Positions 1-45,812 of a stretch of DNA of 45,812 nt are shown piece after piece. Every line of letters starts with the position of its first letter. Within the stretch, counting starts at the first letter, position 1. The notes under the pieces are model-generated. The model ran no database searches. It worked only from the letters and a program-made list of their open reading frames with translations, and was not told the origin of the DNA. Position numbers and translations under genes: made by a program. The stretch is from NCBI GenBank assembly GCA_947504275.1, contig CANNHA010000005.1, positions 1 through 45,812 on the forward strand. The letters run 5' to 3'. Source of the stretch: Flavobacteriales bacterium (GTDB lineage Bacteria > Bacteroidota > Bacteroidia > Flavobacteriales_D > Sanyastnellaceae).

Positions 1-486
1 AGAGAATTTCAAATAAAAATTGTTGGGACAGAAACGACCCATAAATCAGTGTGTGGGCTTGACCTTAAAATTCATGGATTGATTGAAGAGTGCAATGATG
101 CAGATCTTGTATTTTTTGGAAGTGGACCTGGGACAAGAAACGTTATCAAGGATGACCTTTATTTAAAACGCTTTAACCTAGACCCAACCCGACAAATCAT
201 TTGTTCAATGTGTTCAGGTGCTCTAATAATTGCAGCACTTGGACATCTAACTGGACTTTCCGCAACAACTTATCCGACTGCCTTTGAAGCTTTGAAAAAT
301 TATGGTGTTGACGTTCTTGAAGACAAACATTTGGTAACACATGGTAACGTTGGGACAGCAGCCGGTTGTTTGGCAGCAGTTGACTTGGTTGGTTGGGCAA
401 TTGAAAAACTTTACGACAAAAAAATTAGGGAGGACGTTATTGCATCTGTTTTACCCATTGGACAAGGACAAGTATGCATATACTAG
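1..486 (+). CDS. DJ-1/PfpI family protein, 3' part (5' end outside window)
   Basis: The frame is open from the first base, so the N-terminus lies outside the window; the GTG at 49 is an internal codon rather than a convincing start. The visible ~161 residues form the C-terminal two thirds of a class I glutamine-amidotransferase-like fold. A FGSGPGTRN segment is followed by the nucleophile elbow with Cys in ICSMCSGALI and then a conserved GLSATTYP stretch. DJ-1/PfpI relatives include isonitrile hydratase-like enzymes, glyoxalases and stress proteins; the substrate cannot be told from here. An attC-like repeat follows the stop by about 20 bp, which suggests that this gene is the cargo of a gene cassette. 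The family is fairly certain, the function is not. Confidence 0.8.
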   Translation, partial: REFQIKIVGTETTHKSVCGLDLKIHGLIEECNDADLVFFGSGPGTRNVIKDDLYLKRFNLDPTRQIICSMCSGALIIAALGHLTGLSATTYPTAFEALKNYGVDVLEDKHLVTHGNVGTAAGCLAAVDLVGWAIEKLYDKKIREDVIASVLPIGQGQVCIY

Positions 487-505
487 CAGACAAAAGAAAG
501 GCTAC

Positions 506-640
506 ACATAACAGCACATTGGCAATAGGCGGGGTTTCGTCTCCGTTTGACAGTTTTGTGGTAGCCGAAAGTTCAGTTCTCCGAACAAACTTTTGTGCTG
601 AAAAGCCCGCCCATCGCCAATCTGCAAACCGTTATAGGGC
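506..640 (+). repeat. attC-like imperfect inverted repeat, copy 1
   Basis: The left arm carries AACAGCAC, ATTGGC and GGCGGGG. The right arm carries CCCGCC, GCCAAT, CTGC and CGTTATAGG. The arms are complementary (ATTGGC with GCCAAT, GGCGGG with CCCGCC, AAC with GTT), with extra unpaired bases on the right side. The interior holds two TTTTGTG motifs and GACAGTTTTGTGGT, both shared with copy 2. The asymmetry, the terminal AAC/GTT pair and the position just after a stop codon fit an integron attC site. The GTTATAGG end matches the GTTRRRY consensus only in part, so it is called attC-like. Confidence 0.6.
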
Positions 641-654
641 ATTTTAAGACGACA

Positions 655-1260
655 ATGAAACAGACAATTTACGTATTGACCTTGACGCTTCTGACTTTAA
701 CGAGTGCTTTCGGACAGACGGTAAATGACAGCATCTATAACAGTTGGTGGGCAAACAAGGACAAATCAATTTTTCAGACAGTTGACAAAGGAACATTTTC
801 TGGGACAACCAACGGATACATTCAACTTAAAGATGGGAAAGACACCCTTGTTCTCGACTTTCAAGGCAGCAAGACGACTTTGACTGTTACACACGACCCA
901 AACGAGATGTATGACAAAAGCACAAAGAAATATTCTACACAAACGACAAGTGGCAAGACAGCTTTGACTTATGAAATTTATGCTCTTGCAAATATTTTAA
1001 CTATCAACTTAAACGGTTTGACATATCGCATTGGCATAATTGACGGTGCTTCTGATATGCCAATTCTCGGACTGAATTTTAATTACTGCTCCGAAAAAGG
1101 AACTGAGTTCTTGACTTTATTAGTAACAAAACCTTTAGAACTAACAACGACAAGAGAATTAATGAAGCAGAAAAATATCACCTATCCCGAAGCACAAAAA
1201 TTGGCAAAGACAATTACAATTCTTCCGGGTTCGACACTTATTTTGACAATTAAGAAATGA
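655..1260 (+). CDS. Small secreted protein of unknown function (probable cassette cargo)
   Basis: The ATG at 655 was chosen over an upstream in-frame alternative start at 595. The protein then begins MKQTIYVLTLTLLTLTSAFG, a clear signal peptide with likely cleavage after AFGQ, whereas the longer form would lie inside the attC-like repeat. The product has 201 residues with no recognised catalytic motif. The mature part is rich in Thr, Lys and Asp, with alternating hydrophobic residues suggesting beta structure. The gene sits exactly between two attC-like repeats, as expected for a mobile cassette. Aspartate is written mostly GAC here, while genes after 2200 prefer GAT, which is consistent with a foreign origin. 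No function can be assigned. Confidence 0.7.
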   Translation: MKQTIYVLTLTLLTLTSAFGQTVNDSIYNSWWANKDKSIFQTVDKGTFSGTTNGYIQLKDGKDTLVLDFQGSKTTLTVTHDPNEMYDKSTKKYSTQTTSGKTALTYEIYALANILTINLNGLTYRIGIIDGASDMPILGLNFNYCSEKGTEFLTLLVTKPLELTTTRELMKQKNITYPEAQKLAKTITILPGSTLILTIKK

Positions 1261-1293
1261 CAACACTAACAACAGACGCGAAAAGAAAAACGC

Positions 1294-1428
1294 CCTATAA
1301 CAGCACCTACCCAAAAGGCGGGGTTTCGTGTTCCAAAGACAGTTTTGTGGTTAATCAATCATTAGTTTTTCAAAATAAGTTTTGTGGTAAAAGTCCCGCC
1401 CTTCGGGTAGCTGCGAAACGTTAAAGGC
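1294..1428 (+). repeat. attC-like imperfect inverted repeat, copy 2
   Basis: It has the same architecture, length and orientation as the copy at 506-640. The left arm reads AACAGCAC, CTACCC, GGCGGGG and the right arm CCCGCC, GGGTAG, CTGC, CGTTAAAGG. The six-base arm segment differs completely from copy 1 (CTACCC instead of ATTGGC), yet its partner has changed to match (GGGTAG instead of GCCAAT). Pairing is therefore kept while sequence is not. The interior keeps GTTTCGT, GACAGTTTTGTGGT and a second TTTTGTGGT. The next start codon is only about 10 bp after the repeat. Confidence 0.6.
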
Positions 1429-1437
1429 AATTAAAAT

Positions 1438-2169
1438 ATGACCAGAAAAGCAATCATGATTGGTTCCCCAGGGCCGAAGAATTCTGCTAATTATTTAAAG
1501 GGCGTTGACACAGATTTACATCACTTTGTCAGTTTTCTAAAATCACCCATTGGTGGTTCTTGGGAAGATCCCGAAATAGAGGATTTATCTGATTACACAC
1601 TCGAAAATTTGATTGAAATAATCCAAGAAATAAATACAGACTATTTGCTTGTATATTTTTCCGGCCATGGTTATCAATATTTAAAAGAAACGATTATTGC
1701 ATTAAACGACACCGAAACCATTTCCATTACCAATCTAATTTCGTTCATAAAAGCATCCAAAGCACTCATCATTTTAGACACCTGCAGAAAAGGCATCCAT
1801 GATGAATACGAATCTTTCACAGGTCCCGAATCTTTATCCTTTAAATCAACTTTGAACCAACCCAATACTCAAGAAAAATTCATGAACATCCTCGCTGAAA
1901 GTCATGATGGCATTGCAATAGCTTATGCATGCTCTGTCGGAGAAATCAGTAACGATACAGAATTAGGAGGTGACTATACTTATTCATTGCTCAAAACATC
2001 TCTGGAATGGTATGCGAACCAAAATAATGAAAGCGTATTATCAATAAATGGTGCTAATGATTTGACTCATCAGTATTTGAAATTCAAATCAAATTTCAAT
2101 CAGAATCCACAACTGGTCAGCGTAAAAGGCAAAGAAGAAAGGCTGAATTTCCCATTTGCCATAAAATAG
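1438..2169 (+). CDS. Caspase-family (C14) peptidase, orthocaspase-like
   Basis: The protein is a compact 243-residue single-domain caspase fold. The catalytic dyad is visible: His77 in YFSGHGY after a hydrophobic strand, and Cys116 in ILDTCRKG. The N-terminal strand (RKAIMIGSPGP) and the following YLKGVDTDLHHF helix match the p20 subunit of metacaspases. There is no signal peptide, membrane segment or added sensor domain, so it would act in the cytoplasm. Such enzymes usually cleave after Arg or Lys; partners and substrates are unknown. It starts about 10 bp after the second attC-like repeat, so it may be a third cassette, but no repeat follows it. Alternatively it is a resident gene next to the array. 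The family call is firm. Confidence 0.85.
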   Translation: MTRKAIMIGSPGPKNSANYLKGVDTDLHHFVSFLKSPIGGSWEDPEIEDLSDYTLENLIEIIQEINTDYLLVYFSGHGYQYLKETIIALNDTETISITNLISFIKASKALIILDTCRKGIHDEYESFTGPESLSFKSTLNQPNTQEKFMNILAESHDGIAIAYACSVGEISNDTELGGDYTYSLLKTSLEWYANQNNESVLSINGANDLTHQYLKFKSNFNQNPQLVSVKGKEERLNFPFAIK

Positions 2170-2212
2170 ACATCCATTACCCCATCCCTTCTTTCTTCGT
2201 ACCTTCATCACT

Positions 2213-2674
2213 ATGAAATCAAAACTAACTTTTTCCATTTCCATCCAAGCTCCTGTTGCAATGGTGTATGACAAAATGCTCGGTATCACTGATATCACAA
2301 CCTACGAAAGTTGGGTAGCCTTGTTCAATCCAACCTCTACCTATGAAGGGAAATGGGAAAAAGGTGAGAAAATGTATTTCATAGGAACCGATGAAAATGG
2401 CAACAAAGGAGGAATTGTAGCGATCATCGCTGACATCCAACCCAACGCATTTGTTTCCATCCAACACAAAGGTTTGTTTCAAAATGGTCAAGAAATAATG
2501 GAAGGACCGGATGTTGAAAAATGGGCCAATGGTTTTGAGAATTATTCCTTTCAAGAAGATAATGGAACGACGAGCTTGATTGTCGATCTAGACGTCACAG
2601 AAGACTTTGCTGATTTTATGAATGAGATTTATCCGAAAGCATTGGATAAACTGAAAGAAATTTGTGAGGGGTAA
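2213..2674 (+). CDS. SRPBCC-superfamily protein
   Basis: The protein has 153 residues and starts KLTFSISIQAPVAMVYDKML, the usual first strand and helix of the START/polyketide-cyclase-like (SRPBCC) fold. YESWVALFNP, a GKWEKGEKMYF segment and a C-terminal helix (DFADFMNEIYPKALDKLKEI) follow. SRPBCC proteins bind hydrophobic ligands in a deep cavity, and this size resembles the AHSA1-like group. No catalytic residue can be named. Its end overlaps the GTG of the next gene by 11 bp, suggesting coupled translation. A TACCTTCA element lies at 2200-2207, close to the Bacteroidota minus-7 consensus TAnnTTTG, but this is weak. Confidence 0.7.
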   Translation: MKSKLTFSISIQAPVAMVYDKMLGITDITTYESWVALFNPTSTYEGKWEKGEKMYFIGTDENGNKGGIVAIIADIQPNAFVSIQHKGLFQNGQEIMEGPDVEKWANGFENYSFQEDNGTTSLIVDLDVTEDFADFMNEIYPKALDKLKEICEG

Positions 2675-3629
2675 AATATTAGATTCAAATCACAATCATT
2701 GTCAATTGCAAAAACTAACTCAGCCTATAGAATCCATTCAAGAAAGAGATGTTGATCTTATTCTTCTGGAAGAATTGAACGTCAATCCAGATTTTGCGCA
2801 TTGGATCATCTTAAAATTGAATCTTCCAACAGCAACCACTGTCAATGGCGCTTGGCGAAGCATTTCTGAATTTGGGCTAGGGGAAACAGATATTTTGTTT
2901 TCATATCAATCTTCTGAAGATCGAATATTTATTCTTATCGAGAACAAATTGGATGCATCCTTTCAAGACGCTCAAGGTTCAAGATACGAGCAGAGAGCTC
3001 AACAATACAAAGAAAATGGACTATGTCATCAAGCTTATTCTTTATTGATTGCTCCTGAATCCTATTGCAACAATCAGAAAGATTTCGCAACATTTTTGAC
3101 CTATGAAAGCATCATCGATTTCTTTAATGAACAACAAACAAAAAGAAGCTTTTTCAAAGCTGACCTGCTTAACATAGCTTGTGAAAAATTAAGAAGGGGA
3201 TATCAACCCATTAATGATAGCACTGTCCAAAATTTTTGGTTGTCCTATTGGAAATATGTACAAAAAAATCATCCCTCTCTTGAAATGAAACGACCTACTA
3301 TTGTTCCCTTCAACAGCGATTGGCCCATGATACTCAGCAAAGATTTAAGTAACGTTGTTTTTTATCACAAACTGAGCAACGGCTATACAGATGCTGGGTT
3401 TCAATATGAAATACCTGATGTAGAAAAACTATCAACGATACTGCCAAAAGAAATGGTCATCGAGAGACATAAAAAATCGTTTTCAATCCGAATGGTCACT
3501 CCACCCATTGACAGAACTCAACCATTTGGTTTGCAAATTGATCGGATTTCCATTGCTTTAGAAAACATTGAAAACATGCGAAATTGGATTGATTATCATT
3601 GGTCCATCATTTTTTCGAGAGATCATTAA
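2664..3629 (+). CDS. PD-(D/E)XK nuclease superfamily protein
   Basis: The protein has about 321 residues. The motif set of the restriction-endonuclease-like fold is readable: Glu74 and Asp76 in GETDILF, the E-x-K pair Glu93/Lys95 in LIENKLD, then Arg108-Tyr-Glu-Gln and Gln114-Tyr, the helix common in PDDEXK_4-like families. The C-terminal half is unassigned and Trp/Ile rich. No ATG precedes the domain: the choices are GTG 2664, overlapping the upstream stop, or TTG 2706, which trims 14 residues. Both keep all the motifs. Proteins of this type occur near defence and DNA-processing genes, but no such partner is seen here, so a nuclease role is inferred from motifs only. Confidence 0.75.
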   Translation: MRGKILDSNHNHCQLQKLTQPIESIQERDVDLILLEELNVNPDFAHWIILKLNLPTATTVNGAWRSISEFGLGETDILFSYQSSEDRIFILIENKLDASFQDAQGSRYEQRAQQYKENGLCHQAYSLLIAPESYCNNQKDFATFLTYESIIDFFNEQQTKRSFFKADLLNIACEKLRRGYQPINDSTVQNFWLSYWKYVQKNHPSLEMKRPTIVPFNSDWPMILSKDLSNVVFYHKLSNGYTDAGFQYEIPDVEKLSTILPKEMVIERHKKSFSIRMVTPPIDRTQPFGLQIDRISIALENIENMRNWIDYHWSIIFSRDH

Positions 3630-3660
3630 TGGATAAAACAACATTGAACAGAGTCATTTA

Positions 3661-4509
3661 ATGAAAAACCGATCATTCTTCACCTGCATTTTACTCATCA
3701 TCTTATTAATTTCTGCGTGCCGACCCCCTGCTCAATGGCGAAAAAACAAATCCAAATTTTTCAAAAGCACAGAAACAAAAAATCAAGTTTCCAAGCAGCA
3801 TTTGAAATTGCATGAGGGAACATTCATTGCGCAAGTCAATCAAATATTGAATCATCCTTTGTTGGTGAAATTCAATACCAACCAAACTTTGCAAATTGGC
3901 TACTCGCCTGTTGCCCAGCCTTCCCTACTTTCATTGAGAAATGAGACCTATTTGCAATACCTTCAAAATGAAATTTCCTATTACTATTATTTTGACTTAA
4001 AAAACAATGTTCTGATATTAGAACGATTTGAATACCGGGATGCGCCCTGGTGGAATTTCTTTGTCAATCCCAGTGCTTATCTCACTGAGGTTTTTGAAAT
4101 TCATGGCGATACGCTGATAAATATGACGCTCGGGAGATATACCCGATTCGCAGATCGCTATGTTCTCAATCCAACACTTCAGCTCAATTACCCTCAAGTT
4201 ATTAATCCCTTTATCCCAAAAAGAGCTGAACCATCCCCAAAAATGGATAGTCTTGATGTTGTTCAAATGGCCAAAAGACACCGAGCGTACTGGACGGACA
4301 ATTGGGTATCGCCGCCTCAAATTACATTTGATGAGGAGTCCCAAAACTGGACCGTGCATTCTACCAAAACCAAGCAAACCCAGCGAGGAGAGTGCAAATA
4401 CACCAATGGATGTACTGTTGTCCAAACGGTCACGCTAGTGATTGACGATCAAAATAAAAAAGTTGTCTCTAAAACCAAAGAAAAAAGTTTGTTTCCCAAT
4501 TATGAATAA
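3661..4509 (+). CDS. Lipoprotein of unknown function
   Basis: A short basic start and hydrophobic core end in the lipobox LISAC, with the lipidated cysteine at residue 20, so the product should be a membrane-anchored lipoprotein. The 282-residue protein has no domain I recognise. The middle is rich in aromatic residues (YLQYLQNEISYYYYFDLKNN), and two cysteines near the C-terminus (ECKYTNGCTVV) could form a disulfide. It follows the nuclease-like gene by about 30 bp and may share its transcript. Confidence 0.65.
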   Translation: MKNRSFFTCILLIILLISACRPPAQWRKNKSKFFKSTETKNQVSKQHLKLHEGTFIAQVNQILNHPLLVKFNTNQTLQIGYSPVAQPSLLSLRNETYLQYLQNEISYYYYFDLKNNVLILERFEYRDAPWWNFFVNPSAYLTEVFEIHGDTLINMTLGRYTRFADRYVLNPTLQLNYPQVINPFIPKRAEPSPKMDSLDVVQMAKRHRAYWTDNWVSPPQITFDEESQNWTVHSTKTKQTQRGECKYTNGCTVVQTVTLVIDDQNKKVVSKTKEKSLFPNYE

Positions 4510-4525
4510 CCCCTTTTAGCGTACA

Positions 4526-4825
4526 ATGAAATTCACCATTCCCTTTGATTTTGAAGCTACCCTTTGGAAAGCAGATGGGAATAGCGGTTGGCATTTTGTG
4601 TCTTTACCCATATCCCTTTCACAAGAGATTCGCCATCTATTTCAAAAAGAGGAAGAAGGTTGGGGAAGATTGCCTGTGATGGCATTGATAGGAGATACTT
4701 CCTGGGATACCGCGATTTGGTTTGACACAAAAAACAACGCTTACTTACTGCCCATCAAAAGTGAGATCCGTAAAAAAGAGAATATCTCCGTTGGGACAAT
4801 CGAAAAAATCACTATCAACATATAG
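4526..4825 (+). CDS. DUF1905 domain protein
   Basis: The 99-residue protein fits the DUF1905 pattern over its whole length. It has an opening beta strand with FDFEATLWK, then GWHFVSLP, GWGRLPVMALIGDTSWDTAI, WFDTKNNAYLLPIKSEIRKK and a closing EKITINI strand. The family is a small beta barrel often found alone or fused to YdeI-like domains, and its biochemical role is not established. The downstream neighbour is a DUF1801 protein, and these two families are often found close together. It starts 16 bp after the lipoprotein gene. Confidence 0.8.
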   Translation: MKFTIPFDFEATLWKADGNSGWHFVSLPISLSQEIRHLFQKEEEGWGRLPVMALIGDTSWDTAIWFDTKNNAYLLPIKSEIRKKENISVGTIEKITINI

Positions 4826-4864
4826 CACATGCATTGCTCAACTTAAATACAAAATATACCAAAT

Positions 4865-5215
4865 ATGTCAACCGCAAAACACAAAACAATTCAAGACTAT
4901 TGGGATTCTTTTGACGGTGTGGTACTTGATAAAATGAAAGAACTGCATCAGTGTATACTACAAACCATTCCTAACGCCGAGCCTTGTATTTCATATAACA
5001 TGCCTGCCTTCAGACTTGGAAAAATCATCGCTTACTATGCGGGGTATAAAAACCATATTGGTTTTTATCCAATGCCAGCCTGCATCCAACACTTTGCTCA
5101 TGAATTGAAGCCCTATAAAACTTCCAAAGGCGCCGTTCAATTCGCGCTGGATGAGCCATTGCCTCTTGATTTGATTGTAAAAATGATTCATTACAATACG
5201 CTCAATATTCAATGA
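4865..5215 (+). CDS. DUF1801 (YdhG-like) protein
   Basis: The 116-residue protein carries the DUF1801 signature: CISYNMPAFRLGK, then YYAGYKNHIGFYPMP, a helix with HFAHELKPYKTSKGAVQF, and LDEPLPLDLIVKMI. The fold is a small alpha/beta domain of unknown biochemical function that is common as a single soluble protein in Bacteroidota. It follows the DUF1905 gene by about 40 bp and closes this plus-strand group. A hairpin with a T-run starts about 20 bp after its stop. Confidence 0.85.
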   Translation: MSTAKHKTIQDYWDSFDGVVLDKMKELHQCILQTIPNAEPCISYNMPAFRLGKIIAYYAGYKNHIGFYPMPACIQHFAHELKPYKTSKGAVQFALDEPLPLDLIVKMIHYNTLNIQ

Positions 5216-5236
5216 TTCCTCCTTGTTCTAAATAAC

Positions 5237-5266
5237 AAAAAAGGACTGATAGCACAGCCCTTTTTC
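5237..5266 (+). terminator. Terminator for the plus-strand group ending with DUF1801
   Basis: The stem pairs AAAAAGG-A-CTG with CAG-C-CCTTTTT around a 6-nt loop, with one A/C mismatch and a run of five T at its end. It lies about 20 bp after the stop at 5215 and suits rho-independent termination of plus-strand transcription. Confidence 0.6.
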
Positions 5267-5290
5267 AACTCAAAGCATCCCTTTAGTCCA

Positions 5291-5325
5291 AAATAAAAGA
5301 GCCCCCAATCATGGGGGCTCTTATC
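5291..5325 (-). terminator. Terminator of the dcw cluster (after ftsA)
   Basis: A perfect GAGCCCCC / GGGGGCTC stem (5299-5306 with 5313-5320) has a 6-nt loop. Read on the minus strand it is followed by TTTTATTTT. It lies about 40 bp after the ftsA stop, so the division-cluster transcript should end here rather than continue into ftsZ. Plus-strand use is possible but its T-tract is weaker. Confidence 0.8.
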
Positions 5326-5362
5326 ATCTAATTAACCTATATACTTAACTTAACCTAAAGTC

Positions 5363-6733
5363 TTATTCAATGTTATCCTTAAACTGATTCTCTAATTTCT
5401 GTCTCAACCAATCCAATGACACCATGATACTTCCCTTCTTCTTAGCCTTAACACTACTATTAGTTTCTTCAAGCTCAACCTTGGTTTCTGTTTGAACATC
5501 ATTCATTTCCACTTTGATTTCCTCAACCACTTCTTCAATCAGAGGCGCTGAAACCGTTTCTTGAAACAAGTTGCGTTGCACTTCATTGTTCTCGTAGGTC
5601 ATCAGCAATCCAACACCGGTAGACAATATTGGTGTCAATTTAGTAGCATCATCCTTAGAAGAAGATACGTGGAAATGCGGATATCCTACGCGGCAATGCA
5701 TACCTGTATGGTATTCCACCAACTGCTTCATGTGTCGCAATTGCGCACCACCACCCGTCATCACTATTCCACCAATCAACTGCTTGGAAAATCCAGATGA
5801 AACGATTTCACCATGCACGTAATCCAAAATCTCTTCCATACGTGCTTGAATAATCTGCGTCAAACGCAATGTAGATATCTCTCTTCTTGGGTGTCCAGCC
5901 AACCCGGGAATAGCAATAACTGCATTCTGGTTCACCGCTTCCTCCAAAGCAAACCCATGATTCACCTTTAATACTTCCGCATACTTTGGTAATATATAAC
6001 AACCATTTCTGATGTCTTCCGTGATGATGTTTCCACCAAAAGGAATTACTGCAGTATGTCTAATTATTCCGTCATGGAAAATCGCGATGTCCGTTGTACC
6101 ACCACCAATATCAACCAATGCAACTCCAGCTTCCATCTCCTCATCGGTCAATACAGCAGCTGAACTCGCCAATGGCTCCAACGTCAATTTGGCAACTTCC
6201 AAACCAGCCTTTCTAACACAACGGTAAATGTTGTTGATCTGAGAAATCTGTCCTGTGATCACATGGAAATTGGCCTTCATTCTGATGCCAGCCATTCCAA
6301 TTGGATCCTTGATTCCCGACTCTTGATCAACTGTAAAATCCTGAGGCAAAGCATGAATAATGTCTTCACCGGGTGCCACTGGGATGCGGCGAATGTCCTG
6401 TGACATGATATCAATATCTACCTGTGATATCTCCTCATCCATACTGCTTCTTGTGCGCGTAGCTTGATGCTGGGTACTGCGTATGTGCTGCCCAGCGATA
6501 CCTACGTTCACAATTTTAATATCGACGTTGCTTTTCTCAGAAGCCTGACTCACGGCCTTTTTAATGGACTCTACTGTGCGGTCTATATTGACAACTACGC
6601 CACGTTGTACACCAACACTTTCTGATTTGCCGATGCCCAAAATTTCTACTTTTCCATGCTCATCGTAACGTCCTACGATACATGCAATCTTGGTGGTTCC
6701 AATGTCCAGTCCTACGATAATTTCGTTTTTCAT
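5363..6733 (-). CDS. ftsA: Cell division protein FtsA
   Basis: FtsA is the actin-like protein that tethers FtsZ filaments to the membrane and recruits later divisome proteins. The 456 residues show the actin ATPase motifs: GLDIGTTKIACIVG (8-21, phosphate 1), DIGGGTTD (208-215, phosphate 2) and TGGGA (326-330, adenosine). The FtsA-specific 1C domain lies between, at about residues 85-165. After a charged linker rich in Glu and Val, the protein ends in an amphipathic helix (SIMVSLDWLRQKLENQF), the expected membrane-targeting sequence. It overlaps ftsQ by 4 bp. Its usual downstream partner ftsZ is absent, and a strong terminator follows instead. Confidence 0.97.
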   Translation of the reverse strand: MKNEIIVGLDIGTTKIACIVGRYDEHGKVEILGIGKSESVGVQRGVVVNIDRTVESIKKAVSQASEKSNVDIKIVNVGIAGQHIRSTQHQATRTRSSMDEEISQVDIDIMSQDIRRIPVAPGEDIIHALPQDFTVDQESGIKDPIGMAGIRMKANFHVITGQISQINNIYRCVRKAGLEVAKLTLEPLASSAAVLTDEEMEAGVALVDIGGGTTDIAIFHDGIIRHTAVIPFGGNIITEDIRNGCYILPKYAEVLKVNHGFALEEAVNQNAVIAIPGLAGHPRREISTLRLTQIIQARMEEILDYVHGEIVSSGFSKQLIGGIVMTGGGAQLRHMKQLVEYHTGMHCRVGYPHFHVSSSKDDATKLTPILSTGVGLLMTYENNEVQRNLFQETVSAPLIEEVVEEIKVEMNDVQTETKVELEETNSSVKAKKKGSIMVSLDWLRQKLENQFKDNIE

Positions 6734-7539
6734 GGTGCGATATAATTTCTTTTAATTCCTACAATTTGATTGATAAAACGTGCGTCCAAAACTTCATATT
6801 GATCTAAATCTATTTTGGGCAACGTTTTGCTATAAAACACAAAAAGGTTCTTCATCTTGATGTCAAAATTTTGACTATCCCCTATCCATATCTCTTGATT
6901 TCCCATCCGTGGAATAATGCGCCAACCTACTGGACCTTTCCAATAAACCTGGTCTATTTGCGCATTCCACAATGGGTGAGACTGAATCGATTTGGCCATC
7001 CAGTAGATACTTTGATGAAAAGCATTGGCTTGATCATCCTTAAAAATATTTTCAGATAAAAGCGGGGCTCTGAAGTCACCCAAAAAAATAGGGACGTCAG
7101 CCAAAGCGCCTTTCTTTAAAGGCAATAAAGCACCTTCCTCGTCCAAATAAAACTGTGACCCTGACTGATCCATGATCAATGCAACAGGCTTGCGTAATGA
7201 AACGTCAATTTTGCAACGACCATCCAACGTCTGATAAACTTGAGCTTTTCTAACGTATGGATTGGTTAACAATGATCTTCTCATGGCTGCCAAATCCATT
7301 TGACCTCCAACCTTACCCATTAATCCACCATTGGACTCCTCACAGATTTGCTGAATCTCCAAAGCATCTAAAAATGCAAATCCTGAATCAGCCTCCTGAA
7401 TATTCACAGATACCTGCCAGCATTTCAATTGACCTTGGTGTGCATTGGAAAAAGCCATTAGGGTAATAACAGTCGAACACAATAGCAGATAAAGCAGGAC
7501 TATCCCCACTTTCTTCCATGCTATTTTCTTCTGTACCAT
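6730..7539 (-). CDS. ftsQ: Cell division protein FtsQ/DivIB family
   Basis: The bitopic divisome protein has 269 residues. A short cytoplasmic start (MVQKKIAWKK) is followed by one membrane segment (about 11-30, VGIVLLYLLLCSTVITLMAF) and a periplasmic domain. The POTRA-like part includes NPYVRKAQVYQTLDGRCKIDV and the typical RKPVALI. The C-terminal beta domain ends with YEVLDARFINQIVGIKR. FtsQ links early divisome proteins to the FtsL/FtsI machinery. Sequence conservation is low in this family, so the call also rests on its place between murC (2-bp gap) and ftsA (4-bp overlap). Confidence 0.92.
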   Translation of the reverse strand: MVQKKIAWKKVGIVLLYLLLCSTVITLMAFSNAHQGQLKCWQVSVNIQEADSGFAFLDALEIQQICEESNGGLMGKVGGQMDLAAMRRSLLTNPYVRKAQVYQTLDGRCKIDVSLRKPVALIMDQSGSQFYLDEEGALLPLKKGALADVPIFLGDFRAPLLSENIFKDDQANAFHQSIYWMAKSIQSHPLWNAQIDQVYWKGPVGWRIIPRMGNQEIWIGDSQNFDIKMKNLFVFYSKTLPKIDLDQYEVLDARFINQIVGIKRNYIAP

Positions 7540-7541
7540 TT

Positions 7542-8942
7542 TTACTTTTCTCTTTGTTTTAATTGCACTGCTAAAGGTTTTACCAGCTGATCAATATCAC
7601 CAGCTCCCAACACCAAAACCACCTCCCAATCCGCAGGTATTCCAATCTCCAATAATTCACTTTTTTCCAATAACTTTTTATCCAAAAGCGAAATCTTATC
7701 AAGTATCAATTGTGAATCAATTCCTGGTATGGGCAATTCTCTTGCCGGATAAATAGGCAGTAAAATCAAGCCATCCAGGGCCGACAAGGAAGAAACAAAT
7801 CCTTCTAAAAAATCCCTGGTCCGAGAAAAAAGATGGGGTTGAAAAATGCCTCCTATTTTTTTTCCTGGAAACAACATTCTTGCGCTAGTGATTGCCGCAT
7901 TTAATTCTGTGGGATGATGGGCGTAATCGTCAATCATCACCACACCTTCTTCATCTAAGATTCGTTCAAACCTTCGCCCAACTCCTTTGAAGGCTGACAT
8001 CGCTTTTTTTATGTCGCTTGGTTCACCTCCGCAGGCCAATGCAATGGTGATGGCCGCCACCGCATTCTCTACGTTGTGTCGCCCAGATAATCCGCAAACT
8101 ATTCCATCAATGTTGATTGCTCCTTTGTAATCAAATACAAACTTTCCATCTTGAACAACAATATTCTCCGCTCGACATGCCACTGATTCTTGGTCTGTAA
8201 TTCCATAACGAACAATCTCAGTATGATCTGTCAATCCAGCAAAATCAGTGGCCACTTCATATTGTACAAGAAGATGTCCGCTCGGTTTGATCTTCTTGGA
8301 GAAATCCTGAAACCCCTTTTCAAATGTGGCTGCATCACCATATATATCCAAGTGATCGGGATCAACCGCTGTTACCACAGCCCACTCGGGCGTTAATGTT
8401 AAAAAACTTCTATCAAACTCATCCGCCTCTACCACTACCCAATCACTTTCCGCCAATACCAAGTTGGATTTAAAATTGGCCGAAATACCGCCCAAAAAAG
8501 CGTTGACTTTAAAACCAACTTCATTCAAAAGAAATGCAATCATCGATGAAGTAGTTGTCTTGCCATGGGTACCTGCAACGGCAATGGTGTGGTACTGCTC
8601 CGTGATTTTCCCCAAAAGAACACTGCGCTTCATCATGGGAAATCCGTTTTGCAGAAAATAGTTCTTCAACAAACTATCTTGAGGAATGGCAGGTGTATAA
8701 CAGACCCATATCTTTTCTGCGGGAGTTAACCGAATCAATGAAGGCAAGTGCAGTAGATCATCTTCATAAGTAATGTCAATACCTTCTTGTTCCAATTGCT
8801 GCGTCAATGGGGTACTGGTGCGATCATATCCCATAACGATATGACCCTTGGCGTGAAAGAATCGGGCTAAGGCTGACATGCCAATTCCACCAATTCCTAA
8901 AAAATAAAAAATGGTTTCTTTGCTCCAGTGCTTATGCTCCAT
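7542..8942 (-). CDS. murC: UDP-N-acetylmuramate--L-alanine ligase
   Basis: MurC adds L-alanine to UDP-MurNAc, the first step of stem-peptide assembly, using ATP in the cytoplasm. The 466 residues show the Mur ligase order: N-terminal UDP-binding Rossmann part with FLGIGGIGMSALARFF (14-29), ATP loop GTHGKTT (124-130), VVEADEFDRSF and a DPDHLDIYGD segment, then the C-terminal domain with MIDDYAHHPTE and FQPHLFSRT. The length is normal. It overlaps murG by 11 bp. Confidence 0.97.
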   Translation of the reverse strand: MEHKHWSKETIFYFLGIGGIGMSALARFFHAKGHIVMGYDRTSTPLTQQLEQEGIDITYEDDLLHLPSLIRLTPAEKIWVCYTPAIPQDSLLKNYFLQNGFPMMKRSVLLGKITEQYHTIAVAGTHGKTTTSSMIAFLLNEVGFKVNAFLGGISANFKSNLVLAESDWVVVEADEFDRSFLTLTPEWAVVTAVDPDHLDIYGDAATFEKGFQDFSKKIKPSGHLLVQYEVATDFAGLTDHTEIVRYGITDQESVACRAENIVVQDGKFVFDYKGAINIDGIVCGLSGRHNVENAVAAITIALACGGEPSDIKKAMSAFKGVGRRFERILDEEGVVMIDDYAHHPTELNAAITSARMLFPGKKIGGIFQPHLFSRTRDFLEGFVSSLSALDGLILLPIYPARELPIPGIDSQLILDKISLLDKKLLEKSELLEIGIPADWEVVLVLGAGDIDQLVKPLAVQLKQREK

Positions 8943-10023
8943 AACAATCCTTCTTCAACTGGTTTACGATATCTGCACTTGCATTTGGCCTAGCCCATTG
9001 CTGCATATTCTTGATCATGAATGCCGAGTCAACATTTCCCTCCAACAAGTCTTTTAATGTTGACAACCACATTTCTGAAAGTGATTTCTCTCGAATCATC
9101 AATGCAGCTTTATCATTCACCAAAGCCATGGCATTGTGTGTCTGATGATCCTCTGAAACATAAGGTGATGGCACAAAAACAGTAGGCTTAGACACCAAGC
9201 ACAATTCTGAAACAGACATCGCACCAGCTCTGCTTACGATGATATCGGCTGCAGCATAGGCTTGGTGCATTTCATGAATAAATGGTCCAACCCATAATCC
9301 TGTTTTATCCTTCCATTTGTTTTGCGGCAAATAATTCTTTCCTGTTTGCCAAATCACCTGCACATTCAACTCCAACAACGCATCCAAATTGGCCTCCATG
9401 GTCTGATTCATCGCTCGTGCACCCAAACTACCACCCACCATCAAAATGGTTTTCTTTCCTTCTTGCAATCCAAAATGTGCCAATGCTTCTGACTTTGGAT
9501 TTCGATCATTGTCCCAAATAAAACGGATTGGATTTCCGGTTTGCATGATTTTCTCCTTCGGAAAAAAACGCTCCATACCTGGATAAGCTGTAAAAATGCG
9601 AGTTGCCTTTTTTGACAATATTTTATTGGTTACGCCAGCAAAAGAATTTTGCTCTTGGATAAAAATCTTTCTCCCTAAGGCATTAGCAGCCCATAATGTT
9701 GGACCACTGGCATATCCACCTACACCAATAACCGCATCGGGCTTGAACTTCCAAATCAGTTTAATAGCCAAAATCAAGCTCCAAAGAATCTTGAAAGGCA
9801 GCAACAAATTCTTCCAACTCAACTTTCGCTGGATTCCTGTTATGGGTAAGCCAACTATATTGTATCCGAATTGAGGAACCTTCTCCATTTCCATTCGACC
9901 CTTAGCCCCTACAAATAAAATCTGAACATTGGGATGCTGTCTTTCCAATTCCTGCGCAATAGCAATAGCGGGGAAAATATGCCCGCCTGTTCCACCACCT
10001 GATATGACTACTTTATTGAGCAT
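8932..10023 (-). CDS. murG: UDP-GlcNAc:lipid I GlcNAc transferase MurG
   Basis: MurG transfers GlcNAc from UDP-GlcNAc to lipid I on the inner face of the membrane, giving lipid II. The 363-residue GT28 protein starts with the glycine-rich loop SGGGTGGHIFPAIAIAQEL (8-26). GVGGYASGP and QEQNSFAGVTNKIL, both MurG signatures, follow. The C-terminal domain has MVGGSLGARAMN and the sugar-nucleotide site ADIIVSRAGAMSVSEL. It overlaps ftsW by 11 bp on one side and murC by 11 bp on the other, so coupled translation is likely. Confidence 0.97.
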   Translation of the reverse strand: MLNKVVISGGGTGGHIFPAIAIAQELERQHPNVQILFVGAKGRMEMEKVPQFGYNIVGLPITGIQRKLSWKNLLLPFKILWSLILAIKLIWKFKPDAVIGVGGYASGPTLWAANALGRKIFIQEQNSFAGVTNKILSKKATRIFTAYPGMERFFPKEKIMQTGNPIRFIWDNDRNPKSEALAHFGLQEGKKTILMVGGSLGARAMNQTMEANLDALLELNVQVIWQTGKNYLPQNKWKDKTGLWVGPFIHEMHQAYAAADIIVSRAGAMSVSELCLVSKPTVFVPSPYVSEDHQTHNAMALVNDKAALMIREKSLSEMWLSTLKDLLEGNVDSAFMIKNMQQWARPNASADIVNQLKKDCYGA

Positions 10024-11185
10024 GCTGAACCTCCGTTATGGGTTGTTCCTCTATAAATTGATCTTCATCTACTTCACCCTTCCCTCTGGTTACACTGATG
10101 ATCATGGCAATGGACAAACAAGTGAACAAAGTGGAAGTACCACCCAAACTAATCAAAGGCAGCGGCTGTCCTGTTGTGGGAAATAAGCTGACCGAGACCG
10201 ACATATTGATCAATGCTTGAATAACAATAATGGAAGACAATCCAAAGACCATCAATTGTCCAAAACGAGAAGGACAAGTCAACGCAGTTCGGACCGCTCT
10301 GAAATAAAAAATGAGGTAAACAAAAATCAACAATAATCCACCGAAGATCAATCCATACTCTTCAATGATAAAAGCATAAATCATATCAGAATAAGGGTGG
10401 GGCATAAAATTCCGAGAGGATCCTGTTCCGGGTCCTTTGGGAATCAATCCCCCTGAATAGATGGCATATTTGGCCAAATCCGCTTGATAGTTACCTTCTG
10501 CGTCACCTTCTACTTTGTTCAATATCCTATTCTTCCATGTGTCATAGCGAGGCAATACCTTTTCAGGTCCATACTCTCCAATTGCCACAACCATGGTTAA
10601 CAACAAACCCACACCTCCTATGATGGTCAATAAAAATTTCCAAGGATAGCCTGAAACAAGTAGCATTAAAAAACAAACCAAGCCCAGCATGGCACTGGTA
10701 GAAAAATTGGCTGGAAATATCAAACCACAAACGAAAGCGATGGGCAATACAATTGGCCAAAAAGTTCTTTTCCAATCACCAAATTCAGATTGACGCAGGG
10801 TGAGCATACGAGCCAAATAAACCAACAATACCACTTTGGCCAAATCACTTGTTTGAAAAGAAATCCCCAAACCCGGAATCTTTAACCAGCGATCTGCATT
10901 GTTAATGTTGGCACCATACAGAAGGGTTACGGCCAATAGTCCCACCGTAACCCAAATCAATAACTGAGAGAACTTAGAAAAATATCGGTAGTCAATGCGG
11001 TGCACCACAAGCATAATGGCCCATCCACCCAGTAGCATAACCATGTGTCTTCTCAGCACACCGAAACTACCCTCTGCATCTTTTCCCAAAGTTGAAATTC
11101 CGCTATAAACAGCAAGAATAGACACCACGGTCAGCAGCAATGCCACCATCCAGATAACCTTATCTCCTTTTAAATAGCGAAACAT
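10013..11185 (-). CDS. ftsW: SEDS glycosyltransferase FtsW
   Basis: FtsW polymerises lipid II into septal glycan together with the class B PBP FtsI. The protein has 390 residues and about ten membrane segments. SEDS signatures are NNADRWLKIPGLGISFQTSDLAKVVL written as shorter blocks: ADRWLKIPG and QTSDLAKV. GNYQADLAKYAIYSGG and GPGTGSSRNFMPHPYSDMIY mark the large periplasmic loop, and LPTTG-type FPTTGQPLPLISLGGTS lies near the end. The last ~25 residues form an acidic cytoplasmic tail. It follows murD by 11 bp; a RodA role is unlikely given the cluster position. Confidence 0.95.
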   Translation of the reverse strand: MFRYLKGDKVIWMVALLLTVVSILAVYSGISTLGKDAEGSFGVLRRHMVMLLGGWAIMLVVHRIDYRYFSKFSQLLIWVTVGLLAVTLLYGANINNADRWLKIPGLGISFQTSDLAKVVLLVYLARMLTLRQSEFGDWKRTFWPIVLPIAFVCGLIFPANFSTSAMLGLVCFLMLLVSGYPWKFLLTIIGGVGLLLTMVVAIGEYGPEKVLPRYDTWKNRILNKVEGDAEGNYQADLAKYAIYSGGLIPKGPGTGSSRNFMPHPYSDMIYAFIIEEYGLIFGGLLLIFVYLIFYFRAVRTALTCPSRFGQLMVFGLSSIIVIQALINMSVSVSLFPTTGQPLPLISLGGTSTLFTCLSIAMIISVTRGKGEVDEDQFIEEQPITEVQHAQ

Positions 11186-11196
11186 AATAAGAACAA

Positions 11197-12546
11197 TTAC
11201 AAACCTTTTACAGCCTTTTTAAATTGACGACCTCTATCTTCATAGTTGTCAAACAAGTCAAAACTTGCACATGCAGGAGACAATAAAACAGTATCACCTT
11301 CTTTGGCCAATTCATAAGCCACACGAACTGTATGCTCAGCATCGGTTGAATCAACAATGGTATCTACAACTTTTTCAAAAGCCTTTCTGATCTTGCTGCT
11401 GTCCTTGGTCAAACAAATGATGGCCTTAACACGCTTAGAAACCAATGGCAACAATTCATTGTAATCATTTCCTTTATCCTGACCACCTGCAACCCAAATG
11501 ATTGGGGTATTGATGCTCTCCAAAGCATACCATGCTGAATTGACATTGGTAGCCTTACTGTCGTTGATAAAGCTAACGCCATGAACCTTGGCAACAAACT
11601 CCAAACGGTGTTCTACGTTTTCGAAGTTTTCTAAACTTTCGCGAACTACTTCCTTGCGCAAGTCAAGAATTCTGGCTGCTACTCCTGCTGCCATTGAGTT
11701 GTTCAAATTGTGCTTTCCTTTCAAAGCTAATGAAGTGATTTTCATAATTACTGGGTTTTTATGGATGTTGATGTTGATGTTTTCATTTTGAACAAAGGCA
11801 CCTTCGAACTCACTTCCCTCTGGAATGTCATTTAGAGTAAAAGGAATCATCGTTGCACCTATTGTATTTTGAGACAAATACTTTTGAGTCTCTGGATCGT
11901 CTTGACTATAGATGAAATAATCAGCTGAAGTTTGATTTTGAGCGATTCTAAACTTGGAGGCCACATAATTCTCCATCTTGTATTCATAGCGATCCAAATG
12001 ATCCGGTGTGATATTGGTTAGAATGGCTATGTCCGCTTTGAACTGCATCATACCGTCCAACTGGAAGCTGCTCAGTTCTATAACAAACCAATCGGGCTGC
12101 TCACCAATCAACTGTCTCGCAAAACTCTTTCCTACGTTTCCACCCAATCCTACTTTCACTCCTGCGTTCTGCAAAATGTGGTAAGTGAGCAAGGTGGTAG
12201 TTGTTTTTCCGTTTGATCCTGTGATACAAATGGTCTTTGCCTTGTTGTATGGAAATGCAAATTCCATTTCTGAAACTACAGGAATTCCTTTTGCCGTAAG
12301 CGATTGAACAATGGCTACTTTCTCGGGAATACCAGGACTCTTAACAACAATGTCAGCATTCAATATCAATGCTTCTGTATGCTGACCTTGCTCGTAAGCA
12401 ATGCCATTGGCTTCCATCTCCGCCACGTACTCCTGCTTGATCATTCCCTTATCAGAAACAAAAACGTCAAAGCCATGATGCAAGCCCAACAGTGCAGTGC
12501 CTGTTCCGCTTTCACCTCCACCCAATATGACCAGACGCTTTTTCAT
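11197..12546 (-). CDS. murD: UDP-N-acetylmuramoyl-L-alanine--D-glutamate ligase
   Basis: MurD adds D-glutamate to UDP-MurNAc-L-Ala. The ATG at 12546 was chosen because it overlaps the mraY stop by one base (TAATG) and gives the family's normal N-terminus, [20 protein letters not shown]. An upstream ATG in the same frame would lie deep inside mraY. The 449-residue product has the UDP-binding domain, the ATP loop GSNGKTTT (110-117), NITPDHLDRYEYKMENYVASK, and the C-terminal domain with HRLEFVAKVHGVSFINDSKATN and LLSPACASFDLFDNYEDRG. Confidence 0.96.
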   Translation of the reverse strand: MKKRLVILGGGESGTGTALLGLHHGFDVFVSDKGMIKQEYVAEMEANGIAYEQGQHTEALILNADIVVKSPGIPEKVAIVQSLTAKGIPVVSEMEFAFPYNKAKTICITGSNGKTTTTLLTYHILQNAGVKVGLGGNVGKSFARQLIGEQPDWFVIELSSFQLDGMMQFKADIAILTNITPDHLDRYEYKMENYVASKFRIAQNQTSADYFIYSQDDPETQKYLSQNTIGATMIPFTLNDIPEGSEFEGAFVQNENININIHKNPVIMKITSLALKGKHNLNNSMAAGVAARILDLRKEVVRESLENFENVEHRLEFVAKVHGVSFINDSKATNVNSAWYALESINTPIIWVAGGQDKGNDYNELLPLVSKRVKAIICLTKDSSKIRKAFEKVVDTIVDSTDAEHTVRVAYELAKEGDTVLLSPACASFDLFDNYEDRGRQFKKAVKGL

Positions 12547-13784
12547 TATCTGGTCTTTAAAGTGATGATGGTAACTACAGCCAAAATGATTCCTACAATC
12601 CAAAAGCGTGATACGATCTTCGCCTCATGCATTCCCTTCTTTTGAAAATGGTGATGCAACGGAGACATCAAGAAAATTCTTCTTCCTTCTCCGTACTTCT
12701 TCTTGGTGTACTTGAAGTAAGCAACCTGAATAATTACGGATAAGTTTTCAATTAAAAAGATTCCGCACAAAACTGGAATCAGAAGTTCCTTTCTGATGGC
12801 AATAGAAAATGTAGCAATGATTCCACCCAAGGCCAAACTACCCGTGTCGCCCATGAAAACCTGAGCAGGATAGGAGTTGTACCACAAGAATCCAACACAT
12901 GAACCCACAAATGCAGCAATGAAAATGGTCAATTCACCACTGCGCGGGATGTACATGATATTTAAATAATCTGCAAAAATGTAGTTACCTGATACGTATG
13001 CCAAGATGGCCAACGTCACCCCGATAATCGCGCTTGAACCCGCCGCCAATCCATCGATTCCGTCCGTGATATTGGCACCATTGGACACCGCAGTAACAAT
13101 CAATATCACCACCAAAGTGAACACAATCCAAAGCGACCAAGCATTGCGCCATGCAGCAGGCAACAACCAACTGTAGTCAAACTCATTGTCCTTGATAAAA
13201 GGAATGGTTGTTTTGATGTTTTTGTTCTCTTCCCAATTGGCAACAGCGCTAGACTGACCGGTCTGCTCTACCGTTTCGGATGTTGTGGCTTCATGACCTA
13301 TCCTTTCTTTGATGGTCACGGTGGGATTCCAATACAACATAGAAGCGACGATGACACCCGCGCCAATTTGACCAATGATCTTAAACTTCCCTGCCAATCC
13401 TTCCTTGTCCTTCTTAAAGACTTTGATGTAATCATCCATGAAACCGATGATCCCCAACCATACTGTTGCAATCAATAAAGTCTGGATGTAAACATTGGTC
13501 AAATCAGCAAACAACAATGTTGGAATAATAATGGACATAAGAATGATTAAACCTCCCATTGTAGGTGTTCCAGTCTTCTGCATTTGTCCATCCAATCCTA
13601 AATCACGGATGGTTTCACCTACTTGCTTTCTGCGCAACCAACCAATCAAGTACTTTCCCATCACCATGGATATTACCAGAGATACGATGACTGCCGCAGC
13701 CGCTCTGAAACTCAAGTATTGAATCAATCTTGCTCCTGCAAAATCAAAATGCAAATCCAAATATTTGATAAGATGATAAATCAT
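12546..13784 (-). CDS. mraY: Phospho-MurNAc-pentapeptide translocase MraY
   Basis: MraY joins phospho-MurNAc-pentapeptide to undecaprenyl phosphate in the membrane, making lipid I. Family motifs are KTGTPTMGG, the catalytic Asp pair Asp117/Asp118 in [32 protein letters not shown] and [11 protein letters not shown], with about ten membrane segments. At 412 residues it is longer than the ~360 of E. coli. The extra length includes a charged loop at about residues 155-205 ([19 protein letters not shown] and onward), an insertion known from Bacteroidota MraY proteins. It overlaps murE by 4 bp and murD by 1 bp. Confidence 0.97.
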
Positions 13785-15244
13785 GATTCTTGCTGTTTTA
13801 ATATTTCTTGTACCATTTGAAAATCATCAAATGGATACTTTACTCCTTTTATCTCTTGGTACTTTTCGTGACCCTTTCCCGCAATCAAAACGATATCGCC
13901 GTGTTGTACTATAGAACAAGCCGCTGCTATGGCTTCATCGCGATTCACCATGGTCAATACTTTTCTTTTTTCAATGGGATCCAAACCCTGAACAATCTCC
14001 TGGATAATCTCCTTAGGCTCTTCGCTTCGGGGATTGTCACTGGTGACAATTACTTTGTTTGCCTTTGCACAAGCAATCTGTCCCATTACTGGTCGCTTGG
14101 CTGCATCTCTATCTCCCCCACAACCCATGACACAAATCAATTGCTCATTTCCACTCCGAATGGTATTGATGGTATCCAAGACATTGGACAAAGCATCTGG
14201 TGTATGCGCATAGTCAACAATTGCTATAATACCTGAATGAGATCTGAAATATTGAAACCTACCTTCTGGTGCTTTTAATGTGCTTAAAACAGTCAAGACA
14301 CTCATTTCATCCCATCCCAATTGCATGGCAATTCCGTATACAGCCAAAAGATTATAAGCATTGAACTCTCCAATCAATTGAGTGTATACTTCATGGTGCT
14401 GAATGGTCAAAGACAAACCAGAAAGTGCATTCTCTATGATGCGCGCTCTATAATTGGCCATCGACTGCAATGCATAAGTATAAACCTTACCCTTGCAGTT
14501 TTGCGTCATCACTTCAGCATGACGATCATCCGCATTAACAACAGCAAAAGCCTTGCTACCCAATCCGTCAAACAACAGCTTCTTAGCGTGGATGTATGCA
14601 TTGAAAGTTCCATGATAATCCAAATGATCATGCGTAATGTTGGTATACGCAGCACCACGAAACTGAAGTCCTGAAGTACGTCTTTGATCCAAAGCATGTG
14701 AAGAAACTTCCATGAAAACATGCGTGCATCCAGCTTCCACCATTTGTCCCAATAACTTTTGCAACTCCACCGCATTGGGTGTTGTGTGCGTAGCCGGAAT
14801 CAATTGTGTGTTGACTTTATTGACAACTGTAGACAACAAACCAGTCTTATGCCCCATGGCCATCGACAACTCATAACACAATGTGGCCACTGTGGTTTTT
14901 CCATTGGTTCCCGTTACACCAATCACAGACAATTTCTCTGATGGATTGCCGTAATAATTGGCAGCCAATATGCCCAATGACTCAGCCGAATCACTCACCT
15001 TAACATAGGTAACTTCTGCGCTCAATGCGGCAGGCAATTGTTCGCAAAGGATACAATTGGCTCCCTTCTCAATGGCCTTTTCAATAAATAAATGCCCATC
15101 AACAGCGCTACCCTTGATGGCAACAAAAAGGAAGAATGGTCTAACATCCCTAGAATCCATGGTGATGCCTTCTGTGGCAATGTGCGTGCTACCCACCACT
15201 TCGTCAATGCGCACTTTGTACAATATGTCTTTCAACAATTTCAT
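13781..15244 (-). CDS. murE: UDP-MurNAc-L-Ala-D-Glu--meso-diaminopimelate ligase
   Basis: MurE adds the third stem-peptide residue. The 487 residues contain the ATP loop GTNGKTT (112-118), [35 protein letters not shown] and the C-terminal [10 protein letters not shown] and CGGDRD blocks. The specificity motif DNPR in [11 protein letters not shown] indicates meso-diaminopimelate rather than lysine, so the cell wall should be of the usual Gram-negative type. [11 protein letters not shown] closes the domain. It overlaps both ftsI and mraY by 4 bp. Confidence 0.97.
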
Positions 15245-17337
15245 TGCAATTGAAGATGTATGGTTGAACCTTTTTTAACTGCAGTACCTGGAAGAACTCC
15301 TTGACCAACCACTCTGCCTTTTCCAGTTACTTTATAATGATATCCCGCTTGATGCAAGGCTTGCAGAGCATCCCTCATTCCCATCCCCATGCAATTGGGA
15401 ACAATTCCCTCTCTTACATTCATGGCTGTCAAGGAAGCAGACTGCTCGTCTCTGGATAAATAACTCCAATCTGACCCGTTGTCTTTTGGGATAACTGGTA
15501 AACCAAATGCAGTCATCAAAGCATGCGAATTCTTTACCATTCCGGGACGGAGACTGGGCATGATGGAAGGACCTGTCGCTACCCAATTGTTACCATGAAT
15601 ATCCAAAGTGGTGGCATAGATTTTATCTGCCAACTCTCTAAATACAGGAGCCGCAACTTTAGAGGCATAATAAACGCCTCTTGGATCTTCTATGACAACA
15701 ATGCAAGAATACTTGGGCTTATCTGCTGGGAAATAACCTACAAAAGAGGCTCGGTAACGATTGAGCTGATAGGCACCGTTTTTCCACAACCAACTGGTCC
15801 CTGTTTTTCCTGCCACCTTATATGGAGACTGCTTAAAAGCTTCATAGGCGGTGCCGCCTGGCTCACCCACTCCTTCCATCATCTTGCGACATTGCTCGAT
15901 TGTATGATCAGAAGCAATATTGTCTCTTAACACAACAGCATCAACACTTGAAATTTGACCGTTGGATTGCTTTATTCCTTGAACAAAAGATGGGCGCACC
16001 ATCTTTCCACCATTGGCAACTGCGTTGTAAAAAGCTAAAATCTGTATTGGGGCAAATGCCACCTCATAACCAATAGACATCTGCGTTAAACTATTGGCAC
16101 TCCAATTCTTATCTTTAACAGAAGCATAAACACTAGGTCTACCCTCTCCTTTTAGATCTATTCCGAGTGAACTTCCTAAACCAAACCCATTCAGATAATC
16201 CAAAAACTTTTGGGGCTTTGATGCAAATGACTTTCTTACTCCCAAAGCTGTTCCGACATTGGAAGATTTTGCAAAAACATCCTTGATGGAGATGCTTCCA
16301 TATCCTCCTTGGTGACTATCATGAAGAACCACACCATTGAAATTGCGTTCACCGTTTCCTGTATTGACCGTATCATCAATGGAGATACTTCCCTCCTCCA
16401 ATGCAGCCATCAAACTCATCAGCTTCATTGTAGATCCTGGCTCTACAGATTGACTAATGGCGTAGTTCATCAATTCAGAATAGGTACTGTCTTTGGTGCG
16501 ACCCAAATTGGCAATTGCCCTCACATAGCCCGTTTCTACTTCCATTAATATTGCGCAACCCCATTCACCATTTAATGAATCCAATTGCTTGCGCAAAGCA
16601 TGCTCCGCTACGTCTTGTAAATGCACATCTATGGTTGCGATGATATCCAAACCTGGAATGGGCTCTTGAATGAACTCATCTGTCATTGGCTTCCAAACAC
16701 TTCCCGGAATCAATTCTTGCAATTGTTTCCCTGGTCGCCCAGACAATATTGAATCATAAGACAACTCCAAACCAACATTATCCGACTCTCTGAACAAACC
16801 AATGGTCCTTGATGCCAAACTTCCATATGGCTTCACCCGCTTCTTGGTTTCTTCAAAAACAAAACCCGTGCGATTCCTTCCCTTCTTTACATAACTCAAA
16901 CGTTTAAAAGCATTCAACTCTTGAAAAGTTATATTCTTGACCAAAAGTTCATACCTGGATTTCTTGCGAACAGCATTGTCCAATAAGCGACCAAAATCAC
17001 GTTTAGACCTCTTAGGATCTATCACATGCAACACAATAGCCAATGAATCTTTGGCATCATCAAATGCCTCCTTGTCTTGCATTGCCTGCGTATCCCATCG
17101 CAATGCATACTCAGAAACAGTGGTCGCCAACAAACTGCCATCAGAGGACCAAATCTGTCCGCGCGTTGGCTCTATCGACCTCACCTTACTGGTGAAAGAG
17201 GAAGCCAAAGCATTGGCATTTTCATCTGGGATAAACTGAAGCATGGCAGCCTTGCCTATAATGGAAGCGCCTACCAATACCAAAGCCACAAAAATGACAT
17301 AGGTCCACGTGCTATTTATTTTAACCGTGCTGCTCAT
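15241..17337 (-). CDS. ftsI: Class B penicillin-binding protein FtsI with PASTA domain
   Basis: This is the septal transpeptidase working with FtsW. The 698 residues comprise one membrane anchor (about 11-32), a PBP dimerisation domain (RSIEPTRGQIWSSDGSLLA, 53-71), and a transpeptidase domain with Ser302 in STMK, SSN at 358-360 and KTG at 511-513. A C-terminal PASTA domain fills about 643-698 (VPNCMGMGMRDALQALHQAG). A PASTA domain on the division PBP is unlike E. coli but usual in Bacteroidota. It overlaps the FtsL-like gene and murE by 4 bp each. Confidence 0.96.
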   Translation of the reverse strand: MSSTVKINSTWTYVIFVALVLVGASIIGKAAMLQFIPDENANALASSFTSKVRSIEPTRGQIWSSDGSLLATTVSEYALRWDTQAMQDKEAFDDAKDSLAIVLHVIDPKRSKRDFGRLLDNAVRKKSRYELLVKNITFQELNAFKRLSYVKKGRNRTGFVFEETKKRVKPYGSLASRTIGLFRESDNVGLELSYDSILSGRPGKQLQELIPGSVWKPMTDEFIQEPIPGLDIIATIDVHLQDVAEHALRKQLDSLNGEWGCAILMEVETGYVRAIANLGRTKDSTYSELMNYAISQSVEPGSTMKLMSLMAALEEGSISIDDTVNTGNGERNFNGVVLHDSHQGGYGSISIKDVFAKSSNVGTALGVRKSFASKPQKFLDYLNGFGLGSSLGIDLKGEGRPSVYASVKDKNWSANSLTQMSIGYEVAFAPIQILAFYNAVANGGKMVRPSFVQGIKQSNGQISSVDAVVLRDNIASDHTIEQCRKMMEGVGEPGGTAYEAFKQSPYKVAGKTGTSWLWKNGAYQLNRYRASFVGYFPADKPKYSCIVVIEDPRGVYYASKVAAPVFRELADKIYATTLDIHGNNWVATGPSIMPSLRPGMVKNSHALMTAFGLPVIPKDNGSDWSYLSRDEQSASLTAMNVREGIVPNCMGMGMRDALQALHQAGYHYKVTGKGRVVGQGVLPGTAVKKGSTIHLQLQ

Positions 17338-17726
17338 TTCTTCTTTGTAGAATCGATGTATTCCAAAACAATGGGAGGCTTTGACAATTCCTTCAATCCA
17401 ATATTTTCAATATCCTTGGCCACTTCACTTTGTCTCCTTTTGGTCTCTAAAGCACTCATTTGTTCATTGTAAATGGTGCGCTGCTCATTGAGCTCCTTTT
17501 CCCGCTTGATGATCAATTTGTGGTAATCTTCAAATTTGTACTGTAATGCAATATCTAAAATGAGCAATACAGCAATAAATCCAATCAAACCAAGGTGTTT
17601 TTGAACCCATTCACCGGTTAAAATATCTCCGCCAAAAACTGCAGCTACAAAACCCTTCTTGGGCTTGCCCTCTGGTGGATTACTCACTGGATTTGTCGTC
17701 TCGATATGTTCTGAATGCTGACTCAT
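17334..17726 (-). CDS. ftsL: FtsL-like cell division protein
   Basis: The protein has 130 residues: about 42 cytoplasmic residues (SNPPEGKPKKGF), a single membrane segment at about 43-61 (LGLIGFIAVLLILDIAL), and a periplasmic helix predicted to be coiled coil (YHKLIIKREKELNEQRTIYN). This topology and its place between rsmH and ftsI are those of FtsL, which forms a complex with FtsQ and FtsB and activates FtsWI. Sequence alone would not identify it. The N-terminal extension is longer than in E. coli FtsL. It overlaps rsmH and ftsI by 4 bp each. Confidence 0.82.
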   Translation of the reverse strand: MSQHSEHIETTNPVSNPPEGKPKKGFVAAVFGGDILTGEWVQKHLGLIGFIAVLLILDIALQYKFEDYHKLIIKREKELNEQRTIYNEQMSALETKRRQSEVAKDIENIGLKELSKPPIVLEYIDSTKKK

Positions 17727-18637
17727 GCTAATTTTTCCGCAATGCGCATTTTGGCGCTTCTCGCGCGCGAATTCTCACTAATTTCCTCTGCTGAAGGCAG
17801 AATAGGCTTCGCATTCAAAGGCTTGAATGGTCGAATAATATTTCCAAAAAAATCCTTCTCCAATTGATCCTCCACATTCCCACTTCTGAAGAATGATTTC
17901 ACCATTCTATCTTCCAAGCTGTGGTAAGAAATAACAACAACACGGCCGCCTACTTCTACATAATCTTTCAATTGAGATAGAAAAGTCTCCAGCACTTCCA
18001 TTTCCTGATTAACCTCTATGCGCAAGGCTTGAAAAACCTGCGCCAAATACTGATGATGGAACTTCCAATCCTCATCGCCAATCAATACATGTATCAATTC
18101 ATGCGTAGTGTGAATGGGACGGGCATTGACCATTTTGTGCGCCGCTACATGCGGGCGATCGACCTCACCATAAACACGTAAAATTCGTATTAAATCCTCT
18201 ACGGGATAAGCATTTACCACTTTACTGGCATTCAATTCCGCATGTTGATTCATGCGCATGTCCAAAGGCGCATCAAAACGAAAACTAAAACCGCGATCAG
18301 CAGTATCAAACTGATGACTGCTTACGCCTAGATCTGCTAAAATCCCGTTGACTTTTTTTACACCATTAAAACGCAACCAATTCTTGGCATCGCGAAAATT
18401 CTCTTTGATCAAAGTAAAATGAGGGCTTTGCGGAGCATTGGCCCAAGCATCGCTGTCTTGATCAAAAGAATACAACTTACCCGTTGTTAAATGTGACAAA
18501 ATCTCTTTGGTATGACCAGCAGCCCCCATTGTAACATCCACATAAATCCCTGCGGGATCTATTTGTAAAGCTTCGATACTTTCTTGGAGCAAAACAGCCC
18601 GGTGGTAGGACGACTGATTGATCTCGCTCGTTTCCAT
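17723..18637 (-). CDS. rsmH: 16S rRNA (cytosine-1402-N4)-methyltransferase RsmH
   Basis: RsmH (MraW) methylates the N4 of C1402 in 16S rRNA in the ribosomal P site. The 304 residues show HRAVLLQESIEAL at the start, the SAM-binding VDVTMGAAGHTKEIL, ILADLGVSSHQFD, DRGFSFRFDAPLDMRM, FQALRIEVNQE and the HSLEDRMVKSFF block near the end. The length is typical. It lies 2 bp after mraZ and overlaps the FtsL-like gene by 4 bp, the standard start of a dcw cluster. Confidence 0.97.
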   Translation of the reverse strand: METSEINQSSYHRAVLLQESIEALQIDPAGIYVDVTMGAAGHTKEILSHLTTGKLYSFDQDSDAWANAPQSPHFTLIKENFRDAKNWLRFNGVKKVNGILADLGVSSHQFDTADRGFSFRFDAPLDMRMNQHAELNASKVVNAYPVEDLIRILRVYGEVDRPHVAAHKMVNARPIHTTHELIHVLIGDEDWKFHHQYLAQVFQALRIEVNQEMEVLETFLSQLKDYVEVGGRVVVISYHSLEDRMVKSFFRSGNVEDQLEKDFFGNIIRPFKPLNAKPILPSAEEISENSRARSAKMRIAEKLA

Positions 18638-18639
18638 TG

Positions 18640-19122
18640 TTATTGGTTTTGAGCGTTACGTTCAATATCCTTTCTTACATCTTCTGCCAATGAACCAAAA
18701 TCAAAATCCTCATCCAAAATCACTTCATCATGATTTTTGGAACTCCACAATTCCATCTTCTCTCCTAGCCCTGTGATGACGCACTCATTGTTTTCATCGA
18801 TATCGATTTCAGCATACTCCAACAAGGCAGAAGGCAACAAAAGCCTTCCATTGGAATCCAATTCGATCAGGGTAGCACCCTTCATGAATTTGCGCTGAAA
18901 CAACTGGTGTTTTTGATTGTAACGGCTCAAACGAGACATTTCTTCATTCACCTTATCCCATTCCGGTTTTGGATAAATCACCAAGCACTTAGAAAAGATG
19001 TCGCGATTCACCACCAAACCATGATGCACATGATGCTCCAATTGCTTGCGCAACTTTCCTGGAAAGAGCAAACGCCCTTTGGGATCTAGTTTACAATGAT
19101 GTTCGCCGAGCAGGTTAAGCAT
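18640..19122 (-). CDS. mraZ: Transcriptional regulator MraZ
   Basis: MraZ is a DNA-binding regulator at the head of dcw clusters that binds short GTGG-type repeats in its own promoter. The 160 residues hold two SpoVT/AbrB-like swapped-hairpin halves, each with the DxxxGR motif: LDPKGRLLFPGKLRKQL near the N-terminus and ELDSNGRLLLPSALL in the middle. An acidic C-terminal tail (DEDFDFGSLAEDVRKDI) follows. Matching repeats are present 40-80 bp upstream of the start, so autoregulation of the cluster is likely. Confidence 0.96.
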   Translation of the reverse strand: MLNLLGEHHCKLDPKGRLLFPGKLRKQLEHHVHHGLVVNRDIFSKCLVIYPKPEWDKVNEEMSRLSRYNQKHQLFQRKFMKGATLIELDSNGRLLLPSALLEYAEIDIDENNECVITGLGEKMELWSSKNHDEVILDEDFDFGSLAEDVRKDIERNAQNQ

Positions 19123-19158
19123 GTGAGGTAATGTGTTGGGTACGAAATTAAAACAAAT

Positions 19159-19201
19159 TTCCCACTTTTTACCACACGCTTACCAAAAATCACCACTTTT
19201 T
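19159..19201 (-). promoter_or_regulatory. MraZ-box array upstream of mraZ
   Basis: Read on the minus strand, the segment contains GTGGT, TTGGT, GTGGT and GTGGG at offsets of about 0, 10, 21 and 31 bases, two of them preceded by AAA (AAAGTGGT, AAAGTGGG). Short GTGG-type boxes at one helical turn are the known MraZ operator layout in other bacteria. The array ends about 37 bp before the mraZ start. Binding by this MraZ is inferred. Confidence 0.65.
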
Positions 19202-19238
19202 AATAAAGGTCAATAAGCTACAGAATCCCAAATAAACC

Positions 19239-19264
19239 AAAAAAGCCTTATTTTACAAGGCTTT
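19239..19264 (-). terminator. Terminator after the YitT-family gene
   Basis: The stem AAAGCCTT (19242-19249) pairs with AAGGCTTT (19257-19264) around a 7-nt loop. On the minus strand a run of six T follows. It lies 90 bp after the YitT stop and separates that gene from the mraZ promoter. Confidence 0.7.
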
Positions 19265-19293
19265 AAAACACATTATTACCACCAAACTAAGCA

Positions 19294-19310
19294 GTGGTAA
19301 AAAGTGGGAA
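19294..19310 (+). repeat. Inverted copy of an MraZ box pair
   Basis: The 17 bases GTGGTAAAAAGTGGGAA are the exact reverse complement of 19159-19175 in the MraZ-box array. The copy points away from mraZ and lies beyond the terminator, between it and the YitT stop. A partial GTGGTAA on the minus strand is next to it, near 19277-19283. It may be a distal MraZ site. Confidence 0.6.
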
Positions 19311-19353
19311 TGTTAACAACTTTGAGTGAAAAACTTCTGAAATGAAGTCATCC

Positions 19354-20277
19354 CTAATGCAAAGGCCGTCTTTTGATCAACCCTCCTTTGGTATCCTTAA
19401 TAGGATGCTGGATAATAAAAGCGTTTGGATCGATGCGTTCTACCACGTCAATCAAATTGGAAACCTCCAAGCGGGTGATGGCGCAGAAAATAATGCGTTT
19501 GTTCTCATGACTGGGCGACACATCCCTAAAGCCAAATTCACCTTTATAGATGGTCATTCCTCCGCGCAATTGTTTGCCAATGATCTTTTCAATCACAGCA
19601 GAGTGATGCGAGATAATGGTCAGACCTATGTACTCCTCCCATCCGTTAATAATAAAGTCCACGGTCTTGGATGCTGCGAAGTAAGTCAGTATTGAATACA
19701 TGGCGCGTTCAATACCAAACACCCATGCCGCCACAAAGAACAATACAGTATTGAATACGGTAATAAAATCACCTACCGTTAATGTTGACTTTCGGCTTAC
19801 GGTGACCGCCATAACCTCCATACCATCAATAACACCACCACTGCGCATGGCAAATCCAATACCTCCCCCCAGGAATACACCTCCAAAAACAGAAATCAGT
19901 AACTTGTCATTGGTAACAACCGGTATTTGAATGAAATGAACCAATATGGCCAATACAATAATGGCCAAAGCGGACTTGGTGGCAAAAATGAGATTGACCT
20001 GTTTATAGCCTAGAAAAACAAATGGAATGTTCAAAACCAAAATCAATACAGATAAATCCCATCCCCATTTGGCTTGTACCAATAGAGAAATCCCTGTCAC
20101 ACCGCCATCTAAAAACTGATTGGGAAGCAGGAACCCTTTGAGTCCTACACTCGCTAAAACCACTGCTAGACTGAGCAGCAATGCGTCTTTGAAATAATTC
20201 CCCAACGATTGATTCGACCAATTTTTGCGCATGTACAAATCTTTGAACATTTCAAATCCAACCAAGTCTGAAATCAA
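19354..20277 (-). CDS. YitT-family membrane protein (DUF2179)
   Basis: The first part has five to six membrane segments, beginning at about residue 33 (ALLLSLAVVLASVGLKGFLL). It includes the family pattern LPNQFLDGGVTGISLL and GGIGFAMRSGGVIDGMEV. The C-terminal ~90 residues form a soluble DUF2179 domain (GLTIISHHSAVIEKIIGKQL, GFRDVSPSHENKRIIFC). YitT proteins are inner-membrane proteins of uncertain transport role. The start is unsure: ATG at 20277, 20250 or 20232 would all keep the domain, and the last gives a more usual N-terminus. The gene is transcribed alone and ends at its own terminator. Confidence 0.88.
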   Translation of the reverse strand: MISDLVGFEMFKDLYMRKNWSNQSLGNYFKDALLLSLAVVLASVGLKGFLLPNQFLDGGVTGISLLVQAKWGWDLSVLILVLNIPFVFLGYKQVNLIFATKSALAIIVLAILVHFIQIPVVTNDKLLISVFGGVFLGGGIGFAMRSGGVIDGMEVMAVTVSRKSTLTVGDFITVFNTVLFFVAAWVFGIERAMYSILTYFAASKTVDFIINGWEEYIGLTIISHHSAVIEKIIGKQLRGGMTIYKGEFGFRDVSPSHENKRIIFCAITRLEVSNLIDVVERIDPNAFIIQHPIKDTKGGLIKRRPLH

Positions 20278-20343
20278 ATTGTTGTCAGCTATGGAATGTT
20301 AAAAGCTAGCCATTCCCATCAACTGTTACACTTAAAAAATAGA

Positions 20344-20351
20344 TACCTTCG
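20344..20351 (+). promoter_or_regulatory. Possible minus-7 element of the hydrolase-engB-aroB group
   Basis: TACCTTCG differs at one base from the Bacteroidota minus-7 consensus TAnnTTTG and lies 22 bp before the hydrolase ATG. No clear minus-33 element was found, so this is weak. Confidence 0.35.
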
Positions 20352-20372
20352 CTGTTGATTCAAATCCGAATT

Positions 20373-21134
20373 ATGGAAGAATATTTAAAGACTGAAGGAG
20401 AATTTCAATTCATAGACAAAGGTCAAGGAAAGCCGCTTATTCTATTGCATGGGCTTTTTGGCGCATTGAGCAATTTCAAAGAAGTGCTGGATGAGTTTTC
20501 TCAAACCCATCGGGTATTGATTCCAATGCTTCCTTTGTACACGATGCCATTGCTTTCAACCGGAGTAAAATCATTGGCTGAATTCCTGCATCGTTTTATG
20601 GATCACCATCAATTTCCAAAAGCTTTGTTGTTGGGAAATAGTCTTGGTGGACATGTCGCATTGGTCTATACCAAAATGCATTTGGATCGTGTGGAAGGTT
20701 TGATACTAACAGCCAGCAGTGGATTGTACGAAAACGCCTTCGGATCTAGCTTCCCAAGAAGGGAAGACAAAGAATTCATTAGACAAAAAGTGGCTTTGAC
20801 TTTTTATGACCCCAAGCATGCTGATGATGCATTGGTAGATGAATGTTTTGAAGTGGTCAATGACCGCAACCGTGTGGTTCGAATATTGGCTTTGGCCAAA
20901 AGCGCCATTCGGCACAATATGGCGAACGATTTGGTGAACATGAATGTTCCTGCATGTTTGATTTGGGGAAAGAATGATACCATAACACCACCTGAGGTTG
21001 CGGATGAATTTCATCATCTTTTGCCGCATTCTGAACTGTATTGGATCGATCAATGCGGACATGCTCCGATGATGGAACATCCTGCGTTATTTAATGCGCA
21101 TTTGCGCCAATGGCTTACACTAAAAAATCTCTGA
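20373..21134 (+). CDS. Alpha/beta-fold hydrolase
   Basis: The 253-residue single-domain hydrolase shows the oxyanion HG turn in ILLHGLFG (23-30) and the catalytic triad Ser90 in GNSLGGH, Asp202 in WGKNDTITPPE and His230 in QCGHAPMMEHP. A cap region lies at about 115-185. The substrate is unknown; esterase-, lipase- and C-C-hydrolase-like activities all fit. The ATG at 20373 was preferred to an in-frame TTG at 20355 because the latter overlaps the likely promoter element. engB begins one base after its stop, so hydrolase, engB and aroB form a plus-strand operon. Confidence 0.88.
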   Translation: MEEYLKTEGEFQFIDKGQGKPLILLHGLFGALSNFKEVLDEFSQTHRVLIPMLPLYTMPLLSTGVKSLAEFLHRFMDHHQFPKALLLGNSLGGHVALVYTKMHLDRVEGLILTASSGLYENAFGSSFPRREDKEFIRQKVALTFYDPKHADDALVDECFEVVNDRNRVVRILALAKSAIRHNMANDLVNMNVPACLIWGKNDTITPPEVADEFHHLLPHSELYWIDQCGHAPMMEHPALFNAHLRQWLTLKNL

Positions 21135-21135
21135 T

Positions 21136-21747
21136 ATGCACATACTGGACGCTGTATTCTTGATGTCCAACACCAATGTTACGGGTTGCCCTCCTGCTAA
21201 CCTACCAGAGGTAGCTTTTATTGGTCGCTCCAATGTTGGGAAAAGCAGTTTGATCAACATGTTGGTCAACAAAAAAGGATTGGCCAAAACTTCAGGCACT
21301 CCTGGCAAAACACAAACCATCAATCACTTTGAAGTGCAAGTTAAAAAAGGCACCAACTGGTACTTGGTTGACTTACCTGGTTATGGATATGCCAAAATTT
21401 CCAAGTCCTCCCGAGGAGACTGGAAAAACATGACCCGACACTACTTGAAGGAGCGAGAGAATTTGAAATGTCTTTTTGTACTAGTGGATATCAGACACGA
21501 GGCACAAAAATTAGATATTGAATTCATGGAGCAACTCATCAATGATGAATTCCCATTTTGCCTCGTTCTTACAAAAGCAGATAAACTTAAGGAAAAGGCC
21601 GTGGTGGATGCTTATGAAAAATATGAAAACACCCTGATTGAACGATGGGGAGATGCTCCAACCATGTTGGTCTCTTCTGCAGAAAGCCAATTGGGCAAAG
21701 ATCAGATATTGAATTTAATTACAACACTTTTCGAAGAGGATAAATGA
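21136..21747 (+). CDS. engB: Ribosome biogenesis GTPase EngB (YihA/YsxC)
   Basis: This essential-type small GTPase helps assemble the large ribosomal subunit. The 203 residues carry all the G motifs: GRSNVGKSS (30-38, G1), the conserved GKTQTINHF (G2 region), DLPGYGYAK (G3), TKADKL (G4) and SSAES (G5). The circular YihA-like surroundings, such as KKGLAKTSGTPGKTQ, are typical. It is coupled to aroB through a 4-bp overlap (ATGA). Confidence 0.97.
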   Translation: MHILDAVFLMSNTNVTGCPPANLPEVAFIGRSNVGKSSLINMLVNKKGLAKTSGTPGKTQTINHFEVQVKKGTNWYLVDLPGYGYAKISKSSRGDWKNMTRHYLKERENLKCLFVLVDIRHEAQKLDIEFMEQLINDEFPFCLVLTKADKLKEKAVVDAYEKYENTLIERWGDAPTMLVSSAESQLGKDQILNLITTLFEEDK

Positions 21748-22826
21748 ACCACCCCTCCATACATTGGGCTGAGGATTTGACTGAACTTTTCACGCCTTTT
21801 GCCCAATCCATGTCTGAATATTCTAAAATTTACTTGCTCATTGATGAACAAGTAAGCTCGATATGGCTTAATGATTTGTTGGAGCAATGTCCTGAAATTC
21901 ATGAAGCCAATGTGATGGAAATTCCCAGCGGCGAGGAAGGAAAAGATTGGGACATTCTAAAACACATACTGGATCAATGGGTGGAAGATGCTGCTGATAG
22001 ACAATGTCTCATCATCAACATAGGAGGAGGTGCCACCACTGATCTTGGAGGATTTGCCGCATCCATTTACAAAAGAGGTTTGGAATTTTTTCATGTTCCA
22101 ACTACTTTGATGGCCATGGTGGACGCTTCGCTAGGTGGTAAAAACGGCATCAATTTTCATGGGGTTAAAAATGTGTTGGGAACCTTTGAAGCACCCAATG
22201 AGCTCATCATTTGCCCTTTATTTCTGACTTCCCTTTCTGATGAAGAATTGCTCTCTGGAATGGCTGAAATGTTGAAACATGGATTGATCAAAGATGCCTC
22301 ATTGTGGGAAGCCTTGATATCCATGGATGAAATTACTGCTGAAACTTTAACTCCATTTATTCAACGGAACATTCAAATCAAACTACAAATCGCAGCGAAA
22401 GATCCCTTTGAAACAGGAGAACGTAAACTATTGAATTTTGGACACACCCTAGGGCACGCGTTAGAGTCCTTTCAATTTAAGAAAAACGAACCAGTGAGTC
22501 ATGGAAGATGTATTGCCCAGGGAATGGCATTTGCAGCTTTTGTCGCCCATCATCAACAACTTCTCAATGAAAAAGAGCTGGAAGAAATTATAGAAAATAT
22601 TGATGATCTTTTCTTAATCTCCAGCCATCCATTACCTATTTGGGAGGACATTCAAGTCTTTTTGATGCATGATAAAAAAAATCAAGGTGGATTAATCAAA
22701 ATGACACTCCTAAATGGAATTGGGAAATCACTATTCAACCAGTCTTTTTCGTTTAATCAAATTAAAATATTTTACGAAAGTTACATCCCATTTATTGGCT
22801 CCAAAAGAATATCGAAAGAGGAGTAA
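21744..22826 (+). CDS. aroB: 3-dehydroquinate synthase
   Basis: AroB converts DAHP to 3-dehydroquinate in the shikimate pathway, using NAD and a metal ion. The 360 residues show the NAD-binding GGGATTDLGGFAASIYKRG and HVPTTLMAMVDASLGGKNGIN blocks, then EMLKHGLIKD and the metal-ligand region LNFGHTLGHALES. The length is within the normal range. The last 96 bp overlap the 3' end of the convergent PHP gene. The C-terminal ~30 residues are therefore less constrained and could be lineage specific. Confidence 0.95.
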   Translation: MNHPSIHWAEDLTELFTPFAQSMSEYSKIYLLIDEQVSSIWLNDLLEQCPEIHEANVMEIPSGEEGKDWDILKHILDQWVEDAADRQCLIINIGGGATTDLGGFAASIYKRGLEFFHVPTTLMAMVDASLGGKNGINFHGVKNVLGTFEAPNELIICPLFLTSLSDEELLSGMAEMLKHGLIKDASLWEALISMDEITAETLTPFIQRNIQIKLQIAAKDPFETGERKLLNFGHTLGHALESFQFKKNEPVSHGRCIAQGMAFAAFVAHHQQLLNEKELEEIIENIDDLFLISSHPLPIWEDIQVFLMHDKKNQGGLIKMTLLNGIGKSLFNQSFSFNQIKIFYESYIPFIGSKRISKEE

Positions 22827-23963
22827 GATCACCAATAATGGGGGCAATCTGTATAAAACAGTTGCCCATACATTGATCTCCTGAGCAGCCTGAATGGGCC
22901 TTAATACCTCTCCTTCTTTTTTTCGGATGATGGGGTTTAAAAATGCCTTTACGCCGTGTTTGTCTTTTAATTCCACCCGAACGTAATGTTGAACGGAGTC
23001 CAGTATCTCTGCAAACTCTTGATTCTTCAACGCATGCCACTTTTGAGCCAAACCATCCACAATGAAGCGCACTGAATCCATCCCATTTGTGCTCAAAATC
23101 AGTGTATCATCAACAACTTTCAATTTTTCTATTGGGGATGTATGCGATGCATGATATCGCATAATTTCACTGTTTGTTTCATAAGGTAAAATGACGCCAA
23201 CAGCCTTTCCTGAAAGAAGTCCTTCCACCACTTGTTTTTTATCCTCTTGCCATACCCAAGTCCATGCCCTACCCACCTCTTCCTCGTCAAAGACGTTGTG
23301 ACAATCATCAGAACCCAAAAGATGAATTGGATTACCTGATACCAAGATGGAATCCCAAACTTCCGTACTTATCCGAAAACGACTCACTACTTCTATCAAA
23401 TCAAAACCACTCAACAATTTCATTTCATCGGGATTGTAGCCGTTACGCAATTTTGGATGGGCCAGCACGACAGTTGACCGATTGTTATCCTCTTTGATTC
23501 GATGCAGAATATCCCCTTTATGCCCAGTCCATTGGAACAGTGGAAACTCAAACCAATTCACACTTTCAGCATTGAGGACCAATTGATGCACTTTATTAAA
23601 TCCAAATCCATGTTCGTAGGCGGGAACAATGTTGTATCCATTCAAAGCATTGTACTCAGAGGTTTGTGCTATGTCATAACCCAAACGCTTATACGCTTTT
23701 GATACATCCATGTGTTCTCCATTTCCATTGGTAATTCCCAGCCACTGGTGAGTATGTGCATGTAAATTAACCTTAAAAGGCTTTCCCCCTGCTAGTTCTT
23801 CATATGGATTGTCCCATGCATTTCCAGAAAAGACCTGGCGATTCATCGGTTGATAATACACCACCCTGAAATAGAGAAGCGCAATGAACAAGAGGATAAA
23901 AGAAAGAAAGTACTTCATTACCACCATCCATAATTTCATGAGACAAATAAAAAATCCAAGCAT
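22731..23963 (-). CDS. Membrane-anchored PHP-domain protein
   Basis: A PHP-type metal phosphoesterase domain faces outward between two membrane segments. Metal-ligand motifs are NLHAHTHQW near residue 67, VVLAHPKLRN in the middle and LGSDDCHN further on. The N-terminal anchor is MKYFLSFILLFIALLYF, and a second hydrophobic segment (LYRLPPLLVILLLF) lies near the C-terminus. The start may be the ATG at 23915, which begins directly with the anchor, instead of 23963. The substrate is unknown; PHP enzymes cleave phosphoesters. It is convergent with aroB and overlaps it by 96 bp. Confidence 0.75.
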   Translation of the reverse strand: MLGFFICLMKLWMVVMKYFLSFILLFIALLYFRVVYYQPMNRQVFSGNAWDNPYEELAGGKPFKVNLHAHTHQWLGITNGNGEHMDVSKAYKRLGYDIAQTSEYNALNGYNIVPAYEHGFGFNKVHQLVLNAESVNWFEFPLFQWTGHKGDILHRIKEDNNRSTVVLAHPKLRNGYNPDEMKLLSGFDLIEVVSRFRISTEVWDSILVSGNPIHLLGSDDCHNVFDEEEVGRAWTWVWQEDKKQVVEGLLSGKAVGVILPYETNSEIMRYHASHTSPIEKLKVVDDTLILSTNGMDSVRFIVDGLAQKWHALKNQEFAEILDSVQHYVRVELKDKHGVKAFLNPIIRKKEGEVLRPIQAAQEINVWATVLYRLPPLLVILLLFRYSFGANKWDVTFVKYFNLIKRKRLVE

Positions 23964-24150
23964 TACGAAGCGATGGATAAAACTTTATGAAAACATTGCG
24001 TTATCAACACTCACTTGTTGGCCTTAAACTTGTGATAAAATGAAAGAACAACTGAAGGTTTGATATTAAGAAAACATTATTGGATTATGCTATTTCAAAA
24101 TAATTTTTTGAAACCTCATTAATAATAAAGACACATCATAGATATCACCT

Positions 24151-24999
24151 TTGAAAAAAAACTTGAAAAGGAAAATTGACCTCTTGGTGTTATCCGATAT
24201 CCATCTTGGAACTTACGGATGTCACGCTGAAGAATTAATAAAATATCTTCAGAGTATAAAACCAAAAACCATTGTACTCAATGGTGATATAATTGACGGA
24301 TGGAATTTCTCTAAAAACTACTTCCCCCCATCACACCTTCAGGTAATTTCAGAATTGATGAATTTCCTTGCGCAAGGGACAAAAATCATTTATCTGCCCG
24401 GCAATCACGATGAGTTTGCTCGAAAGTTTGCAGGTAGAAAAATGGGGAATTTAATCATAGATAACAAGGCTGTATTAAACCTCAACAATAAAAAGGTATG
24501 GATCTTTCATGGAGACGTATTTGATATCTCCATGAAACAATCCAAATGGTTAGCCAAGATTGGAGGTGTTGGATATGATTGGTTAATACTTACCAATCGG
24601 CTGATCAATAAAACACTGCAAAAATTAGGAAAGGAGCGAGTTTCACTTTCAAAAAGAATTAAGGACAGTGTAAAAACCGCAGTAAAATTCATCTCTGATT
24701 TTGAAGATACTGCTATCAATTTGGCTATTCAACAAAATTATGATGTAGTCATTTGTGGACATATACATCAACCTTGCGATAAGTACATCGAAAAGCAAGA
24801 AGGTAAAATACGATACTTGAATAGTGGTGATTGGATAGAAAATTTGACTTCACTCGAATACAATGATGGAGAATGGACACTCTATCAATATCAAAAGGAT
24901 CAAGCTCTTCATCAACAACAACTGGTTCTAGAGAAATTGCCATTTCTAAAGAACAAAGAAATTTTCTTCAACCTTACCCAAGAGTTTCAATTGCAATAA
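24151..24999 (+). CDS. LpxH-like metallophosphoesterase (UDP-2,3-diacylglucosamine diphosphatase family)
   Basis: A calcineurin-like phosphoesterase of 282 residues. Metal motifs are SDIHLG (15-20), NGDIIDGW (44-51), PGNHDE (83-88), FHGD and GHIHQP. Relatives are annotated as UDP-2,3-diacylglucosamine diphosphatase, the lipid A step giving lipid X, though this branch may act on another envelope phosphate. A TAG stop lies in frame at 24139 and no ATG follows before the domain, so the start must be TTG (24151, or 24163). It runs into a glycosyltransferase gene after 2 bp. That pairing suggests envelope glycolipid synthesis. Confidence 0.82.
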   Translation: MKKNLKRKIDLLVLSDIHLGTYGCHAEELIKYLQSIKPKTIVLNGDIIDGWNFSKNYFPPSHLQVISELMNFLAQGTKIIYLPGNHDEFARKFAGRKMGNLIIDNKAVLNLNNKKVWIFHGDVFDISMKQSKWLAKIGGVGYDWLILTNRLINKTLQKLGKERVSLSKRIKDSVKTAVKFISDFEDTAINLAIQQNYDVVICGHIHQPCDKYIEKQEGKIRYLNSGDWIENLTSLEYNDGEWTLYQYQKDQALHQQQLVLEKLPFLKNKEIFFNLTQEFQLQ

Positions 25000-25001
25000 A
25001 T

Positions 25002-26063
25002 ATGAAAATATTGTACGCCATACAAGGAGTTGGGAATGGCCACATCACCAGAGCCATTGAACTAATCCCAAACTTTCAAAAATATGCAGATGTTGACATT
25101 CTTATAAGTGGACGGAATCAAGATAAAGGTGTTTCATTACCTTTTAATGTACAATATTGGTTTCATGGAATCACCATGATACTGGACAATGAAGGTGGAA
25201 TTGATTTCACGGAAACTTTCAAAAAAAACAAACTGAAACGTTTCTTTGACGAGATACGATCGTTGCCCATTGAGGAATACGACTTTGTCATCAGTGATTT
25301 TGAACCTGTCGCATCATGGGCAGCGCACATGCAAAACATCCCATGCTATTGTATAGGAAACCAACATGCACTGCTCGATGCGGCAACCCCTATCATTAAC
25401 AGAGGAGATATGATTAGTAAATTTTTCATCAATAAATATGCACCGTGTAACAAATCTTTTCCAATCCACTTTAAGCGCTATAGTAGCAATATTGAATACC
25501 CTATTATCCGCCAATCCATAAGAAAACTTGAACCGTCCAACAACAAACATTACACGGTTTACCTCCCTTCATTTTCAGATGATGCGCTGATTTCCATTTT
25601 CTCTCAAATAAAAGAAATTCAATGGCAAATTTTCTCACCAAACGTAACAAATAGAAGAACCATATCAAATCTAAGCATCATACCGTTGGATCAAGAATTG
25701 TTCTCGTTTAGTCTAGCCAGTTGTGAGGGAGTAGTGACCAATGCGGGATTTGGAACAACCTCAGAGGCCATTTATTTTGGAAAAAAATTATGTGTGGTTC
25801 CAATCAAAAAACAATTTGAACAACTCTGTAATGCAAAAGCATTGATTGAACTAGGTGCTCATTGTATAAAACATCTCAACATTAACTCAGTTGATTCCAT
25901 TTATGAATGGATTCATCAAGGCCAACGAGTGCATATCAGCTATCCCAATAACGCTGAAATAATAGTAAACAAAATACTCCATTTCCATTTTACATCAAAG
26001 GAACCAAATGACCGCGCCAAACTGTTGCTACAGCTGCAACAAAAAAGAGTCGCCATCTCTTAA
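25002..26063 (+). CDS. Glycosyltransferase (GT-B fold, MurG/GT28-like)
   Basis: The ATG at 25002 follows the phosphoesterase stop by 2 bp and gives the natural N-terminus MKILYAIQGVGNGHITRAIE. A longer frame would start inside the upstream gene. The 353-residue protein has the glycine-rich GVGNGH loop at about 9-14, FVISDFEPVASWAA in the middle and a nucleotide-sugar site with TNAGFGTTSEAIYFGKK in the second domain. Acceptor and sugar are unknown. Together with the phosphoesterase it forms a two-gene unit that I also know from other Bacteroidota. The last 36 bp overlap the convergent nitrilase gene. Confidence 0.82.
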   Translation: MKILYAIQGVGNGHITRAIELIPNFQKYADVDILISGRNQDKGVSLPFNVQYWFHGITMILDNEGGIDFTETFKKNKLKRFFDEIRSLPIEEYDFVISDFEPVASWAAHMQNIPCYCIGNQHALLDAATPIINRGDMISKFFINKYAPCNKSFPIHFKRYSSNIEYPIIRQSIRKLEPSNNKHYTVYLPSFSDDALISIFSQIKEIQWQIFSPNVTNRRTISNLSIIPLDQELFSFSLASCEGVVTNAGFGTTSEAIYFGKKLCVVPIKKQFEQLCNAKALIELGAHCIKHLNINSVDSIYEWIHQGQRVHISYPNNAEIIVNKILHFHFTSKEPNDRAKLLLQLQQKRVAIS

Positions 26064-26810
26064 GATAGGAAACTGCTCTCTGTATTGATCCAATTCTGAC
26101 TTGTTCAGCTCAATGGTGCACACACCGGCGACATCTGATTGGGTCCAAAGCACAGCACCTTTTGCATCTATCAATGCGCTATCACCCGTGTAAATATTTT
26201 CCTTGTGATCCGTTCCTACCCGATTCACTCCCGCAACATAACATTGGTTCTCAATGGCTCTGGCTTTAAGCAAAGTTGACCATGCCTCTCGACGCGCACT
26301 GGGCCAATTGGCAACATAAATCAATACGTCATACTCAGGTGCACCATGCTGGTGGCGATTTCTACTCCATACCGGAAAACGCAAATCATAACATACCAAT
26401 GGACAAATATTCCAGCCCTTCCAGTGCTCGATGATTCTGGCTGTTCCTTTCAGATAAGTCTTTTCTTCACCCGCAAAGGTGAACAAATGCCTTTTGTCAT
26501 AATGTGAAAGCGTACCATCCGGCCTTACCCACAACAACCGATTGTACAACCCATCGTTGTCTTTAAAAGCAACACTACCACATACCACTGCGTTCAAATC
26601 CTTGGACCATTTTCGCATCCAATTCAATGTCTCCGATGATTCCGAAAAAAGCTCGGCAGCATCGGAATTCATGGTAAATCCAGTAGTAAACATTTCCGGC
26701 AACACTATCAAATCTGTTGCTTCCAGCTTCTGCAATACACCTTCCAAACGCAAGTAATTCTTGGCCGGAGACTCCCAACTCAATACCGTTTGTATCAAAC
26801 TTATTCTCAT
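26028..26810 (-). CDS. Nitrilase-superfamily omega-amidase (YafV/NIT2-like)
   Basis: The C-N hydrolase has the full Glu-Lys-Cys triad: Glu39 in LPEMFTTGF, Lys106 in YDKRHLF and Cys140 in LVCYDLRFPVW. The HLFTFAGEE and RAIENQCYVAGVNRVG segments are typical of the YafV/NIT2 branch, which hydrolyses 2-oxoglutaramate and 2-oxosuccinamate (metabolite repair). The 260-residue length is normal. It follows the RecB-like nuclease gene by 19 bp on the same strand and may share its transcript without any evident functional link. Confidence 0.9.
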   Translation of the reverse strand: MRISLIQTVLSWESPAKNYLRLEGVLQKLEATDLIVLPEMFTTGFTMNSDAAELFSESSETLNWMRKWSKDLNAVVCGSVAFKDNDGLYNRLLWVRPDGTLSHYDKRHLFTFAGEEKTYLKGTARIIEHWKGWNICPLVCYDLRFPVWSRNRHQHGAPEYDVLIYVANWPSARREAWSTLLKARAIENQCYVAGVNRVGTDHKENIYTGDSALIDAKGAVLWTQSDVAGVCTIELNKSELDQYREQFPILRDGDSFLLQL

Positions 26811-26829
26811 GATACAAGATTAAAACAAA

Positions 26830-27705
26830 TTATCGTTGGCACAATTCTCTGAATTCACAAAAGCGACATGCATTCAAATTGTCCGTACACACAAATTCAT
26901 CCTTGGGTTTGGGTGTGTTCTTGAATACATCCTGGTTCAGCGCCTTTAACTCCAATGTTTCTGCTTTCATCGTTTCAATGAAATCAGTAATGTCCTCAGT
27001 TGTAATCTCCGGGCGGACTTCTTCAAATCCATCCTTCACATAACAAACCATGGGAATCACTTCATCAAAGTCATGATTAAAATGATAACGTGCAAACAAT
27101 GCGTAACCAATCAACTGTTTGCGGTGCTTTACCAAATCCTGCTTACCCGTTTTCCAATCCAAAATATAAATGACCCTTTCGTGAGGCAACATAAAGTCCA
27201 CTTTACAATAAGCCTTGATATCCTCTATGCGCGTTTCCCCATAGCCTGGTGGCTCTATGATCCATCTGTCTTTTGACGACTGAGGCAAATTTCTGATCCA
27301 TTCAAAACGATCAGACATAACAATATTCTTAACCGATTGAAAAGCCCTCTGGCCCAGTTCCTGCGCGTCAATTTTCTCCAACTCCTTGTAATGAATTTCT
27401 GAAAATTCTTTGCTATTGACATACTCTTCTGTGCGGGCAAAAACAAACTGCTCCAACTTATCCAATTGCACAGGTGAACTGGATTTCTGCAAGCGGTGCA
27501 AAATGCTCTCCACGACATCGTGCACGATGTTCCCTATCTCCAGTGGAATGGTGGTCATGCTCTTTAAACGGGCAATGTGTTTGATGTCAAACTCTTTATC
27601 GTACTTGTCATAGTACTTATAAAAATATTTTCGTTTGCACGTTTGATAAATCTCAAAACGGCTCACAGACCAACCCAACTCAGAAGTAAAAGGAAATGTT
27701 TTCAT
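26830..27705 (-). CDS. RecB-like PD-(D/E)XK nuclease with putative Fe-S cluster
   Basis: The 291-residue protein is related to the nuclease domains of RecB, AddB and Cas4. SVSRFEIYQTCKRKYFYKYY contains Cys23; GNIVHDVVES holds His62. The catalytic core has Asp170 in KVDFML, Asp183-Trp-Lys185 in LDWKTGK, and Gln197 with Tyr201 in the following helix. The C-terminus supplies Cys280, Cys283 and Cys289 in ACRFCEFRELC, which with Cys23 is the 4Fe-4S arrangement of Cas4 and AddB. No cas gene, helicase or phage gene is next to it. It stands alone in front of the nitrilase gene, so a repair role is only inferred. Confidence 0.85.
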   Translation of the reverse strand: MKTFPFTSELGWSVSRFEIYQTCKRKYFYKYYDKYDKEFDIKHIARLKSMTTIPLEIGNIVHDVVESILHRLQKSSSPVQLDKLEQFVFARTEEYVNSKEFSEIHYKELEKIDAQELGQRAFQSVKNIVMSDRFEWIRNLPQSSKDRWIIEPPGYGETRIEDIKAYCKVDFMLPHERVIYILDWKTGKQDLVKHRKQLIGYALFARYHFNHDFDEVIPMVCYVKDGFEEVRPEITTEDITDFIETMKAETLELKALNQDVFKNTPKPKDEFVCTDNLNACRFCEFRELCQR

Positions 27706-27794
27706 GACGCAAATTTCTATCGAACTTAAATATTTTTTGCCTTACATGACAAACATAAATTATGCACATATCTGATTTCTCCCTATTTTAGGGC

Positions 27795-29486
27795 ATGTTC
27801 CGAATGATAATTTTATTCACATTGTTGCCCATCATATCCATTGGGCAGAGTTTTGACTTGACCCGTCGAAAAGGAGGAACATACTTTTTTAGTCAATACT
27901 TTGACCAATACAATCGTCCGCTTCATGGCACGTTTGCAAACATTGAAGACAGTGTGGTGGTTACCCGATCATTTGATTATGGGGTATTAACGAAAGAAAC
28001 CCGGGATAAAAATGGATTCTCTAGCCACTTGTACCTCAGAGAAAATCCACTAAGTCCGGTCGCATCTTACCGCATTTGGCATAATCCCAAACAGCTCAAT
28101 GAATTCTGGGAATTTACATTGGACAAAAACAATCATATTAAAATTGAAATCTCTGTTTTCCAAGAAAACGGATTCCCTTTGATCCATCAAAATTTTTATC
28201 CGCTCAATGCAGCAGAGCACCAACTATACCATGGCATACCAGAAAAAGATGATAAGATAGACCCAATGGGATACACCAACACCTGGATGCCCATTGGTGT
28301 ATATGAAGAATGGAATGAAAATGGGATTTTAACCACCAGAAAAGAATACAGAGATACCGTCCTTAACGTACCTGAAGAAGAAAGAAGAAAAGGCAAATAC
28401 ATTGAAAATTATTCTGATGGGGCAATAAAAATATCCGGACAATATGATGAATATGGCCACCCGATTGATGATTGGTATAGTTACCATGAAAACGGAACAG
28501 TGGCCAAAATTATTTCCTGTGAATATCCCCCTTCCTATTACCTCATAGAAAGGATGGTTGAATTTAATGACAACACAATAAAAACACATGAAATCATCCT
28601 AGACGGAAATGGCGGAGGGGTTGAAACGCGCTGGAATGACAATGGCAAATTGTCCTATGAAAGAAAAATAAGAAATTACAATTGGGACAATAAAACAAGC
28701 TGGGAAAAATGGTACTACGAAAATGGGCTACTACAACGTTATATCAATATTGATCACCCCAAAGACACTGTAGAATCCAAATACTATTCAAACGGAAGTG
28801 AATGGTATATTCATTTGGAAAAAGAGAACGTCAGTTATCAAACAGAGTACTATTTCAATCACAATAAGAAATGGGAAATGATCCAATTTAGAAACGCAGA
28901 TAAAGGAGTATATACAGAATGGACAGATCAAGGGGACACCATCAAAAAGGAAACAAGATTAGCCAATAGCCGGTACATACAGGAATTTGAAAATGGAGAA
29001 CTAAAAAGGAAGTATACCCGAAATCAAAATGGCATCAATGGAGAATTTTTAGAGCGGGTACAAGACACGTGGATTGTACATACATACAACAACGGAATAA
29101 GAACCATTGAAATACTTCCCATAGCCATCTCTTATCCGAACGCAGACGAGGAATTCAAGAAGATCAATCTTCCATACTTAGAGGAAAACACATTGAACCT
29201 TCCCTTAAAACATCACAATGATTTAAACAACAAAGACAAAAAATTCATCGTCGCCCACTGCAAAAAATTCAATGAATTTTTGCAATCACATCACCTCAAG
29301 AGAGAAGATCTTGCAATTGGTATTGGAAGATCCGAAAACTGGACGATTTTCGAAATAAAGACGTTCATGGGCAGTCCAATCAACATCGTATTTTACGACA
29401 ACGACTATTATGAATTCTTGAATCGAACATCCAATTGGTCTGCTATTCCAACGTGGCAAGAAGGGGCCAGTTTCAAATGGAATTGA
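27795..29486 (+). CDS. Secreted MORN-like (YwqK-type) repeat protein
   Basis: A signal peptide (MIILFTLLPIISIGQ) opens a 563-residue protein made largely of irregular repeats of the form W/Y-x-x-Y/W-x-N/D-G, for example YEEWNENGILTTRKEY, GQYDEYGHPIDDWYSYHENG, TRWNDNGKLSYERK and WYYENGLLQRY. This is the MORN_2/YwqK style seen in many Bacteroidota surface proteins; some relatives are annotated as antitoxins without a proven role. The last ~120 residues lack repeats and may be a separate domain. The ATG at 27804 is an alternative start. Its 3' end overlaps the convergent methyltransferase gene by 14 bp. Confidence 0.7.
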   Translation: MFRMIILFTLLPIISIGQSFDLTRRKGGTYFFSQYFDQYNRPLHGTFANIEDSVVVTRSFDYGVLTKETRDKNGFSSHLYLRENPLSPVASYRIWHNPKQLNEFWEFTLDKNNHIKIEISVFQENGFPLIHQNFYPLNAAEHQLYHGIPEKDDKIDPMGYTNTWMPIGVYEEWNENGILTTRKEYRDTVLNVPEEERRKGKYIENYSDGAIKISGQYDEYGHPIDDWYSYHENGTVAKIISCEYPPSYYLIERMVEFNDNTIKTHEIILDGNGGGVETRWNDNGKLSYERKIRNYNWDNKTSWEKWYYENGLLQRYINIDHPKDTVESKYYSNGSEWYIHLEKENVSYQTEYYFNHNKKWEMIQFRNADKGVYTEWTDQGDTIKKETRLANSRYIQEFENGELKRKYTRNQNGINGEFLERVQDTWIVHTYNNGIRTIEILPIAISYPNADEEFKKINLPYLEENTLNLPLKHHNDLNNKDKKFIVAHCKKFNEFLQSHHLKREDLAIGIGRSENWTIFEIKTFMGSPINIVFYDNDYYEFLNRTSNWSAIPTWQEGASFKWN

Positions 29487-30153
29487 TCTGATTTTCCAGT
29501 TCAAAATCCTTAATGATTTGATCACTCCAATAGATGGTGTTTTTTGCCCAAAGATTAAGGGCATCCAAACGTTCCTCCTCAGTGGGAGGATACAAGCCTT
29601 TCAAATGCATTGTCTTTCGGGACAACTGAGCTACGGCAATTCCCGTAGCCACGGAAACATTTAAACTTTGCGAAAAGCCTGACATGGGTATCACCACTTG
29701 TACATCGGCCAATTCTCTGGCCAAATTTGATATACCCGTCAACTCTGTACCCATCACCAATGCCACAGGGCGTTGAGGTTGATAATCTTCAATAGCAATG
29801 GCATTGGGCGAGAAATCAGTCACTACCAACTCGAAACCTTTTGACTTCAAAGACATCATCATATCTCTTGGACTCTTTCCTCTTTGAATATCCATCCAAT
29901 CCATTGCTCCCTTTGAAATTTTCCTATTCATCTCCCAGGGATGCTCATCTTCCAACACATGCAAATAATGCACTCCCAAAGCATCTGCAGATCGCACAAT
30001 AGCACTGGCATTTAAAGATTGGTAAATATTCTCCAAAACCAAGTGCAGACAAGTGTTGCGCTGATTCCAAACTTGCTCAAACTTCTCCTGCTTTTCAGCC
30101 GTCAGAACAGCACAGAACTTTTGATACAATAATTTTTTCTGATCCAATGTCAT
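29473..30153 (-). CDS. trmH: TrmH-type tRNA/rRNA 2'-O-methyltransferase (SpoU)
   Basis: The SPOUT enzyme of 226 residues carries the three SpoU motifs: NASAIVRSADALGVHYLHV (motif 1, with the catalytic Arg), LVMGTELTGIS (motif 2) and IPMSGFSQSLNVSVATGIAV (motif 3, the SAM-binding knot). A helical N-terminus and a C-terminal tail (LWAKNTIYWSDQIIKDFELE) resemble TrmH, which methylates G18 in tRNA. Other SpoU targets in rRNA cannot be excluded. The gene lies downstream of HU but beyond its terminator. Confidence 0.88.
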   Translation of the reverse strand: MTLDQKKLLYQKFCAVLTAEKQEKFEQVWNQRNTCLHLVLENIYQSLNASAIVRSADALGVHYLHVLEDEHPWEMNRKISKGAMDWMDIQRGKSPRDMMMSLKSKGFELVVTDFSPNAIAIEDYQPQRPVALVMGTELTGISNLARELADVQVVIPMSGFSQSLNVSVATGIAVAQLSRKTMHLKGLYPPTEEERLDALNLWAKNTIYWSDQIIKDFELENQINSI

Positions 30154-30167
30154 GATTGCAGTATAAA

Positions 30168-30197
30168 AAAAAAGCCGCTCCTGACGGAACGGCTTTT
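30168..30197 (-). terminator. Terminator of the HU gene
   Basis: AAAAGCCG-CTCC pairs with GGAA-CGGCTTTT around TGAC, with one mismatch. On the minus strand the stem is followed by more than six T. It lies 16 bp after the HU stop and precedes the TrmH start. Confidence 0.8.
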
Positions 30198-30212
30198 CGG
30201 CTTTGAAAAGAA

Positions 30213-30482
30213 TTAAACTTTTGCAGCCAATTCAGAACCAGCTTTGAAACGAACAACGTTCTTAGCTTTGATTTTGATTTCTTTACCAGTCTGTGGGTTA
30301 CGACCGATACGAGCAGCACGCTTAGTAACGCTGAAAGAACCGAAACCTACTAAACCGATACGGTCGCCTTTTTTCAAAGCTTTAGTAGTTACTTCGATGA
30401 AACCTTCCAATGCTTTCTTAGCATCAGCCTTTGACAACTTCGCTGAACCAGCGATAGCGTCGATTAATTCTGCTTTGTTCAT
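30213..30482 (-). CDS. HU-family DNA-binding protein
   Basis: This histone-like nucleoid protein bends DNA as a dimer. The 89 residues fit HU from end to end: MNKAELIDAIAGSAKLSKAD at the start, GFGSFSVTKRAARIGRNPQTG in the beta arm (with the conserved RNPQTG tip), and VVRFKAGSELAAKV at the end. Codons are less A/T rich than its neighbours, with repeated GCT, GTT and ACT choices, as expected for a highly expressed gene. It has its own promoter and terminator, so it is a single-gene unit. Confidence 0.97.
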   Translation of the reverse strand: MNKAELIDAIAGSAKLSKADAKKALEGFIEVTTKALKKGDRIGLVGFGSFSVTKRAARIGRNPQTGKEIKIKAKNVVRFKAGSELAAKV

Positions 30483-30521
30483 TTTAATTTGTTTTTAATA
30501 GGTTAATAATGTTGAACAAGA

Positions 30522-30554
30522 CAAATGTAAAAGCAGAAAATCCTGAATCGCAAG
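30522..30554 (-). promoter_or_regulatory. HU promoter (Bacteroidota type)
   Basis: On the minus strand TACATTTG (30522-30529) matches the minus-7 consensus TAnnTTTG exactly. A CTTG (30551-30554), close to the minus-33 TTTG, stands 21 bases upstream. The leader before the ATG would be about 33 nt and is A/T rich. Confidence 0.7.
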
Positions 30555-30668
30555 TATATCAAGCCTTTTGGGGTGATTTTGTTGAAAAATGTCTGTTTTT
30601 GTTCATAACCATGGCGGATATATGCTGAAAACCCTTGATTTTAGGGCTTTTCAGACCGCCCATTCTTA

Positions 30669-32039
30669 ATGTTCAAATCCACAAAGGATAAGTCTTTACT
30701 TTGTACGATGCAAGAAAAAGGGCTATCCATACGCTATCAAGACCTTCTCAGAGTTTCACTTCCCATGAGCTTGGGAGCGTTTGTTCAATTCTTTGTTGTA
30801 TTTACAGACAACTACTTTGCTGCGCAACTGGATGGAAAAGCGATGAGCGGCGTCTCTTATATTGGCCTTGCCTACATCACGCTAGCCATGATTACAACAG
30901 GTATTGCTAGTTCCATACAAATCATTGTTGCAAGAAGAATGGGAGAGCAACAGTGGTCAGTCATTCCTTCTATTGTAAACAACGGAATTTTTCTGGGTAT
31001 CATCATTGCGCTCATTCAATTTATAGCCCTTTACTTTTTTGGACCACTATTCATAGATTCCTTTATCAATGATGCGGACATAAAAAAATACATGTTGGAA
31101 TTCTCATCCATCCGGTCATGGGGATTTTGGATCTACACACCTACCATGCTTTTGCAAGCTTATTGGACCGGCGTAGCCAAAACAAAAGTGGTTTTTAGTA
31201 CAATGCTCATCACCTCCATTGGCAATATGATATTGGCTTATGTGCTCATTTTTGGAAAAGGTCCTTTTGCACCGATGGGTGTATGCGGAGCGGCCTGGGC
31301 CACACTCAGTGCAGAATGTCTGGCCTTTGTTTTTCTTTTTGGATACACATTTTTAAAAAACCCTGTCATCATTAGACAGTTAACTAAACCGGTCTTGACC
31401 TACACACGATCCATCTTGCAATTGGGAACACCCATTGTTTTGCAATTGCTCATTGCATTGGGTGTTTGGTTGGCTTTCTATACAATGGTTGAGTCAAGAG
31501 GACCACAATCACTTCAATCGGCCTTCATCGTTAGAAACATGTACATGCTGGCTTGGGTGAGCGTCATGGGCTTCTCCTCAGCCATGAGAACCTATACCAG
31601 TGCACTCATAGCAGAAAACAGGATTTCTGATCTAAAAAACCTTTTCTTCAAAATAGCCTCATTCAATTTCATCGGAGTGCTTATTCTTAGTCATGGACTT
31701 TGGCTTTATCCCGATTGGATCAGCCATCAATTCACGCAAGATCCAACCACTATAAGATATACTGTAGACACCATGCAACTGATTGTTCCTGCGATGTTGA
31801 TTTATAGTTTCACATCAATCCTATTGGCTTGGGTTGAAGGCAGCGGGGCTACAGTAGCAGGCTTCTGGATTGAAGTGTTAACCTCATTCATCTACATCAT
31901 CAGCATTTACATCATGGTGCATTACACGCAATGGGAAGTCAGCCTGCTCTGGCTTTCAGATTATGTTTACTTCATCGTAATGGGCGTATGCTCAGGACTC
32001 TATTTGATCTATGGTCAATGGCGCTTGAATAAGTTATAA
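30669..32039 (+). CDS. MATE-family efflux transporter
   Basis: The protein has 456 residues and twelve membrane segments in two related halves, as in Na+- or H+-coupled multidrug and toxin exporters. Family features are LLRVSLPMSLGAFVQFF at the start, DNYFAAQLDGKAMSGVSYIG, the half-joining loop near residue 230, and the second half starting with SILQLGTPIVLQLLIALGV. Substrates cannot be predicted. ATG 30669 was taken; ATG 30711 is also possible and leaves the first membrane segment whole. The gene lies alone between HU and dnaE. Confidence 0.88.
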   Translation: MFKSTKDKSLLCTMQEKGLSIRYQDLLRVSLPMSLGAFVQFFVVFTDNYFAAQLDGKAMSGVSYIGLAYITLAMITTGIASSIQIIVARRMGEQQWSVIPSIVNNGIFLGIIIALIQFIALYFFGPLFIDSFINDADIKKYMLEFSSIRSWGFWIYTPTMLLQAYWTGVAKTKVVFSTMLITSIGNMILAYVLIFGKGPFAPMGVCGAAWATLSAECLAFVFLFGYTFLKNPVIIRQLTKPVLTYTRSILQLGTPIVLQLLIALGVWLAFYTMVESRGPQSLQSAFIVRNMYMLAWVSVMGFSSAMRTYTSALIAENRISDLKNLFFKIASFNFIGVLILSHGLWLYPDWISHQFTQDPTTIRYTVDTMQLIVPAMLIYSFTSILLAWVEGSGATVAGFWIEVLTSFIYIISIYIMVHYTQWEVSLLWLSDYVYFIVMGVCSGLYLIYGQWRLNKL

Positions 32040-32079
32040 ACATCAACATAAAGTTGAAAAAACTCCAATACGCAAGGCT

Positions 32080-32087
32080 TAAATTTG
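32080..32087 (+). promoter_or_regulatory. Probable minus-7 element of dnaE
   Basis: TAAATTTG matches TAnnTTTG exactly and lies 22 bp before the dnaE start. A GTTG stands 23 bases upstream, slightly farther than the usual minus-33 spacing. Confidence 0.5.
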
Positions 32088-32109
32088 TTGGAGACATTAT
32101 TACCAAGGC

Positions 32110-35100
32110 ATGTATATTATTTTCGATACGGAAACCACTGGTCTTCCTCAAAACTACAACGCACCCATCACGGACACCCAAAATTGGCCCAGGGTAGTTC
32201 AACTCGCATGGCAACTGCACAAAGACGATGGCACATTGATCTCTGCGCAAAACGTTGTAGTAAAGCCAGAGGGTTTCAGCATTCCTTTCAATGCTGTCAA
32301 AGTCCATGGAATTACTACCGAAAAGGCACATGAAATTGGCATTCCCCTTCAAGATGCGTTAATCAGATTTATAGAAGATGTTCAGCATGCTAAATATTTA
32401 GTAGGACATAACATTGATTTTGATATCAAAGTTGTTGGTTGTGAAATTTTTCGTGAAAACATCAATTTTGACTTGTTATCCATTTTGTCTTTGGATACAA
32501 AAGAAAAAGGAACCGAATTTTGTGCATTACCAGGAGGAAAAGGCGGTAAATTCAAATGGCCAACTTTGGGAGAATTGTATTCCAAACTTTTTGGCTCTGA
32601 AATGGCAGAGGCACACGATGCAGCCTACGATGTAGAAGCGACAACCCGAGCCTTCTTCGAAATGCTTCAAAGGCGCATTATCCAAGTGCCAGAGTCCTCT
32701 GCGATCACGCAATACAATTACCAAGCGCCCAAATTAGAAGCAAGCAATTTCAATCAAGCAACAGAAGCCCAAACTGCAGATATTCCAAAGGCTTCAACAG
32801 ATGAAATTGAAGCAGCTGAACAAACCACGTTTGTTCATCTCCATGTCCATTCTCAATTCAGTGTTCTTCAAAGCACATCGGAGATAGGTTCCATTGTGAA
32901 AAAAGCGATTGCGCAGGAATCTCCAGCCATTGCTATCACAGAGCATGGCAACATGATGTCGGCCTTTGTTTTTAATCAAGAAGTTGAAAAATACAATAAG
33001 AAAAATGGTACACAACTCAAAGCCATTGTTGGATGTGAACTGAGTATTTGCAAAAACAGATTGAACAGAGAAACCAAAGATGATGGTTTTCCTGTTGTAC
33101 TATTAGCCAAAAACAAAAAAGGCTACCACAATCTCGCAAAACTATCCAGCATAGCTTACACAGAAGGGTTTTACTATCTCCCCAGAATAGATAAAGAAAC
33201 TTTAGAGCAATACAAAGAGGATCTCATTGCTACGACAGGTGGGCTTTGGGGGGAGGTTCCCTACCTTATTTTAAATGTTGGAGAAGAACGTGCAGAGGAA
33301 GCCTTCATTTGGTGGAAAGAACAATTTGGTGAAGATTTCTATGCTGAGTTGCTCAGGCATGGATTAGAGGAAGAGCATGTAGTGAATGAAACCCTTTTGC
33401 GTTTTTGCAAAAAACACGATGTCAAGTATTTTGCTGCCAACAACACCTATTACACAGATAAGAAGGAGGCGCAAGCACAAGACGCCCTGCTGTGCGTAAA
33501 AGACGGAGAGTCTTTGGATAAACCTAAAAAGTACATTGGAAAAAGAGGAAGAGAATTTCGATTTGGATTTCCCAATGATGAGTTCTACATCAAGACGCCA
33601 CAAGAAATGGCCAAACTCTTTGCTGACCTCCCAGAGGCCATTGCAGAGACCGTTCGCATCGCGGATAAATGCGAGTTATACTCACTAGGCCGCAGTATTT
33701 TACTTCCTAAGTTTGATATCCCATCTCAGTTCATCAATCCTCAAGACGAAGTGGATGGAGAAAAAAGAGGAGAAAATGCTTTTTTGCGTCACCTCACTTA
33801 TGAAGGTGCTGTCAAACGCTATGGCGAGATAACACCCGCCATTACTGAGCGTTTGGATTTTGAATTAAAAACCATCGCTCATACGGGATATCCTGGATAC
33901 TTTTTGATTGTTCAAGATTTTTGCAATAAGGCAAGAGAAATGGGCGTGAGCGTTGGCCCAGGCCGCGGATCTGCCGCAGGATCGGCTGTTGCCTATTGTA
34001 TTGGAATAACCAATGTGGATCCCATCAAATATGATTTGCTTTTTGAGCGTTTTCTTAATCCAGAAAGGGTCAGCATGCCCGATATCGATATTGACTTTGA
34101 CGATGAAGGAAGAGGCAAAGTCATTGAATATGTTCGGAACAAATATTCCAAAAACGCAGTAGCGCAAATCATCACCTATGGTTCCATGGCGGCAAAGTCA
34201 GCCGTTCGAGATTCTGGTCGTGTGATGGGTTTACCACTGGGTGACACAGACCGCATCGCAAAGCTCATTCCAGACAATTCCAAGTTAAGAGACATTGTCT
34301 CAAAGGACAACAAAGAATTGGAAAAGGCCTTTGCCCGCGATGTTGTAGAAAATGCCAAAGCCCTTAACGCGCTTTCACAAGCCAACTCTGAAGAAGGCAA
34401 AGTTGTTCAAATGGCTTCTCTTTTGGAGGGCTCCGTCAGGAACACTGGTATTCACGCATGCGGAGTTATCATAACACCAGGCCCTATCGATCAATTTGTA
34501 CCTGTGGCCACTGCGAAAGACAGTGACATGTGGTGCACACAATTTGATAACGATGTTGTAGAAAAAGCTGGTTTATTAAAAATGGACTTTTTGGGTTTGA
34601 AAACCCTCACCATCATCAAGAATGCGTTAAAAATCATCAAGCAAAGACACGGCATTGATATTGACATTGATCAAATTCCTTTGGATGATCCAAAAACTTT
34701 TGAGTTGTTTCAGCGTGGAGATACAGTGAGTATTTTCCAGTATGAAAGTCCTGGTATGCAAAAGCATCTCAAAGATTTAAAACCCACCGTTTTTGAAGAC
34801 TTGATTGCCATGAATGCCTTGTATCGACCGGGGCCTATGGAATACATTCCATCCTTCATCAAAAGAAAGCATGGACTTGAACCCATTCAGTATGACTTAC
34901 CAGAAATGGAAGAATACCTGAAGGACACTTATGGAATTACCGTCTACCAAGAGCAGGTAATGTTGTTGTCTCAAAAGTTGGCCAACTTTACCAAGGGCCA
35001 AGCCGATAGCTTGAGGAAGGCCATGGGTAAGAAGTTGAAAGAGGAGTTGGATAAAATGAAGGGGCAATTCATGGAAGGAGCTCAAAGCAATGGACATCCC

Positions 35101-36405
35101 AAAGACAAATTGGAGAAAATTTGGACCGACTGGGAAGCCTTTGCCAGCTATGCCTTCAACAAATCTCACTCCACCTGCTACGCATGGATTGCCTTTCAAA
35201 CTGGATTTTTGAAAGCCAATTATCCAGCAGAATACATGGCCGCGGCGATGACAGGGTCATTGAGTGATTTAAAACAAGTAACATTCTTTATTCAAGATTG
35301 CAAGAAAAACAAATTGCCTGTTCTTGGTCCAGATGTCAATGAATCTGATGCGTTCTTCAATGTGAATAATAACGGCGACATTCGTTTTGGATTGGCCGCA
35401 GTGAAAGGCGTTGGAGAAAGTGCCGTGGAGAGTATCGTGGAAGAGCGCATGAAGGGACCTTTCAAAAGTCCGTTTGACTTTATCAAACGGGTTGATGCCA
35501 GAACCAGCAACAAACGCGTCATTGAAGGACTTGTCTACAGCGGTGGCATGGACAGTTTTGGCATTGCACGTTCTGCCTATTTCACTCCCGATGGAAAGAA
35601 CAGCACCTTTATTGAAACCCTCATCAAATATGGCAATGCGACAAAGGACACTTCTCAAAATGGGATGGCTACGCTATTTGGAGAGTCCGAGGATATTGAC
35701 ATTCCTGAACCTTCCATTCCTTCTCATCAACCATGGGATACATTTACCCAATTGGCGCATGAGAAAGATGTAGCGGGTATCTTTCTGAGCGGACATCCAT
35801 TGGATGACTACCGGATGGAAATAGACAATTTCTGTAGCCGAGGCGGATTAGAGTTATTGGCAGATATGCCAACGGTAAAAGGTCGGGATCTGAAAATACC
35901 TGGACTCATCAAAAGCGTGCAGCACAAAATAAGTAAAGTAGGAAAACCATATGGTTCTTTTGTACTAGAAGACTACACAGGCACAAGAGAATTTAGCTTG
36001 TTTGGTGAAGAATACATCAAGTTCAAATCATTCTTGGACAACAATTATCCGGTGGTTTTGATTGGAAAGGTTTCGGCAAGGTGGCAAAGACAAGATCAAA
36101 AAGGTCCAGAGGAATTGGAGTTCAAATTGCAACGCATAGACCTACTGAGCGAAGTAAGACAGAAACAGGGAAAATTCCTCAACATAACTGTTGACAGAAG
36201 ATATGTAACACCTGAACTCATCAACATATTAGAAACTCAGTTGATGCCAGGACAGGGGGCTACCCAATTGCGCATGAAAATTTTTGATGATGAATCCGTG
36301 CTCACCACACTATCTGGCAACAAATTCCAATTGGACATCAGCGATGAAGTGCTGGAACAATTAAAGAGAATACCCAATATTGATTTCAATATTTCTGAAA
36401 ACTAA
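32110..36405 (+). CDS. dnaE: DNA polymerase III alpha subunit with fused N-terminal proofreading exonuclease
   Basis: The protein has 1431 residues against about 1160 in E. coli. Residues 1-190 form a DnaQ-like DEDDh exonuclease: Asp6 and Glu8 in FDTETTG, Asp103 in GHNIDFD, and His169 with Asp174 in EAHDAAYD. A ~45-residue linker leads to the PHP domain at 241 (FVHLHVHSQF, His243 and His245). The polymerase core follows with GPGRGSAAGS and the catalytic aspartates in MPDIDIDFDDEGRG (about 658-662), then YNKSH-type AFNKSHSTCYAW. An OB domain (IPGLIKSVQHKISKVGKPYG) lies near 1260-1340. Polymerisation and proofreading are thus joined in one chain. The next gene overlaps its stop (TAATG). Confidence 0.96.
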   Translation: MYIIFDTETTGLPQNYNAPITDTQNWPRVVQLAWQLHKDDGTLISAQNVVVKPEGFSIPFNAVKVHGITTEKAHEIGIPLQDALIRFIEDVQHAKYLVGHNIDFDIKVVGCEIFRENINFDLLSILSLDTKEKGTEFCALPGGKGGKFKWPTLGELYSKLFGSEMAEAHDAAYDVEATTRAFFEMLQRRIIQVPESSAITQYNYQAPKLEASNFNQATEAQTADIPKASTDEIEAAEQTTFVHLHVHSQFSVLQSTSEIGSIVKKAIAQESPAIAITEHGNMMSAFVFNQEVEKYNKKNGTQLKAIVGCELSICKNRLNRETKDDGFPVVLLAKNKKGYHNLAKLSSIAYTEGFYYLPRIDKETLEQYKEDLIATTGGLWGEVPYLILNVGEERAEEAFIWWKEQFGEDFYAELLRHGLEEEHVVNETLLRFCKKHDVKYFAANNTYYTDKKEAQAQDALLCVKDGESLDKPKKYIGKRGREFRFGFPNDEFYIKTPQEMAKLFADLPEAIAETVRIADKCELYSLGRSILLPKFDIPSQFINPQDEVDGEKRGENAFLRHLTYEGAVKRYGEITPAITERLDFELKTIAHTGYPGYFLIVQDFCNKAREMGVSVGPGRGSAAGSAVAYCIGITNVDPIKYDLLFERFLNPERVSMPDIDIDFDDEGRGKVIEYVRNKYSKNAVAQIITYGSMAAKSAVRDSGRVMGLPLGDTDRIAKLIPDNSKLRDIVSKDNKELEKAFARDVVENAKALNALSQANSEEGKVVQMASLLEGSVRNTGIHACGVIITPGPIDQFVPVATAKDSDMWCTQFDNDVVEKAGLLKMDFLGLKTLTIIKNALKIIKQRHGIDIDIDQIPLDDPKTFELFQRGDTVSIFQYESPGMQKHLKDLKPTVFEDLIAMNALYRPGPMEYIPSFIKRKHGLEPIQYDLPEMEEYLKDTYGITVYQEQVMLLSQKLANFTKGQADSLRKAMGKKLKEELDKMKGQFMEGAQSNGHPKDKLEKIWTDWEAFASYAFNKSHSTCYAWIAFQTGFLKANYPAEYMAAAMTGSLSDLKQVTFFIQDCKKNKLPVLGPDVNESDAFFNVNNNGDIRFGLAAVKGVGESAVESIVEERMKGPFKSPFDFIKRVDARTSNKRVIEGLVYSGGMDSFGIARSAYFTPDGKNSTFIETLIKYGNATKDTSQNGMATLFGESEDIDIPEPSIPSHQPWDTFTQLAHEKDVAGIFLSGHPLDDYRMEIDNFCSRGGLELLADMPTVKGRDLKIPGLIKSVQHKISKVGKPYGSFVLEDYTGTREFSLFGEEYIKFKSFLDNNYPVVLIGKVSARWQRQDQKGPEELEFKLQRIDLLSEVRQKQGKFLNITVDRRYVTPELINILETQLMPGQGATQLRMKIFDDESVLTTLSGNKFQLDISDEVLEQLKRIPNIDFNISEN

Positions 36406-37118
36406 TGCATCGTTACATCGCAGTTGCCCTATTGCTAATTCATTCACTTCTCTCTTCTGGACAAATTCAAGAATGGAAACAAGTTGAGAAGGATTTTTTA
36501 TTGGGCAAGCTGAACTACGCCAGCGACAATCGATTTAAAAAACTATCTAAGACCATCTGCACAAAAGAGAATGCGTATCTCTTGACAACGGTCTGTGACT
36601 CATTGGAAAAAATGATTAGCGCTGCAAATGAATCTGGAATCAGTTTTAAAGTCATCAGTGCTTCACGAAATTTTGAACAGCAAAAAGGTATCTGGGAAAA
36701 GAAATGGCTAGCACGAAAGACTCAGTATCCAAAAGGACTTGATCGCGCAAAAAATATTTTGTTGTACAGTTCAATGCCAGGTACCTCCAGACACCATTGG
36801 GGAACTGATTTTGATCTGAATTCATTGGACCCAAGCTACTTTGCACAAGGGAAAGGGAAAAAGGAATATGATTGGTTGTGCATGAATGCAGCGCGCTTTG
36901 GTTTTTATCAACCTTATGATGCAAACCCCGACAGGACTGGTTATGAAGAAGAGAAATGGCATTGGTCATTTTTCCCCATAGGAGATCAGCTAACCAAAAG
37001 TTATCTTGAACAAATACAATACGAAGATCTCGGACCTTTCTCTGGTTCAACCTATGCCCAAGAAATCAAAGTTATTCAACTATATGTCAATGGTATTCAG
37101 ATTCCACCCACTCCATAA
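36405..37118 (+). CDS. Secreted M15-family D-alanyl-D-alanine carboxypeptidase
   Basis: A signal peptide (MHRYIAVALLLIHSLLSSGQ) precedes a zinc peptidase domain of the VanY/M15 type. The zinc site is readable as His130 and Asp137 in SRHHWGTDFD, and Glu183 with His186 in EEKWHWSF. The helix KVISASRNFEQQKGIWEKKW, with a conserved Arg, precedes it. Such enzymes trim the terminal D-Ala of peptidoglycan in the periplasm. The 237-residue length is normal. It is coupled to dnaE by a TAATG overlap and its 3' end overlaps the receptor gene's start; the linkage with dnaE looks positional, not functional. Confidence 0.88.
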   Translation: MHRYIAVALLLIHSLLSSGQIQEWKQVEKDFLLGKLNYASDNRFKKLSKTICTKENAYLLTTVCDSLEKMISAANESGISFKVISASRNFEQQKGIWEKKWLARKTQYPKGLDRAKNILLYSSMPGTSRHHWGTDFDLNSLDPSYFAQGKGKKEYDWLCMNAARFGFYQPYDANPDRTGYEEEKWHWSFFPIGDQLTKSYLEQIQYEDLGPFSGSTYAQEIKVIQLYVNGIQIPPTP

Positions 37119-39306
37119 GATTAGTTTATTTTGTGTGCTATTCTGCCTGTTGTATTCAAAGTCAACGGCCCAAAAAGACAGTTTACCTCAACAGTGGTTA
37201 AAACCATTGATTTACATTGGGCTTGAAAAGGGACACTTACAATCGGATGAATCTCTGTTTATGGTTGATATCAAACAGAAAGAAATCCTTCGTTTACAAC
37301 CTCGGACTACAGCTGATTTGCTGAACAAGAACGGAAATGTTTTTATCCAAAAAAGCCAATTTGGTGGTGGCAGTCCCATTCTAAGAGGATTTGAAGCCAA
37401 CAGAATTCTTTTGATAGTAGATGGTGTCAGAATGAATAATCTAATCTATCGCGGCGGGCATTTGCAAAACATCATCTCTTGCGATGTCAATCAGTTGGAA
37501 AAAATGGAAGTGATTTTTGGTCCCAGTTCCTGCTTGTTTGGAAGCGACGCTTTAGGCGGAGTTATCGAGATGGAGACCATATCACCAAAATATCAATCCA
37601 ATAAGAAATGGCGCACCATCATCCAAAATCGATACGAGACCGTTACCAATGGGTGGATGCAACATTTCGAAACCCACTATGGAAAACGAAATTTTGCTTC
37701 GCTCACCTCTTTCACCATGCAACAGAATCAGCGTTATCTTACAGGAAAAAGAAAAAATCCTTTCTTCAAAGAAAATTTTGGAACCCAAACATTTCATGGT
37801 GTTTGGAATGGAACTGAAGACGTCATGGTCGTGAATAACAATGAGCATGAAATTAAAAACACAGCTTATACCCAAACAGACTTTTTACAAAAATTCAAAT
37901 GGAGAAAAGGAAAACAAAAAAATGTAGAACACAATATTCAGTTTCAACATTCCAATACCACCAACATCAATAGAAATGATCGACTATCAGAATGGAATGG
38001 TGAGCAACTCAAATTTGGAGAATGGTACTATGGACCGCAAAAAAGATCGCTACTGAGTTACCATAGAATACAACAAAAACCATTTCAACTTTTTCAGAGA
38101 AATGATTTGATTATCTCCCTTCAACAAATAGAGGAAAGCAGACAAAACCGGAAGTGGAATAACCCTTGGTTGGAATCTAGAAAAGAAAATGTTGGGATTT
38201 CCTCAATAACACAAAACTTTTACAGCATTACAGAGCATCACGAATGGCAAATGGGATGGGACTACCAATACAATCAACTCATCTCAGCAGGTCAAGCAAT
38301 AAACAAAATATCACAAGAGCAAAAGCAAATCGGTGCGCGGTACCCCACTGGAAAAAATAACATGCAGTCCTTCTCGGTATATAGCGTGCACACCTACATC
38401 CCCAGCCCAAAATGGACTTTCCATGATGGACTGCGCGGGGGTTATTCATCTCTATTTTCCGCCTTTGATGATCGTTATACATGGTTGTCTAGTACAAACG
38501 ACATTCAACAAAACATGCCTTATTATTCTGGGTCAATAGGGGCTCAGTATCACCTCTCTCATAAACAATCACTGACAGCACAATTGTCTTCCGGATATCG
38601 GGTTCCCAACATAGATGACTTGAGCAGAATTTTTGAAACGACGCAGGGAAATGTCATTGTACCCAATGCCAATCTCAAACCGGAGCAATCCATGAATATT
38701 GACTTTGGATACAAATGGATTGGGGATAATTTTCAATGGCATTTGATGTACTATCAAGCTTGGATCGACGATATCATTGCGCTTGCTCCATTTAGTATCA
38801 ATGGTTCCAGCACGCTAATTTGGGATGGGGTATCCAGTAACATTTTGGCCAATCAAAACTTTGAAAGTGCCATCATCAAAGGTTTACAAGGGCAATGCTC
38901 AGGAATTATAGGAAATACAACCCGCTGGCAATTGCAAGGACAATGGACCGATGGAGTCATCGACAATGATAAAAACCAACCTTTGGATCACATCCCTCCA
39001 GGCATGCTCGGAGGAAGCATTCATCAAGAATGGAAAGAGATTCAATTCATGGTACAATGTCAATATTACGGATGGAAAAAAATAGCCGACTACCGACTCA
39101 ACGCAGAGGACAATGAAAATTATGCACCGGCATTGGGAACTCCGGCTTATTTTTTAGTTGACACAAGGGTTGAATACACACTGAGTTCAACACTTACCAT
39201 GTTCACCGGAATAGATAATTTATTGGATACGCAATACCGACCATTTGCAAGTGGCATCAATGGCCCCGGAAGAAATTTCTATTTGTCTATTCGCTGGAAT
39301 CCATAA
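37090..39306 (+). CDS. TonB-dependent outer-membrane receptor
   Basis: The ATG at 37090 (or 37084) gives a signal peptide, FHPLHKISLFCVLFCLLYSK, ending at TAQ. An earlier in-frame ATG would add a non-signal stretch inside the upstream gene. The 738 residues hold a plug domain (SPILRGFEANRILLIVDGVR, SSCLFGSDALGGVIEM) and a 22-strand type barrel ending in FYLSIRWNP, an aromatic BAM signal. There is no N-terminal carboxypeptidase-like domain and no SusD partner, so it resembles siderophore, haem or vitamin receptors more than glycan importers. It overlaps the M15 gene by about 29 bp. Confidence 0.9.
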   Translation: MVFRFHPLHKISLFCVLFCLLYSKSTAQKDSLPQQWLKPLIYIGLEKGHLQSDESLFMVDIKQKEILRLQPRTTADLLNKNGNVFIQKSQFGGGSPILRGFEANRILLIVDGVRMNNLIYRGGHLQNIISCDVNQLEKMEVIFGPSSCLFGSDALGGVIEMETISPKYQSNKKWRTIIQNRYETVTNGWMQHFETHYGKRNFASLTSFTMQQNQRYLTGKRKNPFFKENFGTQTFHGVWNGTEDVMVVNNNEHEIKNTAYTQTDFLQKFKWRKGKQKNVEHNIQFQHSNTTNINRNDRLSEWNGEQLKFGEWYYGPQKRSLLSYHRIQQKPFQLFQRNDLIISLQQIEESRQNRKWNNPWLESRKENVGISSITQNFYSITEHHEWQMGWDYQYNQLISAGQAINKISQEQKQIGARYPTGKNNMQSFSVYSVHTYIPSPKWTFHDGLRGGYSSLFSAFDDRYTWLSSTNDIQQNMPYYSGSIGAQYHLSHKQSLTAQLSSGYRVPNIDDLSRIFETTQGNVIVPNANLKPEQSMNIDFGYKWIGDNFQWHLMYYQAWIDDIIALAPFSINGSSTLIWDGVSSNILANQNFESAIIKGLQGQCSGIIGNTTRWQLQGQWTDGVIDNDKNQPLDHIPPGMLGGSIHQEWKEIQFMVQCQYYGWKKIADYRLNAEDNENYAPALGTPAYFLVDTRVEYTLSSTLTMFTGIDNLLDTQYRPFASGINGPGRNFYLSIRWNP

Positions 39307-39331
39307 AAAAAGGCCATGAAGTCATGGCCTG
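39305..39331. terminator. Shared terminator between the TonB receptor and the ferredoxin gene
   Basis: AGGCCATGA (39311-39319) pairs perfectly with TCATGGCCT (39322-39330) around a 2-nt AG loop. On the minus strand seven T follow, giving a strong terminator for the ferredoxin gene. The plus-strand side has only a weak T tract. It sits between convergent genes. Confidence 0.75.
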
Positions 39332-39351
39332 ATTCTGAATTTTATTCAATC

Positions 39352-39702
39352 TTATAAATGCATAAATGCCTTTTTCTGCAACAAGGCATCTTTGCTTTCT
39401 CTGTAATCGGGATCATCTACACAACAATCCACTGGACAAACTGCAGCGCATTGAGGTTCATCATGAAAACCCACACACTCTGTGCATTTGTCGTGAACAA
39501 TGTAGTAAACATCCATGCTTTTGGGCTCCATCAAGCCATCTGAATCCACTTCATCACCTCCGGTAATAGGCGAAATTATTCCCTTTAATCCGGTTCCATC
39601 AGAATATTTCCATTCCGCACCACCCTCGTAAATGGCGTGATTGGGACACTCGGGCTCACAAGCTCCGCAATTGATGCACGCATCGGTAATCATGATTGCC
39701 AT
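39352..39702 (-). CDS. YfhL-type 2[4Fe-4S] ferredoxin
   Basis: A small electron carrier of 116 residues. Cluster-binding cysteines are Cys9, Cys12, Cys15 and Cys19 in ACINCGACEPECP, and Cys73, Cys76, Cys85 and Cys89 in KCTECVGFHDEPQCAAVCPV. The longer spacing within the second set, an extra Cys pair (93/94) and the helical C-terminal tail are typical of the YfhL/Alvin-type ferredoxins, which have very low potentials. A ~50-residue acidic insert (LKGIISPITGGDEVDSDGL) separates the two motifs. The gene is divergent from an acyl-CoA reductase gene, to which it may supply electrons; that link is a guess. Confidence 0.92.
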   Translation of the reverse strand: MAIMITDACINCGACEPECPNHAIYEGGAEWKYSDGTGLKGIISPITGGDEVDSDGLMEPKSMDVYYIVHDKCTECVGFHDEPQCAAVCPVDCCVDDPDYRESKDALLQKKAFMHL

Positions 39703-39720
39703 ATCTATATCGCTTTAATG

Positions 39721-39741
39721 TAATTTTGCGGCGCAAATGTA
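39721..39741. promoter_or_regulatory. Back-to-back minus-7 elements of the ferredoxin and acyl-CoA reductase genes
   Basis: TAATTTTG (39721-39728, plus strand) and TACATTTG (minus strand, 39734-39741) both match TAnnTTTG and face each other within 21 bp, so the two genes likely share one divergent promoter region. An ATTG at 39695-39698 could be the plus-strand minus-33 element. No clear minus-33 was found for the other direction. Confidence 0.6.
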
Positions 39742-39759
39742 CGCCATAACGTTTTAACT

Positions 39760-40815
39760 ATGAATACTACCCTAGAACAACGAATAAAAGCTTTTGTTCA
39801 GCTCTCCAAACTCATGGAAAGTCTCTCACAGCAATCCAACTGGCCTGGATTCGACTGCGGACTTACGGAGGATGAATACCAAAGCGCCAACGAGGTTATC
39901 GAAACTCAGGTATCCTATAACGGCTGGTTTACTGAAGCCAACACCAGAAAAGCCATTGGTGAGTGGTCTAGAAATTTAACAGATGAGACTTTGCAGCAAT
40001 GGATTTCACAATATGATATTCCTAACATGCAAGAGGAGCCACAGACGGTAGCCATCATTTGTGCAGGTAACATTCCTATGGTGGGTTTCCACGATATCTT
40101 ATGCGTGTTATTGAGCGGTCACAAGGCTTTGATCAAATTATCCAGCGATGACGCTAGGCTTATCCCATTGTTCATCTATCTAATCATGAAATGGGAACCT
40201 GCATTCCAAGATTCAATTTTATGGGCGGATGGTAAATTGGAAAACTTCCACAGAATCATTGCAACAGGAAGTGACAATACATCAAGATATTTTAACGCCT
40301 ACTTTGACAAATATCCAAACATCATTCGCCATTCCAGAACCAGTGTCGCCATTTTAGATGGCAATGAGTCCGAAGAAGAACTCAATGGATTGGCACTAGA
40401 TATCTTTGACTATTTTGGAATGGGATGCCGGAATGTGTGTAAAGTCTTTATACCGGAAGGTTATGATTTAAACACCATAATTAAAGCTCTTCTTCCCTTT
40501 CAAGAAGTGATCAAGCACAACAAATACGCCAACAATTATGATTATAACAAGGCTGTATGGCTTTTAAATCAAGTAGATTTATTGGAGAACGGCTTTATGC
40601 TTTTTAAGCAGGATAGTGGATGGGTTGCACCAACCGGAAGCCTTTTCTATGAGTATTACTCCGACATACAAGAGGTCCAATCGCGCATTTCAGAACACCA
40701 AAACCATCTTCAATGTGTGGTTGGCAAAGGCTACATTCCATTTGGACAAGCACAATGCCCAAAACTCAGTGATTACCCGGATAATGTAGATGTAATGAAG
40801 TTTCTCCTTTCGTAA
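39760..40815 (+). CDS. LuxC-like acyl-CoA reductase
   Basis: The 351-residue protein belongs to the aldehyde-dehydrogenase-like LuxC family, which reduces acyl-CoA to aldehyde with NADPH. Readable blocks are VAIICAGNIPMVGFHDILCV (cofactor region), HKALIKLSSDD, IRHSRTSVAILDG and FDYFGMGCRNVCKVF, with the probable catalytic Cys223. It is shorter than LuxC of luminous bacteria (~480 residues), as usual for the Bacteroidota branch. No luxA/B or fatty-acid gene is close by. The divergent neighbour is a ferredoxin gene, and this pair is common in the phylum. Confidence 0.85.
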   Translation: MNTTLEQRIKAFVQLSKLMESLSQQSNWPGFDCGLTEDEYQSANEVIETQVSYNGWFTEANTRKAIGEWSRNLTDETLQQWISQYDIPNMQEEPQTVAIICAGNIPMVGFHDILCVLLSGHKALIKLSSDDARLIPLFIYLIMKWEPAFQDSILWADGKLENFHRIIATGSDNTSRYFNAYFDKYPNIIRHSRTSVAILDGNESEEELNGLALDIFDYFGMGCRNVCKVFIPEGYDLNTIIKALLPFQEVIKHNKYANNYDYNKAVWLLNQVDLLENGFMLFKQDSGWVAPTGSLFYEYYSDIQEVQSRISEHQNHLQCVVGKGYIPFGQAQCPKLSDYPDNVDVMKFLLS

Positions 40816-40827
40816 CTATATTTGGCC

Positions 40828-41961
40828 ATGCGTAAATTAGGAATCGGTTTTTTTGGCGTATTGTTGGCAGTGTTGATTTTTCATGCTTGCACAACGGAAG
40901 TTGAGCTCAATGCACCCTACAAAAGTACAACTGTGGTTTTTGGATTGTTGGATCCCAAATTGGATACGCAATATATCAAAATCAATAAAACTTTTCTTGG
41001 AAATGGCAACAACTATGATTTTGCCCTAATCAGAGATAGCAGTGAATACAAGTGGGAAGAGTTCAAACGACTAGCCATCGAAAAATACGTAAACAATACC
41101 AAAGTTGACGAGTGGGATTTAGAAGCTGTAGAAGTATCAAAAGACCCCTATGGATTGTTTTACGCGCCGCTTCAAACCGTATACATGCTTCCAACACTTG
41201 GCGGTATGGATCCTGAGGCTACTTACAAATTGGTTGTCGACTTTCACAATCGCCCGGATGTTTATGCCACAACTGACTTAGTAAAAACCAATGAGGTGAC
41301 CATTCAAAATCCTCTTCCCAATGTGGCCATGATTTTGGCTCAATTCAATGCCTCTACGCAGGACATTAATTATAAGGATGACGTAACTGTCAAGTGGACG
41401 CCAGCTCCCAATGTATCCTCCTATGACATCACTTTGCATTTCAATTATCTCGAGCAAACCTATGCAGACAATGCCCATACGCAATTGATTAAAACAGACA
41501 CCTTGCGTTTGGACTACTACATTGGAAATTTTGACAGTGACAATTTAGAAACCAACGGTGGCGCTGTTTCAGCAAGCTTTGCTGGTGAAGGATTTTTCAG
41601 TTATTTACAAAGTAAATTGTCCGTTAATCCTAAAGTAAGAAGAATACCAGGTCATCAATTCCCTGCGGCTACAGCCAAATGCTTTGAATTGACAATCGGA
41701 ATGGCCAATGAAGAGTTGGGTACATACCTATCCGTTAATGCTCCTGTTACGGGTGTAATTCAAGAACGTCCAACCTACAGCAATGTTTCCAATGGCTTGG
41801 GGCTCTTTGCTTCCAGAAGTGCCATTATGCAAAAGGACATTCGATTAGTGGGCCAAAATGGTTTAACTGGCAATCTGTACGCTTTGGTTCAGGGTTCGTA
41901 TTGCGCAGCGCTTAATTTCTGCGATCCCGATCCTACTTCTGATTTCCCTTGCTCCAATTGA
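40828..41961 (+). CDS. Lipoprotein of unknown function
   Basis: The ATG at 40828 was preferred to TTG 40822. The protein starts MRKLGIGFFGVLLAVLIFHA followed by the lipidated Cys21. The 377-residue product has a short N-terminal strand region (TTVVFGLLDPKLDTQYIKI), an Ig- or fibronectin-like middle part (DDVTVKWTPAPNVSSYDITL) and a Cys-containing C-terminus (SYCAALNFCDPDPTSDFPC). It recalls DUF4249-type outer-membrane lipoproteins, but I am not sure enough to name the family. It follows the reductase gene by 12 bp, and its 3' end overlaps the convergent SH3 gene by 29 bp. Confidence 0.65.
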   Translation: MRKLGIGFFGVLLAVLIFHACTTEVELNAPYKSTTVVFGLLDPKLDTQYIKINKTFLGNGNNYDFALIRDSSEYKWEEFKRLAIEKYVNNTKVDEWDLEAVEVSKDPYGLFYAPLQTVYMLPTLGGMDPEATYKLVVDFHNRPDVYATTDLVKTNEVTIQNPLPNVAMILAQFNASTQDINYKDDVTVKWTPAPNVSSYDITLHFNYLEQTYADNAHTQLIKTDTLRLDYYIGNFDSDNLETNGGAVSASFAGEGFFSYLQSKLSVNPKVRRIPGHQFPAATAKCFELTIGMANEELGTYLSVNAPVTGVIQERPTYSNVSNGLGLFASRSAIMQKDIRLVGQNGLTGNLYALVQGSYCAALNFCDPDPTSDFPCSN

Positions 41962-42907
41962 TCCAGTCCCTATATTCTTCAGGGAGCTGTTCAGGAAGAT
42001 AAAGGGTATCTCCATTGTAATCATTGAGCATGTAATACAAGGTTTGTGTTTTTATTGAGGACTTATCCTCTTGCCACTTTCCTTCCTGCCAATAAAGTTC
42101 ACGTCTTCTTCCTATCCGCTCTGTAATTGTTCTCGGATACTCCGCATTGGGTTCAAAGTAATCTATATAATCCTCTCCAGACAATATCAGGATGTCTCTC
42201 TGACCTTTAATATCTGATGGAAAAATGGGAGTATCCCAAACGGAAAACTCACCATCAGCTACTCCCCCAATAACCAATTGATCCAAAAATTGCGCTCCAT
42301 CCCAAAACAACCAAACAGCTCCTGAAAAATGTCCACATGACTCGCCGCTCTCCTCCACAGCAATAACATCTTTAAACATGGGGAATCCCCGGCTTCCTGT
42401 ATTGACGACATTCCAGACAGGTTCCCAAACCTCAAAGCGGTACTTGGCAATTTCCTTGTGGTTTCGCACAGCACGTATCTGCATCCAAGTGACTTGTCTG
42501 CTATTGGAGTCATTGGGATTGTATGCACTAAACTGCTCATACCCCACAAAAAATTTGACATCCACATCGGATTGACTTCCAGCAAACCAGCGTGTCATTA
42601 ATCCTCCCCAAATCCAGCCTTGCCCTGAATCCGTTTGTACTTTATACCAAACACTTTCAATTCCATTGATGTCCAAAGTATCGTGGGATTCTTTCAGAAT
42701 TTCACAACCCGAACCTATGGGCAAACGAGCTATGGCCTTTGCATCTTTTCCGGGTTTGGCTCTGAGTGTAGCATTGTCCACCCATGTATACGCATCAACA
42801 CATTCAAAACAAGGAATGGTATCAAAATAATGAGCCAACCAAACATTTTGTGCAGACAATACCTTTGTACTTAAAGATAACAATATGAAAAATAAAATTC
42901 TATTCAT
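41933..42907 (-). CDS. Secreted SH3-domain protein
   Basis: The ATG at 42907 overlaps the stop of the upstream peptidase gene by 8 bp and gives a signal peptide, MNRILFFILLSLSTKVLSAQ. A longer start would lie inside that gene. The ~324-residue product has a bacterial SH3 domain at about residues 40-105 (NATLRAKPGKDAKAIARLP, WYKVQTDSGQGWIWGG), as found in wall-binding proteins. A ~200-residue C-terminal region has no domain I know. It is rich in Trp and charged residues, with DILILSGEDYIDYF. It is the last gene of a three-gene minus-strand unit. Confidence 0.7.
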   Translation of the reverse strand: MNRILFFILLSLSTKVLSAQNVWLAHYFDTIPCFECVDAYTWVDNATLRAKPGKDAKAIARLPIGSGCEILKESHDTLDINGIESVWYKVQTDSGQGWIWGGLMTRWFAGSQSDVDVKFFVGYEQFSAYNPNDSNSRQVTWMQIRAVRNHKEIAKYRFEVWEPVWNVVNTGSRGFPMFKDVIAVEESGESCGHFSGAVWLFWDGAQFLDQLVIGGVADGEFSVWDTPIFPSDIKGQRDILILSGEDYIDYFEPNAEYPRTITERIGRRRELYWQEGKWQEDKSSIKTQTLYYMLNDYNGDTLYLPEQLPEEYRDWINWSKGNQK

Positions 42908-44588
42908 CAATCTTTTCAAATGGTGATGTTGAGGTTCCCTCTTCCGTTTCAATGGTCAAAAAATAAGTGCCTTGAGGCAAGTGAGCTATAGATAACTGCA
43001 GGTAATTTTTAATCCAACTTTGTGACCACGAAATATGCGTCATCCGTTGCCCTAGCGCATTAGAAACACTTAAAGAAAGCACAGGGGATCCTTTGGTTTT
43101 TACATTGATGATATCCTTGGTTGGGTTAGGAAATATGCAATCCAACTGAGTACTAGGCAAAGATTCACTTTCTAACAACAAATTGTAAGCCCACCAAAAA
43201 TCAGGTATACCATAACCCATATCAAAGTTATAGCTCGGAAACAAGCTCCCTGTTCTTTCAATTGTATTTCTAACATCCTGAGGTGAACGATTACTCAATG
43301 CTGATAGCAAAGAAGCAGTAGATCCGGCTATGATAGGTCCACTATAAGAAGTTCCATTTCCTTTGCCCACTTTATCATCTGAGAAAGGATAGTAAGTCTT
43401 AACTCCCATGGCGGAAACATTGGGTTTTACTCTGCCATCGTAAGTTGGACCATGAGAAGAAAAACCGGCCACATTTATCAAACTATCCACAGCACCAACA
43501 GTTAATATTCCATCTGCATCCGTAGGAGCTGTAATAAAATACCAAGGACTATTGCCTGAATTGCCGGCACTATTCACAACTATAACTCCTTTATTGGACA
43601 ACTTCTCAGCAGCAATGCTCGCCCTTGAAACCTTGCCTGTCATCGCTGAATATTCATAATTCATTGTTGTATCATCAAACAACGAATAACCCAATGAAGA
43701 ATTGATGACATCCAAACCCAAAGAATCAGCTAGTTCAGCTGCTGCTACCCAATTGTCTTCCTCGATCCTGTATTCTGAATCCACATCCTCTGTCTGAAAC
43801 AAATAATAGTTGGACAAAGGTGCAGCACCGATAAACTGATCTTGCATAACTCCAGCCATGATTCCCCAGACATAAGTACCGTGTGTACTTTTATCAAATA
43901 CATTGGGCAATTGCGGATTGACAAAATCACGCGTCATCATCAATCTCCCCTCATCTCTAATGGCACCAAAGGCCCTCATTTGATCTGCGCCAAACCAACC
44001 ACTGTCAAAAATTCCAACATCAATTCCTTGACCATGAAAACCGGCCTCATGAAGCCTTATGGTATTGACCATATTGAGTTGGTGAAACCCCCAACCATAA
44101 CCTTTCTGATTGGGAAGTGTCAACTCCACGGGACCCATCTCATCCTCTTGCTTCAATCGTCTCTTTCCCGTCTCTGCAGTGTTCAAAGGAAATCGCTTCA
44201 CTTCATAAACAAACGGTAAGAGTGCTATTTGCTCTATGGCTGCTACTTGTGCAACACTGTCTAAAGCAGAGAGGTTTACCGTCATACTATTGAACCATTT
44301 GGAAGTATGATGCAAAACACCTCCACTGGTTTGCAATACACCCTGCACATATTGCGGATTCACTGGTAAATCCTCTTCCAGTATGGGAATACCCAATCTC
44401 AATCTTCGTTCTAGTGATTTAGAAGATAAAAATGCTTGGGGATATTCCAACTCAAAGGGAGTTCCTGTTTTGTCCTTAAAAACAACATAATAGTAACTGG
44501 GTGCATTTTGACTCCAACTCAATAGTCCTGATAGCAATAGTCCAATGACCAACAGTATCCTTGATCCTAACTTAATTCTTTGGCTCAT
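42900..44588 (-). CDS. Secreted S8 subtilisin-family peptidase with T9SS sorting domain
   Basis: The 562-residue protein opens with a signal peptide (RILLVIGLLLSGLLSWSQ) and an inhibitor-like propeptide to about 170. The catalytic triad is Asp195 in GIFDSGWFG, His236 in KSTHGTYVWG and Ser414 in GNGTSYSGPIIAG, with the oxyanion Asn343 in NSAGNSG. After the serine the usual GTSMA.P is GTSYSGP. The last ~80 residues (IFPNPTKDIINVK, LPQGTYFLTIETEEG) form a type A Por_Secre_tail-like domain. The protease should therefore pass the outer membrane by the type IX system. It overlaps the upstream MORN-like gene by 17 bp and the SH3 gene by 8 bp. Confidence 0.92.
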   Translation of the reverse strand: MSQRIKLGSRILLVIGLLLSGLLSWSQNAPSYYYVVFKDKTGTPFELEYPQAFLSSKSLERRLRLGIPILEEDLPVNPQYVQGVLQTSGGVLHHTSKWFNSMTVNLSALDSVAQVAAIEQIALLPFVYEVKRFPLNTAETGKRRLKQEDEMGPVELTLPNQKGYGWGFHQLNMVNTIRLHEAGFHGQGIDVGIFDSGWFGADQMRAFGAIRDEGRLMMTRDFVNPQLPNVFDKSTHGTYVWGIMAGVMQDQFIGAAPLSNYYLFQTEDVDSEYRIEEDNWVAAAELADSLGLDVINSSLGYSLFDDTTMNYEYSAMTGKVSRASIAAEKLSNKGVIVVNSAGNSGNSPWYFITAPTDADGILTVGAVDSLINVAGFSSHGPTYDGRVKPNVSAMGVKTYYPFSDDKVGKGNGTSYSGPIIAGSTASLLSALSNRSPQDVRNTIERTGSLFPSYNFDMGYGIPDFWWAYNLLLESESLPSTQLDCIFPNPTKDIINVKTKGSPVLSLSVSNALGQRMTHISWSQSWIKNYLQLSIAHLPQGTYFLTIETEEGTSTSPFEKIDE

Positions 44589-45657
44589 CGACTAATTTAC
44601 CATTTTCCCAATGCTCAATCTTCTCAATATCACCGTTGGGTTTTCTAAATACTATCTTTCCTTCATAATGGTCATTGAGATACTCTCCTTCTACCCTAGC
44701 AACGGTGCCCATCAATTTCTCTCTTTGGTAAATCCCAATTTTTTTATCCTCTTCTGAACCGGGGAGCATTTCGAATTTCCCTACATCATAAAACTCTTTG
44801 TAAGGTCCTTCTTTCTTTCCGTCCACATAGGTGCATATCAGCTTTGGAATACCACTATCATAATATTCTTCAACGTCAGCATTGATATAAATCTTTTTAA
44901 TCACTTTGCCTTTGTCATAATGTACAAAAGCTTCCTGCTTTCCTTGTGCATTGTTAAATTTCCAAACCTTGTCATACGCTCCATAAAAATATTCTCCTTG
45001 CATTTTCAGCTTCCCATCATCAAAATAATGTTTTGCCATTCCATGCATGGATCCTTTTTCGTAATTGCATTCCCTAATTTTTTTTCCAGACTCATTCCAT
45101 TCTTCATACAACCCGTGCAGCTCACCATTGAGGTAAAAACAAGAAGAAACTTTGGTTCCATTGGCCAAAAACAATTCATACAAACCATCTCTATGGCCAT
45201 TCTTTATGTTCTCTAACGTGGACAATGCGCCGTTTTGATGGTACAACTTCCAGAGTCCTTCTTTGGTACGTTTCCATTTACCGTCTTCCATGGCTCCTAG
45301 ATAAATACCTTCAGCCATTATTTGACCATTGGCATAAAACATTTTGACGGCATTTATAGTGGAATCCTGAACGTGGTCCACTTGTGAAATCAATCTAGAC
45401 TCTTGGTCGTAAAAATCCCAGATGCCAACGGGTTTCCCATGATCGTACTGACCGCGATAATAGAGAACGTCAGGTTTATTTTTATAAATACGGTACCAAA
45501 CACCATTGCGTTTTCCGTTGCTATCCAAGACATTATAATCTTTTCCATAAACCCCTGCTGGTAGCAATGAAACATTGGGCTGCGCTTGAGCTACTATGCC
45601 CCAAACAACAAGGAACATGGGTGCAAATCCTTTCAAAAGCTTATTTAAATCATTCAT
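44572..45657 (-). CDS. Secreted MORN-like (YwqK-type) repeat protein
   Basis: The ATG at 45657 gives a signal peptide, FAPMFLVVWGIVAQAQ. An earlier in-frame start would reach into the malate dehydrogenase promoter. The ~361 residues consist of about ten MORN_2-type repeats (GQYDHGKPVGIWDFYDQES, GEYFYGAYDKVWKFN, GLYEEWNESGKKIRE and similar), with the Y-x-x-G-x-x-G-x-W spacing. It resembles the protein at 27795 in design but is shorter and more regular. Its role is unknown; the neighbours suggest a surface or periplasmic task. It is first in the overlapping trio with the S8 peptidase and the SH3 protein. Confidence 0.72.
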   Translation of the reverse strand: MNDLNKLLKGFAPMFLVVWGIVAQAQPNVSLLPAGVYGKDYNVLDSNGKRNGVWYRIYKNKPDVLYYRGQYDHGKPVGIWDFYDQESRLISQVDHVQDSTINAVKMFYANGQIMAEGIYLGAMEDGKWKRTKEGLWKLYHQNGALSTLENIKNGHRDGLYELFLANGTKVSSCFYLNGELHGLYEEWNESGKKIRECNYEKGSMHGMAKHYFDDGKLKMQGEYFYGAYDKVWKFNNAQGKQEAFVHYDKGKVIKKIYINADVEEYYDSGIPKLICTYVDGKKEGPYKEFYDVGKFEMLPGSEEDKKIGIYQREKLMGTVARVEGEYLNDHYEGKIVFRKPNGDIEKIEHWENGKLVDEPKN

Positions 45658-45747
45658 AATAAAAATTTTAATGATGATTGTTTCGTGCAAATATGGTTCC
45701 TTAACGTAATATTGCCATCGAAAATTTCTCAAGAAAAAATAAAAACC

Positions 45748-45812
45748 ATGAAAGTTACCGTTGTAGGCGCTGGAAATGTTGGAGCAACATGCGCTGATGT
45801 GCTCGCTCACCG
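45748..45812 (+). CDS. mdh: Malate dehydrogenase, 5' end (truncated by window)
   Basis: Only the first 21 codons are present, MKVTVVGAGNVGATCADVLA plus one. They form the first beta strand and the GAGNVGA nucleotide loop of a lactate/malate dehydrogenase-type Rossmann fold, and the exact sequence style is that of Bacteroidota malate dehydrogenase. This enzyme interconverts malate and oxaloacetate in the TCA cycle. It is divergent from the MORN-like gene across ~90 bp of A/T-rich DNA, where TAATATTG at about 45709 is one mismatch from the minus-7 consensus. Confidence 0.75.
   Translation, partial: MKVTVVGAGNVGATCADVLAH

Follow-up and report, generated by a model that had tools for sequence, protein, structure and literature searches.

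The two repeats at the left edge of the window (the whole 45,812-nucleotide stretch of Flavobacteriales DNA that was analysed) are very probably attC-type sites that end a gene-cassette array, and this array very probably belongs to a Bacteroidota integron-like system run by an adjoining recombinase that lacks the I2 domain. A broader reading seems likely to us, if held less firmly: that this is a second, phylum-wide class of Bacteroidota integron, whose recombinase never had I2 and acts on folded single-stranded attC sites by other means (a HARP-like domain and/or a G.T signature), that it represents either a pre-I2 stage or an independent origin, and that it is the assembler of the erm(F)/tet(X)/aadS/blaOXA-347 clusters. 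In the mechanism that we propose, the gene immediately upstream of the array encodes a tyrosine recombinase that would cut at G|TT. Acting on a circular cassette, it would join the cassette's attC, which most likely takes the form of a bottom-strand hairpin, to attI or to another attC. Genes would thereby be captured, stacked in a single orientation and excised again.

The window repeats and the cassette between them

A first-pass annotation had described two repeats of about 135 bp in the same orientation. Both lie where it placed them, on the plus strand, but each core measures exactly 127 nt: site 1 spans 508–634 (143 bits with covariance model R1, 131.5 bits with R2) and site 2 spans 1297–1423 (157.5 and 137.4 bits). 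The two align without gaps, end in ATAAC...CGTTA and contain the common internal motifs that had been pointed out, GACAGTTTTGTGGT and a second TTTTGTG. The AAC/GTT ends are present as described, and the extra bases on one side are real, the spacer between core and stem being asymmetric with 1 nt on the left and 5 on the right. The stem itself opens with GCA and a C.C mismatch, continues through six variable pairs and a stretch in which two A.C mismatches enclose two pairs, and ends with GGCGGG/CCCGCC. Each repeat stands shortly behind a gene, site 1 starting 22 nt past the stop at 486 and site 2 starting 37 nt past the stop at 1260.

The change of arm between the two copies (ATTGGC/GCCAAT against CTACCC/GGGTAG), which had been offered as evidence of selection on folding, does keep the pairing. 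When a third copy from the same genome, located close to one end of contig C17, is included, 63 of 63 cells are paired and five pairs are altered on both sides; this outcome was reached in 4 of 500 shuffles, and slid controls gave 0–1 pairs. An alignment of 86 sites from related genomes, which was fitted to the proposed structure and so biases pair counts in its favour, has 94.5% of its cells paired. The covariation score of this set is 0.624, compared with 0.142 ± 0.009 for shuffled controls and 0.02–0.07 (maximum 0.074) for slid controls. The folding of the site copies is beyond chance. Phage records gave no match to site 1, and a strict sequence pattern run against the window's own genome gave none either, the pattern being too strict. 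Short forms of the site, 53–90 nt long, alternate with the 127-nt form inside one array (L059 3174–3263, L060 11400–11452, L045 3550–3621 and others).

Both window copies fold better as the bottom strand, with a folding z for site 2 of −2.94 on that strand against +0.18 on the top. Of 102 sites, 86 are more stable as the bottom strand (Wilcoxon p=4e-11), and non-site control segments have no such bias. One position of the stem is invariant: the A at 527, whose partner is C612 in site 1 (A1316/C1401 in site 2), is found in 108 of 108 sites and faces C in 105 of them, with flanking pairs that vary freely. This A.C is a mismatch on the top strand and becomes a G.T wobble on the bottom strand; the stem formed by cassette ends bears a like signature, an A against C at position 7. 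Together, the better folding of the bottom strand and the A.C/G.T signature suggest that the bottom strand is likely the one used; the proposed substrate would be single-stranded hairpin DNA.

Between the inferred crossovers G631|T632 and G1420|T1421 lies one complete gene cassette (632–1420, plus strand). Its head (GTTATAGGGCATTTT, 631–645) and tail (AAAACGCCCTATAAC, 1287–1301) form a 15-nt inverted repeat that the first-pass annotation had overlooked, and are reverse complements except for one A/C mismatch (93% complementarity over 15 nt). Complementarity of the head GTTATAGGGC to its own tail GCCCTATAAC is expected if the unit circularises at G|TT and, judged by its sequence, segment 632–1420 is a true cassette. 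Site 2 is the tail of this cassette. Site 1 is the tail of the cassette upstream, which is clipped by the contig edge, and the bases past G631 belong to the next cassette.

The gene of the complete cassette (655–1260, plus strand; from the list of open reading frames) encodes a 201-aa protein with a signal-peptide-like start (MKQTIYVLTLTLLTLTSAFGQT...), to which a Pfam scan assigned no family. The upstream cassette carries a DJ-1/PfpI-family gene at 1–486 (plus strand; PF01965, E 6e-8) whose 5' end is cut by the contig edge. The first gene after the array, at 1438–2169 on the plus strand, is caspase-like (Peptidase_C14; PF00656, E 1e-15). We considered it as a further cassette gene and rejected it as probably not one, because its homologue in congener G001 (contig C44), an 88% identical copy by blastn located upstream of the integrase, has no site beside it, even in a search with filters off. 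Farther along, positions 5363–17337 of the minus strand hold a division/cell-wall cluster (FtsA, Mur ligases, MurG-like, FtsW, MraY-like and penicillin-binding proteins), and the window's array therefore adjoins core genes.

Cassette exchange and the spread of arrays

In an integron cassette, the first bases after G| and the bases before the cassette's own attC core adjoin only in the circular form. Across 75 cassettes from the fetched arrays, heads match their own tails at 72–80% for positions 1–5 and at 68–69% for positions 8–9, compared with about 30% for random pairs and 31–48% for the head that actually follows the site. These matches amount to 289 of 375, against 147 ± 12 when heads are permuted within arrays (maximum 199 in 2000 permutations). 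An independent set from named genomes gave 4.33 of 5 against 1.83 of 5. A few cassette pairs are without a head/tail match, and for some of these an insertion sequence (IS) is inserted in the site.

Cassettes have also been reshuffled recently. The complete genome G194 carries an 846-bp cassette five times, 100% identical and with differing neighbours on both sides, the sequence changing at GTT. Two arrays of G178 share a 912-bp unit (97% identical) whose ends coincide with the cut points of sites. Within the window's genus, contig C17 of the window's genome (G000) and contig C71 of G002 share the flank that follows the last site (93% over 9.1 kb) and differ shortly before that site. The position of recombined-cassette junctions at GTT argues for a crossover between G and TT, with the exact phosphodiester placed there by analogy. 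The cassette-array reading of the first-pass annotation fits both sets of observations, since heads pair with their own tails and reshuffled cassettes are joined exactly at GTT. A repeat of about 1.7 kb in the G194 array was considered as a recurring cassette and rejected, as it proved to be an IS inserted at CG^TTA. This IS, whose DUF772/DDE_Tnp_1_6 transposase has 524 aa, interrupts several G194 sites precisely at CG^TTA (L048 1930–3644 and three more places), and resembles the attC-targeting IS known for classical integrons.

The search for more copies that had been recommended found them in the window's own genome and in relatives, with neighbouring genes that differ from copy to copy. A covariance-model search across the phylum had likewise been proposed; in a survey with model R2 that counted sites only, at least one site (E 1e-4 or better) turned up in 164 of 395 Bacteroidota genomes (42%; 92 of 171 genera). 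All sites within an array lie on one strand, and their lengths run from 53 to 181 nt; G194 alone has at least 31 same-strand sites in about 110 kb, with gaps. The view of the window as the edge of a cassette array in a Bacteroidota chromosome is thus upheld by same-strand arrays with different genes which, in relatives and named genomes, are headed by a recombinase gene and an attI-like site. Directly after the last site of the C17 array lies a pair of genes that is ParD/ParE-like by sequence (L003 8310–8924, minus strand).

The attI-like site is a conserved block after the integrase stop, mostly 37–181 bp past it, that ends in the GTT where the first cassette begins. It reads ...TTATACAA..TGCGTATACTATAAT|GTTA in the window's own genus and about TATAAACRA|GTT elsewhere. 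The nine bases starting with the attI GTT are, at 9 of 9 positions, the reverse complement of the first cassette's tail in 10 of the 15 named loci. The window's own genome has an integrase and attI on contig C134, where the first unit after attI (L093 ~5639–5770) is a cassette of about 130 bp with a head/tail match and no room for a usual gene. On C17, an attI-like copy without an integrase is found (L003 ~10150–10230, minus strand); the adjoining sequence resembles a tmRNA gene's 3' end, for which ARAGORN made no call. The attI sites of C17 and C134 may represent either two platforms or a remnant.

Plasmids of Sphingobacterium faecium, Myroides albus, Bacteroides xylanisolvens and Flagellimonas marinaquae likewise carry a site like those of the window after their erm(F) gene (115–125 bits with the covariance model), an IS separating gene and site in B. 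xylanisolvens. In the four plasmids the erm(F) cassette is 97–99% identical up to ...GAGAACCGTT, the GTT end; what follows differs, being tet(X2), ere(D), aadS or dfr, a gene for dihydrofolate reductase. The tet(X2) cassette has the head/tail pair GTTATGTGCCATTTT / GTTATGTGCCGTTTT and the aadS cassette the pair GTTGTACGACATAG / GTTGTACGACGTAG, both with the same A/C mismatch; those of dfr and erm(F) match likewise with one extra base, and blaOXA-347 also ends in a site. The full set is present on the Flagellimonas plasmid: an attI-like junction, then erm(F) and dfr, each with a site behind it, and an integrase gene that faces away from the cassettes and whose product is 44–48% identical to clade members. 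The plasmid copies of erm(F), tet(X2), aadS, dfr and blaOXA-347 have the appearance of cassettes belonging to the Bacteroidota system. Related sites, of the erm(F)/estT type, were also seen on Gammaproteobacterial plasmids: on a Salmonella IncC plasmid (L219) the site precedes estT, beside estT-floR, and on a plasmid of Acinetobacter indicus (L221) it has estT to one side and tet(X) to the other.

The recombinase beside the arrays

A search with TIGR02249, the integron-integrase profile (integrase_gron), identified distinct tyrosine recombinases beside the arrays. These proteins match profile positions 2–178 and 239–315, lack the stretch between 178 and 239, and score 190–226 bits, under the 265-bit cut-off. 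Where both motifs are readable, the distance from KGxKDR to HxLRH is 65–70 residues in the array integrases versus 107 in true IntIs from the same search. The insert of about 40 residues that is absent from the array integrases is the IntI-specific additional (I2) domain, which lies around patch III. The first-pass annotation had suggested a lineage-specific integron or a related folded-substrate system. The testable predictions of that suggestion held, with one refinement: the missing domain means that the recombinase is not strictly an IntI.

Named genomes with the protein include Arundinibacter roseus, Algoriphagus ornithinivorans, Flavobacterium aciduliphilum, Cyclobacterium, Zunongwangia mangrovi, Algibacter onchidii and Aquiflexum. 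Of the 36 matches that the site model gave in these genomes, 34 lay downstream of the integrase and on its strand, and all matches at E < 0.02 fell in Bacteroidota loci. The window's sites and integrase belong to the families seen in these named Bacteroidota genomes, which is the basis for assigning its host to the phylum. In a tree of 93 proteins, rooted by midpoint only, the Bacteroidota array proteins form one clade (96/95) in which many members have no site in view, the IntIs form another (100/100), and Bacteroidota Xer proteins form a third. Examples of clade members without a recognised site nearby are L124, L138 and L152. We infer that the recombinase adjoining the arrays is the acting enzyme.

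The predicted structure of the Algoriphagus recombinase (pLDDT 86, pTM 0.57) has as its best Foldseek match the DNA-bound integron integrase 2a3v (E 1e-17), followed by archaeal XerA; a second aligner placed archaeal Xer first (Z 22.5, versus 21.1 for the integron integrase). The N-terminal 75 residues form a small alpha/beta domain. Its best Foldseek match, a weak one, is the HARP domain of SMARCAL1 (4o66; E 0.036, probability 0.89), and Pfam HARP (PF07443) gave E 0.012 on one relative, below the cut-off. Many clade members have this HARP-like N-terminal domain; the integrases of the window's own genus are without it. HARP domains act at branched DNA, which makes the HARP-like domain an attractive candidate to replace I2. 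Its absence from the window's genus means that it is not the sole answer, and the invariant bottom-strand G.T is the other candidate. We propose that the domain and/or the invariant A.C (G.T on the bottom strand) would replace the I2 helix of IntI in hairpin recognition. The integrases L063, L115 and L122 have long N-terminal extensions, seemingly of repeated HARP-like domains.

An integrase was sought in the window's own genome, as had been advised, and its gene was found on another contig, C134 (L093 4679–5542). The encoded protein has NLLRHS for HLLRHS, so that the His of HxxR is replaced by Asn; congeners G001 and G006 keep the His. Judging from this substitution, the own-genome integrase may be inactive and the window's array may therefore be frozen. 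Another integrase copy may be needed for activity in this strain; alternatively, the array could be a relic.

A related group of recombinases without I2 was seen in Alphaproteobacteria and on plasmids (L150–L190), with no site of this type nearby; these are possibly IS91-associated accessory recombinases. An integrase beside IS91 on a Myroides plasmid (L213) was considered as a platform integrase and rejected, its best match being a Firmicutes protein outside the Bacteroidota clade. We take it to be probably an IS91 accessory recombinase.

Rival readings and relation to known systems

The array could instead be an ordinary integron, that is, a CALIN of a canonical IntI system with normal attCs and a divergent but canonical IntI. 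The logic is the same, the sites are of similar size, G|TT crossover and bottom-strand preference are common to both, TIGR02249 matches the array integrases at 190–226 bits, and the closest structure is 2a3v. However, those integrases form a separate clade, lack the I2 insert and stay under the profile's cut-off. In addition, GTTRRRY (the R' box; R'' is RYYYAAC) is met by only 6 of 99 sites, compared with 9.6 expected from composition, GTT itself being kept. IntegronFinder 2.0.5, moreover, called no integrons in isolates that mostly carry an island with the resistance genes discussed above (PMC12382657), and current integron software appears to miss the system. On balance, we regard an ordinary integron as improbable.

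Two further explanations do without cassettes, and we give each hardly any weight. Terminal inverted arms, many copies per genome and the IS at several G194 sites would suit a MITE or another non-autonomous element moved by a transposase, which the first-pass annotation had named as a finding that would overturn its reading. Yet no transposase accompanies the whole family, no Rfam family matches the sites at the gathering score, sites share one strand in each array, and heads pair with tails of the same cassette. The mobile unit is a gene plus one site with GTT junctions, and the IS are inserted into sites, which they do not bound. Hairpins close past stop codons could equally be transcription terminators or RNA elements behind genes. 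Against this stand the same lack of an Rfam match and the strandedness of the conserved A.C mismatch: it can pair, as G.T, on the bottom strand alone, and for these genes that strand is the template, whereas an RNA element would act in the transcript. A terminator would also give no meaning to the pairing of cassette heads with tails or to junctions at GTT. We therefore retain the reading of the repeats as attC-type sites of a Bacteroidota cassette system.

The I2 domain is held to have let integrases recombine single-stranded DNA, and the widespread integron-like system described here is without it. This pairing of widespread integron anatomy with an I2-less recombinase makes the use of folded single-stranded sites directly testable. 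The system also offers a mechanism for the assembly of erm(F), tet(X2), aadS, dfr and blaOXA-347 in Bacteroidota. These resistance cassettes occur on plasmids from gut, aquatic and farm bacteria, and plasmids of Salmonella and Acinetobacter bear related sites. We found no prior description in the full text of open PMC papers, a search outside which subscription papers and bioRxiv mostly lie.

The system works like an integron yet fails the IntI definition. As in integrons, a gene is followed by one folded 3' site, conserved in structure but poorly in sequence, crossover is at G|TT, heads and tails obey the rule of the circle, arrays run on one strand, a tyrosine recombinase is encoded next to attI, the bottom strand folds better, and plasmids carry resistance cassettes. 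In contrast to integrons, the Bacteroidota recombinase lacks I2, mostly has a HARP-like N-terminal domain and is usually encoded in the orientation of the cassettes; the sites lack GTTRRRY and have an invariant A.C, a 1:5 asymmetric spacer and a cassette-specific outer stem. XerA acts on a single chromosomal dif-like site. Proteins of this type (4a8e, 5hxy; NCBIfam NF040815) resemble the array recombinases in core and in K-to-H length, and NF040815 is the top NCBIfam score for several array proteins; the Bacteroidota proteins, however, head cassette arrays and mostly have the extra N-terminal domain.

A classification of tyrosine recombinases (PMC8138268) states that the insertion is not fully conserved in an integron-like subgroup of simple tyrosine recombinases, to which the Bacteroidota clade may belong; its passages on that subgroup describe no cassette arrays for insertion-less members. 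I2 has been reported in no other protein, and its deletion abolishes IntI1 (PMC7790495). Archaeal integrons (PMC9668308) and that of Salinibacter ruber, the one complete Bacteroidetes integron named in an IntegronFinder 2.0 survey (PMC9024848), are likewise found outside Proteobacteria and have attI directly downstream of the integrase gene. Unlike the Bacteroidota array recombinases, archaeal IntIs possess the IntI-specific additional domain, which is described as necessary for activity (PMC9668308).
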